DNA of 47,689 nt, taken from contig JACQZJ010000042.1 in assembly GCA_016213895.1 (NCBI GenBank), forward strand, positions 1-47,689. The letters run 5' to 3'. The position numbers were made by a program, and so were the translations under genes. Below the pieces are notes generated by a model. The model saw nothing but the letters and a program-made list of their open reading frames with translations, had not been told where the DNA came from and searched no databases. Below are positions 1-47,689 of the stretch, piece by piece; within the stretch, counting starts at the first letter, position 1; the number at the start of each line of letters is the position of its first letter. Source of the DNA: Planctomycetota bacterium (GTDB lineage: Bacteria; Planctomycetota; B15-G4; JADJEK01).

Positions 1-13
1 CCGCGCCTCTACG

Positions 14-48
14 TTTCAGTCACGGTCCAGCGCGTGAAAGCACTGAAA
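14..48. other. Inverted repeat upstream of first gene
   Basis: A 7-base inverted repeat: TTTCAGT at 14-20 and ACTGAAA at 42-48, separated by 21 bases. It stands out because the arms are AT-rich in a GC-rich background. It could be a hairpin left over from the gene upstream of the window or an operator for the gene at 127. Nothing else supports either reading. Confidence 0.3.
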
Positions 49-60
49 TGGCCGGTATTT

Positions 61-85
61 GCGCCCATTTCCCGGCGCGGTTTTT
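61..85 (+). terminator. Weak terminator-like hairpin
   Basis: GCGCC at 61-65 pairs with GGCGC at 74-78 across an 8-base loop, followed closely by TTTTT at 81-85. The stem is short. It may end transcription of a gene lying before the window, or be chance in GC-rich DNA. Confidence 0.3.
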
Positions 86-126
86 GCTAGTGCTTCTCGG
101 GCGCCCGTTCTTGGCCGGAGGCTCGC

Positions 127-1596
127 GTGATCGCTTCGTTCGTGCTGCTGCCGCTCCTCCTCGCGGGCGCAGTGCCGGATGACGTGGTCCTGATCCGTAT
201 CGATCCGGACAAGGCGCAGAAGCAACTCTGGGTGGACGTCCACCGGCCTTCGACCGAGGCCGGGAAGATCTACGGCACGCTCGACGCCAGCGATCACAAG
301 TTCGAGAAAGCGGGCGGGAAGAAGCCCGTGCGCCACGTGTTCGCGGCCCAGTGGGATGGCGCCGGCCTCGAGGAGCTGGTCGTGGTGCGGGAGCACAAGA
401 AGAAGGCGGACCGGCGCCTGGAGCTGCGTGTCTACGGCTGGCCGGCCGTGGTGGGAGGAAACACCGGCGCCGTGCTGGCCAAGTCCTCGGGGGCCGATCT
501 CGGCAGCGCCGCGGGCGACGGCCGCATCGTGGCCCTCGGCCCGATCGACGCGGACGGCGACCACAAGGACGAGGTGATGGTGGTGCGGGAGGCGCTCGAC
601 GGTCGCCAGTGGTTCGAGATCCGCGCCCTGCCCGCGGGCAAGAACAAGCTCATGGGCGCGCCGCTCCTTTCGGACCAGACCTTCGGCCAGGCGGGCAGCG
701 ACGCGACGGTCAGCCTCTTCGGATCGGACGTGGACGGAGACGAGCAGCAGGACATCGTGGCGCTGCGCCGAGGAACGGGCGTACCGGACAGGCTCCTCGT
801 CTTCCACCTGCCCGCGCAGGTGAACGGCGAGACCGGGGAGCCTTTCCGCTCGGACCTCGACGTGTCGCCCGCGGACTTGGGCCAGATCCAGGGCATCTGG
901 CGCCAGAGGTCGGACCTGACGGAGAAGCACCGCGCGCTCTTCCTGATCGAGGGGCCGGCCGGCGCGCAGCGCTTGGAGCTGTGCGATCTGCCGCCCGCGG
1001 TCGGCTCGGACATCGGCGCGCCGCTGCTCGCGCACGGCGACATGAAGGTGAGCGGAGCGACCATTCCCGTGTTCGGCGCGTTCGGCGCGCGCGATGGCGT
1101 CGCGCCGCCGGAACCGTGGGAGCTGTTCCAGGGCGAGTGGCAGGCTTCCTTCTGGATCGTCTACAAGGACGGCTCGGGCGGGTTCATCGAGGAGTGGCTC
1201 GGCCCCTTCCCCGGCGTCACCGGCACGGTCGAGACCGTTCCCTTCCCATACCTGACGCTCGAGTTTCCGCCGGGCACGACCTACGGGATCACGCCGATCG
1301 AGGGCTACGTGACCGGCTGGGACGACGGCAACCAGGCGCTCTTCGCCCTGCCCGGCACCGCGCAGAGCCCGCAAGTGTGGTACTACCCGCCGATCGAGAT
1401 CGGGATCATCACGCTCGGCGACTACATCGACGTCACCTACCCCTGGGGGACGATCTCCAGGCCCGAGGGCCAGCTGCCCGTGATCCAGGGCGGCATCCCG
1501 GACGCGGGCGCGCCCTACATCGGCAACATCTGGCTGCCGGACAACGTCACGGCCATCGCCACGGTCTTCGCCTACAAGTTCGAGCGCGTGCCGTAG
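127..1596 (+). CDS. Secreted VCBS/FG-GAP-like protein, function unknown
   Basis: A 489-residue protein with a GTG start chosen because GGAGG lies at 117-121, five bases upstream. Residues 1-17 form a hydrophobic signal peptide, so it is exported. The N-terminal two thirds resembles FG-GAP/VCBS beta-propeller repeats: two calcium-loop motifs of the form DxDGDxxxD begin near residues 141 and 201, each followed by a short hydrophobic strand. The C-terminal third (about 340-489) is rich in Trp, Tyr, Pro and Gly and resembles no family I can name. No catalytic motif is visible. It is followed by the degraded toxin-antitoxin remnant and has no operon partner. The calcium-binding propeller reading is inferred from the motifs only. 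Confidence 0.75.
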   Translation: MIASFVLLPLLLAGAVPDDVVLIRIDPDKAQKQLWVDVHRPSTEAGKIYGTLDASDHKFEKAGGKKPVRHVFAAQWDGAGLEELVVVREHKKKADRRLELRVYGWPAVVGGNTGAVLAKSSGADLGSAAGDGRIVALGPIDADGDHKDEVMVVREALDGRQWFEIRALPAGKNKLMGAPLLSDQTFGQAGSDATVSLFGSDVDGDEQQDIVALRRGTGVPDRLLVFHLPAQVNGETGEPFRSDLDVSPADLGQIQGIWRQRSDLTEKHRALFLIEGPAGAQRLELCDLPPAVGSDIGAPLLAHGDMKVSGATIPVFGAFGARDGVAPPEPWELFQGEWQASFWIVYKDGSGGFIEEWLGPFPGVTGTVETVPFPYLTLEFPPGTTYGITPIEGYVTGWDDGNQALFALPGTAQSPQVWYYPPIEIGIITLGDYIDVTYPWGTISRPEGQLPVIQGGIPDAGAPYIGNIWLPDNVTAIATVFAYKFERVP

Positions 1597-1669
1597 CGGG
1601 CGCGGCCGCGGGCTGAGCCAGGGGCGGTGGACCAGGCGAACGGCTTGAGCAGGATAGAGCTGGAGGCAC

Positions 1670-1981
1670 ATCACGCTCGCCATCCTCCGGGACAAGCACG
1701 GCGCGATCGCGGACGCGTGCGCCAGACACGGCGTCTCGCGGCTCTACGTGTTCGGCTCGGCGCTTCGCGACGACTACCGTCCCGATGAAAGCGACATCGA
1801 CCTTCTCGTCGAGTTCCAGCCGATGAGCCCCTTCGCTCTCGCCGACGCGTACTTCGGGCTGCTGGACCAGCTCCGAGCGGTCCTCGGCGCGAAGGTCGAT
1901 CTGGTCATGGCCGCGGCGTTGCGGAACCCCTACATCGCCGCCGAGGTGAAGCGGACCCGGCAGGTTCTGTATGCCGCGTGA
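1670..1981 (+). CDS. MNT-domain nucleotidyltransferase (MntA-like antitoxin), start unclear
   Basis: A small minimal-nucleotidyltransferase protein of about 100 residues. The active-site signature is present: a GS dipeptide in VFGSALR followed by the DID aspartate pair in SDIDLLVEF. In this family such proteins act as antitoxins that AMPylate a HEPN toxin encoded next door. The open frame runs upstream of the only canonical start (GTG 1748) back to a stop at 1655-1657, and the extra residues match the usual N-terminal helix and first strand. No ATG, GTG or TTG occurs in that stretch. GGAGG at 1662-1666 points to initiation at ATC 1670 or ACG 1673, or to loss of the original start codon. The stop overlaps the start of the HEPN remnant in the usual antitoxin-toxin arrangement. 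Confidence 0.65.
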   Translation: MTLAILRDKHGAIADACARHGVSRLYVFGSALRDDYRPDESDIDLLVEFQPMSPFALADAYFGLLDQLRAVLGAKVDLVMAAALRNPYIAAEVKRTRQVLYAA

Positions 1982-2170
1982 GGCGTTTGCCTGCTGTTCG
2001 CGCGCGTGGCCCAGGCGCGGCGCATCGTCGCCTTCCGGAATCACCTGACGCTCGAGTACGCCACGGTCGATGACGCCGTCGTGTGGGCCGTTGCGAACCG
2101 AGACGTGCCCCTGCTCGGCCAGGAGTGCGCGAGCCTCCTGGCGCGGCTCGAGGAGGAGGGCCGGGACTGA
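1971..2170 (+). pseudogene. Remnant of HEPN (HepT/DUF86-like) toxin gene
   Basis: ATG 1971 overlaps the stop of the MNT gene and begins MPREAF, a typical HEPN start, but this frame ends at TGA after 26 codons. The C-terminal end of a HEPN protein continues in another frame to the TGA at 2168-2170: it reads RIVAFRN, then YATVDDAVVWA, then a Leu-rich helix, as in HepT/DUF86 proteins. The middle of the gene, including most of the helical bundle, is missing, so the join is an internal deletion with a frame change. The RNase motif is also broken: the position expected to be His in R-N-x-L-x-H is Leu (RNHLTL). The toxin is almost certainly dead. The surviving MNT gene may be a relic or may serve another toxin. 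Confidence 0.7.
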
Positions 2171-2323
2171 CCCAGCCCCGCGCGAACCGCGGGTTTCCTC
2201 GCTGCCGGGAAGCCGGGTCAGTCGAATCCAGGAAATCCTGAAGCCGTTGGCGCGGCGGCGGGATACTGGTGACCGGACGCGATTCACGCGGGTCTCTCGC
2301 GGTTTCGGGACGCCGGGTAGCAC

Positions 2324-5300
2324 ATGGACGTGAAGACCCTCCTCACCCACGCCGGTTTCGTCCGGGCGCTGGCGCGGAGCCTGGTCCGGGAAGAGAGCGG
2401 CGCGGCGGACGTGGAGCAGCAGACCTGGCTGGCCGCGCTCGAGCATCCGCCCGGACCAGAGAAGCCGCTCCGCGCCTGGCTGGCGCGGGTCGCCCGGAAC
2501 TTCGCGCGCCGCGGCTTCCGCGACGAGACCCGCCGCCGGGCGCGCGAGGCTTCGCTCCCATCCGAGGCCGTGCCGTCGCCCGAGGAGATTCTGGAGCGCG
2601 AGGAGGCGCGTCGGCACATGGTCGAGGCCCTGCTCGACCTGGAGGAGCCATACCGCTCCACGATCCTGCTGCGCTTCTACGAGGACCTGCCGGTCTCGCA
2701 AGTGGCGCTGCGGCTCGGCGTGCCGCGCGCGACGGTCAAGACGCGCATCGCGCGCGGCCTGGCGCGACTGCGCGGCCGCTTGGACGCCCGCTACGGCGGC
2801 GAACGGAAGGGGTGGTGCCTCGCGCTCGCACCTCTTGCGGGGCTCGAGGCCAAAGCGGCCGCTTCGCTGCTCAGCGCAACAACGGGAGCGCTCGCCATGA
2901 CTGCCAAGGTGAAGGTCGCAGGTGCAGCCGTCCTTCTGCTCGGCGGGACGCTCGTCGTGTGGCAAGTCCTTCGCGACGAGCCAGCGTACGAGGTCACGAT
3001 CGCGCACTCGACCGAGCCGCCCGTGTCAGCCGGGAACCCGGTCGAGATCAGCGGCACGACCAACGGCGCCGGCGCGGCCGGGGCGGTCGCCGAGGCTCCT
3101 CCCGCGCCGGACCGGGCGGCCGTTCGCGTCCAGCGCTGCCTCTCCGGCACGGTCAGGGACAGGAGCACGGACGAGCCCGTGCGTGCGTTCGACATCACGG
3201 TCTTCCGTCGCGCGCGCGCGAGGACTTCATCGACCGAGGTCGCCCATCGCACCGTACGCCACGAGGAGGGCTCCTTCTCGATACCCGTGGACGAGGCAGG
3301 CCTGTACTCCATTACAGTGCGGTCGTCGCGCCACCTCCCGCAATCGCTGCGCGACCTGGACGTGCCGGAAGACGGGCTGAGCGGAATCCTGGTCCGTCTC
3401 GATCCGGGCATGGCCGTCATTGGCCGGGTCCTCTGCGGAGAGACGGGGGAACCCGTGCCAGGGGCCATCGTGGCCGCGACCCAGTTTCCCGGCCTGTCGG
3501 ATCTCCTGGGGCTCGTCCTGGGCTTCGACGAGGCCGAAGCGCACGCCACCACGGACGACCAGGGCCGATTCGTTCTGCGAGGACTCAAGCGGCGCCAGCA
3601 GATCGTCGCCGCCTTGCACCCCGAGTTCGCCGAGGGCTTTCGCGAGATCGCGCCCGACCGGCCGGACGCCGGGGACATCCATCTCGGTCGCGGGCATCGG
3701 TTATTCGGCCGCACCCGCACGGACGCGGGCGCGCCCGCCGCCGGAGTCGCGATCCACGTCTCCGGCTCGGGCACGCCGGTAAGCCGCACGGTGCTGACCG
3801 GGGCGGAGGGGGAGTATCGCAGCCCCCCGGTCGCCCCGGGGTGGGTGCACGTGCGGGCCATGCTGCCCACTGCCGCGGGCAACGGTTCGGGCGGGTTCAC
3901 CGAGGAGTGGAAGAGCGTCGAGGTTCTCGATCAGAACGTCGAGGTCGATTTCGGCGTGAGCGTTGAGCACGTCACCTGGCGGGGAAACGTCCTCGACTGC
4001 GACGGCGAGCCGCTGCCCAATGCCCGGCTCTACATCACGCCGCGGGAGGCAGCCCCGCGCGGCCTACCGATCCGCAGAAGGTCGCACTCCGTCGCCTGCG
4101 GCGAGGAAGGCGAGTTCGTGGCGCGGAAGCTCCTGCCAGGCACGTATGGAGTCGAGATCTGGTTCCGGAATCACGCGGAGAAGGTGGACTGGGGGGACAC
4201 CCGCTTTGATGCGCCCGGCACTGTGGAGAGAGATGTCCGCATCTCCGGCGGCCTGATCGCTGGTGTCGTCGTGGATGGCCGCACCGGGACTCCGATCTCG
4301 ACGCCCGATGGAAGCGTGCTGGCCTCGACCGGTATGAGTGACATCCGGGTCTTCATGACCACGATCGGCCCGGGAGGACGGTTCCGCCTGACGGGTCTGC
4401 CGGCCGGCACCTACGGCGTCTCGGCTGCGGTTTCGGGATACCCTGCGGGAAACGTGTCAGGAGTGGTGCTCGAGGAGAGCGAGAAGATCGATGACCTGTG
4501 CATCAAGCTCCTCCCCGGCGGCATCCTCCGGCTGCGCCTCGCCGGGTTCGTGGCCGGGGGCATCGATGAGTACCGTCTCGACGTGAGGGGAGTCGGCTCG
4601 TCCGGGGGGATGTCCGGCTGGCTGGCGCAGGACGGATCCTGTGACAAGGAGGTGCACCTGCGCCCGGGACAGTACCACGCGACCCTCTCCGTTGAGGGCT
4701 GTGGCGTGGCGGAACGTGACCTCGAGATCGTGTGCGGCCAAACGACCGAGCTGCCTATCGGTCCGGAGGACCTGAAGAGCGCGGTGCGGACGTTCGAGGT
4801 CGCCGGCAGCATCGCGCGAGCGGACGGCGTGCCGCTGGCTGGGGCGACGCTCCTCCTCCTGGACAGCGAGGCCGCTCCGAGCGGAGGAGCGCGTGAGATC
4901 ATCAGGTTCGTCGCGGACTCGGACGGTCGTTTCCGGGCCAGCGGGCTGCCGGCCGGATCCTGGTCCGTGCATGCGACCTTCACGCAGGGCGGCGAGTTCG
5001 TCTTTCCAGACTTGACCATCGATCCGGACGGCCCGGATCTCGTCACGCTCGACCTCGTGCTGCCTTCCGGGGAAGTGTCGGGGGCGCTCCGCGACCGGCA
5101 TAGCGGACGGTTCTTCGACGACGGCGGTCCTGTCTGGTGGGTCTTCTTGCGGAGCACTCGGACGGGCGAACAAGTTGCTGCGCTGCAGGGAGGACACAGA
5201 GGACGGCGCTTCATCCTGGTGGGCGTGCCGGAGGGCGAGTACTGGCTCGAGGTCACTGCCGTGGGGTATCAGGACTACCGGTCGGCGGCCTTCACTGTCG

Positions 5301-5599
5301 GGCCGGAGCAGCACCTCGACTTGAAGGACATCGAACTGGACCCTGCTGGAGTCCTCGACCTCGAGGTCGTGGATCAGGACGGGCGGCGCGTCACGGCCTT
5401 CCATGTCGTCTGGGATGGCAAGGAGCTGCCGCATCACCAGTACGTGGAGCGGTCGCTCGGCGTCTTGCGCTGCTCCGGCCTGCCGCTCGGGGAGGTCACG
5501 ATCTGCGTCAGGGCGGAGGGGTTCCTGGACCAGGACGTGACGACTCGCCTCGAACCAGGGCAGCCCGGAAGGGTGAAGGTCGTGCTGGAGCGGCCGTAG
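2324..5599 (+). CDS. Membrane-tethered ECF sigma factor fused to carboxypeptidase-regulatory-like repeats
   Basis: A 1091-residue protein. Residues 1-160 are an ECF sigma factor: region 2 with its WLARVARN segment, a linker, then region 4 (YRSTILLRFYEDLPVSQVA, and an HTH ending in TVKTRIARGLARL). Residues about 197-217 form one transmembrane helix. The rest, predicted outside the cytoplasm, holds about nine beta-sandwich units of the carboxypeptidase-regulatory/CnaB type, each opening with a GxVxD-like strand, at residues near 274, 364, 461, 552, 645, 737, 826, 918 and 1010, a period of about 92. The likely role is transcription control by an outside-facing sensor. Release of the sigma part would need proteolysis or another conformational switch. 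A GGGAG precedes an internal ATG at 2897 just before the helix, so a separate second product is possible but the frame is unbroken. No anti-sigma gene is adjacent. Confidence 0.85.
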   Translation: MDVKTLLTHAGFVRALARSLVREESGAADVEQQTWLAALEHPPGPEKPLRAWLARVARNFARRGFRDETRRRAREASLPSEAVPSPEEILEREEARRHMVEALLDLEEPYRSTILLRFYEDLPVSQVALRLGVPRATVKTRIARGLARLRGRLDARYGGERKGWCLALAPLAGLEAKAAASLLSATTGALAMTAKVKVAGAAVLLLGGTLVVWQVLRDEPAYEVTIAHSTEPPVSAGNPVEISGTTNGAGAAGAVAEAPPAPDRAAVRVQRCLSGTVRDRSTDEPVRAFDITVFRRARARTSSTEVAHRTVRHEEGSFSIPVDEAGLYSITVRSSRHLPQSLRDLDVPEDGLSGILVRLDPGMAVIGRVLCGETGEPVPGAIVAATQFPGLSDLLGLVLGFDEAEAHATTDDQGRFVLRGLKRRQQIVAALHPEFAEGFREIAPDRPDAGDIHLGRGHRLFGRTRTDAGAPAAGVAIHVSGSGTPVSRTVLTGAEGEYRSPPVAPGWVHVRAMLPTAAGNGSGGFTEEWKSVEVLDQNVEVDFGVSVEHVTWRGNVLDCDGEPLPNARLYITPREAAPRGLPIRRRSHSVACGEEGEFVARKLLPGTYGVEIWFRNHAEKVDWGDTRFDAPGTVERDVRISGGLIAGVVVDGRTGTPISTPDGSVLASTGMSDIRVFMTTIGPGGRFRLTGLPAGTYGVSAAVSGYPAGNVSGVVLEESEKIDDLCIKLLPGGILRLRLAGFVAGGIDEYRLDVRGVGSSGGMSGWLAQDGSCDKEVHLRPGQYHATLSVEGCGVAERDLEIVCGQTTELPIGPEDLKSAVRTFEVAGSIARADGVPLAGATLLLLDSEAAPSGGAREIIRFVADSDGRFRASGLPAGSWSVHATFTQGGEFVFPDLTIDPDGPDLVTLDLVLPSGEVSGALRDRHSGRFFDDGGPVWWVFLRSTRTGEQVAALQGGHRGRRFILVGVPEGEYWLEVTAVGYQDYRSAAFTVGPEQHLDLKDIELDPAGVLDLEVVDQDGRRVTAFHVVWDGKELPHHQYVERSLGVLRCSGLPLGEVTICVRAEGFLDQDVTTRLEPGQPGRVKVVLERP

Positions 5600-5627
5600 G
5601 GAGCGGCAGCTCGTTGCAGCGGCGCGC

Positions 5628-8180
5628 TCAGTACGCCAACGCCTTCTCCACGCGATCGAGGTGCGCGGGGTCGCCCTGATGCTGTTCCCGAGCGATCTTG
5701 AACAGCTCGGCGAACACGTGCCAGGGCACGAAGTAGAGGAGAGGCCGCGCGCCTTTCACGTCGGCCTCGAGGTACGGCGACTGAGGCGCGCGCTCGGCGA
5801 GGAGGAGCACGAGAGCGGCGGCATCCTGCATGACTCCCTGGGACGCCGCGGCGAGCGCCAGGCCGGCGAGCGCCTCGTTCACGCCGAGCTCGGCCTCGTC
5901 CGCGGGCGCCTGCGCCAGGCGGGCGCGGGCGTAGTAGAAGGCCGCGCCCGACACGTTCTGCGCCGCGGCCTCGGCCCGGCCGCGCAAGAGCAGCGTGCGC
6001 CTGCGGCTCTCGTCGATCGCGAGGGCGGCATCGAGCAGCTCGATGGCCTGGAAGGGTCGCTCCACGTGGATGTCCACTTCGGCCAGGACCTCGAGCACGG
6101 GCGAGGCCGTGGGCGCGCGGTGCGCTGCCCTCTTCGCCAGATCGAGAGCGCGCGCGGAGAGGCCGGTGTTCTGCTCGGGCAGGAGGCGCGCGAACTCGAG
6201 GATGGCTTTCGCCCCTTGGGCCAGGAAGAAGGCGTCCTCTTCGTGGCGCTCGAGGCCGAGCCCAAGCTGCCGCCCGAGCTCCAGCACGAGATCGGCGGGC
6301 GCTCGTTCACCACCGCCCCGCGCCTCGCGCACCAGGGCGGCCGCGAGGCGGCCGCGGTACTCGGAGACCTGGGGCGCCCACGCGGTCGCCTGCTCGAGCA
6401 GGCGCGCCTCCTCGGCCGGACTGCCGCGCGCCAGGCGGATGATCTCGGCCGAGCGGGCGTTGACATCTGCGAGCAGGCGGAGGGCGTCGTCGTAGGCCAG
6501 CCGGCAGAAGGCGAGCGCGGCGAGCGCCGCCAGAGCAATCTTGCCGACGCGCGGCCTGCCCGAGGCGGATCGCTCCGCGCCGCGCGCCGCATCGGCTGGC
6601 GCCGCGCGCGCGAGCAGGAACACGGTCCCGGCCACGAGCGCGAGCAGGAGCAGCGTCTCGAGCCGCGCGCGCTCGGCCGCGACCTGCGCGCCAAAGGCCG
6701 CGCGCGTGGCTGCGCCCGCCGGATCGAGGAAGAGGTGCAGGCCGAGAAACGGCAGGAAGACGGCCGCGGCCGCGCCGAGCGCACGTATTCTGCCGGCCGC
6801 GGGCAGAAGGAGCAGGAAGGGCAGAGCCACCCAGAGGTGTGCGGCCGAGCCCAGGCTGAAGAGCGCGGCGGAAAAGGCCGCGCCGCAGAGGATGCCGCGC
6901 GCGGCCGGTCCCGGCTCGCTTTCCTCCGTCTCCCGCGGGGCAGCGGCTCTTCCGGCGAGCCAGCCGGCCGCGGCGAAGAGCAGCAGGCGCGAGATGGACC
7001 CGGGCACGGAGAGCAGGCCGTCCAGGTAGTTGGCGACCAGACCTCCGGCGAGTCCGGCCGCGAGCGCGGGGTCGGCCCCCAACGCGCTCGCGCGCCGTGA
7101 CCTTCTCGCGGCGAGCAGCGCGCCGATGACCAACAGAAGGAGAGCGAGGGGCGCGACCAGGCCGCGCGTGTAGCAGAGGTCGAGGGGATCGCTGTGCAGG
7201 CGATCGACGCGCCGCGCGCCGCCGAGGCGGCGCTGCAGCTCCTCGCTGATCTGCTGCGTGAACAGGGGGCCGACCGTGTCCGGCCCGCGGCCGAGCAGCA
7301 GGTGCTCGGGCTCGGCGAGGACCGCGGCCGCCGCGTCGCGGTAGAGCAGCCCGCGGACCTCCATCTCGCGCCCGAGGAACTCCGAGGCGATGCGGCTTGG
7401 CAGGGAGTCCGCGGGCAGGAGGCCGCGCAGCGGCGTGCACGCGGCCGCGAGCAGAAGCGCGACGAGCGCGCCCGTGGCGAGGAGAAGGACGCGGCGGCGG
7501 GCGGGCTCGGCCGCGATGGCGACCAGGGCGACGCCCAGAAGCGCTGCGAGAAGCGCGACGCGCGATCCCGTGAGGAGCAGCCCCAGGGCGAGCAGGCCGG
7601 CGAGCGCGCCGCCGAGCCGGCCGCGTGCGCGCGCCACCGCCAGCGGCAAGAGCACGGCGAGCTGCGAGCCGAGGAAGGTCGGCCCGCCGGTGAAGGCCGC
7701 GGCGCGCGTGGCCGCGGCTTGGGCCGCGAACGGGACTTCGAAGCCCAATGACTGGGCGCCGCCCAGGAGCGCGGCCGCGGCGCCGCCGAGGAGCAGCACG
7801 TCGGCGAAGAGCCGGGACAGCCCGGGCTTCGCGGCCACGCCCGCGGCGAGAAGGAAGACTCCCATCAGCCCGATATCGGTCGCGAGCCCGGCCTGGCGCA
7901 GGTACTCGCCCGCCATGGCCGTGGCCGGGATCTCTGAGCCGAGCGCGGCAGAGATCGACGCCAACAGGTAGAGACACGCGGCGAGGAGCGGCAGCCCCAG
8001 ACGCAGGAGGAAGGCGGGCCGCAGCAGCACGGCGATCAGGCCGGCGCTGCCGAGCAGCCGCAGGATGATGACGCGGTCTTCTTCGAAGCCGCGGCTGCTA
8101 TGCGGATTGGCGAGGATCGGCACCACGGCGGCGGCGACCAGCAGGATGGCGGCTCCGGCCCGGCCCGCGGCGCGGCTCAT
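5628..8180 (-). CDS. O-antigen ligase family protein with C-terminal TPR-like region
   Basis: An 850-residue inner-membrane protein. Roughly residues 8-590 contain more than ten hydrophobic helices in the Wzy/WaaL-type O-antigen ligase/polymerase pattern. Family landmarks are TGSR at 204-207, the RGPD segment at 298-301 and the HSDPL motif at 329-333 in the large periplasmic loop, where the His is the expected catalytic residue. Residues about 600-850 are helical and Ala/Leu-rich with tetratricopeptide-like spacing. The family joins or polymerises undecaprenyl-linked glycans in the periplasm. The start overlaps the stop of the speE-like gene by ATGA, so it is translated with the polyamine genes upstream. 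Its glycan acceptor cannot be told from sequence. Confidence 0.85.
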   Translation of the reverse strand: MSRAAGRAGAAILLVAAAVVPILANPHSSRGFEEDRVIILRLLGSAGLIAVLLRPAFLLRLGLPLLAACLYLLASISAALGSEIPATAMAGEYLRQAGLATDIGLMGVFLLAAGVAAKPGLSRLFADVLLLGGAAAALLGGAQSLGFEVPFAAQAAATRAAAFTGGPTFLGSQLAVLLPLAVARARGRLGGALAGLLALGLLLTGSRVALLAALLGVALVAIAAEPARRRVLLLATGALVALLLAAACTPLRGLLPADSLPSRIASEFLGREMEVRGLLYRDAAAAVLAEPEHLLLGRGPDTVGPLFTQQISEELQRRLGGARRVDRLHSDPLDLCYTRGLVAPLALLLLVIGALLAARRSRRASALGADPALAAGLAGGLVANYLDGLLSVPGSISRLLLFAAAGWLAGRAAAPRETEESEPGPAARGILCGAAFSAALFSLGSAAHLWVALPFLLLLPAAGRIRALGAAAAVFLPFLGLHLFLDPAGAATRAAFGAQVAAERARLETLLLLALVAGTVFLLARAAPADAARGAERSASGRPRVGKIALAALAALAFCRLAYDDALRLLADVNARSAEIIRLARGSPAEEARLLEQATAWAPQVSEYRGRLAAALVREARGGGERAPADLVLELGRQLGLGLERHEEDAFFLAQGAKAILEFARLLPEQNTGLSARALDLAKRAAHRAPTASPVLEVLAEVDIHVERPFQAIELLDAALAIDESRRRTLLLRGRAEAAAQNVSGAAFYYARARLAQAPADEAELGVNEALAGLALAAASQGVMQDAAALVLLLAERAPQSPYLEADVKGARPLLYFVPWHVFAELFKIAREQHQGDPAHLDRVEKALAY

Positions 8181-9049
8181 GCCTCGAGCCCCCGGCGGAT
8201 GTCAGGCGGGAGCGCGAAGAGCGCGACCGCGGCCGCGCCGTCGAGCGAGCGCGGCGACTTCGCCAGGCGGCGGCCGAGGCGCTCGTCCAGGCGCGCCGCG
8301 TCGAGAACGAGCGGCCGGCTCGAGGCGACGAGCACGCCCCACGTGCCGTAGAAGGAGGGCACGAAGACTCGCCCGGGCAGCACGTGCGCGAACACCGAGC
8401 GCACGCTCGCCAGCACGCGCGCGGCCTCGGGCACGCTCGCGCCGAAGACCGGGCCGTACTGCATGGCCAGCACGCCGTGCGGCTCGAGCCGCTCCTGCAG
8501 CAAGCGCAGGAAGGCCGGCTGGAACAGGTGCGCGGCCGGGCCGCCCTCTCCCGGGTCGACCAGGTCGAAGACGATGGCGTTATGGCGGTCAGCGAACCGG
8601 CGCAGGTGCTGCTCCGCGTCCTGGATGCAGAGGACGGTGCGCGCGTCGTCGAAGGCGCCGGCGTGATGGTCGGGCAGGTGCTTGCGGCAGGCGGCCACGA
8701 CCCTCCCGTCGAGGTCCACCATGACCGCGCGCGCGACGCTCTGGTGGCGCAGAACCTCGCGCAGGGTCGCCCCTTCACCGCCCCCCAGGATGAGCACGCT
8801 CCTCGGCCCGGGATCGTCGAGGAGGAGCAGGGCCGGATGCACCAGCGCCTCATGGTAGACGTGCTCGTCCCGCTCCGCGGACTGCAGGCGGCCGTCGAGC
8901 ACGAGCGCGCGGCCGTGCGCGGCGAGGTCGACGATGAGGATCTCCTGGTGCGGCGAGCGGCCGGAGTAGAGGACCTCCTTCACCTCGAGCTGGATGGTCT
9001 CGCCCGGGTCAGTGTCGTGCAGGAGCAGTGTGGGTGGGAGGGGCGTCAC
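8177..9049 (-). CDS. speE: Spermidine synthase-like aminopropyltransferase
   Basis: A 290-residue Rossmann-type protein of the spermidine synthase family, which moves an aminopropyl group from decarboxylated S-adenosylmethionine to a diamine. Visible features are a beta-rich N-terminal domain, the SAM-binding loop LGGGEGATLREVL (about 88-100), the acidic VDLDG after the next strand, and the DLVDP segment that carries the catalytic aspartate. It overlaps both neighbours by ATGA: speH upstream, which supplies the decarboxylated SAM, and the O-antigen ligase downstream. The family includes homospermidine, thermospermine and agmatine users, so the exact diamine substrate is not settled. No ornithine or arginine decarboxylase is in the window. 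Confidence 0.85.
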   Translation of the reverse strand: MTPLPPTLLLHDTDPGETIQLEVKEVLYSGRSPHQEILIVDLAAHGRALVLDGRLQSAERDEHVYHEALVHPALLLLDDPGPRSVLILGGGEGATLREVLRHQSVARAVMVDLDGRVVAACRKHLPDHHAGAFDDARTVLCIQDAEQHLRRFADRHNAIVFDLVDPGEGGPAAHLFQPAFLRLLQERLEPHGVLAMQYGPVFGASVPEAARVLASVRSVFAHVLPGRVFVPSFYGTWGVLVASSRPLVLDAARLDERLGRRLAKSPRSLDGAAAVALFALPPDIRRGLEA

Positions 9050-9420
9050 GGTGCCTTCGCGTCCGCGACGCCCGCGCCGAAGCCGCGCTTGACCTCGACG
9101 CGGCGCTGGCGCTTGGCCCGCAGGGCCAGCGCCAGGCGGTCGGCCGCGGCGCGCGCGTCGAAAGCGCTGCCGCAGGTGTAGATGTCGAGCGTGGCCTTGC
9201 CGAGGTCGGGCCAGGTGTGCACCGAAAGATGGGACTCGGCGATGAGCAGCACGCCCGAAACCGCGGGCGGGTCGAAGGTGTGGAAGGCCTCGGCGACGAT
9301 GGTCGCGCCGCCCAGGAGCGCGGCCTCGCGCAGGCCGGCCCGGAGCGCGGCGCTGTCCTGCAGGAGCTCGCGCGGGCAGCCGTCGAGGTCCAGCAGCACG
9401 TGCGTGCCGAGATCGGTCAT
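9046..9420 (-). CDS. speH: S-adenosylmethionine decarboxylase proenzyme
   Basis: A 124-residue protein of the short bacterial/archaeal AdoMetDC type. The self-cleavage site is clear: in AESHLSVHTWP, cleavage between Glu62 and Ser63 would turn Ser63 into the pyruvoyl cofactor, and His68 and Cys84 fit the processing and catalytic residues of the family. It makes decarboxylated SAM for the speE-like enzyme encoded immediately downstream with an ATGA overlap. GGAG lies 6-9 bases before the ATG. A TACACT hexamer on this strand at 9463-9458 is a possible -10 element giving a leader of about 30 bases. Length and motif agree well with SpeH. Confidence 0.92.
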   Translation of the reverse strand: MTDLGTHVLLDLDGCPRELLQDSAALRAGLREAALLGGATIVAEAFHTFDPPAVSGVLLIAESHLSVHTWPDLGKATLDIYTCGSAFDARAAADRLALALRAKRQRRVEVKRGFGAGVADAKAP

Positions 9421-9536
9421 CGTCGTCTCCGTGTCGCTTTCCGGGTAGAGTCGGGCGAGTGTACCGCGAGCGCGCGAACCGCGGTACGCGCTTCCGGCGC
9501 CCGCTGCCGGCGCGCCGGCCGAGGGACGAGAACGTG

Positions 9537-10652
9537 ATGCGATCGATCGTGCTTCTGCTCGCTCTCGCTGCGCCAGGCGGAGTGGGCGCAGACGAACACG
9601 GCGTGCCCCTTCAGTTGAAGAAGCCGCGCGTGCTCTTCTCCGCCACGCCGACGCTCGCGGGCCGCATCCTGGTCGCGGGCGGCCTGAGCGATTCGTCCTC
9701 GCCGCTCTCGGCTCGCGGCGATGCCGAGCTGCTCGATCCGGCGCGCGGCGCGGAGCGCGTCGTCGCCAGCCTGCCCCTGGGGAACGGCCTGCTGCGGGCG
9801 CGCGCCTGGCACGCGGCTGCGCCGCTCGACGACGGCCGCGTGCTCATCGCCGGCGGGATCGGCCAGGCGTGCGTCCTGGTCTACGAACCGGATGGCGGCC
9901 TGCACGGCGCGTTCGTGTCCGCCGGCCCCCTGCCGGGAGGGCCGCGCGCAGACCTGACCGCCACGCCGCTCTTGGACGGCCGCGTGCTCCTCTGCGGCGG
10001 CATGGACGTCGCGGGCAAGCCGGCGGCGCACACGGACCTCTTCGACCCGACGACCTCGACGCTTGCCGCCGGGCCCTCGCTCTTGCGGCCGCGCAGCGCG
10101 CACGCCGCCGTGCTGCTCGAGGACGGCCGTGTCCTGATCGCCGGCGGCATCGGAGAGGACACCACCGAGCTGTTCGATCCGGCGGAAGGGACCTTCGTCG
10201 CGGGGCCGCGCCTGCTGCACGTGCGGGACGACCTGCGCGCCACCAGGCTGCTGGACGGCCGCGTGCTCCTCACCGGCGGCCAGGACGAGGGCGGGCGCAC
10301 GACCGCGACCGCCGAGCTGTTCGACCCGGCGAGCAACGAGTTGACCCGAGCCGCCGATCTCCATGCCGATCGCGCGGACCACGCGCAGCTGCTTCTGCCT
10401 GACGGCCGCGTCCTCTTGCTCGGCGGGGAGCATGACGACGCCGAAAGCGCGGACCTGGTGCTCGACTCCGTGGAGTGCTTCGATCCGGAGAGCGGGGACT
10501 TCCGGCTCTGTCCGCCCCTGTCCGAGCCGCGCGACGACCATCAGGCCGTGCTCCTGCAGGACGGGCGCGTGGCCGTGATCGCCGGCCAGGGAAAGGGCGA
10601 CGTGGCGCTCTGCTCGGTGGAGTTCTACGCGCCGCCGGCGCCGGCGGAGTGA
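9537..10652 (+). CDS. Exported Kelch-like beta-propeller protein
   Basis: A 371-residue protein. ATG 9537 is chosen because a short signal peptide (MRSIVLLLALAAPGGVGA) follows directly and a purine-rich GAGGGACGAG precedes it. The body holds seven Kelch-type units, each with a conserved DGRVL/I-x-GG strand followed about 35 residues on by an ELFDP or similar strand, which fits a seven-bladed propeller. No enzyme motif is present, so a binding role in the periplasm or outside the cell is likely. It converges with the pseudopilin gene, leaving only 4 bases between the two stops. The region upstream is shared with the divergent speH. Confidence 0.8.
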   Translation: MRSIVLLLALAAPGGVGADEHGVPLQLKKPRVLFSATPTLAGRILVAGGLSDSSSPLSARGDAELLDPARGAERVVASLPLGNGLLRARAWHAAAPLDDGRVLIAGGIGQACVLVYEPDGGLHGAFVSAGPLPGGPRADLTATPLLDGRVLLCGGMDVAGKPAAHTDLFDPTTSTLAAGPSLLRPRSAHAAVLLEDGRVLIAGGIGEDTTELFDPAEGTFVAGPRLLHVRDDLRATRLLDGRVLLTGGQDEGGRTTATAELFDPASNELTRAADLHADRADHAQLLLPDGRVLLLGGEHDDAESADLVLDSVECFDPESGDFRLCPPLSEPRDDHQAVLLQDGRVAVIAGQGKGDVALCSVEFYAPPAPAE

Positions 10653-10656
10653 GCCG

Positions 10657-11175
10657 CTACTCGATGACGGCGATGACGTCGTCGCCGCCGGCCGTGGTGG
10701 CCGAGGGCGCGGTCTCGACCTGCCCGTTCGGGCCGGCGCACAGCGCCACGACCCGCTCGGCGCTGCTGAAGTAGCCGTTCACGTTCACCAGGTAGGCCCG
10801 TCCCCAGGGATCGGCGCCCACGTCCGCGTCGAGGTAGGGTCCCTTCCAGCCCTCGCCGGCCATGGTGCCGTCCGTGAGGAAGCGCGCGAGGTGCAGGGCG
10901 GGGCCGGAGGCGAAGGCGTTGTTCGCCGGCAGCACGCCGTCGCCGTAGAGGAAGTGGAAGTGCGTGGCGCCGGAGTGCCCGGTCGGGAAGGTGCGCGTCG
11001 CCTGGACGTAGTCTTGCACCCCGGCGGCGATCCGCGCCAGGTCGCGATCGACCTTCTCCCACTGGTCGTCGAGTCTCTTCATGGAGACGATCGGCACGAC
11101 CAGTCCCGCCAGCGCGATCACGATACCCACGCTCACGAGCATCTCGACCAGGTTGAACCCGTGGTTCCGCAGCAT
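10657..11175 (-). CDS. Type II secretion/type IV pilin-like major pseudopilin (GspG-like)
   Basis: A 172-residue protein. ATG 11175 is chosen over an upstream start because GGAGG precedes it and the class III prepilin leader then has the usual form: MLRNHG, cleavage, then FNLVEMLVSVGIV. Glu at mature position 5 (in FNLVE) is the residue needed for pilin assembly. The following 20 residues are the hydrophobic N-terminal helix, which also acts as a membrane anchor. The C-terminal part has the GspG-type DPWGRAYLVN motif. No prepilin peptidase, ATPase or secretin gene is nearby, so it is an orphan pseudopilin in this window. Planctomycete genomes carry many such orphans. Its partner machinery is unknown. 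Confidence 0.8.
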   Translation of the reverse strand: MLRNHGFNLVEMLVSVGIVIALAGLVVPIVSMKRLDDQWEKVDRDLARIAAGVQDYVQATRTFPTGHSGATHFHFLYGDGVLPANNAFASGPALHLARFLTDGTMAGEGWKGPYLDADVGADPWGRAYLVNVNGYFSSAERVVALCAGPNGQVETAPSATTAGGDDVIAVIE

Positions 11176-11268
11176 GAGAGCCTCCGTCGGGGCCGCTCTT
11201 CGCGGCTGGACCCGGCTTCTCTCATCGCGCAATCGCGGCCCCGGACTTGAGCGGAACCGGCGCGCGCC

Positions 11269-11988
11269 TCACACCAGGCGCAGCTTGAAGCGCCCGTCGT
11301 ACGTGCTCGAGCAGCTGCCGCACGAGGCCATGCGCAGGCGCCGCTGGCGCGGGTAGCGCTCGCCGCAGGCGGGGCACTCGTAGACGTAGCGGGGCGGCGG
11401 GGGCTCGCGCTCCGCGGGATCGAAGAGCAGGCGCGCCAGCACCAGGTCGCGCTCGTCGTACCGGCGCCGCGCGGCCGGATCGGCGCGCCGGTACGGCTGC
11501 GGCAGGGGACGCAGGCGGTGGTAGGAGATGATCTCTCCCGGGCGCGCCAGCTCCGGCAGCGCGATGCCGCTCTCGGCCGCGCGATCGGCGAGCGAGCGCA
11601 CCAGGGACTCGAAGGCGCGCCCGTGGCAGAGCGGCGCGGCCGTTCCGTCGAAGGCGCGGTCGATGTGCAGGAGTTCATGCGCCACGTCCTCGGCCTGCTC
11701 GCGCGGCGAGAGGAAGAGGAAGCGCGGCAGCACGAACGAGATGACGTAGCGCATGTCGCGGCCATGCAGGCAGAGAACCGGCAGCTCCCAGCGCCCGTCC
11801 GCGGAGACGCGCTGCCGCGAGTCGGAGAAGCGCGTGAAGTGGCAGGCCGCGCGCTTCCCCTCGAGCCCGGCGCGCCCGCGCGTGGCCACCACCAGGATGC
11901 GCTCCGCGTCCACGTAGTCGCGGAAGGGCGGCAGGGACGCAAAGTCCCGCACGGCGTCGTGCAGAAGGTCGGTGACTGGCGCACGCAT
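11269..11988 (-). CDS. SprT-like zinc metallopeptidase with C-terminal zinc ribbon
   Basis: A 239-residue cytoplasmic protein from ATG 11988. An upstream in-frame ATG at 12036 exists, but a TACAAT hexamer on this strand lies 13 bases before 11988 and the family homology begins there. The active site is HELLH at residues 104-108 with a third likely ligand in CHGRAF (His122), the HExxH...HGxxF layout of SprT-like proteases. Near the C-terminus, four cysteines in two CxxC pairs (CPAC and CGSC) form a zinc ribbon, as in SprT/Spartan proteins. Those act on DNA-protein crosslinks in the eukaryotic relatives; the bacterial role is less certain. It is divergent from the lipoprotein gene at 12057. Confidence 0.75.
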   Translation of the reverse strand: MRAPVTDLLHDAVRDFASLPPFRDYVDAERILVVATRGRAGLEGKRAACHFTRFSDSRQRVSADGRWELPVLCLHGRDMRYVISFVLPRFLFLSPREQAEDVAHELLHIDRAFDGTAAPLCHGRAFESLVRSLADRAAESGIALPELARPGEIISYHRLRPLPQPYRRADPAARRRYDERDLVLARLLFDPAEREPPPPRYVYECPACGERYPRQRRLRMASCGSCSSTYDGRFKLRLV

Positions 11989-12001
11989 TTCGGCCGCGGG
12001 G

Positions 12002-12007
12002 ATTGTA
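12002..12007 (-). promoter_or_regulatory. Possible -10 element for SprT-like gene
   Basis: On the minus strand this reads TACAAT, 13 bases before ATG 11988, so a transcript would begin about 5 bases from the start codon. No convincing -35 box is visible. On the plus strand the same AT-rich patch may also serve the lipoprotein gene at 12057. Confidence 0.35.
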
Positions 12008-12056
12008 GTCTCCTCGCTGCGATCCCGGCCGGACAATCGCCTCGCGGAGCCTGCGC

Positions 12057-13169
12057 ATGCGGAAGCACGACTTGATGTCCAGCGCGGCGCGCGCCAGCGC
12101 GCTCCTTCTCCTGCTGGCGCTCGGCGCCTGCCAGACCGAGGGCGAGGGCGTCGACCTCTTCCCCCTGTACCGCAACGTGCGCACGGGGGAGGCGCGGGAG
12201 TTCTCCCTGCTTTTCCCGCTCAGCAACTTCGAGTGGGACGAGCAGGAGACGCTCACCTGGACCATCCCCTTCCACGTGCACTGGCGCCGTGGCGCGCACG
12301 AGCAGATCACGCTCGTACCGGTCCTCCCGCTCTACTTCCACCAGCGCAACCTGCGCGCGGACATCGAGGGCGTGTTCCCGCTCTTCTCGCGCTCCGTGCA
12401 AGGAGGGCGCACCGAGACCTCGCTCCTGGTGCTGCTCGCCGACTGGGCGACGCGCAGCGGCGACGACGGCCTGGCCGCGCTCTCGGTCTTCCCGCTGTTC
12501 CAGTGGCGGAGGGAGGGCGCGGGCGCGCGCTTCAGCCTGGTGCGCGGCCTGGAGCTCTCCCCGACCGGGCCGATGGTGTCGCTCCTGGACGTGGACTGGA
12601 CCGGCCTCAGCTACGGCGAGGGCGAAGACGAGCGCGCCCTGGCGATCGACGCCGGCGCCGTGCTCGGGCGCATCGTCAACCTCCTCCACTACGGCGACGC
12701 CGGTTCGCACACCGAGGTGCGCGTGCTCACGCTCCTCGCCAACGAGGAGTGGTCCCTCATCCACTGGCGCGCGCCGCACGCGGGCGCGCCCGGCGCGGAC
12801 GGCGCGCGCCTCGTGCTCTTCCCCTTCTACTGGGACATCCAGCACGGGGCGGCGGAGCGCACGCGCGTGCTCTGGCCGTTCTACGGCTTTCGCGAGCGGG
12901 ACGGCCGCGCGGTCCTGCACTACGTGCTCTTTCCGCTGCTCCGCCTCGTCGACGACGAGGAGCGCGAGCGGAGCGGTTTCGACGTGCTCTGGCCGTTGAT
13001 CGGCCACGAGACCAATCCGATCGAGTCGAGCTTCTGGTTCCATCCCCTGTTCCAGTACACGGGCTTCGACGGCGGCTACGAGTGGTCCGTGCTGCTCAAC
13101 ATGTTCGGCTACGGGCGGAAGGACGAGCAGAAGCGGGTCCGCCTGTTCTGGTGGCCCTGGGTGCTGTGA
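12057..13169 (+). CDS. Lipoprotein with repeated FPLF/WPFY-type motifs, function unknown
   Basis: A 370-residue protein with a lipoprotein signal ending in LLALGAC, so Cys25 should be lipidated. GGAG lies 8 bases before the ATG. The mature part is built from irregular repeats of about 35-45 residues, each with an aromatic-Pro-aromatic core (DLFPLY, LLFPLS, PVLPLYF, GVFPLF, SVFPLF, VLFPFY, VLWPFY, VLFPLL, VLWPL, WFHPLF). The alternation of charged and aromatic residues looks like a repeating beta-strand scaffold, perhaps a propeller or barrel at the outer membrane. I do not recognise a named family. It is followed 32 bases later by the Tat-exported hydrolase on the same strand, so the two may be co-transcribed. 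Confidence 0.75.
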   Translation: MRKHDLMSSAARASALLLLLALGACQTEGEGVDLFPLYRNVRTGEAREFSLLFPLSNFEWDEQETLTWTIPFHVHWRRGAHEQITLVPVLPLYFHQRNLRADIEGVFPLFSRSVQGGRTETSLLVLLADWATRSGDDGLAALSVFPLFQWRREGAGARFSLVRGLELSPTGPMVSLLDVDWTGLSYGEGEDERALAIDAGAVLGRIVNLLHYGDAGSHTEVRVLTLLANEEWSLIHWRAPHAGAPGADGARLVLFPFYWDIQHGAAERTRVLWPFYGFRERDGRAVLHYVLFPLLRLVDDEERERSGFDVLWPLIGHETNPIESSFWFHPLFQYTGFDGGYEWSVLLNMFGYGRKDEQKRVRLFWWPWVL

Positions 13170-13201
13170 CGGCGCGGCCCGGGCGGCGTGGAGGCGAGGC
13201 G

Positions 13202-14323
13202 ATGACACGCATGACGCGACGATCCTTCCTCGAGGGCGTGGCCGCCACGGGCGCGGCCGCGTTGACGCAGCCCGCCTGCGCCGCGAGCCGTCCTGCGCCG
13301 GCGGGGGCCGCGGTCGCGCGCCGTGCACCCGCGCCGCTCGTCATCGCCAGCGCCAACGGCTGGCGCGGGGCCGCGCGGCCGGACGATCCCGCGCCGCGCC
13401 AGAGCGCGGTGGAGACGGCGCTCGCGCTGCTCGGCGACGCCGAGGTCGCGGCCGGGAAGTACGGCCTGCTGGAGGCGGTGGTCGCGGGAGTGGGCGTGGT
13501 GGAGGACGACCCGGAAGACCACAGCGTCGGCCTCGGCGGGCTGCCGAACGAGGAGGGCGTGGTGCAGCTCGACGCCGCGGTCATGTTCGGCCCCACGCAC
13601 CAGGCCGGAGCCGTGGCCGCTCTCGAGAACATCCAGAACCCGGCGCGTGCCGCCATGTACGTGCTGCGCTACACCGATCACGCGCTCATCGTCGGCCCGG
13701 GCGCGTACCGCTTCGCGCGCGCCTTCGGTATGCCGCACGCTGAGCTGCTCACCGAGGAGGCGCGCAAGATGTGGCTCTACTGGAAGCAGCGCGCGAACGA
13801 GCGGGACGACTGGCTCACGCCGCCGGACGAGCAGGTGGAGGAGAGCGTGCGCCGCGCCTACAGCGGCGGCACGATCCACCTCTCCGCGCTCGACGCGCAG
13901 GGCGACCTGGCGGCCGCCACCACGACCAGCGGCCTTTCCTACAAGATCTCCGGCCGCGTCGGCGACTCGCCGCTCGTGGGCGCGGGCCTGTTCTGCGACA
14001 ACGACGTCGGCGCCGCCGGCGCCACGGGCCGCGGCGAGGAGGTGATCGTCAACTGCGGCGCGTACGCGGTTGTCGCGGCCATGCGGCGCGGCCTGGAGCC
14101 GAAGGACGCCTGCCTCGAGACCCTGAAGGAGGTGGCGGAGAAGGCGCGCCGGCGCGGCCTGTTCCAGGACGGCAAGCCGTCCTTCGGGCTGTCCTTCTAC
14201 GCCCTGCGCAAAGACGGGGCCTACGGCTCGGCCGCGATGTTCGAGGGCGGCACCTTCGCGGTCGCGGACGCGGCCACGGGCGCGGGGCGCCACGAGCCCT
14301 GCGCCTGGCTCTACGACCGCTGA
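13202..14323 (+). CDS. Glycosylasparaginase-type N-terminal-nucleophile hydrolase, Tat-exported
   Basis: A 373-residue protein. Residues 1-30 form a twin-arginine signal (TRRSFLEG then a hydrophobic Ala-rich stretch ending in QPACA), so it is folded before export; the Cys could even be lipidated. The rest matches the N4-(beta-N-acetylglucosaminyl)-L-asparaginase family, Ntn hydrolases that cleave themselves before a Thr. The nucleophile is Thr224 in YSGGTIHLSALD, followed by the conserved ATTTSG strand and the substrate loop GRVGDSPLVGAG, then DNDVGAAGATGRGE. The family cleaves the Asn-GlcNAc bond or acts on isoaspartyl/asparagine substrates. The usual His before the nucleophile is Gly here, as in some bacterial branches. 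It lies between the repeat lipoprotein and dihydroorotase. Confidence 0.85.
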   Translation: MTRMTRRSFLEGVAATGAAALTQPACAASRPAPAGAAVARRAPAPLVIASANGWRGAARPDDPAPRQSAVETALALLGDAEVAAGKYGLLEAVVAGVGVVEDDPEDHSVGLGGLPNEEGVVQLDAAVMFGPTHQAGAVAALENIQNPARAAMYVLRYTDHALIVGPGAYRFARAFGMPHAELLTEEARKMWLYWKQRANERDDWLTPPDEQVEESVRRAYSGGTIHLSALDAQGDLAAATTTSGLSYKISGRVGDSPLVGAGLFCDNDVGAAGATGRGEEVIVNCGAYAVVAAMRRGLEPKDACLETLKEVAEKARRRGLFQDGKPSFGLSFYALRKDGAYGSAAMFEGGTFAVADAATGAGRHEPCAWLYDR

Positions 14324-14351
14324 GCCGTGTCCGCGCCCGGGGGACGAGCCG

Positions 14352-15648
14352 ATGAGCGCTGACCTCTTGGTCAAGGGAGGACGGGTCGTTGGCGCGGGCG
14401 GCGTGCAGGCCGAGGACATCCTGGTGCGGGACGGCCGCGTGGCCGAGAGGGGCAGGGACCTCATCCCGCCGCCTCGCTGCCCCGTGCTCGACGCGGCCGG
14501 CAAGCTGGTCTTTCCCGGTCTGATCGACGCGCACGTGCATTTCCGCGAGCCGGGCCTGGAGCACAAGGAGGACCTCGCCTCGGGGTCGCTCGCCGCGGTG
14601 GCGGGCGGCGTGACCTCGTTCCTGGAGATGCCGAACACGCGGCCGCCGACCGTGGGCCCGCAGGAGCTGGCGGACAAGCTCCGCCGCGCGGCCTTGCGCG
14701 CGCTCGCGGATCACGCCTTCTTCCTCGGCGCCTCGACCGAGAACGCCGAGCGCCTGGCGGAGTGGGAGAGGCTGCCGGGCTGCGCCGGCGTCAAGGTCTT
14801 CATGGGCGCCTCGACCGGCAGCCTGCTCGTGGGAGACGACGCCGCGCTCGAGCGCGTGCTGCGCTCGGGCACGCGGCGCGTGGCGGTGCACGCCGAGGAC
14901 GAGGCGCGCCTGGCCGAGCGGCGCGCGGCGCTCGCCCGCGGCGCGTTGGTGAGCGTCCATCCGCACGTACGCGACGTGGAGTGCGCGCTCCGCGCCACGC
15001 GGCGGCTGCTCGACCTCGCGGAACGCACCGGCCGCCGCGTGCATCTCCTGCACGTGAGCAGCGCCGAGGAAGTGGCGCTCTTGCGCGAGCGCGATCTCGG
15101 CGATCTCGTCACCAGCGAGGTCACGACGCACCACCTGGTTCTGGCGGCTCCCGAGTGCTACGAGCGGCTCGGCGCGCGCGTGCAGATGAACCCGCCGATC
15201 CGCGACGCTCGTCGAGGGCGTGATCCCGTGCATCGGCAGCGATCACGCGCCGCACACGCTCGCGGAGAAGGCGCGCCCCTACCCGGAGAGCCCTTCCGGC
15301 ATTCCCGGCGTGCAGACGACGCTGCCGCTCCTCTTGACCGCGGTGCGGGACGGCTGGCTGAGCGAGGCGCAGATCGTCGAGCGCTGCGTGCTCGGCCCGG
15401 CGGCAGCGTTCGGCATCCGCGGCAAGGGGGAGATCGCGATCGGCGCGGACGCCGATCTCGTGCTCGTCGATCCGCAGGAGCGCGGGCCGCTCGCGCGCGA
15501 GCGGCTCCTGAGCCGCGCCGGCTACAGTCCCTACGAGGGCGTGGCGCTTGCCGGCTGGCCGGTGGCCACGGTCCTGCGCGGGGCCGTCGTCTGGAGCGGC
15601 GGGGAGACGTCCGGCCCGCCGCGCGGCCGGCCGCTTTCCTTCGCCTGA
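14352..15648 (+). pseudogene. pyrC: Dihydroorotase, interrupted by an internal deletion/frameshift
   Basis: The first part (from ATG 14352) is a normal amidohydrolase-fold dihydroorotase: metal ligands in DAHVHFREPG, the lysine to be carboxylated in GVKVFMGASTG, a His in LLHVSS, then VTTHHL and MNPPIRD. The next expected segment is in the +1 frame: it resumes as LVEGVIPCIGSDHAPHT, with the catalytic Asp of SDHAPH, and continues to the TGA at 15646-15648. About nine or ten codons (an ADRxALW-like helix) are missing at 15203-15208 and the frame is broken. Either the gene is dead or the sequence has an assembly error there. If whole, it would cyclise carbamoyl-aspartate in pyrimidine synthesis. 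A non-canonical hydantoinase-like role is less likely given the motifs. Confidence 0.8.
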
Positions 15649-15682
15649 CGCACTGCTCGCCCGCGCGACGGCCCGGCGAGCG

Positions 15683-15688
15683 TATACT
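15683..15688 (+). promoter_or_regulatory. Possible -10 element for beta-helix gene
   Basis: TATACT, 39 bases before ATG 15728, followed by a GGAGG at 15689-15693 and a purine-rich GGAGACCGACC directly before the ATG. No clear -35 box is visible. Confidence 0.4.
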
Positions 15689-15727
15689 GGAGGCGCTCCT
15701 CCCGCCCGCACGCACCGGAGACCGACC

Positions 15728-17257
15728 ATGCGCCTCTCCTCAATCGCCGCGTCTTGCCTCTTCGTCTTCCTCGCGACCGACGCGCTCGCGGCCACGATCA
15801 CGGTCAGCAAGGGGGGCCCGATCACCTCCATCCAGGACGGCCTCACCCTCGCCGGCCCGGGCGACACGGTGCTGGTCAAGAAGGGCGTCTACGAGGAAAA
15901 CGTGATCATCGGCCAGGGACGCAACGGTCTCAAGCTGCGCGCGCAGGGCGACGTGACGATCGAGGCGTGCCCGCTGGGCAGCGTGGGGAGCGGGCCGGGA
16001 CTCTCGGTGTGGTCCGAGAAGGTCACGGTCTCCGGGTTCCTCATTCAGAATGCCAGGAACGCGGGAGGCGGCGGCGACAACGCGGTGGTGGTCAATGAGA
16101 ATGGTGTGACCCTCGAGGACATCCGGGTGCGCGGCAGCGGACTGGACGCCATCGTCATCCACGGCGACCAGACGCGCATCGAGCGCTGCACCGTGGCGAG
16201 CATGCCCTGGGGGTACGGCATCAGCGTCTACGGCAACGACGCGCTCGTGAGCAAGACCACGGTCGAGACCGCGGCCGGCACCGGGATCTACGTCAGCGGC
16301 AACGGCGCACGCGTGCTCGGCTGCCGCGTGCGCGGCATCGAGGACGGCTACGGCATCCACGTGGCCGGGCACGGGGGCCGGATCGAGAAGAACACCCTCG
16401 ACGGCATCGACTACGCGGGCATCCTCGTGTACGGGGACTTGATCACCGTGCGCAAGAACAAGGTGCGCGGCGCCACCGAGGAGGGTGTCGATATCGCGGG
16501 GAACGGCGCCGACGTGCGCGAGAACCAGGTGTTCGGGACCAGCGGGGGTGTCACGGTGCTCGGCGACGTCGCGCGCGTGCGCGAGAACGACATCCGCGAC
16601 TGCCACGGGATCGGCATCGACGTCAAGGGCAACGGCCCGACCATCGAGGACAACAAGGTGACGCGCACGGCCGGTTGCTCCATTCGCGCGGAGGGCGACG
16701 GCCCGACCATCGCCGGCAACTCCTGCGTGGACGCGGTCGGCGACTCGGACGGGGTGCTGCTCGTCGGCCCGATCAGCTTCGGCTCCATCACTGACAACAA
16801 GATCACGCGCGCCTCCAACTGCGGGATCAACGTGGACTCGAACTGCTCCAACCTGCAGATCGAGGACAACGTGGTGTTCTGCTCGTGCTTCGACGGGTAT
16901 CCGGCCTTCCTGCTCTATGGCAGCGGCCACGAGGTGACCTGGAACGTCGCCCGGCAGTGCGGCGGAGACGGGTTCCAGATCGGCAGCGCCGGCAGCGGCA
17001 TGCTGCTCGAACACAACAGCGCGCTCGACAACCAGATGGACGGCTTCGACGTGGATTCCGGCTCGGGCAACGACCTGGTGAAGAACACGGCGCGGGACAA
17101 CGGCGCCGAGGGGATCGAGAACAACGGCACCGGCACCACGGTCGTTGGCAACACCATGAAGCACAACCGCATCGACCTGGCGAACAGCGGGACCGGCGCG
17201 GAAAGCAACAACGACTTCAGCACGGGCGGCTGGAGCGTGCCGCCGGAGCTCGACTGA
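15728..17257 (+). CDS. Secreted right-handed parallel beta-helix protein (NosD/PbH1-like)
   Basis: A 509-residue exported protein. ATG 15728 is followed by a clear signal peptide with cleavage near TDALA-A. The rest is a run of about 18 parallel beta-helix coils of roughly 22-24 residues, with the repeating G-I-x-V-x-G-N-G and N-x-V-x-G/N pattern. The opening segment (ITVSKGGPITSIQDGLTLA...GDTVLVKKGVYEENV) is the classic start of DUF1565/NosD-type helices. Such proteins bind or cleave polysaccharides, but no catalytic residues can be assigned. Its 3' end overlaps the end of aroDE on the other strand by 41 bases (17217-17257). Confidence 0.85.
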   Translation: MRLSSIAASCLFVFLATDALAATITVSKGGPITSIQDGLTLAGPGDTVLVKKGVYEENVIIGQGRNGLKLRAQGDVTIEACPLGSVGSGPGLSVWSEKVTVSGFLIQNARNAGGGGDNAVVVNENGVTLEDIRVRGSGLDAIVIHGDQTRIERCTVASMPWGYGISVYGNDALVSKTTVETAAGTGIYVSGNGARVLGCRVRGIEDGYGIHVAGHGGRIEKNTLDGIDYAGILVYGDLITVRKNKVRGATEEGVDIAGNGADVRENQVFGTSGGVTVLGDVARVRENDIRDCHGIGIDVKGNGPTIEDNKVTRTAGCSIRAEGDGPTIAGNSCVDAVGDSDGVLLVGPISFGSITDNKITRASNCGINVDSNCSNLQIEDNVVFCSCFDGYPAFLLYGSGHEVTWNVARQCGGDGFQIGSAGSGMLLEHNSALDNQMDGFDVDSGSGNDLVKNTARDNGAEGIENNGTGTTVVGNTMKHNRIDLANSGTGAESNNDFSTGGWSVPPELD

Positions 17258-18830
17258 GACCGCGCGCGATGCCGGCGACCACGGCGGGCCGCACGCGCCC
17301 CGGGGAGAGGCCGAGGAAGAGAGCCGCCTGGAGCACGGCCTGCTCCGAGAACATGAGCAGGCCCGGGATGGTCCTGCGGCCGGCGCGGCGCGCGGCGAGC
17401 AGGAAGCTGGTCTCGAGCGGCGAGTAGACCAGGTCCGCGGCGAAGCCCTCGCCGGCGAAGTCGAAGGGATCGAGGGGCAGCTCGTTCCCGGGCAGGTCGG
17501 GAACGGCCTTGACCAGAAGGTCGAAGCGGAGCGCTGCGGCTCGCGCCGGCGAGACCGCCTCGACGCCGCGGCCGAGCGAGAGGACCAGTGCGGTCGCCTT
17601 CTCCTGCGAGCGGCCGGTCACGCGCACGCTCACCCCGCGCTCGCAGAGCGCCCAGGACACGGTGCGCGCCGCGCCGCCCGTGCCGTAGACGAGCGCCGTG
17701 CGGATGCCGCCCCTGCCGCGCGAGAAGGCGGCTGCGCCGTCCAGTTCGAGGAGCGCGTCGAGCGACCTGCCGAGCTGCACGTCGAGGGCAGCCTCGGGCC
17801 GCGCGAGCGCCAGGTCGAGCGCCGCGAGGAAACCCGGTGCGTCGGTGCACTCCGCGCGGAAGCTCCCCCCGGGATCAGCAAGCAGCGTATTCGCCACGCC
17901 CGCGCCGCGCGCTTCCTCACCCGCCGAACCGGCGAACGCCAGGGCGCTGGCCTTGAAGGGTGCCGTCACCGAGAGCCCGGCGAGCGGCAGCGAGCGCGCG
18001 ACCTCGGCCACTTGAGCGAAGGAGCCGGCCGAGAGCGCGGTGTAGACAGAGTCGCAGCCCTGGGCCGAGAAGACGCTGTTGTGGGCGCTGGGAGAAAGGG
18101 ACGCGGAGACGTTCCTGCCGGCCACGGCGAAGACCCGCGTGCGCGGGCCAACCTGCTTGGCTCGATGCACCTCGAGCGCTTCCTGCGCCGTGATCTGCCC
18201 GGCCGCGGTCTTGCGCGCCGGGTGGAGGGCCGCGTAGAGGAGCGGCATGCCGAAGAGTCCGGCGAGCGGCCGCAGGTAGCGGCCGGCCTCGCCCATGGCG
18301 ATGGCCGCTACCGGCCGCGAGGCGGCGCTGCCGGCGCTCGCCGCGGATTGCACGAAACGCAGCGCTTCGGCCGGGTCCTCGGCGCTGGCCGCGACCTTGA
18401 CCACGTCCGCGTCCAGGTCGAGGAGCGCCCGGACCCGCTCCGCGCCGTCGCAGGCCGCGGACGGGCCGTGCCAGGACACGATGCGCCGCGCCCGGCCGCG
18501 CCGGAGCGCATCGGCCAGGTCAGACTCGACGTCGATCCAGGCGAAGCCCGCCGCGTCCGCGCGCTCGAGGAGCGCGAGCCGTGCCCGCGAGTCGCCCGCA
18601 AACTCGCCTCCCTCGGCGCTCGTCCTGAGCGTGCAGATGGCCGGGCGGCCGATGGCCCTGGCCAGGGCGGCGAGGTCGACGGCCTGGGGATCCGCGAAGC
18701 GATCGAGGCGCACTTCCAGGAGATCGACCTCGGGCACGAGGGAGCGCGCGTCCCGCGCGGCCGACTCCACGTCGCGGGCGCCGCTGCACCCGACGAGCAG
18801 GGGAGAAGCCGCGTCGCTCCGGCCCGTCAT
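17217..18830 (-). CDS. aroDE: Fused type I 3-dehydroquinate dehydratase / shikimate dehydrogenase
   Basis: A 537-residue bifunctional enzyme for two successive shikimate-pathway steps. Residues 10-225 are the class I dehydratase: EVRLDRF (39-45), the catalytic His121 in VSWHG and Lys145 in DVVKVAA, which forms the Schiff base. Residues 232-530 are shikimate dehydrogenase: the shikimate-binding SLSPSAHN (244-251), catalytic Lys293 in VTAPFK, Asn314, Asp330, and the NADP-binding GTGGAAR (383-389). The same fusion is known from plants, chlamydiae and planctomycetes. It starts inside the stop of the DUF2520 gene (ATGA) and is the last gene of a long minus-strand cluster. All key residues are intact, so both activities are expected. 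Confidence 0.92.
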   Translation of the reverse strand: MTGRSDAASPLLVGCSGARDVESAARDARSLVPEVDLLEVRLDRFADPQAVDLAALARAIGRPAICTLRTSAEGGEFAGDSRARLALLERADAAGFAWIDVESDLADALRRGRARRIVSWHGPSAACDGAERVRALLDLDADVVKVAASAEDPAEALRFVQSAASAGSAASRPVAAIAMGEAGRYLRPLAGLFGMPLLYAALHPARKTAAGQITAQEALEVHRAKQVGPRTRVFAVAGRNVSASLSPSAHNSVFSAQGCDSVYTALSAGSFAQVAEVARSLPLAGLSVTAPFKASALAFAGSAGEEARGAGVANTLLADPGGSFRAECTDAPGFLAALDLALARPEAALDVQLGRSLDALLELDGAAAFSRGRGGIRTALVYGTGGAARTVSWALCERGVSVRVTGRSQEKATALVLSLGRGVEAVSPARAAALRFDLLVKAVPDLPGNELPLDPFDFAGEGFAADLVYSPLETSFLLAARRAGRRTIPGLLMFSEQAVLQAALFLGLSPGRVRPAVVAGIARGLSRAPAARSSRPC

Positions 18831-19738
18831 CGCAGGAGCCGGCTCACGCCGACGATGCGCGCGATCTGGGCGGCGTCCCGGCTCTGCAGGCGGCCGGAGG
18901 CGGCCGCGGCCCAGAGCGTGACGCTCGCCGCCAGCCGGTAGGCCGCGACTAGCTTCTTGTCCACGCGCGCGAGCGCCGCGACGTGCGCGCGCACCGTGGC
19001 GGCGTCGCCGCGCACGATGGGTCCGGTGAGGGCGCGCGCCGATCCGAGCCGCTCGAGGTTCCCGAGCGTGCCGTGCAGCAGCGGCCAGAGCGGCGCGGCA
19101 GGGTTCCGCGCGAAGGAGGGCAGTGTGCCGAGCAGGGCGCCGGCGAGATGAGCGACGGCGACCGTGCAGTTCGAGGCCACGGCCGCGGCCGCGTGGTAGA
19201 GCGCTTTCTCTTCAGCCGCGAGGCGCACCGGCCGGCCGCCGGCGAGGCGCGCCAGGGCGAAGAGCGCGGCCGCGGTCCCGCGATCGCCCTCGATCGCGAA
19301 GGTGGAGCCGGGCAGGAGCAACCGCGCCTGCGCGGGCGAAGCGAAGGTCTGCAGGGGGTGGAGCGAGCCGACCGCGGCGCCCTGCGCGCGCAGCGCGCCG
19401 ATCGCGTCCGCCGGGAGCGCGCCGGAGCAGTGGAAGGCGATGGCGCCGGGCTCGAAGCGCGCGCGCGCGGCGATCTTCCGCGCCGTGCCCTCGAGCACGC
19501 GGTCGATGGTGGCGAGCATGAGCAGGTTGCCGGCGCTGGCCGCGGCAGAATCGGTCGCGGCCGTGCCCGCGCCGATGAAGCGGCAGGCGGCGCGCGCGCG
19601 TGCCGCCGAGCGCGAGATGACGGCCGCGACCGGGAGGCCCGCCGCGTGCCAGGCTGCTCCCAGGGAGCGCCCGACCACGCCCGCGCCCACGATCACGAGC
19701 CGCCGTCTTGCCAGGCCCCTGGGCATCGCTCCGGTCAT
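18827..19738 (-). CDS. Rossmann-like/DUF2520 NAD(P)-dependent oxidoreductase
   Basis: A 303-residue protein from ATG 19738; a second ATG four codons on is also possible. Residues 10-30 are a dinucleotide-binding fold (RRLVIVGAGVVGRSLG). A middle strand ends in AFHCSGALPAD, followed by the GSLHPLQTFA motif that marks the Rossmann-like/DUF2520 family. The C-terminal half is all-alpha. The family is related to ketopantoate reductase and prephenate dehydrogenase-like enzymes and often sits near pantothenate genes; panC is three genes upstream here. The true substrate is not known. It overlaps aroDE by ATGA. The 164 bases between spoVG and this gene hold a hairpin at 19746-19764. Confidence 0.8.
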   Translation of the reverse strand: MTGAMPRGLARRRLVIVGAGVVGRSLGAAWHAAGLPVAAVISRSAARARAACRFIGAGTAATDSAAASAGNLLMLATIDRVLEGTARKIAARARFEPGAIAFHCSGALPADAIGALRAQGAAVGSLHPLQTFASPAQARLLLPGSTFAIEGDRGTAAALFALARLAGGRPVRLAAEEKALYHAAAAVASNCTVAVAHLAGALLGTLPSFARNPAAPLWPLLHGTLGNLERLGSARALTGPIVRGDAATVRAHVAALARVDKKLVAAYRLAASVTLWAAAASGRLQSRDAAQIARIVGVSRLLR

Positions 19739-19745
19739 CTCAGCG

Positions 19746-19764
19746 CCGGCCCGCGCCGGGCCGG
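19746..19764 (-). other. Hairpin just upstream of the DUF2520 gene
   Basis: CCGGCCC at 19746-19752 and GGGCCGG at 19758-19764 form a perfect 7-base stem with a 5-base loop. In the minus-strand transcript it lies after spoVG and 7 bases before the DUF2520 start codon. It could attenuate or stabilise the message. It has no T-tract, so a classic intrinsic terminator is unlikely. Confidence 0.4.
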
Positions 19765-19902
19765 ACCTCGTCGTCCGCTTCCGCCGCGCGCTCCGTCCAG
19801 GACTCCGCGTCGCGGCGGCGCACGCTCCCGCTCGCGGCTCGCAGCGCAAGGCGCGGACTCAGCCCTGCTGCGCCTTCCCCTGGTCGCGCGGAACGTCGTG
19901 GC

Positions 19903-20367
19903 TCAGCTCGCCTCGCGCTCGAGAGGAGGCGGTTCGGGATAGTCCTCGAAATCGTCGAACTCGTCGATGTCCGGCGCCACGTAGTCGGGCGACTTGGACT
20001 TTTCCAGCTCGGCGTAGAACGCCTCGAGGATCGACTGCTCGATGAAGCGCCGGCACCGCGGATTGATGGGATGGGAGATGTCGGTGTGGAGCCGGGCCCG
20101 CCCGCGGCCGTCCGGCCGCGCGCGGTTGGGCGAGAGACGCGACCCGCACTCGTTGCAGTACTTCGCCCTGAGGTGGTTCTTGGTCCCGCACTTCTGACAG
20201 CGATCGGTGAGCTTGCGGCTCGGCATCGCCACGAACGGGCCGTGCGTGCCCTCGATGATCTTGATGTCGCGCACCACGAAGTCGTCGTCGAACGTGATGG
20301 TGCAGAAGGCCTGCAGCTTCTCGCTGCGGTTGTCGACGAGCTTCACACGGACTTCAGAGATCTGCAC
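19903..20367 (-). CDS. spoVG: SpoVG-family RNA/DNA-binding regulator with inserted zinc ribbon
   Basis: A 154-residue protein. Residues 1-53 match SpoVG (MQISEVRVKLV..., then FVVRDIKIIEG, then GPFVAMPSRK), and residues 93-120 match its C-terminal strand and helix (HTDISHPINPRCRRFIEQSI). Between them, where ordinary SpoVG has a short loop, there are about 38 extra residues with CxxC at 57-60 and CxxC at 71-74, a zinc ribbon. The tail (125-154) is acidic. SpoVG proteins are small site-specific nucleic-acid-binding regulators; the ribbon probably changes target recognition. It follows ispE by 30 bases and is likely in the same transcript. This ispE-spoVG order is known in other bacteria as well. 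Confidence 0.88.
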   Translation of the reverse strand: MQISEVRVKLVDNRSEKLQAFCTITFDDDFVVRDIKIIEGTHGPFVAMPSRKLTDRCQKCGTKNHLRAKYCNECGSRLSPNRARPDGRGRARLHTDISHPINPRCRRFIEQSILEAFYAELEKSKSPDYVAPDIDEFDDFEDYPEPPPLEREAS

Positions 20368-20397
20368 GTGCGTACTCCTCGCACATCTTTCAGCCCG

Positions 20398-21285
20398 TCA
20401 GCCGGGCAGGCTTTCGCACAGAAAGATCTCCCCGGCCGCCACAGCCAGGAGCCTGCGCATGACCTCGACGCCCTGGGCGCGGTCCGCCACCGCCGCGAAC
20501 ATCGCGGAACCGCTGCCGGTCACGCAGAAGGGAAGGCCCGTCTCGCGCGACACTCGGTCCTGAAGCGCCGCGAGTTCCGGGAATGCCCGGCGGAAAGGAA
20601 CTGCCAGAGCATTTTGAAACTCCGGCGCACCGCGCCCTATCGGACGATCAAGACTCTTGAGGAACGTTCTTAAGTCGCCCTTAGGTTTTGTCAAGGCTAA
20701 GTTTAGGGTTCCGTACACAACCGCGGTGGAGACGGCGGCCCCCGGATAGAAGAGAACGAAGGTGAAACGGGGAATCGCGCCTGGCACAAGGGCCTCGATA
20801 CGTTCCCCGCGGCCACGCGCCACGGCCGTGCCGCCGGTCAGGAAGAAAGGCACGTCCGAGCCCAGCCCGGCCGCGATCTCTTCGAGTCGCGGCTTGGAGA
20901 AAGGCTCGCCCAAAAGGTGGTTCACTGCCGCGAGCATGGCCCCTGCATCGGCAGAACCGCCTCCCAAACCTGCGCCCAGCGGGATGATTTTCTGCAGATT
21001 CACCGCAAGACCAGAGCGCGTGTTCAGAGCAGAGAACAGGGCCTCGGCCGCGCGCACCACCAGGTTCGTGTCGTCCGCCGGGCAGGGGCGCCCCGACACC
21101 GCGAAGCGCAGCTCCTCTCCCGGGACGCGCTCGACCGTGAGCACGTCGCACAGGTCGATCGCGTGCATCACGGTCTCGATCTCGTGGAAGCCGTCGGGCC
21201 TCTTGCCGAGAACCTCGAGGTAGAGGTTGAGCTTGGCCGGCGCGCGCAGCACGACGCGATCGCGGCTCTTCTCCGCGAAGATCAT
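20398..21285 (-). CDS. ispE: 4-diphosphocytidyl-2-C-methyl-D-erythritol kinase
   Basis: A 295-residue GHMP kinase of the non-mevalonate isoprenoid pathway. The N-terminal substrate motif is APAKLNLYLEVLGKRPDGFHEI, the ATP loop is PLGAGLGGGSADAG, and the C-terminal GSGSAMFA motif of the family is present. It starts inside the stop codon of panC (ATGA). Codons for roughly residues 185-235 (nucleotides about 20585-20730) are unusually AT-rich for this genome, with CTA, TTA, AGA, ATA, AAA and AGT clustered. The same patch contains TTGACA on the minus strand at 20694-20689. The protein itself looks complete and functional. Confidence 0.92.
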   Translation of the reverse strand: MIFAEKSRDRVVLRAPAKLNLYLEVLGKRPDGFHEIETVMHAIDLCDVLTVERVPGEELRFAVSGRPCPADDTNLVVRAAEALFSALNTRSGLAVNLQKIIPLGAGLGGGSADAGAMLAAVNHLLGEPFSKPRLEEIAAGLGSDVPFFLTGGTAVARGRGERIEALVPGAIPRFTFVLFYPGAAVSTAVVYGTLNLALTKPKGDLRTFLKSLDRPIGRGAPEFQNALAVPFRRAFPELAALQDRVSRETGLPFCVTGSGSAMFAAVADRAQGVEVMRRLLAVAAGEIFLCESLPG

Positions 21286-22121
21286 CCGGCCGGCGGCCCG
21301 AGCAGGGCGTTGTCGATGAGGCGCGTCCCCTCCACGCGCGCGGCGACGAGCAGGAGACCGGAGGGCTCGCAGCGCTCGAGGTCAGCGAGCGTCTGCGGAT
21401 CGACCAGGGCCGCGTAGTCGATGGACAGGCCGCGCGTCTCCTCCAGCTCGCGGCGCGCCCGAGCAAGCAGCGCCGCCGCGCTCCGCTCGCCGCTCGCGTA
21501 CTCCGCCTGGGCCGCCGCGAGCGCGCGGCTCAAGGCCAGCGCGCGCCCGCGGCCCTTCCTACTACTCATGGCCAGTCCGTCCGGTTCGCGCATGGTCGGA
21601 CAGACGACGATCTCCAAGGGCATATTGAGGTCTGCCACCATCCGGCGGATCACCAGGGCCTGCTGGGCGTCTTTCTGGCCGAAGAAGGCCACGTCGGGCT
21701 GGACGACGTGCAAGAGCTTGGCGACCACGGTGAGTACGCCGCGGAAGTGGCCGGGGCGCAGCGCGCCCTCGAAGCGGGCGGAGAGCCGCTCGTTGACGAC
21801 GTGCGTGGCGAAGCCTTGCGGATAGACCTCCTGAGCGCTGGCGCTGAAGATGGCGTCGCAGCCCACGGCGGCGAGCTTCTCGCGGTCTCCCTCGAGGTCG
21901 CGCGGGTAGCGCTCCAGGTCCTCGCCCGGGCCGAACTGCAGTGGATTGACGAAGATCGAGACCACGACGCGCGCGCAGCGCGCGCGCGCGGCCTTGACCA
22001 GCGACAGGTGCCCCTCGTGCAGGGCGCCCATGGTCGGGACGAAGCCGAGCGCCGCCCCCGCGCCGCGCCACTCCCGCGCGAGGCGCGTCATCTCGCGGCA
22101 GCCGCGCACGATCGGGATCAT
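21282..22121 (-). CDS. panC: Pantothenate synthetase
   Basis: A 279-residue enzyme that joins pantoate and beta-alanine with ATP to make pantothenate. Motifs in order: PTMGALHEGHLSLV (HxGH-type nucleotide site), IFVNPLQFGPGEDLERYPR, the FGQKDAQQ loop, then MSSRKGR, the family KMSKS-like loop with Lys in place of the more usual Asn. ATG 22121 is chosen because the family begins there; the reading frame stays open much further upstream without homology. It starts 5 bases after the pssA-folK stop and overlaps ispE by ATGA. panB and panD are not in the window. Confidence 0.93.
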   Translation of the reverse strand: MIPIVRGCREMTRLAREWRGAGAALGFVPTMGALHEGHLSLVKAARARCARVVVSIFVNPLQFGPGEDLERYPRDLEGDREKLAAVGCDAIFSASAQEVYPQGFATHVVNERLSARFEGALRPGHFRGVLTVVAKLLHVVQPDVAFFGQKDAQQALVIRRMVADLNMPLEIVVCPTMREPDGLAMSSRKGRGRALALSRALAAAQAEYASGERSAAALLARARRELEETRGLSIDYAALVDPQTLADLERCEPSGLLLVAARVEGTRLIDNALLGPPAG

Positions 22122-22126
22122 GCTTC

Positions 22127-23431
22127 CTAGCGCGCGCGCTGCTCGATGAGCAGCTCGCGGATCGTCTTGCCCGTCACCGGATCGACCATGTCCGGCGCCA
22201 CGGCGGCGGCCGGCTCGAGGACGAAGCCGCGCTCGCGGTAGCGCGGGTGGGGGAGGGTCAGGTCGCGCGTCTCGCAGATGGTGCGCCCATGCAGGATGAG
22301 GTCGAGGTCGAGCACGCGCGGGCCGTTCTTGATCGAGCGGTCGCGCCCGCGCCGCGCCTCGATCTTGAGCAGCTCGCGCAGCAGCTCCTCGGGCGGAAGC
22401 GCGGTGTCGAGCAGCGCCACGCCGTTCAGGAAGGGCCGCTGCGCCGGCCCGCCGACCGGCTCGGTCTCGACCAGCTCGGACACCGCCACGACCTCGGTGC
22501 CGCGCAGGCGGCGCAGCTGCCCGAGGGCGAAGCGAATGTGCGCCTCGCGGTCGCCCAGGTTGGAGCCGAGGGCGACGAGCGCCTCTGCTCCCGGCTCGTC
22601 GCCGCCGGCGCGCGCCTCGGCCGCGTGGGGCGCGAAGATGCGCCGGCCGGCCATGCGCTCGGCGAGCGCCAGGAGCGGCCCGGCCACGGCGTAGCCCGCG
22701 AAGCAGAGGAAGAAGAGCGTCTCGTGATAGGTGGCCGCGAGGAAGAGGATCACGAGGATGACCACGAGGTGCAGGAAGGGACGCCGCCCGCGGAACCAGC
22801 GGCTCACCAGGTGGACGTACTCCACGCGCGAGATCATCATGCCGCCGAGCAGCGGCAGCATCCACAAGTAGGCGCGCACCAGCGCGAGCCGCGTCTCGCT
22901 GCTCATGCCCGCGAGCGGCGACTCGTTCTCGAAGAGCAGGAAGGCCGAGGAGGCGACCACGCCGGCGGCCGCGGGCGTGGGCAGCCCGCAGAACCTCTCG
23001 TGGGACTGGTCGTCCTCGTCTGTCTCGAGCGTGAAGCGCGCCAGGCGCAGCGCGGCGCAGATCACGTAGAGCGCGCACAAGAGCAGCACGAACTTCTGGC
23101 GGTAGGGCACGCCCGCGCTGGTCAGCGTGTATTCGTACACCACCTTGACCAGGAAGGCGGGCGCCACGCCGAAGGTGATCAGGTCGGTGAGGGAGTCGAG
23201 CTGCGCGCCGAAGTCGGATGACTGCTTGGTCAGGCGGGCGATGCGGCCGTCGAGCGCGTCGAAGAGCATGGCCAGGAGGATCATCCAGGAGGCCCAGAGG
23301 ACGTTGTGCTCGAAGAGCGCGGGCCGGAGCAGCGCGTCGGCGATCTTGGCGATGGCCAGGAAGCCGCAGAACGTGTTGCCGAGGGTGCAGAGCGTCGGCA
23401 GGATGGCAACGGGTTTGAAGCGGGGCATCAT
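22127..23431 (-). CDS. pssA-folK: Fusion of phosphatidylserine synthase (PssA) and HPPK (FolK)
   Basis: A single 434-codon frame with two unrelated enzymes. Residues 1-260 are a CDP-alcohol phosphatidyltransferase of the PssA type: about eight membrane helices and the full motif with Asp58, Asp61-Gly62, Ala65-Arg66, Gly75, Asp79 and Asp83. Residues 285-434 are 6-hydroxymethyl-7,8-dihydropterin pyrophosphokinase: VALGSNLGDREAHI, then NGPRVLDLDLILHG with its metal-binding aspartates, then LPHPRYRERGFVL. There is no stop between them, only a charged linker of about 25 residues. An internal ATG at 22654 could start a separate FolK but has no good ribosome site. psd lies upstream, so phosphatidylserine made here would feed Psd. 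FolK would feed FolP encoded at 28640. Confidence 0.85.
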   Translation of the reverse strand: MMPRFKPVAILPTLCTLGNTFCGFLAIAKIADALLRPALFEHNVLWASWMILLAMLFDALDGRIARLTKQSSDFGAQLDSLTDLITFGVAPAFLVKVVYEYTLTSAGVPYRQKFVLLLCALYVICAALRLARFTLETDEDDQSHERFCGLPTPAAAGVVASSAFLLFENESPLAGMSSETRLALVRAYLWMLPLLGGMMISRVEYVHLVSRWFRGRRPFLHLVVILVILFLAATYHETLFFLCFAGYAVAGPLLALAERMAGRRIFAPHAAEARAGGDEPGAEALVALGSNLGDREAHIRFALGQLRRLRGTEVVAVSELVETEPVGGPAQRPFLNGVALLDTALPPEELLRELLKIEARRGRDRSIKNGPRVLDLDLILHGRTICETRDLTLPHPRYRERGFVLEPAAAVAPDMVDPVTGKTIRELLIEQRAR

Positions 23432-23540
23432 TCTCGTGATGGGCGGCCGCGCCGCGCGCCAGTGTCCTCGGGCATGGTTCGACGGCCTTTCAGCGTACTG
23501 GCCGGCGCACGGAATATCCACGCGGCCCTGCCGGACGGCG

Positions 23541-24206
23541 TTATCGGCCGGCTGCGGCGCGGAACAGGACCGTCTCTCCGGCCTTCACCTTCTCCTTCAG
23601 GGATGCGGCGGGATGGAACCCGCTGCCCGCGGGAACGATCACCTCGGCGTAAGAGCCGAACTTCATCATGCCGATGCGCTGGCCGCGCTCGACGCGGTCG
23701 CCCTCGCGCACGGCAAGCACCAGGCGCCTGGCGATGAGCCCGGCGACCTGGCGGAAGAGGATCCTCTGGCCATCGTCCAGGCGGATGCCGACGGCGTTGC
23801 ACTCGTTCTCGGCCGAAGAGCGCGCGTCGCGCGCGTCGCGGAAGCGGCCGGGCGTGTAGCGCACCATCTCGACCACGCCGGCAGCCGGGGCGCGGTTCAC
23901 GTGCACGTCCAGGACCGAGAGGAACACGCCCACGCGCGTTCCCCTGCCCGCGAGGTAGAGCGGCTCTTCCACGTCGAGGACGTTTTGCACCACGCCGTCG
24001 GCCGGGCTGACCAGGAGGCCCGCGTCCGCCGGGATGCTCCGTTCCGGATCGCGGAAGAACCAGAGGACGAAGAGGGCGAGCGCGCAGAGCGGCAGGCCCG
24101 CCCACCACGCGGCGCGGGCGAGGAGAAACAAACCCGCGGCGAGCGGCAGGGCTCCGTAGAGGACGATCTGGACGGTGCCGTAGTGCGTGAGCGGAAGGCG
24201 CGCCAT
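23541..24206 (-). CDS. psd: Phosphatidylserine decarboxylase proenzyme
   Basis: A 221-residue enzyme of the short Psd class. AGGAG lies 8 bases before ATG 24206. Two membrane helices occupy residues 10-50. The self-cleavage site is FGSY: Gly184-Ser185, where Ser185 becomes the pyruvoyl group. Other conserved points are SPADG (Asp70), the DVHVNRAP segment (His102) and the NECNAVGI strand. It converts phosphatidylserine to phosphatidylethanolamine at the inner membrane and is the natural partner of the PssA part of the next gene, 109 bases downstream. It appears to be the first gene of the minus-strand cluster that runs to aroDE. Confidence 0.93.
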   Translation of the reverse strand: MARLPLTHYGTVQIVLYGALPLAAGLFLLARAAWWAGLPLCALALFVLWFFRDPERSIPADAGLLVSPADGVVQNVLDVEEPLYLAGRGTRVGVFLSVLDVHVNRAPAAGVVEMVRYTPGRFRDARDARSSAENECNAVGIRLDDGQRILFRQVAGLIARRLVLAVREGDRVERGQRIGMMKFGSYAEVIVPAGSGFHPAASLKEKVKAGETVLFRAAAGR

Positions 24207-24258
24207 CGGCACACTCCTAACCGCGCGCCGCGGGCGCGTCAACCGCGGCCGCTGCCGT

Positions 24259-26040
24259 TCAGCGGGCCGCGGGCAGCCCGGTGAGGGTGACGATCCGGTT
24301 GGTGCCGTCGCCGAGCGCGAGCGATCCCGCTTCCTGCCGCGCTCCCGGCTCGAGGTCCACCGTGCTCTCCACCACGCCGAGGTTGAAGGCCGGCAGGTGC
24401 ATGCCCGGCGTGCCCGGCCGGTTCGGGTCGACGAAGTCCTGGTCTCCGTCGCGGATGTGGGAGCAGACGAAGAGCGAGACCACATGCGAGCCGGCGAGGG
24501 AGTCGCGGGCAGAGAGCCGCGCGGCCCAGCCGCTGGTCACGGGCACGACATAGGGATTGAAGACGGAGCAGTTGTTGGCGACGTCCACGTCATGGCCGAT
24601 GACGCATGTGTCTTGCGTTCCACAGACCGCGAAGGCGTCTCCCACCGGAGCCGAGAACGACAGGAGCGGGACGGACGCGGCCGCGTCGTTTCCAGGCATC
24701 GCGAGCGCCAGGGCCGCGCCGGAGAAGGCCGGCCGATCGGACAAGGCGCCGGCGATCCGGTTCATCCATGGCGCGGCGTAGCGCTTGCTGCCGGCCACGT
24801 ACACGAGGGTGCCGAGGTAGCCGGACGACACTTCGCCCTCCTCGCTCTCGTAGACCATCTGCACCAGGCGCTCCAGGCCATCAACGGCCCCTTCGGCGGC
24901 GGGTGGGAGGCCGACCAGCAGCGGAAGCGAGCTTCTGCCGGTTTCCAGTTCTCCGTCCTCCGTGATCATTGAGTCCCAACCGAGGCGGGGGGCCTGGAAC
25001 CCAACGGAGACCGCTCCGGCCAGGTCCTGGAGCGCCAGGCAGCGCTCCCCGCACTCGAAGCTGACGGGCGCTTGCGGGACCGCCTCGAGCGTCAATGTGG
25101 TCAGTATGCCCGGCCCCGTCCGGCCGATGTCCGGGCCGGCAGCGAGCACGGCCGCGGTCTCGCCCGGCATGAGCAACGCGCTGCCGCCGATCGTGCAGAA
25201 CGCGACGCGCGGGGACTGGATCACTCCGCCGGACGGCACCTCCTCCACGCTCTTCTCCGTGGCGATGCGCGACGACACCCGCAGGTCGATGTCCCGCGAG
25301 GACTCGAACCACGCGTCGCGCACCACGAAGCTGACCAGGGCTCCGCCGTTCGGGTGGCGGTCAGCGCGGAACAGAGCCTCCACCCCTACCTGGAAACCGT
25401 CGACCACGGGCTGGTGGAGGATCGCTGCTTGCGCGATCTCGACGTCGAAGTCCTCCAGGAACGTGCGCCGCGTGCAGGCCACCTGATGCACCGGCACGCC
25501 CGAGGCCGCGCTCATGCGGAAGGACTGCTCCAGGCGCAGCGTGCCCGCGCGCACCAGGGCCTCGAGGCGGCTCATGCCTTCTCGGTCGAGCGTCCCGGCC
25601 GGCAGCCCGCTGTCCAGCGCCGCGCCAACGAACTTGTAGACATCCGCTCGCACGGAGAGGCGCGAGCGGGCCACGAGGGCGACGAAGCCGAGGAAGCGCT
25701 CCACCTCCTCCTGCACGTCCGGCGGGGCTTCGACCACGAGGAAGGAGCGATCGCCCTCGAAGCAGTAATCGACCGACCGGCCGACGTACTCCCATTCCTC
25801 GGGCATGACGGTCTGACGCAGGAGGTCGACCAAGGCATCGGGATGGAAGGTGGAGGACTCCTCTTCGAGCAACGCGCTCCCCTTCTCCAGGGCGAGCGGC
25901 GTGATGGGCTGGGTGTCGATGAGGACCGTGCCAACGAAGGGAGGCGGCAGCACGGCGTCCAGCGGATAGGTGCGCCGCAGGAGGTCCGCGGAGCTGGGAT
26001 CGGTCGTTGCGAGCACGAGACACAGGAAGGGCGCGATCAT
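24259..26040 (-). CDS. Exported protein with secretin-N-like region, third gene of a sigma/anti-sigma operon
   Basis: A 593-residue protein. ATG 26040 is chosen because GGAG precedes it and a short signal-like hydrophobic stretch (MIAPFLCLVLATT) follows. Residues about 60-125 (ALVDLLRQTVMPEEWEYVG, then SFLVVEAPPDVQEEVERFL) resemble the N-domain repeats of type II/III secretion secretins as found in many planctomycete proteins. The remainder is rich in strands and has seven or so cysteines but no secretin pore domain. The last 60 residues hold a DGDQDFVDPN acidic loop. It begins 29 bases after the anti-sigma gene, so it is probably co-transcribed and may be a structural output or ligand of that regulatory pair. 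I cannot assign a function. Confidence 0.65.
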   Translation of the reverse strand: MIAPFLCLVLATTDPSSADLLRRTYPLDAVLPPPFVGTVLIDTQPITPLALEKGSALLEEESSTFHPDALVDLLRQTVMPEEWEYVGRSVDYCFEGDRSFLVVEAPPDVQEEVERFLGFVALVARSRLSVRADVYKFVGAALDSGLPAGTLDREGMSRLEALVRAGTLRLEQSFRMSAASGVPVHQVACTRRTFLEDFDVEIAQAAILHQPVVDGFQVGVEALFRADRHPNGGALVSFVVRDAWFESSRDIDLRVSSRIATEKSVEEVPSGGVIQSPRVAFCTIGGSALLMPGETAAVLAAGPDIGRTGPGILTTLTLEAVPQAPVSFECGERCLALQDLAGAVSVGFQAPRLGWDSMITEDGELETGRSSLPLLVGLPPAAEGAVDGLERLVQMVYESEEGEVSSGYLGTLVYVAGSKRYAAPWMNRIAGALSDRPAFSGAALALAMPGNDAAASVPLLSFSAPVGDAFAVCGTQDTCVIGHDVDVANNCSVFNPYVVPVTSGWAARLSARDSLAGSHVVSLFVCSHIRDGDQDFVDPNRPGTPGMHLPAFNLGVVESTVDLEPGARQEAGSLALGDGTNRIVTLTGLPAAR

Positions 26041-26069
26041 CGTCTTCTCCAAAGGGACAGTGCCGTGAC

Positions 26070-27833
26070 TCAGAGCCGCGGCAGGGCCTGCGCGAGCAGT
26101 TTCGAGAGCCGCGCCTGCTCGCAGGGAAGCGGCGGGATTCCATCGTTCTTCCAGCGCGCGGCAATGACCCCGGCCCGTTCGAGGAGCGGTTCGGCCGTGG
26201 CGCGCGAGAGAGGCGCGAGCAGTGCAGCGTGCTCGGCAGAAGTGCCTGCCCGCGCCGCGGCGCAGAGGATCAGGGCCGCGGCGTCCTCGTCGAGGAGCGC
26301 GGTCTCGCAGACCGCAGCGAGCGCGCGCGGTCCGTCGAGAGCGCCAGCCTCGGCGAGCGCGAGGGCGGCGGCCGCGCGCCGCGCGGGCCGGCACTCGCTG
26401 TCCGCGAACACGGCGGCCAGGCAGTCCTGCACCACGCCGTTCGCGCGCGCCAGGGTGGCGATCAGGCATTCGCCCCACGGGCCGCGCGCGGCGGAGCGCG
26501 TCAGGTCGGCTGCATCCGGCGCGGCGCGCAGCACGCGCACGATGGCCAGGCGGACGTCGGCCCGGGCCGCGGCCTCGATCGCTCCCCCGGCGGGCAGGCC
26601 GGCGCAGGCATCGGCGTTGAGCAACGTGTTGAGCGCGGCCGCGCCGCCGATCCGGACCACGGCGTCGAGCGCCGCGCGCCGCACGCGCGGCACGGCCACG
26701 AGGCCGCGCAGGGCGGAGAGTGCGCGCGTGCCGCACTCGTGGGCGCAGGGCAGCGCGGCCTCGAGCACCTCGGGGTCGGCGCTGGTCGAGAGCAGCTCGA
26801 GCACCTGGCCGCTGCTCGGCAGGTTGCGCGCCGCGAGCGCCTCGGCGGCGAACAGGTCGCCGCCTGCCCGGCGCCGCAAGAGCTCGCCCACGCCGACGTT
26901 CCCCATATCGAAGAGCGCGGCGAGCGCCAGGTCGCGGATTTCGGGCCGATCCAGCGCGTTGCCGAGAGCGCGCGCTCCCCGCGCCGAGCCGCTCCGCGCC
27001 AGGCCGGCGGCCGCCGCCCCGGCCAGAACCGCGTCAGCCAGATGCCGCTCCAGGCGAGCCACCTCCTTGTCGCCGGCGAGCTGGCCCAAGGCGACGAGCG
27101 CCGCGGGCGCGGTCTCGGCGCGCAGCGCGGCCTCGCGCAGCGCGGGCAGGGCGGCGGAGAGAGAAAGCTCGGCCGCGCCGCGGATCGCGGCAGCGGCGAA
27201 GTCGGCGTCGGCGGCCTTGATGGCCGCGACGACGATGCCCTCGATCGGCCAGTCCTCGGCGGCCAGTGCCGCGGTGCGCAGCTCGAACTCGGCGCGGTAG
27301 TCAGCGGTGCGGCCGGCCTGGAACAGGGCGTCGTAGACCGCCTTGCGCGTGGCGTCGAGCCGGGCCGGGACGACCGCGTCCGCGCGCAGCACGGTCTCGC
27401 CCGCTCGCGCGGGTGCGCGCCCATTGCTCGCCGCGCCGTGCTCCGGCAGCGGTTCAAGCAGGGCCGGCCCTGGCCCGCGAGCGAGCAGCAGGGCGAGGCA
27501 GGCAGCGGCCGCGGCGGCGGCGTAGAACCGCCAGGAGCGCGCCGTGCGCGCGCGCGAAGCAACCAGCGGTTTGGCCTCTCGCGCGGCCGCGTCGATGCGG
27601 CTCAGCACGCCCGCGGCCATGCGGTCCTCGAATCCAGCGTCCGGCTCAAGACCGCAGGAGCGGTGCAGCAGTTCCTCCACCTTCAGGTGGAACTCGAGCG
27701 CGTCGCGGCAGAGGGTGCAGCCCTCGAGGTGCGACTCGAATATGGTGCGCTCGACCGCGGGCAGCTCCGCGTCGACGTGCAGCAGCAGCCGGCCGCGCCA
27801 TGCCCGGCAGCCGACCTTGTGCGCCGCGCTCAT
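26070..27833 (-). CDS. Zinc-finger anti-sigma factor with membrane helix and HEAT-like repeats
   Basis: A 587-residue protein. Residues 15-50 are a ZAS-type anti-sigma zinc finger: His19 (LLLHVDAEL), then His35-x3-Cys39-x2-Cys42. One membrane helix spans about 101-117. The rest, about residues 165-570 and predicted outside the cytoplasm, is an Ala/Leu-rich alpha solenoid with repeats of about 30-35 residues of the HEAT/PBS-lyase type (for example ALVALGQLAGDKEVARLERHL). It overlaps the ECF sigma gene by ATGA, the usual sigma/anti-sigma arrangement, so it should hold that sigma factor at the membrane. The solenoid is a likely sensor or scaffold for envelope proteins. No catalytic residues are seen. 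Confidence 0.82.
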   Translation of the reverse strand: MSAAHKVGCRAWRGRLLLHVDAELPAVERTIFESHLEGCTLCRDALEFHLKVEELLHRSCGLEPDAGFEDRMAAGVLSRIDAAAREAKPLVASRARTARSWRFYAAAAAAACLALLLARGPGPALLEPLPEHGAASNGRAPARAGETVLRADAVVPARLDATRKAVYDALFQAGRTADYRAEFELRTAALAAEDWPIEGIVVAAIKAADADFAAAAIRGAAELSLSAALPALREAALRAETAPAALVALGQLAGDKEVARLERHLADAVLAGAAAAGLARSGSARGARALGNALDRPEIRDLALAALFDMGNVGVGELLRRRAGGDLFAAEALAARNLPSSGQVLELLSTSADPEVLEAALPCAHECGTRALSALRGLVAVPRVRRAALDAVVRIGGAAALNTLLNADACAGLPAGGAIEAAARADVRLAIVRVLRAAPDAADLTRSAARGPWGECLIATLARANGVVQDCLAAVFADSECRPARRAAAALALAEAGALDGPRALAAVCETALLDEDAAALILCAAARAGTSAEHAALLAPLSRATAEPLLERAGVIAARWKNDGIPPLPCEQARLSKLLAQALPRL

Positions 27834-28414
27834 GGTTCCCCTCCGGGAAGGCGCTCGAAGCGCCGCCGCAGGGACTGGCGCGCGAGCGAGACGTAGACGC
27901 GCGCCGCGGCCCGCGTCGTGCCGAGGACGGCGGCCACTTCAGCGTACGAGAGGCCCTCGTAGACCTTGAGGAGGAGGGCCGCCTTCTGGCGCGGCGGCAG
28001 GTCGTCGAGCGCTCTCCTCAGGCGCTCCACGTCCTCGCGCGCGGACGCGCGCTGCGCGGGACCGGCCGCGGGACAGGGGAAGCCGGCGCCTTCGGGTCGC
28101 TCCTTGCCGATCGCGCGCTCGCGCCGCGCCCGCTTGCGGAGCTGGTCAAGAGCGAGGTTGAAGGTGATGTGCAGGACCCAGGTCCTGAACGAGGCGTGCT
28201 CGCGAAAGGACGTGAGCGCCAGGTACGCGTTTGTAAACGCTTCTTGGACAACGTCTTCCGCGTCCTCGCGACTCTCGAGGAGGCGCGCGGCGAGGCGTGC
28301 CGCGGCTCGCGCGTGGCGCCTCACGAGCTCTTCGAAGGCGCGCCGGTCTCCGGTCCTGGCCTGAGCCAGCAGGAGCGCGTCCTCGCTCGTCAGGGCCATC
28401 GCCGCCGTTCTCAT
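27830..28414 (-). CDS. ECF RNA polymerase sigma factor
   Basis: A 194-residue sigma-70 family factor. Region 2 covers about residues 22-95 (FEELVRRHARAAARLAARLL, then DVVQEAFTNAYLAL, then FRTWVLHITFNLALDQLRKRAR). Region 4 covers about 132-190 (LPPRQKAALLLKVYEGLSY, with an HTH ending in RVYVSLARQSLRRR). GGAG lies about 9 bases before ATG 28414; ATG 28399 is an alternative. Gene order sigma, anti-sigma, exported protein, all tightly spaced, marks an envelope-responsive regulon. The target promoters are unknown; autoregulation is usual for this class. It is divergent from folP. Confidence 0.9.
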   Translation of the reverse strand: MRTAAMALTSEDALLLAQARTGDRRAFEELVRRHARAAARLAARLLESREDAEDVVQEAFTNAYLALTSFREHASFRTWVLHITFNLALDQLRKRARRERAIGKERPEGAGFPCPAAGPAQRASAREDVERLRRALDDLPPRQKAALLLKVYEGLSYAEVAAVLGTTRAAARVYVSLARQSLRRRFERLPGGEP

Positions 28415-28626
28415 GAGGAAACTCCGAGGTATGCAGACGCCTGGCGCCGGCCGACGTTAATGGTTTCCTGGCCGGGCCGGCCCGATTCTCCCTAGCGCAT
28501 CGCGATCGGGTGGTGACGGATGCGACCGATCCTCCCGCCAGCGAGCGTGTCGCGGCGCGCGCGACGAGCAGCCGCCGATTTCGCGCGGCGGCGGGAGTGG
28601 CGCGTTCGTTTCCTGCCAGGTCGCAC

Positions 28627-28632
28627 TATCAT
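28627..28632 (+). promoter_or_regulatory. Possible -10 element for folP operon, near-leaderless
   Basis: TATCAT lies 7 bases before GTG 28640. With normal -10 to start spacing the transcript would begin at or next to the GTG. TTCGTT at 28605-28610 is a poor -35 candidate at 16 bases. Confidence 0.35.
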
Positions 28633-28639
28633 CGCACCC

Positions 28640-29836
28640 GTGGACCCCGCGGAGCGAACGTACAACCCTCGCGTCGTCGCCGGCACGCTGGCCGGCTTCG
28701 AGGGGTTCAGCCGCTTTCGCTCGGCGTTGTTCGATCCGCTGCGCTCCCTTCTGCCGGTGGCGGTCGAGGTCGAGGCGGTCCCGGCGGAGTTCTCCTCCCT
28801 CTACGCCGACTCCTTCCGCGCCCGCGGCTTCGTGCTCGACGAGCGGCCGCAGGAGCGCGGGCGCATGGTGCTCGCCGGCCCCTTCGATCAGTTCTCGCTC
28901 CTCGCCGGCGTCGAGGAGGAGAGCCCGGCCGGCTTCAAGGAGCTGGCGCACGCCGTGGCCCACGCCGTGGCCTGCCGCTTCATCGAGGAGTTCGAGGTGC
29001 CGGCGCGCAGGCGCATGCTGCGGCTCGGCCGGCGGCCGCTGATCATGGGCGTGCTCAACGTCACGCCCGACTCGTTCTCGGACGGCGGCTGGTTCGCGCA
29101 GCCCGACGAGGCCATCGCGCGCGCCTTCCAGATGGTCGAGGAAGGAGCGGACATCGTCGACGTGGGTGCGGAATCGACCCGGCCGGGCGCCGCTGCGGTG
29201 GAAGCGGAGGAGGAGATCCGGCGCCTGCTGCCGGTCATCAAGGCGCTGGCCGAGCAGCTCCCCGCGCCGCTCTCCCTCGACACCAGGAAGAGCCGCGTGG
29301 CGGAGCGCTTCCTCGACATGGGGGTCGACCTGATCAACGACACCAGCGGCCTCGAGTTCGATGCGCGCATGGCCGAGGTCGCCGCGCGCCGCGGCTGCGT
29401 CCTGGTGATCAATCACATGCGCGGAACTCCGCGCACCATGCAGCAGGCGCCGCGCTACGATGACGTGTCGGCGGAGGTCTGCCGGAGCCTCCGCGAGCGC
29501 CTCGAGCGCGCGCTGCGGGCGGGCGTCTTGGAGGAGAGGGTCATCCTCGATCCGGGCATCGGCTTCGGCAAGCGCGTCGAGGACAACCTCGATCTCCTCG
29601 CCAGGCTCGAGGAGATCAGGTCGCTCGGGCGGCCCATCCTCATCGGCTGCTCGCGCAAGTCGTTCCTAGGCGAGCTGACCGGTCGCGCGTCGGGCGAGCG
29701 GCGCGCGGCCACGACGGCCACGACCGCGCTCGCGGCCCTGCGCGGCGTGAAGATGGTGCGCGTGCACGACGTGCGCGACGCGGTGGACGCGCTCAAGGTG
29801 CTGGACGCGATCGATGAGCGTCATCGAGTGGCATAA
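28640..29836 (+). CDS. folP: Dihydropteroate synthase with N-terminal extension
   Basis: From GTG 28640 the protein has 398 residues; the usual length is about 270-290. The last 270 residues carry all DHPS motifs: IMGVLNVTPDSFSDGG, DVGAESTRPGA, LDTRKS, NDTSG, ILDPGIGFGK and GCSRKSF. The first 130 residues are an extra alpha/beta region not recognised as a known domain. ATG 28520 in the same frame would add 40 Arg-rich residues and is judged unlikely. The enzyme joins DHPPP, made by HPPK, to p-aminobenzoate in folate synthesis. The HPPK is fused to PssA on the other strand. The stop overlaps the cdaA start by 23 bases. Confidence 0.88.
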   Translation: MDPAERTYNPRVVAGTLAGFEGFSRFRSALFDPLRSLLPVAVEVEAVPAEFSSLYADSFRARGFVLDERPQERGRMVLAGPFDQFSLLAGVEEESPAGFKELAHAVAHAVACRFIEEFEVPARRRMLRLGRRPLIMGVLNVTPDSFSDGGWFAQPDEAIARAFQMVEEGADIVDVGAESTRPGAAAVEAEEEIRRLLPVIKALAEQLPAPLSLDTRKSRVAERFLDMGVDLINDTSGLEFDARMAEVAARRGCVLVINHMRGTPRTMQQAPRYDDVSAEVCRSLRERLERALRAGVLEERVILDPGIGFGKRVEDNLDLLARLEEIRSLGRPILIGCSRKSFLGELTGRASGERRAATTATTALAALRGVKMVRVHDVRDAVDALKVLDAIDERHRVA

Positions 29837-30932
29837 GCTCGTCGAGATCCTGATCTTCTGGCTCGGGATCTACCTCATCCTGCGCTCGCTTCGGCGCACG
29901 CGCGGCCTGGGCGTGCTCAAGGGAGGCGTGGCGTTCATCGTCGGCATTTACCTGTTCTCGAAGCTCCTCGAGACCAGGGGCATCGAGATGTCGCGGCTGA
30001 ACTTCGCCATCGAGAACCTGATCACCGTCGCCTTGATCGCCTTCGTCATCATCTTCCAGCCGGAGCTGCGGCGCGGCCTGACGCGCCTCGGCGAGAAGCC
30101 CTTCTCCTGGCTGGCCGGGCCGGCCGCGGGACGGAGCGTTTCGCCCATCGTCGAGGCCGCGGGCCACATGTCGCGGCGCCGCATCGGCGCGCTCATCGCG
30201 ATGGAGCGCAACGTCGGCATCGGCGGCATCATCGAGAGCGGCGTGCCGCTCTCGGCCGAGGTCACGGCTCCCCTGCTCGAGTCGATCTTCTATCCGAACG
30301 CGCCGCTGCACGATGGCGCGGTCGTGGTGCGCGGCTCGCGCGTTGTGGCGGCGCGCTGCCTCCTGCCCCTGTCCGACAGCCCGGAGCTGGGACCGGAGGT
30401 GGGCACGCGCCATCGCGCCGCGGTCGGCCTCACCGAGGAGACCGACTCCATCGTCGTCGTCGTGTCGGAGCAGACGGGCCGCATCTCGCTGGCGCACTAC
30501 GGCGCGATCCGGCCGATGCGCGACATGCGCGAGCTGGAGGATGCCATCACCAGGATCCTGGACGGCGGGCGGCTGGAGCCGGTGGCGAGCGAGCGCTCGG
30601 CGGAGCATCAGGAAGGGAAGAGCGGTTTTTGGAGCAAGTCCGGGGTCCTGGTGGATGGCGAGCGCGACTCTGCCGCGCCGGCGATGATCCGGGACCGCGC
30701 CGGCGCGGCCGGCGAGAGGACGGTGAGGGTCGAGCGGCCTGTGCGGGACACAGCCCGCGGGCGGCGACGCGGCGGATCCTGGCGCAGCCACGCAGCAGGC
30801 CGCCCGCTCCAAGGTCGAGGTGCGGAGCGCGCGGACGGATGTCCCCGCGGGTTCGGAGGACAAGGAGGCCGGGCCGGCGCCCGCGTAGGTGAGGCGTGTT
30901 GTCCAGGGCAAGGCTGTTGTGGGCTCGTTTGA
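29814..30932 (+). CDS. cdaA: Diadenylate cyclase CdaA, tail probably frameshifted
   Basis: A membrane diadenylate cyclase that makes c-di-AMP from two ATP. Three membrane helices occupy about residues 10-85. The DAC domain follows with DGA at 167-169 and RHR at 199-201, both intact. The catalytic part ends near residue 255. The tail read in frame is a Gly/Arg-rich string of the kind produced by off-frame reading of GC-rich DNA and runs 37 bases into the next gene. In the +1 frame, from about 30748, an acidic, Gln/Ala-rich tail ends at TAG 30886-30888, just before the ybbR start. A one-base indel near 30727-30750 is therefore likely and would not touch catalysis. The cdaA-cdaR-glmM order is conserved widely. 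Confidence 0.9.
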   Translation: MSVIEWHKLVEILIFWLGIYLILRSLRRTRGLGVLKGGVAFIVGIYLFSKLLETRGIEMSRLNFAIENLITVALIAFVIIFQPELRRGLTRLGEKPFSWLAGPAAGRSVSPIVEAAGHMSRRRIGALIAMERNVGIGGIIESGVPLSAEVTAPLLESIFYPNAPLHDGAVVVRGSRVVAARCLLPLSDSPELGPEVGTRHRAAVGLTEETDSIVVVVSEQTGRISLAHYGAIRPMRDMRELEDAITRILDGGRLEPVASERSAEHQEGKSGFWSKSGVLVDGERDSAAPAMIRDRAGAAGERTVRVERPVRDTARGRRRGGSWRSHAAGRPLQGRGAERADGCPRGFGGQGGRAGARVGEACCPGQGCCGLV

Positions 30933-32035
30933 CGCGCGGTCTCTGGCGCGAGCGCGTGAGCGTCTTCGTGTCCCTGCTCGGCGCCCTCATGCTCTGGTAC
31001 CTGCTCGACAAGAAGGTGGAGAAGGATCAGACCTTCAGCCTGGCGGTGCAGACCGTGGGCGAGGGGGACCGCTGGCCGGCGGGCAGCGGCCTTTTCCTGC
31101 GCATCCCGAACGCGCTCGCATTCTCCAGCGTGCGGCCGAGCCAGGTCGACGTGCACGTCGAGGGCACGGCGGAGCACCTGGCGCGCCTCGAGGGCACGCT
31201 GCGCGGCCTCTGCGACATTCCGCTGGACTTCCTCGGCGGCGAGGACGAGCGCAGCCGTGACCTCGTGGTCGACGAGGTCTTCAAGTTCCCGGCGCGCGAA
31301 TCGCTGCCCGGCCTGCGCATCGAGTCGCCGGGGACCATCACCCTGACCCTGTCGCGGCGCATGGAGTTCATGCTCTCGCTGGACGCCGGCAACCTCGAGT
31401 TCGAGGACGCGAAGCTGGCGGAGAGCGTGGACGTGCGCTTCACTCCGAGCAGCGTGCGCGTTTCCGGCCCGGTGCGCAGCAGCCTCCTGCTGCAGTCCAA
31501 GCCGCAGCTCTTCAAGCTGGCGCGGATCGACGCCAAGTCCTTCGACGCCGCCCTGCGCGGCAGCTGCTCGGCGCGCACGCGCCACGCGAGCTTCATCGAG
31601 GACGGCGGCCTGCTCAAGAACCTGCAGGTCGAGAACGACCTGGTCGAGATCACGTTCGAGCGGCGCCAGAGGTTCCGGGAGGTGGTGCTCGAGGGCGTCG
31701 AGGTCATGCCCTTGATCCCGGCCGAGGCGCGTCCCGATGGCCTCGATGCGGACAGCCCGCTCAGCATCGATCCGCCCGCCGTCACGGTGCGGCTCAGGGT
31801 GCCCGAGAGCTACTTCGACGCCGAGCACGCGGAGTCGTCCATCCGCCGCGAGCTGGACGTGTACGTCGACCTGGGCGACATGCCGTTCAGCGTGCATGCC
31901 GACAAGCTCGAACCGCGCGTGCACGGCCTGCCCGAGGGCGCCTCTTGCGTGGTCGAGCCCGCGCTCATCGACGTGGTCTGGAACATCCTGGACGTCGATG
32001 CCGCGGGCGGCGCCCCGGAATCGGATGCGCGATGA
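30896..32035 (+). CDS. cdaR: YbbR/CdaR-family regulator of CdaA
   Basis: A 379-residue protein starting at GTG 30896 (TTG 30899 is also possible). One N-terminal membrane helix (residues about 20-38, VSVFVSLLGALMLWYLL) is followed by extracytoplasmic beta-rich segments with the YbbR pattern of a strand near VDVHVEG, SVRVSGP and VTVRLRVPE, about 90-100 residues apart. In Firmicutes CdaR binds and tunes CdaA. The gene sits between cdaA and glmM as expected. Its stop overlaps glmM by ATGA. The sequence is divergent, so the call rests on both context and fold pattern. Confidence 0.82.
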   Translation: MLSRARLLWARLTRGLWRERVSVFVSLLGALMLWYLLDKKVEKDQTFSLAVQTVGEGDRWPAGSGLFLRIPNALAFSSVRPSQVDVHVEGTAEHLARLEGTLRGLCDIPLDFLGGEDERSRDLVVDEVFKFPARESLPGLRIESPGTITLTLSRRMEFMLSLDAGNLEFEDAKLAESVDVRFTPSSVRVSGPVRSSLLLQSKPQLFKLARIDAKSFDAALRGSCSARTRHASFIEDGGLLKNLQVENDLVEITFERRQRFREVVLEGVEVMPLIPAEARPDGLDADSPLSIDPPAVTVRLRVPESYFDAEHAESSIRRELDVYVDLGDMPFSVHADKLEPRVHGLPEGASCVVEPALIDVVWNILDVDAAGGAPESDAR

Positions 32036-33402
32036 CGCGGCCGCGGCACTTCGGCACGGACGGACTGCGCGGCGTCGCCAACACCGGCATGCTCGCGCCC
32101 GAGCAGGTGCTCGCGCTCGGCCGGGCCATCGGCCGTTTGGCGAGCCGGGAGGGCGGCTTGCGCGTCGCCCTGGCGCGCGACCCGCGGCGCTCGTCGCCGC
32201 TGCTCGCCGCGGCGGTGGCGGCCGGGATCGCCGCGGAGGGAGTGGACGTGCTCGACCTGGGCGTGCTGCCCACTCCCGCTCTCGCGGCGCTCCTGCCAGC
32301 GAGCGGCGCGATGCTGGGCGTGGTCGTCTCGGCCTCCCACAATCCCATGCAAGACAACGGCATCAAGGTGCTGGGCCAGGACGGCGCCAAGCTCGCTGAC
32401 TCGCTCGAGGCGTGGCTCGAGGAGGAGACGGCCCGTCCCCTGCCCGCGCAGCCGCCGGTCGGCGCGGCCGTGGGCGACGTGCGCGTCCTGGAGCGCCCGG
32501 TCGAGCGCTACGTCGAGCACGTCGCTTCCCTCTTCCCGGGCCTCGACCTGCGCGGGCTCAAGATCGTCGTCGACTGCGCGAACGGCGCGACCTCGACGGC
32601 CGCGCCCGCGCTCCTCGGGCGCCTCGGCGCCGAGGTCGCCGCCCTGTGCGCCGAGCCGGACGGTCTCAACATCAACGACCAGTGCGGCGCCGTCCATCCC
32701 GAGCGGATGGCCCGGGCGGTGCGGGAACGCTCCGCCGACGCGGGCGTCGCGCTCGACGGCGACGGCGACCGCGCCATCTTCGCCAGCAGCGACGGCTCGA
32801 TCCAGGACGGCGACCGCGTGCTCTTCGCCTGCGGGCGCCGCCTGTTCGAGCAGGGGCGGCTCCGGGACGGGGTCGTGGTCGGGACGGTGATGACGAACTT
32901 CGGCCTCGAGCTGGCGCTCGCGCAGCTCGGCGCGCGCCTGGTGCGCACGCCGGTGGGCGATCGCCACGTCGCGGCCGCCCTGCGCGAGAACGGCTGGTGC
33001 CTGGGCGGGGAGCCCTCGGGACACATCATCTTCGGCGGCGAGAACAACTTCATCGGCGACGGGCTCGTCTCCGCCCTCAAGGTCTTCGCGCTCATGCGCC
33101 AGAGCGGCGCCCCGCTGCACGCGCTGACCGCGGCGCTCCAGCCCGTGCCGCAGGTGCTCTTGAACGTCGCGGTGGAGCAGAAGCCGCCGCTCGAGTCCTT
33201 GCCCGCGGTCATGGAGCGGATCGCGGCGGCGGAGCGCGAGCTGGCCGGCTCTGGGCGCGTGCTGGTGCGCTACTCGGGCACCGAGAACCTGCTGCGCGTC
33301 ATGGTGGAGGGCAGGGACGGAGCGCTCGTCGAGCGCTCGGCGGCGAGCATCGCCCAGGCCGTCAGGGAGCGCATCGGCGCCGGCGGAGTACCGCCGTCAT
33401 GA
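32032..33402 (+). CDS. glmM: Phosphoglucosamine mutase
   Basis: A 456-residue enzyme that interconverts glucosamine-6-phosphate and glucosamine-1-phosphate on the way to UDP-GlcNAc. Features: FGTDGLRG at the N-terminus, the phosphoserine loop SASHNP with Ser102, the metal loop DGDGDR, the sugar loop GGEPSGH and the phosphate loop RYSGTEN near the C-terminus. Length and all motifs are typical. It overlaps cdaR and tsaB by ATGA. In other bacteria GlmM binds and restrains CdaA, so this operon joins c-di-AMP signalling and wall precursor supply; whether that holds here is inference. Confidence 0.95.
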   Translation: MTRPRHFGTDGLRGVANTGMLAPEQVLALGRAIGRLASREGGLRVALARDPRRSSPLLAAAVAAGIAAEGVDVLDLGVLPTPALAALLPASGAMLGVVVSASHNPMQDNGIKVLGQDGAKLADSLEAWLEEETARPLPAQPPVGAAVGDVRVLERPVERYVEHVASLFPGLDLRGLKIVVDCANGATSTAAPALLGRLGAEVAALCAEPDGLNINDQCGAVHPERMARAVRERSADAGVALDGDGDRAIFASSDGSIQDGDRVLFACGRRLFEQGRLRDGVVVGTVMTNFGLELALAQLGARLVRTPVGDRHVAAALRENGWCLGGEPSGHIIFGGENNFIGDGLVSALKVFALMRQSGAPLHALTAALQPVPQVLLNVAVEQKPPLESLPAVMERIAAAERELAGSGRVLVRYSGTENLLRVMVEGRDGALVERSAASIAQAVRERIGAGGVPPS

Positions 33403-34136
33403 TCGCGCTCGGCTTGGAGGCGTCGGCGCGCGTGGGATCGGTGGCCCTCTATCGCGGGGCGGAGGGCGAGCGCGGCGAGACCGTCGAGGTGGAGCTCTGC
33501 GCGGAGGGCGGCCACGCGCGCGCCCTCGCCCCAGCCATCCAGGACCTGCTCGCGAGCCGCGGGCTCGCAGCGCGCGACCTCGACCTGATCGTCGTCGGCC
33601 TCGGTCCCGGCGGCTATACCGGCGTGCGCCTGGCCCTGGCCACGGCCAAGACGCTTTCCATCTTCCTCACCAAGCCGCTGCTCGGCGTGCCCTCGACCGC
33701 CGCGCTCGCGGCGCACGCGCGCGTCCCCGCGGGCGCCGTGCTCGCGGCCGTGGACGCGCGCCACGGGCTGGTCTACGGCGGCCTGTACCACAAGGACGAG
33801 CACGGCCTGCCGCGCGAGGTCGAGGCCCCGTTCCTCAGGCCAGCCGCAGAGCTGCTGGCGACCCTCGCGCCCGCGACCTTCGTCGCCGGCGACGGCTGCG
33901 ACGTGCTGCGGCGCGCCGCCGGCGGCGCCGTGAACGGCGACCCCGCGCTCGTGCCGCGCGCCGCCGATCTCCTCGCCCTCGGCCTGAAGCGCTTCGCGCG
34001 CGGCCAGAGGGACGAGGAACGAACCCTGCAGCCGCTCTACCTGCGGCCGTCCGAGGCGGAGATCCGCTTCGAACGGCTGCGGCGCGAAGAGCGATCGGAT
34101 CGGCGAAGCGAGCCGGAGGAAAGGCGCAAGCGATGA
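33399..34136 (+). CDS. tsaB: tRNA threonylcarbamoyladenosine biosynthesis protein TsaB
   Basis: A 245-residue ASKHA-fold protein of the TsaB/YeaZ family, which dimerises with TsaD and is needed for t6A37 modification of tRNA. The family signature is present: LGLEAS near the N-terminus and VGLGPGGYTGVRLALATAKTLS. The C-terminus is a highly charged Arg/Glu tail. It starts within the glmM stop (ATGA) and ends within the alr start (ATGA). tsaD and tsaE are not in the window. Confidence 0.9.
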   Translation: MIALGLEASARVGSVALYRGAEGERGETVEVELCAEGGHARALAPAIQDLLASRGLAARDLDLIVVGLGPGGYTGVRLALATAKTLSIFLTKPLLGVPSTAALAAHARVPAGAVLAAVDARHGLVYGGLYHKDEHGLPREVEAPFLRPAAELLATLAPATFVAGDGCDVLRRAAGGAVNGDPALVPRAADLLALGLKRFARGQRDEERTLQPLYLRPSEAEIRFERLRREERSDRRSEPEERRKR

Positions 34137-35335
34137 AGAAGTGGCCGCGTGTGTGGGCTGAAGTGGACCTGTCGGCGATCTCGCACAACTTGGCGGTGAT
34201 CAGGAACCGCCTCAGGGGCCGGCGCAGGATCATGCTCGTGCTCAAGGCGGACGCTTACGGCCACGGCGCCATCGCCGTGGCGCGGCACGTGCTCGCGCGC
34301 GGCGAAGCGCAGGCCTTCGGCGTGGGCGACTCCGAGGAGGCGCTGGAGCTGCGCCAGGCGGGCGTCGACGCGCCGATCCTCATCCTCGGCGCCATCGTCG
34401 ACGGCGAGATGAAGGAGGTCATCCAGCACGACGTCGCGGTGTGCGTGCACTCACGCAGCCGCGTGCGCCTGCTGGAGCGCGAGGCGCGGCGCCAGGGCAG
34501 GAAGTGCCGGGTGCACGTCATGGTGGACACCGGCATGGGACGGCTCGGCCCGTTCCCGGAGACGGCCCTCGAGGTCGCGCGCGCCGTGGCCGCTTCCGAG
34601 TGGCTCGAGCTGGAGGGCATCGCCACGCACTTCTCCAGCACGCAGAGCGCCGACGACTCCTTCACCCGGCAGCAGCTCGTGCGCTTCAGCGAGTTCCGCA
34701 AGAGCGTGCAGGAGGCCGGGATCCCGCTGCCGATCTGCCACGCCGCCAACAGCGGCGCCGTGCTCTTCGAGGAGCAGAGCGCCTTCGACCTGGTGCGCGT
34801 CGGAGCCGCCGTCTACGGCATCTTCGCGCGCCGCGACGGCGACGCCAGCCAGCTCAGGCCGAGCCTGTCGCTGCACACGCAGGTGATCTACCTGAAGGAC
34901 GTCCCCTCCGGCACGCCGATCAGCTACAACCGGCTGTTCACGACGCGGCGCAAGACGCGCATCGCGACCCTGCCGATCGGCTACAACGACGGTTTGAGCT
35001 ACGGTCTCTCGAACCGCGGGCACGTCCTGATCCGAGGCAAGCAGGCGCCCATCGTCGGCGCGGTTTCCATGGACTACTGCATGGTGGACGTCGGGGAGGT
35101 GCCGGGCGCGCGCGCCGGCGACCCGGTCACGGTGATCGGCGCCGACGGCACGGAGAGCATCACCGTGCCGCAGATGGCGGAGATGCTCCACACGGTTCCC
35201 TACGAGATCACCTGCCGCCTGGGCAGGCGGGTCAAGCGCGTCCATCTCCCCGCGAGGAAGCACCCGTCGCTCGCGGCCGCGGTCGGACCGCGCGAGGAGC
35301 AGGTCCTCGCGGCCGAGCGGGTCGCGGAGCATTGA
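34133..35335 (+). CDS. alr: Alanine racemase
   Basis: A 400-residue PLP enzyme that makes D-alanine for peptidoglycan. The cofactor lysine is in LKADAYGHG. Other family points are the DTGMGRLG strand, the CHAANSG loop, VRVGAAVYG, the catalytic Tyr in PISYN and the VSMDYCMVDV segment near the C-terminal domain. It overlaps tsaB by ATGA and its TGA shares one base with the ATG of the AsmA-like gene. Together with glmM it gives this operon a cell-wall theme. Confidence 0.94.
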   Translation: MKKWPRVWAEVDLSAISHNLAVIRNRLRGRRRIMLVLKADAYGHGAIAVARHVLARGEAQAFGVGDSEEALELRQAGVDAPILILGAIVDGEMKEVIQHDVAVCVHSRSRVRLLEREARRQGRKCRVHVMVDTGMGRLGPFPETALEVARAVAASEWLELEGIATHFSSTQSADDSFTRQQLVRFSEFRKSVQEAGIPLPICHAANSGAVLFEEQSAFDLVRVGAAVYGIFARRDGDASQLRPSLSLHTQVIYLKDVPSGTPISYNRLFTTRRKTRIATLPIGYNDGLSYGLSNRGHVLIRGKQAPIVGAVSMDYCMVDVGEVPGARAGDPVTVIGADGTESITVPQMAEMLHTVPYEITCRLGRRVKRVHLPARKHPSLAAAVGPREEQVLAAERVAEH

Positions 35336-38300
35336 TGGTCCGGCGCCTCGTCAAAGTGCTGGTCGCGCTCGCCGCAGCCTGCGCGCTGCTCCAGGGCGCG
35401 GTCTGGGTGCTCGAGGCGCGCGGCTTCTTCGCCGCGAGGATCCGCGCCGTGCTGGCGCGCTATGCTTCCGGCGCGATCGAGGTCGGCGGCGCCGACCTGG
35501 ACCTGCTGTCTTTCACCGTGCGCGCGCGCGACCTGAAGCTCGGCCCGGCGGACGGAGACGGCGGGAGCCTCGTTCTGCCCAGCGCCGAGTTCCGCCTGCC
35601 GCTCAGCCTGGCAAGGGGCGGCGACGTCATGCCGGAGCGGGTGGATGTCGTCGCGCCGCTCCTGCGCCTGCGCGAGCGCGCCGGCGGCGGCTTCTCGCCT
35701 CTCGACCTGTTGAAGCCCTGGGTGCCCACGGCGGAAGTGCCGGTGGTGGCCGTTTCCGCCGGGAGCATCATCTTGGAGGGCGAGGGCCCGCTCAGCGCCC
35801 TGCTCGACGGGTTGCTGCGCGCGGACCTCGAGCGCCGCATCGAGGACGTGCGGTTCGTGACCTTCCCGCAGCCGCCTGCCTCGTCCGAGCTGATCGGCCT
35901 GAGCGGGACGCTGGCGCTTCCCGGCGCCGGGGCGGTCTCCCTGAGCGGAGGGCTCGCCCGCGACCAGTCCTTTCGCCTGACGGCCGGCCTGCGCGGGCTG
36001 GATCTCGCCGGCGAGCGGCTTCTCGCCGCGCTCAACCCGCGCCTGCGCGCCTTCCTCGCCGGCCACGCGGTGCAGGGGACGATCGACCTCTCGGCGACCA
36101 TGGAGGGCGCGGTCAAGAGCGGCGCGGCGGCCGGCGCGGCCGAGGCGGAAGCGCCCGGCGTGCGCGCGCTCCTGGCGCTGCGCGACCTCTCCTTCCAGCA
36201 CGAAGCTCTCGCCGCGCCCATCTCGGCCCCGCGCGCGGAAGCCTTTTTCGACGGCTTCAGCCTGCGCCTGCACGAGGTCCGCATCCCCAACGGAGCGTCG
36301 GCGCTGGTCGCGGACGGCGTCTGGCACGACGTGCTGCATGACGGCGAGTGGCGCCTCACGCTCGACGCGCCCTCGCTGACGCGGCAGGATCCGCTGGTGC
36401 AGGCGCTCGTCCACCCCGGGATCCGCCAGGCGATCGACGACTTCAGCCCGGAAGGGTCCTGTGCGTTCTGCTGCGAGGTCACGCGTCCGGCCGGCGGCGG
36501 CGAGCTGGCGGCGCTCTGGCGCATCGCGCCCATCGCCGCCAGCGCCTCGTACGCCGGCCACGCGGACGCGGAGCGCCCGGGCCATTGGATCGGCTTCCCC
36601 TATCGCCTGCGCGATCTGACGGGCGAGATAAGCGGGGAGGGCGCCCTGGTGCGCATCCGCTCCCTGCGCGGCCGCCACAACGGCGGCGGCCATGCCGTGA
36701 TCGATGGGTTCGTCGACGCGCGCGCGCAGGGCACGGCCTACGAGGTGCGCGTGACCGGCGACGCCGTGCCCGTCGACGCGGAGCTGCAGAACGCGCTGGA
36801 GCGCGCCGCGCCGGGCTCGGGCGCCGTGATCGACCGGTTCGCCCCCGAAGGCGCCGTGGACATCGACGTGATGGCGTGCGCCTCGCTTGCGGACGAGGAC
36901 GCGACGGTGCGCGGCCGCGTGACCGCGCGCGGCGGGAAGGTGCGGCTCGCAGACTTCCCGCTGCCGCTCGGCAACGTGGCCGGGGCCGTGGAGTTCGACG
37001 GCGACCTCTACCGCATCGTGGGCGTGACCGGCGAGCACGGCGAGACGCGCGTGCACGTCGCCGGCACGGTCGACGCGCGCGGCGCGGACGTCGGCCTCGA
37101 CCTGCGGATCAGCGCCGCCTCCCTGCAGGCCGACGACGCCGAGTTCCGCGCGGCGCTCGAGCGCGCGCTCGCGGATGCGCCCGCGGACTGCCGCGGTCTC
37201 TTCTCCCTGCTGAATGTCTCAGGTTCCTTCGACCTCGAGCTCGAGATCTTGAAGGAGCCGGGAGGCGAGACGCGCTTCCGCGCCGTCATCTTTCCGCGCG
37301 ACATGGAGATCGTTCCCTCCTGGCTGCCCATCCCGGTGAAGGGCGTGTGGGGACGCGTCGTGCTCGGCAACCTGCACGACCGCGATCGCGGCGACACGCG
37401 CTTCTACGCGCACCTGGACCAGCTGCGCGGCCGCCTGGGCGAGGCCGAGGTCCTGGGATGGGGACGGCGGGGCGAGGGCATGGAGGAGTCGCTGCATCTC
37501 GTGGGGCGGAGCGTGCGCCTGTCGGACGCCCTGCTCGAAGAGCTCGTCGCCGCGGCTGGGGAAGCGGTCGAGCGCGAGGGACGGCCGGCCCTGGGCATGC
37601 TGCGCGGCGTGTCGGCGTCCGGCGACGTCTCGTTCCATTACCGGCACGGCGCAGCGCCGGGGCAGGAGCCGGGCGGAGACACGCTCGATCTGCGGCTCGA
37701 GGGCGTGGCCTGCGCGTCCGACGTGCTGCCTGGGGGGGGGCTGCGCGAGCTCACGGGCAGGGCGCTGGTGGACTTCGCCGCCGGCCAGCTCGACCTCTAC
37801 GGGCTGGACGGGCGCCTCGCCGACCCGCTGGGCAGGGTGGGGTCGGAGCACCTGCGGCTCAGCCTGGGGGAGTCCTGCGTCCATCTCTCGGGCGACATCG
37901 ACCTCGACGCCAAGCCGTTCTCCCCGGAGCTGTCGCCCCTCGTTCCGCCGGGACTGCGCGACTTCCTTCGCTCGCGCCAGCCCTCCGGGAGCTTCCGCTC
38001 GCGGCTGTCGAGCTTCGACGCGGAGCTGCTCTGGCCCGGCGACGGCCGGCCCGCGGAGCTGGGCGGCATGTCGTTCGCGGGCGAGGCGGAGTTCACCGAC
38101 TGTCGCATCGGCCGGCCGCTGGCGCTCAGCGGCATCAGCGGGCGGCTCGGCCTATCGGGCAGCGGCTCTCTCGCGCCGCAGGGTGAGTACCGCATCGAGG
38201 GGAGCCTCAGCAACCTCGCGCTGCAGGTCGGCGTCCTCACGTTCCACGGCCTCGGCGCCGACCTGTCCGCGACCAGGGACGTGGTCGAGGTGACCAACCT

Positions 38301-38994
38301 GGGCGGCCGCTTCGCCGGCGGCGTGCTGCCGGCGCAGGAGAACTACGTGCGCGTCGAGACCGCGCCGCAGGGCCGGATCGAGGGCAACCTCACCGTGCGG
38401 GACGCGGACCTCGCGCTCCTGGCGCGGGAAGTGGTCCAACTCCCGGGCGAGATCAGCGGGCGGGTCACCCTGGAGTTCGGCTTCCAGGGCGCGGGGGAAG
38501 GCCTGGGCGGCGTCGGCGGCGGCGGGACGATCACCATCGAGGACGGACGCCTCTGGGAGCTGCCGCTTTTCGCCAGGCTCTACGAGTTCAGCCTCGGGCT
38601 GGCCGTGGCAGCGGACGAGAAGCCGACGTTCCAGCAGGGCCGCATCGACTACCGGCTGGCCGGCGGCATGCTGGTGCTCGACCGCTTCGAGCTGAAGGCG
38701 CCGGTCGCGCGCGCTCCCGTGGGGCTGACGCTCTCCGGCCGCGGCGTGGTCGGACCGACCGGCGTCGACCTGCGCGTGGTTCCTCAGGTGATCTCGCTCA
38801 GGCTGCCGTTTCTCTCGCCGGCGATCGACCAGCTCAAGCGCGGCCTGATCAACTACCGCATCTACGGCCCGCTGGCGAATCCCAGGGTCTCCTACTGGAA
38901 CGCCGCCATCGACGTGATGGCTCCCAACCAGGACGTGACGCGCCTGCCGCGTCTTGCCCCGAGGAAGGCGGCCGACTGGGGCCGGCGCTTCTGA
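35335..38994 (+). CDS. Large AsmA-like/YhdP-type envelope protein
   Basis: A 1219-residue protein with one N-terminal membrane helix (residues about 5-25) and a very long beta-rich body. The opening segment (ASGAIEVGGADLDLLSFTVRARDLKLG) and the C-terminal part (VDLRVVPQVISLRLP, then KRGLINYRIYGPLANPRVSYW) match AsmA-like proteins such as YhdP, which bridge inner and outer membrane and are thought to move phospholipids. The start is chosen at ATG 35335 because it abuts the alr stop and gives the helix; an open frame extends upstream without homology. Such a protein supports a two-membrane cell plan. The exact subfamily (YhdP, TamB or DUF3971) is not certain. Confidence 0.82.
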   Translation: MVRRLVKVLVALAAACALLQGAVWVLEARGFFAARIRAVLARYASGAIEVGGADLDLLSFTVRARDLKLGPADGDGGSLVLPSAEFRLPLSLARGGDVMPERVDVVAPLLRLRERAGGGFSPLDLLKPWVPTAEVPVVAVSAGSIILEGEGPLSALLDGLLRADLERRIEDVRFVTFPQPPASSELIGLSGTLALPGAGAVSLSGGLARDQSFRLTAGLRGLDLAGERLLAALNPRLRAFLAGHAVQGTIDLSATMEGAVKSGAAAGAAEAEAPGVRALLALRDLSFQHEALAAPISAPRAEAFFDGFSLRLHEVRIPNGASALVADGVWHDVLHDGEWRLTLDAPSLTRQDPLVQALVHPGIRQAIDDFSPEGSCAFCCEVTRPAGGGELAALWRIAPIAASASYAGHADAERPGHWIGFPYRLRDLTGEISGEGALVRIRSLRGRHNGGGHAVIDGFVDARAQGTAYEVRVTGDAVPVDAELQNALERAAPGSGAVIDRFAPEGAVDIDVMACASLADEDATVRGRVTARGGKVRLADFPLPLGNVAGAVEFDGDLYRIVGVTGEHGETRVHVAGTVDARGADVGLDLRISAASLQADDAEFRAALERALADAPADCRGLFSLLNVSGSFDLELEILKEPGGETRFRAVIFPRDMEIVPSWLPIPVKGVWGRVVLGNLHDRDRGDTRFYAHLDQLRGRLGEAEVLGWGRRGEGMEESLHLVGRSVRLSDALLEELVAAAGEAVEREGRPALGMLRGVSASGDVSFHYRHGAAPGQEPGGDTLDLRLEGVACASDVLPGGGLRELTGRALVDFAAGQLDLYGLDGRLADPLGRVGSEHLRLSLGESCVHLSGDIDLDAKPFSPELSPLVPPGLRDFLRSRQPSGSFRSRLSSFDAELLWPGDGRPAELGGMSFAGEAEFTDCRIGRPLALSGISGRLGLSGSGSLAPQGEYRIEGSLSNLALQVGVLTFHGLGADLSATRDVVEVTNLGGRFAGGVLPAQENYVRVETAPQGRIEGNLTVRDADLALLAREVVQLPGEISGRVTLEFGFQGAGEGLGGVGGGGTITIEDGRLWELPLFARLYEFSLGLAVAADEKPTFQQGRIDYRLAGGMLVLDRFELKAPVARAPVGLTLSGRGVVGPTGVDLRVVPQVISLRLPFLSPAIDQLKRGLINYRIYGPLANPRVSYWNAAIDVMAPNQDVTRLPRLAPRKAADWGRRF

Positions 38995-39059
38995 CGCCGG
39001 GCCGCCGCGCGCCGCACAATCATCTCGCCGCGAGCGTGCACCCGGGGCGCTCGACCTTC

Positions 39060-39065
39060 TATACT
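39060..39065 (+). promoter_or_regulatory. Possible -10 element for manC
   Basis: TATACT in the 201-base gap before manC. No strong -35 is seen. The remaining leader of about 125 bases to ATG 39196 is GC-rich and shows no recognised riboswitch. Confidence 0.35.
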
Positions 39066-39195
39066 GCCAGCGCGGCGCATTCGCCGCCGTTTCGCGCGGC
39101 GCAGAGCACGGACGGAAGCGACGCGGCGGCGGGCGCGGCGGGCAGGGCGGGGCCCGGGTCCCGCGCACGAGGTCCACGCAGTGGGAGTGCCGAGC

Positions 39196-40269
39196 ATGCT
39201 GCACGCCGTCATCATGGCAGGGGGAGCGGGGACCAGGTTCTGGCCGATGAGCCGCGCCGCGCTGCCCAAGCAGATGCTGGCCCTCGTGACCGAGCGGCCC
39301 CTCTTGGCGGACACGGTGGACCGGCTCGAGGGTCTCGTCCCGGGCGAGCGGGTGCACGTCATCACGAACGCCGCCTACGCCGACTCGGTGCGCGCCCTCC
39401 TGCGCGGCGTGCCGGCGCACCAGGTCGTGGCCGAGCCGTGCGGCCGCGACACGGCGCCGTGCATCGGGCTTGCCGCAACGCTGATCTCGCGGCGGGATCC
39501 GGCGGCGGTCATGGCGGTGCTGCCGGCGGATCACGTGGTGCATCCGCCGCAGGTCTTCCAGCAGGCTCTGGCGCGCGCGGCCGCGGTCCTCGAGGAGCGC
39601 GCCGGCGCGCTCATCACCTTCGGGATCACGCCGACGCGGCCGGCCGTAGGCTACGGCTACATCGAGCGCGGCGCCGAACTCGGACGCCTCGACGGCGTCC
39701 CCTTCTTCAAGGTGGACTCCTTCCGCGAGAAGCCGAACGCGCGCGTCGCGCGCGACTTCCTGGCGGCGGGCAGGTTCTCGTGGAACGCCGGCATCTTCGT
39801 CTTCCGCGCGCAGGCCATCCTCGAGCGCATCGAGCGCCACCTGCCGGAGCTCGCCGCGGCCCTGCCCGCGCTGGCGGATGCCTACGTGCAGCAGGGTGCG
39901 ATCCCCGAATCCGCCTACCGCCGCCTGCCGCGCATCTCGATCGACTACGGCGTGTTCGAGCGGGACGAGGACGTGGTGATGCTCGAGGCGTCGTTCACCT
40001 GGGACGACGTCGGCTCCTTCGCCGCCCTGGAGCGCGTCCTGCCCAAGGACGCCCAGGGGAACTGCGGCGTGGGCCTCTCCACCCTGCTCGACGCCCGCCG
40101 CAACATCGTCGTGTCGGGCCGGAACCACCGCATCGCGTTGATCGGCGTCGAGGGGCTGATCGTGGTGCACAGCGACGACGCCACGCTCGTGTGCCGGGCC
40201 GAGGACGCCGAGCGCGTGAAGGAGCTGGTCAACCTGCTGCAGTCGAAGGGGCTCGCGGACTTGCTCTAG
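39196..40269 (+). CDS. manC: Mannose-1-phosphate guanylyltransferase
   Basis: A 357-residue nucleotidyltransferase. The N-terminal GTP loop is VIMAGGAGTRFWPMSR followed by LPKQ. Other family motifs are the EPCGRDTAPCIGLAA strand, LPADHV, FREKPN and WNAGIFVFR. It makes GDP-mannose for glycans, which fits the O-antigen ligase at 5628. The C-terminal phosphomannose isomerase domain of long ManC proteins is absent. A GTG at 39181 would add five residues; ATG 39196 is favoured by the family start. Its stop lies 9 bases from the convergent CBS-protein gene. Confidence 0.9.
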   Translation: MLHAVIMAGGAGTRFWPMSRAALPKQMLALVTERPLLADTVDRLEGLVPGERVHVITNAAYADSVRALLRGVPAHQVVAEPCGRDTAPCIGLAATLISRRDPAAVMAVLPADHVVHPPQVFQQALARAAAVLEERAGALITFGITPTRPAVGYGYIERGAELGRLDGVPFFKVDSFREKPNARVARDFLAAGRFSWNAGIFVFRAQAILERIERHLPELAAALPALADAYVQQGAIPESAYRRLPRISIDYGVFERDEDVVMLEASFTWDDVGSFAALERVLPKDAQGNCGVGLSTLLDARRNIVVSGRNHRIALIGVEGLIVVHSDDATLVCRAEDAERVKELVNLLQSKGLADLL

Positions 40270-40278
40270 CCCGCTCCC

Positions 40279-41616
40279 TCAGGCCTCGTCAGCGCCTTCC
40301 TGCCCCGAGGCTTGCTCGACCGCGCGCACCTCCACGCGCTTCACGCGGCGCTCATCCGCTTCGAGGACCTTGATCTCGACTCCCTCCAAGACCAGCGTCT
40401 CGCCGGCCTGCGGCACGCGTCCGAGGACCGAGGAAACGAACCCGCCGACGGTGTCGAAGTCCTCGCTCTCGGGCAGTGCGATGCCCAGGGCCTCGTTGAC
40501 CTCGTCAATGTGCACGCGTGCGTCCACGCGGGCGTGGCCCGGAGCGAGCAGCTTGAGCTCGCGGCGTTTCCTGCTCACGTCGTACTCGTCGTCGATCTCG
40601 CCGACGATCTCCTCGAGGATGTCCTCGATGGTGATCAGGCCGGAGGTGGCGCCGTACTGGTCGACGACGATGGCGATGTGCAGGCGGTTCTCGCGGAACT
40701 CCTGCAGCAGCCTGCTGACCTTCTTGTCCTCCAGCACGTAGTACGGCTTGCGGCACACCTCGCGCACCGGCTGGTTCTGCGCGTCGATGTCGGTCAGCCG
40801 ATCGACGACGTCGCGGATGTAGAACACGCCGATGATGTGGTCGCTGTCTCCCTCGCCGACGGGCAGCCGCGAATGCCGCCTTTCGGCGGCGACGCGCAGG
40901 GCCTGGTAGACCGGCGTGTCCGCGTCGACCCAGCTGATGTCGGCGCGCGGCGTCATCACCTCGCTGACCTCGAAGGCCCTGAGCTCGACGACGTTCTCGA
41001 TCATGTCCGCCTCCTCCTCGCCGACCACGCCCTTGCGCTCCCCGGCGGCCACGGTGGCGATGATCTCGTCCGTGATCGCCTCGTCCGCGGCCGCGGGATC
41101 AGGACGCCCGGCGATGGAGTTGAGCAGGCGCGCCAGCCCGAGGAAGGGCGCCGCCAGCGGCGAGAGCGCGAGTCCGAGGACATGCAGCGCGGGCAGGAGC
41201 GCCGCGAAGCGCTCCTCGCCGACGGCGCGCGCCACGGAGCGCGGCAGGACGTGGCACAGGGGCACGACGCACGCCGCGCAGAGGAGGGCGGCGAGCAGCA
41301 GCGGGCCGGCGGCGAAGGGATCATGGGAGGCGAGGAGGCGCGCGCTGAGCAGCAGCAGGAGCGCGGCGAGCAGCGCCTCGGCGGCCGCCTGAACCAGCGC
41401 CAGGGCGAGCCTGGTGCGGTCGCGAGCCTCGAGGCGGCGCGCCCAGCGCTCGCGCGCCGCTTCCTCGGGCAAGCCATGCAGCAGTCGCGCCGCGGAGAGG
41501 GAGTCCAGACCCGTTCGGCAGGTGGCCGCCGTGCTGGCGAGGGCGGCAAGCGCCACGCCCAGCACGAAGAGATACGGTCCTTCCGGCAGCGAAGAGCCGG
41601 GATCTCCTTGGATCAA
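40279..41616 (-). CDS. CorC/HlyC-type CBS-domain membrane protein
   Basis: A 445-residue protein with TTG start at 41616, preceded by GGAG about 12 bases upstream. Three to four membrane helices (about 14-165) replace a full DUF21 domain. Then come the segment EEADMIENVVELRAFEVSEVMTPR, two CBS domains (about 215-335, including RHSRLPV and QYGATSGLITIEDILEEIVG) and a CorC_HlyC domain to the end. The family is linked to Mg/Co efflux in relatives, though substrate is often unknown. It has its own promoter candidate inside the end of the sensor-like gene upstream. Confidence 0.87.
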   Translation of the reverse strand: MIQGDPGSSLPEGPYLFVLGVALAALASTAATCRTGLDSLSAARLLHGLPEEAARERWARRLEARDRTRLALALVQAAAEALLAALLLLLSARLLASHDPFAAGPLLLAALLCAACVVPLCHVLPRSVARAVGEERFAALLPALHVLGLALSPLAAPFLGLARLLNSIAGRPDPAAADEAITDEIIATVAAGERKGVVGEEEADMIENVVELRAFEVSEVMTPRADISWVDADTPVYQALRVAAERRHSRLPVGEGDSDHIIGVFYIRDVVDRLTDIDAQNQPVREVCRKPYYVLEDKKVSRLLQEFRENRLHIAIVVDQYGATSGLITIEDILEEIVGEIDDEYDVSRKRRELKLLAPGHARVDARVHIDEVNEALGIALPESEDFDTVGGFVSSVLGRVPQAGETLVLEGVEIKVLEADERRVKRVEVRAVEQASGQEGADEA

Positions 41617-41675
41617 GAACAGGTCTCCAGTCGGCGGATGCCGGCTGCCCGCCGCGGCCGGGGATCCGCGGCGGG

Positions 41676-41681
41676 ATTATA
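41676..41681 (-). promoter_or_regulatory. Extended -10 promoter element for the CBS-domain gene
   Basis: On the minus strand the sequence is TGCTATAAT, a perfect -10 hexamer with the extended TG. The TAA inside it is the stop codon of the upstream sensor-like gene. The leader to TTG 41616 would be about 53 bases. No -35 is needed for an extended -10, and none is seen. Confidence 0.5.
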
Positions 41682-43248
41682 GCAGGGTCTCGGCGCATGG
41701 CTCGAGCGCGCCGGCGCCGCGCAGGTGGACCGTCACGGTGCGGCCTTCGCCGATGCGCTCGTCGGTGTCGATGGAGACGCCGTGGGCGGCCGCGTCAGCG
41801 GCGAACAGGCTGCGCTCCGCGCGCCGCAAGGCGCGCTCGAACTGGCTGGCGTCCGCCTCGCGCCTGCTCCCCTGCACGATCTCCTCTACTCCGGCCGAGC
41901 TGACGCCCGCGCTGTTGTCCCGCAGGACGACGCTCACCCCCGCGCCGTAACCGCGCGTTTCGATGCTGAGCCGCCGCGGGACGGGCGCGCGGCGCAGCGC
42001 GGCGCGCGCGCGCCGCAGCAGCCGCGCCAGCAGGCGCTCCAGCACGCCCGCGTCCATGAGGATCTCCGGGAGGTCGCGCTCGAGCGACAGCCGCACTTCG
42101 ATGCCGGCTCGCTTCAGGTCGGGGAGGGCGAGATCGAGCGACGCCACGAGCGCGTCGTTGACCTGCTGGCGGCTCGGCCGGCCGCTGCGGCGGCCGAGGT
42201 TCTTGAGTTCCGCGCAGCACTCCCGGATCTGGATGAGGCATCCCTTGAGCCGCTCGAGGTTGGCCGCGACCGGGGAGGCGGCATCGCTTTGACCAAGGCC
42301 GCGGGCGATGCGGCGCACGGCCTCGAGCGCGGCGGCGATCGGGCCGGAGATGGCGCTGTCCGCGGCCTGGCCCACGACGGTCGCCTGCTCCAGGGCGCGC
42401 GCGCGCGCCAGCCTGGACCCGGAGACACGCAGCTCGCGGTAGGCCCGGCGCAGGGCGCGCTCCTTGCCCTCCAGCTCGGTGAGGAGCCGCAGGCCGTTCA
42501 GCGCCGCGCCCAGCCGGTCGGCCACGGCCAGGAGCTGGGCCTGCTCGGGTTCGGTCAGGTCGCCCGCGCCCAGGAGCACGATGGCGCCGACGGCGTCGCC
42601 GCCCGCGCGCACGAGACAGGCGTGCAGGCCGGAACGTGCAGCGTCGGAGTGGACGCCGCACGCGTCCGGGGACGCGGCGCCCGCCAGCACGTCTTCGGCG
42701 CAGCGCTGCGCCTCGCGCGGGACCTCCGCCGTCAACGGGCAGACGCCGCGCCTCACCAGGGTGGAGGAGTCCGAGTCCTTCAGGTAGACGCAGCCCGCCG
42801 CGAAGGGGATGCGCTCGCGCACTTTCTCCAGCACGCAGAGCAGCGCGCTCTCGATGCGCTCGTGCTGCTCCAGCTCGCGCGCCACGTCCAGCACCAGGTG
42901 CAGCTCGTCGGCGCGCAGTTTCTCGAGCTCGGCGGGCGCCTCGGCCTGGGCGGCGGCGGCCTGACTCCTCTCGAGCTTGCGGTCGCGCGACCAGGCGTCT
43001 AGCAGGAACAGCCCGACGAGCGTGGCCACGTACAGGGTGACGAGCCGCGGCTCGAAGCCGCGGCCGAGGCGCTCGACCACCGTCTCGGCGATGGCGGGAT
43101 AGAGGGCCATGATGCCGCCCGCCAGCGCGGCCGGAACGAGGGTGCGCAGCAGCTGGCGCGCCGCCTGCGCGCGGGCGTCGCGCGCGGGCGCGCCGCGGAA
43201 AGCCGTCCGCGGGCCGCTTGCTTCCTGGGAGCCCAGTGGCGCTTCCAA
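41677..43248 (-). CDS. GAF-domain sensor with degenerate histidine-kinase core
   Basis: A 523-residue protein with TTG start at 43248 (GAGG a few bases upstream). Two hydrophobic helices lie at about 37-52 and 66-83, then a coiled coil (88-120), a GAF domain (about 125-260), a second coiled coil, and a helical pair followed by a Bergerat-like fold (about 365-520). The phospho-acceptor position of the HisKA helix is not His: the usual AHExxNPL reads ADSAISGPI. The N and G boxes are also poor (LRDNSAGVSS instead of DNGxGI). It is thus unlikely to be an active kinase and may act as a ligand-binding partner of another sensor. No response regulator is adjacent. Confidence 0.7.
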   Translation of the reverse strand: MEAPLGSQEASGPRTAFRGAPARDARAQAARQLLRTLVPAALAGGIMALYPAIAETVVERLGRGFEPRLVTLYVATLVGLFLLDAWSRDRKLERSQAAAAQAEAPAELEKLRADELHLVLDVARELEQHERIESALLCVLEKVRERIPFAAGCVYLKDSDSSTLVRRGVCPLTAEVPREAQRCAEDVLAGAASPDACGVHSDAARSGLHACLVRAGGDAVGAIVLLGAGDLTEPEQAQLLAVADRLGAALNGLRLLTELEGKERALRRAYRELRVSGSRLARARALEQATVVGQAADSAISGPIAAALEAVRRIARGLGQSDAASPVAANLERLKGCLIQIRECCAELKNLGRRSGRPSRQQVNDALVASLDLALPDLKRAGIEVRLSLERDLPEILMDAGVLERLLARLLRRARAALRRAPVPRRLSIETRGYGAGVSVVLRDNSAGVSSAGVEEIVQGSRREADASQFERALRRAERSLFAADAAAHGVSIDTDERIGEGRTVTVHLRGAGALEPCAETLL

Positions 43249-43460
43249 CTTGATCCTCGACCGTTCGGGCAGGGGCGGTCGCGGCGTCCTCCGTCCTTGC
43301 CCGGACGGGACGCGCGCCGCAGTCGTTCCGTTATCGAGAGGAAGGGCAGCCTCTCTTGACGGACTTGCCGCGAATCCGCCGTTGCGGCGGAGCGGGATCG
43401 GGTCCGCGCCGCGCGAGCGCTCGCGCGCGGCGGGGCCGCCGGCGCTACAATCCCTTCCTC
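43249..43460. other. Divergent intergenic region with hairpins and an 18-base palindrome
   Basis: The gap between the sensor-like gene and hutI holds three symmetric elements: GAGAGG/CCTCTC at 43336-43355 (8-base loop), TCCGCC/GGCGGA at 43375-43391 (5-base loop), and a perfect 18-base palindrome CGCGCGAGCGCTCGCGCG at 43410-43427. The last lies upstream of the hutI -10 candidate and could be an operator. GC-rich sequence yields such palindromes by chance more often than average. Confidence 0.4.
43446..43451 (+). promoter_or_regulatory. Possible -10 element for hutI, near-leaderless
   Basis: TACAAT lies 9 bases before ATG 43461, so the transcript would start within a few bases of the ATG. There is no Shine-Dalgarno sequence before this ATG, which agrees with leaderless translation. 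Confidence 0.4.
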
Positions 43461-44732
43461 ATGGAAGCATGCGACCTGCTCATCCGGAACGCCTCCGAGG
43501 TGGTGACCCTCGCCGGCGCGGCGCCGCGGGTGCGCGCGGCCCTGGACCGGCCGGAGGTCGTTGTCCAGGGCGCGGTCGCGGTGGCCGGCGGGAAGATCGT
43601 CGCGGTGGGGAGCGCCGCGCAGGTCGAGGCGCGCTTCCGGCCGGCCGCGGTCCTGGACGCGCAGGGCGGCGCGATCGTGCCCGGCTTCGTCGACGCTCAT
43701 ACCCACCCCGTGTTCGGGGCGACGCGCGAGGCGGAGTTCGACATGCGCCTGCGCGGCCGGACGTACCAGGAGATCAGCGCGGCGGGCGGCGGCATCTTCT
43801 CCTCGGTCCGCTCGCTGCGCGCCGCGAGCAGCGCGGAGCTGGCGCGGCTGGTGCACGCGCGATTCGACCGCTTCCTCACGGCCGGGACGACCACGATCGA
43901 GGCCAAGTCGGGCTACGGGCTGAACCGCGAAGACGAGATCCGCTCGCTGGAGATCCTGCGCGACGCGGCGGCCGAGCATCCCCTGGAAGTGGTGCCGACG
44001 TTCCTCGGCGCGCACCAGGTGCCGGAGGAGTATTCCGCGGCGCGCAGCGAGTACCTCGACTTCGTCATCCAGCGGGTCTTGCCGGAGGTGCGCGCGCGCC
44101 GGCTCGCCGTGGCGTGCGACGTCTTCTGCGACCAGGGGGCCTACACCGTGGCCGAGTCGCGCCGGCTGCTCGACGCGGCGCGGCGGCAGGGCTTCGCTCT
44201 GCGCGTGCATGCCGACGAGCTGGCGCCCGTCGGCGCGGCGGAGCTCGCCGCGGAGCTTTGCGCCGCCTCGGCCGACCACTTGTGCAGGGTGAGCGACGCC
44301 GGCATCGCCGCGCTCTGCGCGGCGGGCACGACCGCCGTGCTCCTGCCCGGAACGGTGCTGTCCTTGGGCGCGAAGGCGTTGCCGCCGGCACGCCGCCTGA
44401 TCGACGAGGGCGCGATCGTGGCGATCGCGAGCGACTTCAACCCGGGCACGTCGTACCTGCTGTCCATGCCGTGCGTGATCGCGATCGCGTGCACGCTGCT
44501 GCGCATGACCGTGGCCGAGGCGCTGGCCGCGGCCACGATCAACGCCGCCTGGTCGCTGGGCATCGCTGATCGCATCGGTTCGATCGAGGAGGGCAAGCAG
44601 GCCGACCTGCTCCTTCTGGAGCACCCGTCGCACCTCTTCCTGGCCTACCAGCTCGGGGAGAACCCGGTGGCCGCGGTCGTGAAGCGCGGCCGGGTCGTGT
44701 ACGAGCGGCCCGCGCTGGAGATCAGGCGCTGA
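43461..44732 (+). CDS. hutI: Imidazolonepropionase
   Basis: A 423-residue amidohydrolase of the histidine degradation pathway; it opens imidazolonepropionate to formiminoglutamate. Motifs: metal-binding DAHTHPVFG, the substrate segment RGRTYQEISAAGGGIFSSV, EAKSGYGL, FLGAHQVPEEY, HADELAP and SDFNPGTS, all typical of HutI. ATG 43461 is chosen by family start and the nearby -10 hexamer; the frame is open further upstream without homology. hutH, hutU and a formiminoglutamase are not in the window. The gene is followed 20 bases later by the first of two paralogous exported proteins. Confidence 0.94.
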   Translation: MEACDLLIRNASEVVTLAGAAPRVRAALDRPEVVVQGAVAVAGGKIVAVGSAAQVEARFRPAAVLDAQGGAIVPGFVDAHTHPVFGATREAEFDMRLRGRTYQEISAAGGGIFSSVRSLRAASSAELARLVHARFDRFLTAGTTTIEAKSGYGLNREDEIRSLEILRDAAAEHPLEVVPTFLGAHQVPEEYSAARSEYLDFVIQRVLPEVRARRLAVACDVFCDQGAYTVAESRRLLDAARRQGFALRVHADELAPVGAAELAAELCAASADHLCRVSDAGIAALCAAGTTAVLLPGTVLSLGAKALPPARRLIDEGAIVAIASDFNPGTSYLLSMPCVIAIACTLLRMTVAEALAAATINAAWSLGIADRIGSIEEGKQADLLLLEHPSHLFLAYQLGENPVAAVVKRGRVVYERPALEIRR

Positions 44733-44752
44733 CGCGCGGAACGGAGCGAAGC

Positions 44753-45961
44753 GTGCGGCATCTCACCACGTGCTTGTTGCTTGCCGGGGCGCTGGCCGCG
44801 GGCGGCCGCGCGGCCTTGCAGGAGAGCGGCGAGGACCTGTGCGGCGACTGCCACAGCACCGGCAAGGTCCCGCACGCGCACGACTCCGCGCTCCTGGAGC
44901 TGGAGAAGGACGCCATCTTCTGTTCCTGCTTCATGGACCAGGACCCGGAGGCGCTCGGCATGGACTGGATCGTCTGTCCCGACTGCCGCACGCCGTCGGC
45001 GCAGGCCAGGGCCAGGAGCGAGTTCGAGATGGAGTACGGGCGGCGCAAGAGCTGGCTGGAGGAGCGCCGCGCGAAGGTGGACAAGCACGCGGGCGAGGAA
45101 GTCCTGCACATCAAGACCAGGCACTTCGTCATCGCCTGGGACATCCCCAAGGTCAAGGTGGACCATCAGGTCCTCAAGGCGCACGAGGCCATGCACCTCT
45201 ACGCGCGCCGGATGGAGGATCTCTACCGGGTGATCCAGGAGGTGCACGGCATCGGCGAGACCGCCATGCACACCGGCGTCTACCACCTCTACCTCTTCGA
45301 GTCGCAGAAGGTGGCGGAGCGGGTCGGTGGCTACGTTCTAGACGGCATCGGCGGCGGCGGCGCCAAGTCGCTGATCGGACCCAACTCCGCGCATCTGCGC
45401 TGGTGGCGGAAGGAGGACCTGCCCGATGACGAGCGTTTCCACCAGGCGCTGGCGCACTCCGTCAGCCACCTCATTCACAACGACATCGACCAGTTCAACG
45501 AGTGGCTGGCCGTGCGCTACGGCTGGGCGTACGAGGGGCTGGCGCACTTCATCGAGATCCGTCTGTTCGGGCCGCCCATCACCTGGTGCCACCAGGAGAC
45601 CGGCGGCTTCGAGCACTGGAAGGGCAAGGACTGGGAGGCCAACGTCAAGAAGGCGGTGCTGGCCGGCACGCAGCCCGCCTTCCAGGAGATCATCACCAAG
45701 GCATCGGACGTGCTCACTCCCATGGAGCACCAGTTCTCGTGGTCGTACATCGACTACCTGATGTGGCTCGACCCCAAGAAGATGCCGCGCCTGCTCGGCC
45801 TCATGAAGGGACCGCAGCTGCCGGTGCGGGACGCGCTGCAGCAAGCCTACGGGCTGACCGTTGGACAGTTCGTCGACGGGTGGGAGGAGTTCGTGCGCAC
45901 GGAGTACTCGATCAAGCCGGTGAAGGGGCCGCGGCCGCGGGCGCCGCGCGCCGGCGGCTGA
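44753..45961 (+). CDS. Exported CGDCH / gluzincin-like protein, paralogue 1
   Basis: A 402-residue exported protein from GTG 44753, with GGAG 8 bases before it and a signal peptide of about 22 residues. A small N-terminal cysteine domain has Cys30 and Cys33 followed by His34 (CGDCH), and Cys75 and Cys78 (CPDC). The pattern fits either a four-Cys zinc site or a single c-type heme. The C-terminal half looks like a peptidase MA-type gluzincin: HSVSH at 235-239 and, 21 residues later, the Glu in YEGLAHFIE (Glu261), the spacing of the second motif. The catalytic Glu of HExxH is Ser here, so peptidase activity is doubtful. A near-identical layout occurs in the next gene. I do not recognise the family. 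Confidence 0.75.
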   Translation: MRHLTTCLLLAGALAAGGRAALQESGEDLCGDCHSTGKVPHAHDSALLELEKDAIFCSCFMDQDPEALGMDWIVCPDCRTPSAQARARSEFEMEYGRRKSWLEERRAKVDKHAGEEVLHIKTRHFVIAWDIPKVKVDHQVLKAHEAMHLYARRMEDLYRVIQEVHGIGETAMHTGVYHLYLFESQKVAERVGGYVLDGIGGGGAKSLIGPNSAHLRWWRKEDLPDDERFHQALAHSVSHLIHNDIDQFNEWLAVRYGWAYEGLAHFIEIRLFGPPITWCHQETGGFEHWKGKDWEANVKKAVLAGTQPAFQEIITKASDVLTPMEHQFSWSYIDYLMWLDPKKMPRLLGLMKGPQLPVRDALQQAYGLTVGQFVDGWEEFVRTEYSIKPVKGPRPRAPRAGG

Positions 45962-45970
45962 CGGAGCGCG

Positions 45971-46018
45971 CCGGCCGCACGGCCGGATCCAGCCGGGGAG
46001 CGGGCCGGGCGGGCTCCC
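45971..46018 (+). terminator. Two hairpins between the tandem paralogues
   Basis: CCGGCC/GGCCGG at 45971-45986 with a 4-base loop, then GGGAGC/GCTCCC at 45996-46018 with an 11-base loop followed by TT. They may end or attenuate transcription between the two paralogues. The T-tract is minimal, so this is only a possible terminator. A TAGAGT hexamer at 46042-46047 may then start the second gene. Confidence 0.35.
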
Positions 46019-46081
46019 TTCGCGCCGGCACGGGTCCGATGCTAGAGTGGTGCCACTCCCTTTCCGGATCATGGAGTCCCG

Positions 46082-47302
46082 TTGGTGCGCGCTTGCGTTC
46101 TCGCGCTTGTCCTCGCGCTTCACGCCGCCTGCCTTGCGCAGGAGCCCGGCGAGCCCCTGTGCGGCGATTGCCACACGACCGGCAAGATCCCGCACCCGCA
46201 GAAACCGGCCGTGCTGGAACAGGAGCAGGGCGTCGAGTATTGCTCGTTCTGGATGGACAGCGATCCCGAGGCGCTCGCTCTCGACTGGGTCGTCTGCCCC
46301 AACTGCCTGACGCCGTCCGTGCAGCAGAAAGCGCGGCTGGAGTTCGACGCGGAGTTCGCGCGGCGCAAGGCGTGGCTGGAGGAGCGCCGGGCGAAGGTGG
46401 ACAAGGTGACGCGCACCGAGAGCGTGCACATCCAGACCAAGCACTTCCTCATCGCCTGGGACATTCCCAAGATCAAGGTCGGGCGCAAGATCCTCAAGGC
46501 GCACGAGGCGGCGCACCTGTACATGCAGAGGGCGGAGGGGCTCTTTGCCTACATTCTCGACCTGCACGGCATCACGGAGGCGCAGACGCTCGGTACGCGC
46601 TTCGAGATCTACATGTTCGAGAGCGAGCGCGCCGCGCGCACCATTGCCCCGATCATGACGGACCTGCCGCTGCAGGGCGATCCCAAGGTGCAGATCGTGG
46701 GGCCGAAGATCTCGCGCATGGTCTGGTGGGACGACCCGGCCAAGATCATCGATGACGAGCACCGCCACCAGATGTGCGTGCATTGCCTGAGCCACCACAT
46801 CCATCACGACATCTGCCTCGGCCAGTACACGTTCTGGCTGTTCAAGAGCTACGGCTGGATGTACGAGGGACTGGCCTTCTACCTGGAGCACCGGATGTTC
46901 GGGCCGCCGAAGACGACGTGTTCGCAGGAAGCCGGCGGATTCGGCAACTACCGCGACAAGTCCTGGGAGGCGCTGGTCAAGAAGGACGTGATCGACGGAA
47001 CCTACCCCAACTTCCAGGACGTGATCAGCAAGGCCGCGGACGCGCTCACCGACCAGGACCGCCGCTTCGCCTGGTCGTACGTCGATTACTTGATGTGGTT
47101 CGACCCGCACAAGATGCCGCAGCTGATCACGGCCATGACCGGCGAGCAGCTTCCGACGCGCGACGCGCTGCGCAAGGCCTACGACATGAGCGTCGGTCAG
47201 TTCGTCGATGGATGGCTGGAGTTCGTGAATACCGAGTACTCGACGCGGCCGTCTAAGGGACCAATTGTGCGGCAGCCGAGGGGCACGAAGAAGGGAGAGT
47301 GA
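46082..47302 (+). CDS. Exported CGDCH / gluzincin-like protein, paralogue 2
   Basis: A 406-residue paralogue of the preceding protein. TTG 46082 is chosen because GGAG lies 5 bases before it and a signal peptide (MVRACVLALVLALHAACLA) follows. The N-terminal domain keeps CGDCH (27-31) and CPNC (72-75), and also Cys54. The DPEALALDWVVCPNC and SWLEERRAKVDK-like stretches closely follow the first copy. The gluzincin-like half has HCLSH at 234-238 and Glu262 in YEGLAFYLE, 24 residues after the second His; the usual catalytic Glu is Cys. Both metal-ligand His and the distal Glu are kept while the general base is lost, in the same way as in copy 1. The pair arose by tandem duplication. Function unknown. 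Confidence 0.75.
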   Translation: MVRACVLALVLALHAACLAQEPGEPLCGDCHTTGKIPHPQKPAVLEQEQGVEYCSFWMDSDPEALALDWVVCPNCLTPSVQQKARLEFDAEFARRKAWLEERRAKVDKVTRTESVHIQTKHFLIAWDIPKIKVGRKILKAHEAAHLYMQRAEGLFAYILDLHGITEAQTLGTRFEIYMFESERAARTIAPIMTDLPLQGDPKVQIVGPKISRMVWWDDPAKIIDDEHRHQMCVHCLSHHIHHDICLGQYTFWLFKSYGWMYEGLAFYLEHRMFGPPKTTCSQEAGGFGNYRDKSWEALVKKDVIDGTYPNFQDVISKAADALTDQDRRFAWSYVDYLMWFDPHKMPQLITAMTGEQLPTRDALRKAYDMSVGQFVDGWLEFVNTEYSTRPSKGPIVRQPRGTKKGE

Positions 47303-47321
47303 GGGGAAGGGAAGGGAAGGG

Positions 47322-47371
47322 GAGGAGCGTCGCGGCCGTTTCCCTGGCCTCCGGGAGCGGCAGCGCGACTT
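47322..47371 (+). repeat. 50-base direct repeat, copy 1
   Basis: Identical over 50 bases to 47640-47689, offset 318 bases. The base before each copy differs (G at 47321, T at 47639), so the left border is exact. The right border is unknown because the second copy runs to the end of the window. Confidence 0.9.
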
Positions 47372-47619
47372 CCGGTGCAGGCCGTGCGCGAGGAACGCGA
47401 TGGGGCTCGCTTCTGGCAGAGGCGATGCGGGCGCCGGGTCTGGATGAGGCACGTCGGGTGCGAGGTGGTACGCCGTCGCGGCCGCCCCCTGCGCCAGGGA
47501 AATCGGCCGCTCCGCTCACGGCTTGCCTCGATCCTCGCGGTCAAGGCGGGGCTGCTCGAGGCGAGTTACATGAGGACGGCGGCCGCGTGCAGGAGCCCGC
47601 GACCGCCCCAGAATCTGTG

Positions 47620-47640
47620 CACCGCGCGAAGCGCGCGGTG
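47620..47640 (+). other. Hairpin bordering the second repeat copy
   Basis: CACCGCGC at 47620-47627 pairs perfectly with GCGCGGTG at 47633-47640 across a 5-base loop. Its last base is the first base of the second repeat copy. There is no T-tract. It could be a transcription or replication signal, or a repeat-border structure. Confidence 0.5.
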
Positions 47641-47689
47641 AGGAGCGTCGCGGCCGTTTCCCTGGCCTCCGGGAGCGGCAGCGCGACTT
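47640..47689 (+). repeat. 50-base direct repeat, copy 2
   Basis: Second exact copy of 47322-47371, reaching the final base of the window. It may be the start of a tandem repeat with a 318-base unit, or the point where an assembly stopped at a repeat. Confidence 0.9.

Follow-up and report, generated by a model that had tools for sequence, protein, structure and literature searches.

HPPK (FolK) is known to occur fused to other enzymes, and the fusions described in PMC4224340, FolK-FolP and FolB-FolK-FolP, have folate enzymes as partners. In the HPPK-DHPS proteins (FolK-FolP), such as those of Francisella (8sl9) and yeast (Fol1, 2bmb), the partner is a soluble enzyme that follows HPPK in folate synthesis. 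In the DHNA-HPPK protein (FolB-FolK) of Streptococcus pneumoniae (2cg8), HPPK is the C-terminal domain and its partner acts directly before it in folate synthesis.

Here we describe a gene from a Planctomycetota bacterium, located in a stretch of 47,689 nucleotides (hereafter, the window), in which HPPK is fused in frame to the phosphatidylserine synthase PssA. As in the HPPK-DHPS proteins, HPPK is joined to another enzyme, and their HPPK domain matches that of the fused protein by both sequence and fold. The C-terminal position of HPPK differs from that in the HPPK-DHPS proteins and is that of FolB-FolK 2cg8, which is also the best sequence match in the PDB. The partner, however, is a membrane lipid enzyme of an unrelated pathway and not a neighbouring folate enzyme as in the FolB-FolK and FolK-FolP fusions, and no FolB or FolP domain was detected by Pfam in the fused protein. 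The PssA half matches the phosphatidylserine synthases 7b1k and 7pow by sequence, and 7pow also by fold, but these lack an appended HPPK. The literature searched, in which few subscription journals were covered, contained nothing relevant on the PssA-FolK pairing. The known fusion partners of HPPK are hereby extended beyond folate synthesis, to an enzyme of the membrane.

A single frame encodes complete PssA and HPPK

The fused gene occupies positions 22127-23431 of the minus strand, where an uninterrupted run of 434 codons leads from the ATG at 23431 to the TAG at 22129-22127; the plus strand of the same interval is interrupted by a stop. The first-pass annotation, which named no strand, had read this frame as a PssA joined without a stop to a complete HPPK, and profile searches confirmed it, since both domains pass curated cut-offs. 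Indeed, the Pfam matches are CDP-OH_P_transf (residues 10-173, E 9.5e-21) and HPPK (residues 286-413, E 4.7e-35), and the NCBIfam scores are 115.1 bits for pssA (TIGR00473, cut-off 107) and 130.6 bits for folK (TIGR01498, cut-off 54.1). Taking the motifs, the alignment and the predicted structure together, the protein divides into a PssA part (residues 1-262, 22646-23431), a linker (residues 263-282, 22586-22645) and an HPPK part (residues 283-434 and the stop, 22127-22585). In the PssA part the motif D58xxDGxxARx8GxxxDxxxD83 (residues 58-83), the signature of CDP-alcohol phosphatidyltransferases, is intact. In the HPPK part the active-site residues of GRxR, GPR and DxD (R363, R365, R372, D375 and D377) do not vary among the six fused proteins.

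The exact N-terminus of the fused protein is less certain. Upstream of the ATG at 23431 the frame remains open up to a GTG at 23521, and the same-genus copy has an in-frame ATG further upstream. A frame of 15 codons at 23428-23475 of the minus strand ends with a TGA that overlaps the ATG of the fused gene; the same-genus ATG matching this frame is in frame with pssA, which suggests that the true start may lie upstream.

AlphaFold, supplied with an alignment of 83 sequences, modelled the fused protein with a mean pLDDT of 93.4 and a pTM of 0.82; confidence is low (about 60) only at the linker, which is mostly coil. The model thus predicts two well-folded domains connected by a loose linker. In Foldseek comparisons it matched HPPK crystal structures (5etq, TM 0.91 by target) and the phosphatidylserine synthase 7pow (TM 0.76). 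Both enzyme activities are predicted, as is the membrane topology of the fused protein, in which HPPK would lie on the cytosolic side. Proteolytic cleavage may occur within the loose linker.

The first-pass annotation had also considered that a separate FolK could be translated from an internal ATG at 22652-22654 of the minus strand (codon 260), next to the full-length fusion. Such an ATG does exist, and it is also found at this position in two other members of the same family of fused genes (G001 and G003, see below). Nevertheless, inspection of the region revealed no clear Shine-Dalgarno sequence before 22654, and in the alignment G002 has Ser and G029 has Ala in place of the methionine. Moreover, codon 260 falls at the end of a long helix predicted for PssA (H236-260), and between 22654 and the HPPK motif the window offers no further ATG, GTG or TTG. 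The production of two proteins from this gene is therefore improbable, and the start at 22654 was not retained. In G002, on the other hand, a GTG is found six codons ahead of the HPPK motif and is preceded, at a distance of 11 bases, by a GGAGG, so that this member of the family may also make free FolK.

The fused gene joins two common neighbourhoods

On the minus strand the gene order is psd, pssA-folK, panC, ispE and a SpoVG-like gene. The phosphatidylserine decarboxylase gene psd (23541-24206, with a putative start codon) lies directly upstream, which suggests serine as the acceptor of PssA. Downstream, the ATG of panC (pantoate-beta-alanine ligase, 21282-22121) is located 5 bases after the stop of the fused gene, and the start of ispE (20398-21285) overlaps the stop of panC by 4 bases. 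Assignments rest on Pfam and NCBIfam for psd and panC and on NCBIfam for ispE. In the SpoVG-like gene (19906-20367), the profile match of the SpoVG domain skirts a zinc-ribbon-like stretch at residues 56-79.

Of the 45 non-duplicate loci with numbers up to L047, 40 have panC and 34 have psd within the fetched stretch. The fused gene thus sits at the junction of a psd-pssA and a folK-panC neighbourhood, the latter being common elsewhere, for example in E. coli. In its own genome, a draft of 5.50 Mb in 218 contigs and 95.5% complete, of which the window is one contig (C182), the fused protein matches only itself, and no second pssA or folK was detected. The window also contains, at 29042-29809 of the plus strand, the gene of the next folate enzyme, dihydropteroate synthase (DHPS, folP); in the region 28520-30929 of this strand, the end of folP is overlapped by the frame of the gene that comes after it, a diadenylate cyclase (DAC, CdaA-like).

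Fused, overlapping and abutting pairs coexist in the phylum

According to the first-pass annotation, its reading would be refuted by relatives in which pssA and folK are always separate. A search for the same architecture among 58 relatives and 392 genomes of the phylum showed that most relatives do keep the two genes apart, but it recovered stop-free two-domain fusions in at least six genomes. The family of the window (f1) carries the fusion in all four genomes examined, which belong to three genera and share 64-92% identity: the window itself (G000), G001 (92% identical), G002, in which the contig ends within the 5' part of the fused gene, and G003. The two other fusions, G029 and G024, belong to different orders, each being the sole genome of its order examined. 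A contig scan gave as its only match a same-genus record, DYIW01000008.1, labelled by its depositor Phycisphaera mikurensis (Planctomycetota).

We then compared 159 non-duplicate pssA loci, which are those listed and fetched and not a random sample. Six are fused. In 98 others, pssA is followed on its strand by a separate folK, and 55 have no folK within the fetched stretch, though in some of these the contig or the stretch ended. The 98 separate pairs (76 in different reading frames and 22 in the same one) include an ambiguous locus, G094, where the frame runs from PssA into a broken HPPK; it was left undecided because the neighbouring panC is broken too. In 32 of these pairs the genes overlap by 4 bases and in seven by 1 base; in a further 43 the first folK start lies 0-30 bases after the pssA stop, seven are arranged otherwise and nine have no start by the rule of our script. 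A single phylum thus displays a graded series from abutting through overlapping to fused genes, the last state having been reached more than once. PMC10666635 reports translational coupling for gene pairs with an overlap of 4 bases or of 1; if this applies here, fusion may change the stoichiometry of the two enzymes little.

The fusion arose more than once

A tree was built from 103 concatenated PssA and FolK rows, corresponding to the 104 pairs less G094. It requires three changes of state, and its starred branches force this number. Topologies were further tested on a subset of 39 rows of our own choice, under a simpler model with the mixture switched off. In this subset, a single origin of all six fusions was rejected (one-clade constraint, p-AU 0.006), whereas a clade composed of f1 and G029 was not (p-AU 0.43). 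Two independent fusions are therefore supported, while a third is indicated by parsimony only.

The nine relatives of the same order that lie next to f1 in the tree (families f2 and f3) all have pssA and folK in different frames (9/9), so that the f1 fusion needed an insertion or deletion and not only a lost stop. Simple stop-codon loss was accordingly rejected, and the recent event of this kind suggested in the first-pass annotation is also wrong as to age, the fusion being common to all four f1 genomes down to 64% identity. In these separate relatives PssA extends only a little beyond its last hydrophobic stretch, and its tail ends at the position of the f1 linker. Most likely, the fusion arose from an operon pair whose genes already lay end to end.

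Both domains are constrained whereas the linker is free

Comparison of the window with the same-genus copy gave a dN/dS of about 0.25 in PssA (0.041/0.161) and of 0.14 in HPPK (0.020/0.145). These low values indicate purifying selection, that is, both domains have been kept. By contrast, the linker of 20 residues has a ratio of about 1 (0.31/0.29), consistent with a free spacer, although the linker is open and in frame in every member of f1.

A tethered HPPK as a probable by-product of gene order

With its single frame, complete domains, sole detected copies of both enzymes, family-wide conservation and purifying selection on both domains, the gene very probably encodes a genuine bifunctional protein, in which a complete HPPK is tethered to a membrane PssA as a by-product of gene order. 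Among the options of the first-pass annotation, a membrane-anchored HPPK thus fits best, whereas simple stop-codon loss is rejected and the internal start is unlikely. The N-terminal part would be a polytopic membrane PssA converting CDP-diacylglycerol and serine into phosphatidylserine, which would serve as substrate for the product of the adjacent psd gene upstream. The C-terminal part would act in the cytosol, pyrophosphorylating 6-hydroxymethyl-dihydropterin for folate, and the flexible linker of about 20 residues would hold it at the membrane. Such a protein probably appeared once two neighbouring genes of the conserved psd-pssA-folK-panC cluster, which often overlap by 4 bases, had entered the same reading frame, the old PssA tail becoming the linker. 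The joining would have no dedicated metabolic purpose and would provide, at most, a fixed 1:1 synthesis of the two enzymes; its effect on the biology of these bacteria is probably small.

Alternatively, HPPK could have been placed at the membrane to respond to phospholipid synthesis or to be coordinated with it. At least two independent fusions speak for such a coupling, as does the fact that neither enzyme was detected in the genome apart from the fused protein. However, most relatives manage without fusion, the PssA and HPPK reactions share no metabolite, the linker is unconstrained and chance fusion is easy since the genes abut, so that we consider a purposeful coupling very unlikely. Its more specific form, in which fusion was selected independently in at least two lineages because a membrane-tethered HPPK couples the supply of folate (one-carbon units) to phospholipid synthesis, appears highly doubtful. 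More generally, the by-product reading warns that a domain fusion ('Rosetta stone') need not imply a functional link. Finally, a sequencing or assembly artefact, in which a stop or frameshift separating the two genes was lost, is hardly credible, and was rejected, since the junction is open with the linkers in frame throughout the four f1 genomes and their three genera, even though these are draft assemblies and G094 (L184, minus strand), with its broken downstream frames, shows an apparent fusion probably due to indel errors.

Two other composite frames were observed in the window. At 2324-5596 of the plus strand, a frame of 1091 aa combines seven carboxypeptidase-regulatory-like repeats with an ECF-type sigma factor, whose regions 2 and 4 fall within residues 8-150. 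At 17220-18830 of the minus strand, a type I 3-dehydroquinase and the N-terminal domain of shikimate dehydrogenase share one frame, a fusion of the AroD-AroE type, which is known elsewhere.

Follow-up and report, generated by a model that had tools for sequence, protein, structure and literature searches.

We found that two adjacent genes directly behind hutI in the window (the whole 47,689-nucleotide stretch of planctomycete contig JACQZJ010000042.1 that was analysed) encode tandem paralogues of what would be an old, phylum-wide family of predicted-exported proteins. Taking the evidence together, these proteins are probably remodelled pseudo-gluzincins, predicted to be exported, with a predicted His-His-Cys metal site and an ancestral hutI-(ftcD) locus. 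In outline, an N-terminal four-Cys zinc-ribbon-like domain would be followed by a C-terminal gluzincin-fold domain, in which the general base may have been lost at, or close to, the root of the family, from HExxH to HNxxH to HSxxH and other states, while the canonical Glu ligand would be free to vary. Since the two helix His appear to have been kept and a conserved Cys to have been gained after the third-ligand helix, we predict a His-His-Cys metal site. Descriptions of pseudopeptidases are mostly of single cases from animals and fungi. The family described here is bacterial, is found in half of the genomes sampled from its phylum and has a site changed as a set, with the catalytic Glu out, the third Glu free and a Cys in.

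The tandem genes and their N-terminal domain

The hutI gene (imidazolonepropionase; 43356-44732, forward strand; Pfam Amidohydro_1 and HUTI_composite_bact) ends 20 bases upstream of copy 1 (P0001; 44753-45961, forward strand), which has a GTG start and encodes 402 aa, and is a conserved neighbour of the family. The tandem paralogue, copy 2 (P0002; 46082-47302, forward strand), has a TTG start and encodes 406 aa. The two proteins are 53% identical to each other, and both are also found in a sister species of the same genus, at 86% and 88% identity. Their base composition is of the coding type (GC3 of 0.95 in copy 1 and 0.91 in copy 2, versus a GC2 of about 0.42), and length, codon-position composition and conservation together indicate that both ORFs are real genes. 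Furthermore, the family is encoded by 14/14 genomes of the class and by 148 of the 294 sampled genomes of the phylum, so the observation is not due to chance. Scanning the region for promoters and terminators returned nothing above chance. Elsewhere in the window, a 1517-aa ORF (34441-38994) is without a Pfam match.

Both N-termini are signal-like, in agreement with the first-pass annotation, which had described a tandem pair of exported proteins. In copy 1 the segment spans 44753-44815 (forward strand; VRHLTTCLLLAGALAAGGRAA) and corresponds to a hydrophobic segment in the family, and in copy 2 it spans 46082-46141 (forward strand), where the model has a helix at residues 2-18. Of the 115 testable family members, 111 have a hydrophobic 12-mer ahead of their first Cys, and, judged by sequence, the N-termini of copies 1 and 2 and of nearly all relatives look like Sec signals.

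The zinc-ribbon-like domain holds two Cys pairs, all on the forward strand: CGDC (44840-44851) and CPDC (44975-44986; seen in both the translation and the family alignment) in copy 1, and CGDC (46160-46171) and CPNC (46295-46306) in copy 2. The Cys of the first pair are present in 119-120 of about 122 ungapped family members. This domain had been missed in the earlier annotation, as had a literal HExxH motif (HEAMH/HEAAH) and the Cys after the YEGLA helix, both described below. In paralogues of the type found on contig C91 (L004, L030 and L031), a DnaJ-like multi-CxxC arrangement stands in place of the CxxC...CxxC domain, and L014 and L027 have lost the Cys of the domain partly or wholly. Binding of c-type haem was set aside, the CXXCH and RING matches (E of 0.07-0.2) being at chance level.

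A gluzincin fold without the catalytic Glu

On the AlphaFold2 models (pLDDT of 88.5 for copy 1 and 93.0 for copy 2), both proteins belong to the gluzincin (peptidase MA) fold, and both show the gluzincin order of elements, namely a sheet, the active-site helix and then the Glu helix. In copy 1, HSVSH (45455-45469, forward strand; H235 and H239) occupies the place of HExxH within helix 226-244, and YEGLA (45530-45544, forward strand), whose Glu261 is at the canonical third-ligand position, opens helix 257-272. In copy 2, HCLSH (46781-46795, forward strand; H234 and H238) lies in helix 225-243 and is followed by YEGLA (46862-46876, forward strand; Glu262). The second His and the YEGLA Glu are 22 residues apart in copy 1 and 24 in copy 2; a check of the translations reproduced both these spacings and the motif positions given in the first-pass annotation. 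Model confidence is low after C279, with pLDDT below 50 at residues 281-284 of copy 1 and 283-285 of copy 2.

For both copies, Foldseek returned the peptidase domains of M9 bacterial collagenases as the best PDB matches (probability 1.00), followed by M1 and M30, at TM-scores of about 0.4, which indicates kinship at the level of the fold. The proteins share 10-15% identity with MEROPS M9 and differ from it in missing the catalytic Glu, which places them in the same clan, not the same family. Foldseek matches to anthrax lethal factor, at a probability of about 0.1 or less, were meaningless. When a profile of 60 relatives was compared by hhalign with two HExxH proteins of the same genome, the match ran along the whole domain (pairwise E of 2e-7 and 4e-6), with HxxxH falling on HExxH and WxxEG on WxEG. 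The structure prediction and profile comparison proposed in the earlier annotation recovered a gluzincin fold, and models, Foldseek and hhalign agree with its comparison to peptidase MA-like gluzincins.

Pfam and NCBIfam scans of the two window proteins gave nothing above cut-off, Peptidase_MA_2 (PF13485) and DUF1570 (PF07607) included. Among 26 relatives, weak matches were found to Peptidase_MA_2 in nine (best E of 5.8e-5) and to DUF1570 in nine (best 0.0018), and by profile, that is, by these weak Pfam matches and the full-domain hhalign alignment, the domain is the same. The family differs from both models in reading H[NSHMQCAIRG]xxH in place of HExxH and GLAH in place of GLAE, in its new Cys after the second helix and in its extra N-terminal Cys domain, and neither window protein matches either model. 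A PDB sequence search with one of the proteins found no match, and a profile search of the PDB gave weak M1 matches at the motif only (E of 0.16 and up), which support the fold alone.

The absence of the general-base Glu is established across the family. Among 153 non-redundant relatives, all from within the phylum, the residue at the HExxH-Glu position is N in 89, S in 16, H in 13, M in 7 and Q in 6, with C (5), A (5), I (4) and R (3) as rarer states; HN..H is seen most often in the phylum as a whole, and the one relative with Glu is a long-branch outlier. This count among homologues, which the first-pass annotation had suggested, bears out its remark that HSVSH and HCLSH lack the general base. 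Its further proposal, that each copy had lost the Glu independently, is contradicted: with Glu in only 1/153 relatives the loss would have been early rather than separate in each copy, and the copy-2 orthologue in genome G009 reads HSVSH, so that HCLSH would be a later S-to-C change within the copy-2 lineage.

On the models, both proteins are pseudopeptidases in the sense of a peptidase fold minus an essential catalytic residue, and we infer from the sequences that members of the family would be without peptidase activity. Known metallopeptidase pseudopeptidases, ADAM, M14, M1 and M13 examples among them, share with these proteins the loss of the general base, with varying retention of the metal ligands, as far as the available part of a review describes them, and the cases in its Table 2 are nearly all eukaryotic (PMC11266112). 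The same part of the review describes no comparable bacterial family, gained Cys or catabolic gene cluster.

Literal HExxH motifs do occur at residues 144-148 on the first helix of the domain, as HEAMH in copy 1 (45182-45196, forward strand; H144 to H148) and as HEAAH at the equivalent position of copy 2 (46502-46516, forward strand). That these are the real catalytic motif is hardly credible, and we rejected them as the true active site: the motif is there in both copies and H148 is kept in 140/153 relatives, but Glu145 is found in just 49/153, and the profile alignment places the canonical HExxH not on the first helix but at 235-239.

Co-conservation of the His pair with a Cys

The His pair (H235 and H239) is intact in 131 of the 153 relatives, in line with the earlier suggestion that HxxxH is kept by selection. 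Conservation among homologues, named in the first-pass annotation as the test of its metal site, was however divided, with the YEGLA Glu present in 89/149 (about 60% of the family). Residue E261 shows no association with the His pair, being present in 78/131 proteins with both His and in 15/22 of the rest, and in six hut-linked f2 proteins it is replaced by Ala, Val or Thr in 6/6, with both His kept in 5/6.

A scan of every well-filled alignment column identified C279 as the strongest correlate of the His pair, with Cys in 127/131 proteins that have both His and in 1/22 of the rest (Fisher test, 7.7e-21). It lies 18 residues after the YEGLA Glu in a conserved loop, within CHQE in copy 1 (45587-45598, forward strand; C279 and E282) and CSQE in copy 2 (46919-46930, forward strand; C280 and E283). 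Four proteins have both His and no C279, with Asp in two and Thr in two. E268, C279 and E282 are conserved in the family, and H234, H238, E269 and C280 (P0002 numbering) are invariant in an alignment of 60 diverse members. In the sequences and hhalign alignments of the same-genome HExxH relatives examined, a Cys at this position is absent. A disulfide between C279 and C57, the odd N-terminal Cys, was rejected, C57 being Ser in f2 proteins that keep C279.

The same association is seen on the trees. With FastTree, 6/10 branches show C279 and the His pair changing together in one direction, and with a quick IQ-TREE run 4/10 do; opposite changes occur in neither tree, and in the latter E261 changes together with the His pair on 0/25 branches. 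Strongly supported branches provide only 6 independent pairs, too few for the phylogenetic sign test to reach 0.05 (median p-value 0.06-0.125). Within one family, the G005 protein has Tyr, Lys and Ser for His, His and Cys. In a subfamily of eight loci (L118, L117, L127, L132, L134, L126, L123 and L128), FNxxQ/T/I/H replaces HNxxH and the Cys is Asp, Thr or Asn; the site is gone as a set and the fold residues stay.

These results make it very unlikely that the proteins are zinc-binding pseudopeptidases that keep the canonical His-His-Glu site after independent loss of the base Glu in each copy. In the two window copies H, H and the YEGLA Glu are indeed correctly spaced and sit in the expected helices, but 152/153 relatives have no Glu at the general-base position, HCLSH arose from HSVSH, and the YEGLA Glu is dispensed with in the hut-linked f2 proteins and does not follow the His pair as C279 does. 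Retention of three ligands, as first proposed, finds no support as a trait of the family.

From the co-conservation of His, His and Cys we infer a new predicted metal site, in which the three residues would bind one metal in a single site. The HxxxH on the first helix is perhaps also part of it: H144 and H148 are both present in 110/131 proteins with the His pair versus 2/22 without it, an association that is weak on the tree. Co-loss of the Cys with the His pair is equally expected of a metal site and of a Cys-His catalytic pair, though the latter would leave the retention of both i, i+4 His unexplained. Together the relatives offer a natural series for following the change of the site, from HExxH-E to HNxxH-E-C, HSxxH-A-C and complete loss.

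The main rival is that the proteins are active hydrolases, with a deformylase-like His-His-Cys centre or as Cys-His thiol hydrolases, acting on a small exported histidine-related substrate, which we consider unlikely. Peptide deformylase binds its metal through the two His of the HExxH helix plus one Cys (PMC7683392), C279, E268, E282, H148 and R153 are conserved here like catalytic residues, and the genes are linked to the formimino-group genes hutI and ftcD. Deformylase, however, retains the HExxH Glu that is absent here and has another fold, so that the likeness is one of analogy only. The residue at 236 is free to vary (N, S, H, M, Q, C, A, I, R) and therefore offers no replacement base, and the His pair and the Cys are gone together from entire subclades, as would be the case for a dispensable activity. 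The Cys of peptide deformylase is N-terminal to its HExxH motif.

The hutI/ftcD locus

In 38 genomes, from 8 families, we observed the family gene on the same strand as hutI and downstream of it, and with two genomes that have ftcD only the linked genomes number at least 40, from 29 genera, a lower bound since linkage was scored only within the fetched flanks of mostly incomplete assemblies. Similarity to the hut-linked window proteins guided part of the sampling, so that the linkage frequency is biased with respect to the whole family. In 19 genomes the family gene has ftcD upstream, in most cases as an intervening gene after hutI (G008, G009, G117 and others), and for hutI and ftcD within the flanks 57/57 genome-gene relations are upstream and on the same strand. 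A place next to hutI is conserved in the family and is not due to chance. The duplication next to hutI, which the first-pass annotation had left unexplained, is real and common to G000, G007 and G009 (family f1), while G008 has a single copy at the hutI locus; the adjacency itself is no oddity of the window.

The hut-linked genes are all contained in a single clade of 103 (support 98) that spans the order of the window and that of G292, which indicates that the hutI link is older than the split of the two orders; the hut-linked members would thus have inherited the hutI-(ftcD) locus since before at least two orders diverged. Family f45, with about 25 members and no linkage in the fetched flanks, seems to have lost it. 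Unlinked paralogues also exist, such as two copies on G000 contig C91 (48568-49662 and 51416-52591), which lie on opposite strands about 2 kb apart and off hutI, and are also found in the sister genome (G007 C136). Near hutI, a CNNM/CorC gene divergent from it and a ManC-like nucleotidyltransferase gene are found across the order (window 39181-41616; L142-L147).

It is highly improbable that the domain is a metal-free structural or binding module whose link to hutI is slowly eroding inherited gene order. Some members without H235, H239 and C279 still keep the fold residues, the CNNM/CorC and nucleotidyltransferase neighbours are also common within the order, and f45 lacks the linkage; against this, most relatives keep both His, the family gene is always downstream of hutI on the same strand, and the pairing persists over two orders where other neighbours differ (L149 is without CNNM).

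The window genome carries ftcD and urocanase elsewhere, indicating that the histidine-degradation pathway is present; FtcD converts formiminoglutamate to glutamate and formimino-folate. Our best guess is that the protein is exported and binds metal, with a cleft derived from a peptidase, that it is no longer a classical peptidase, and that it would be expressed together with histidine degradation. A role in the uptake or use of histidine from outside the cytoplasm, such as the binding of histidine or metal-histidine, is a tentative idea and the weakest step of this explanation. Counting against it, the cytosolic hut intermediates are out of direct reach for an exported protein. Doubtful in higher degree is an exported His-His-Cys metalloenzyme, possibly involving the second HxxxH on the neighbouring helix, that would act on a histidine-derived or formyl/formimino compound as an unrecognised part of histidine use in the phylum. 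Literature searches on planctomycete DUF1570 and on hutI together with ftcD returned nothing relevant and no paper on function; for this family, the conserved place behind hutI/ftcD offers a direct functional handle in growth on histidine. In G005, the genome also missing the His pair and the Cys, a degenerate FTCD-like gene with a weak Pfam match (L147:7327-8088) lies between hutI and the family gene.
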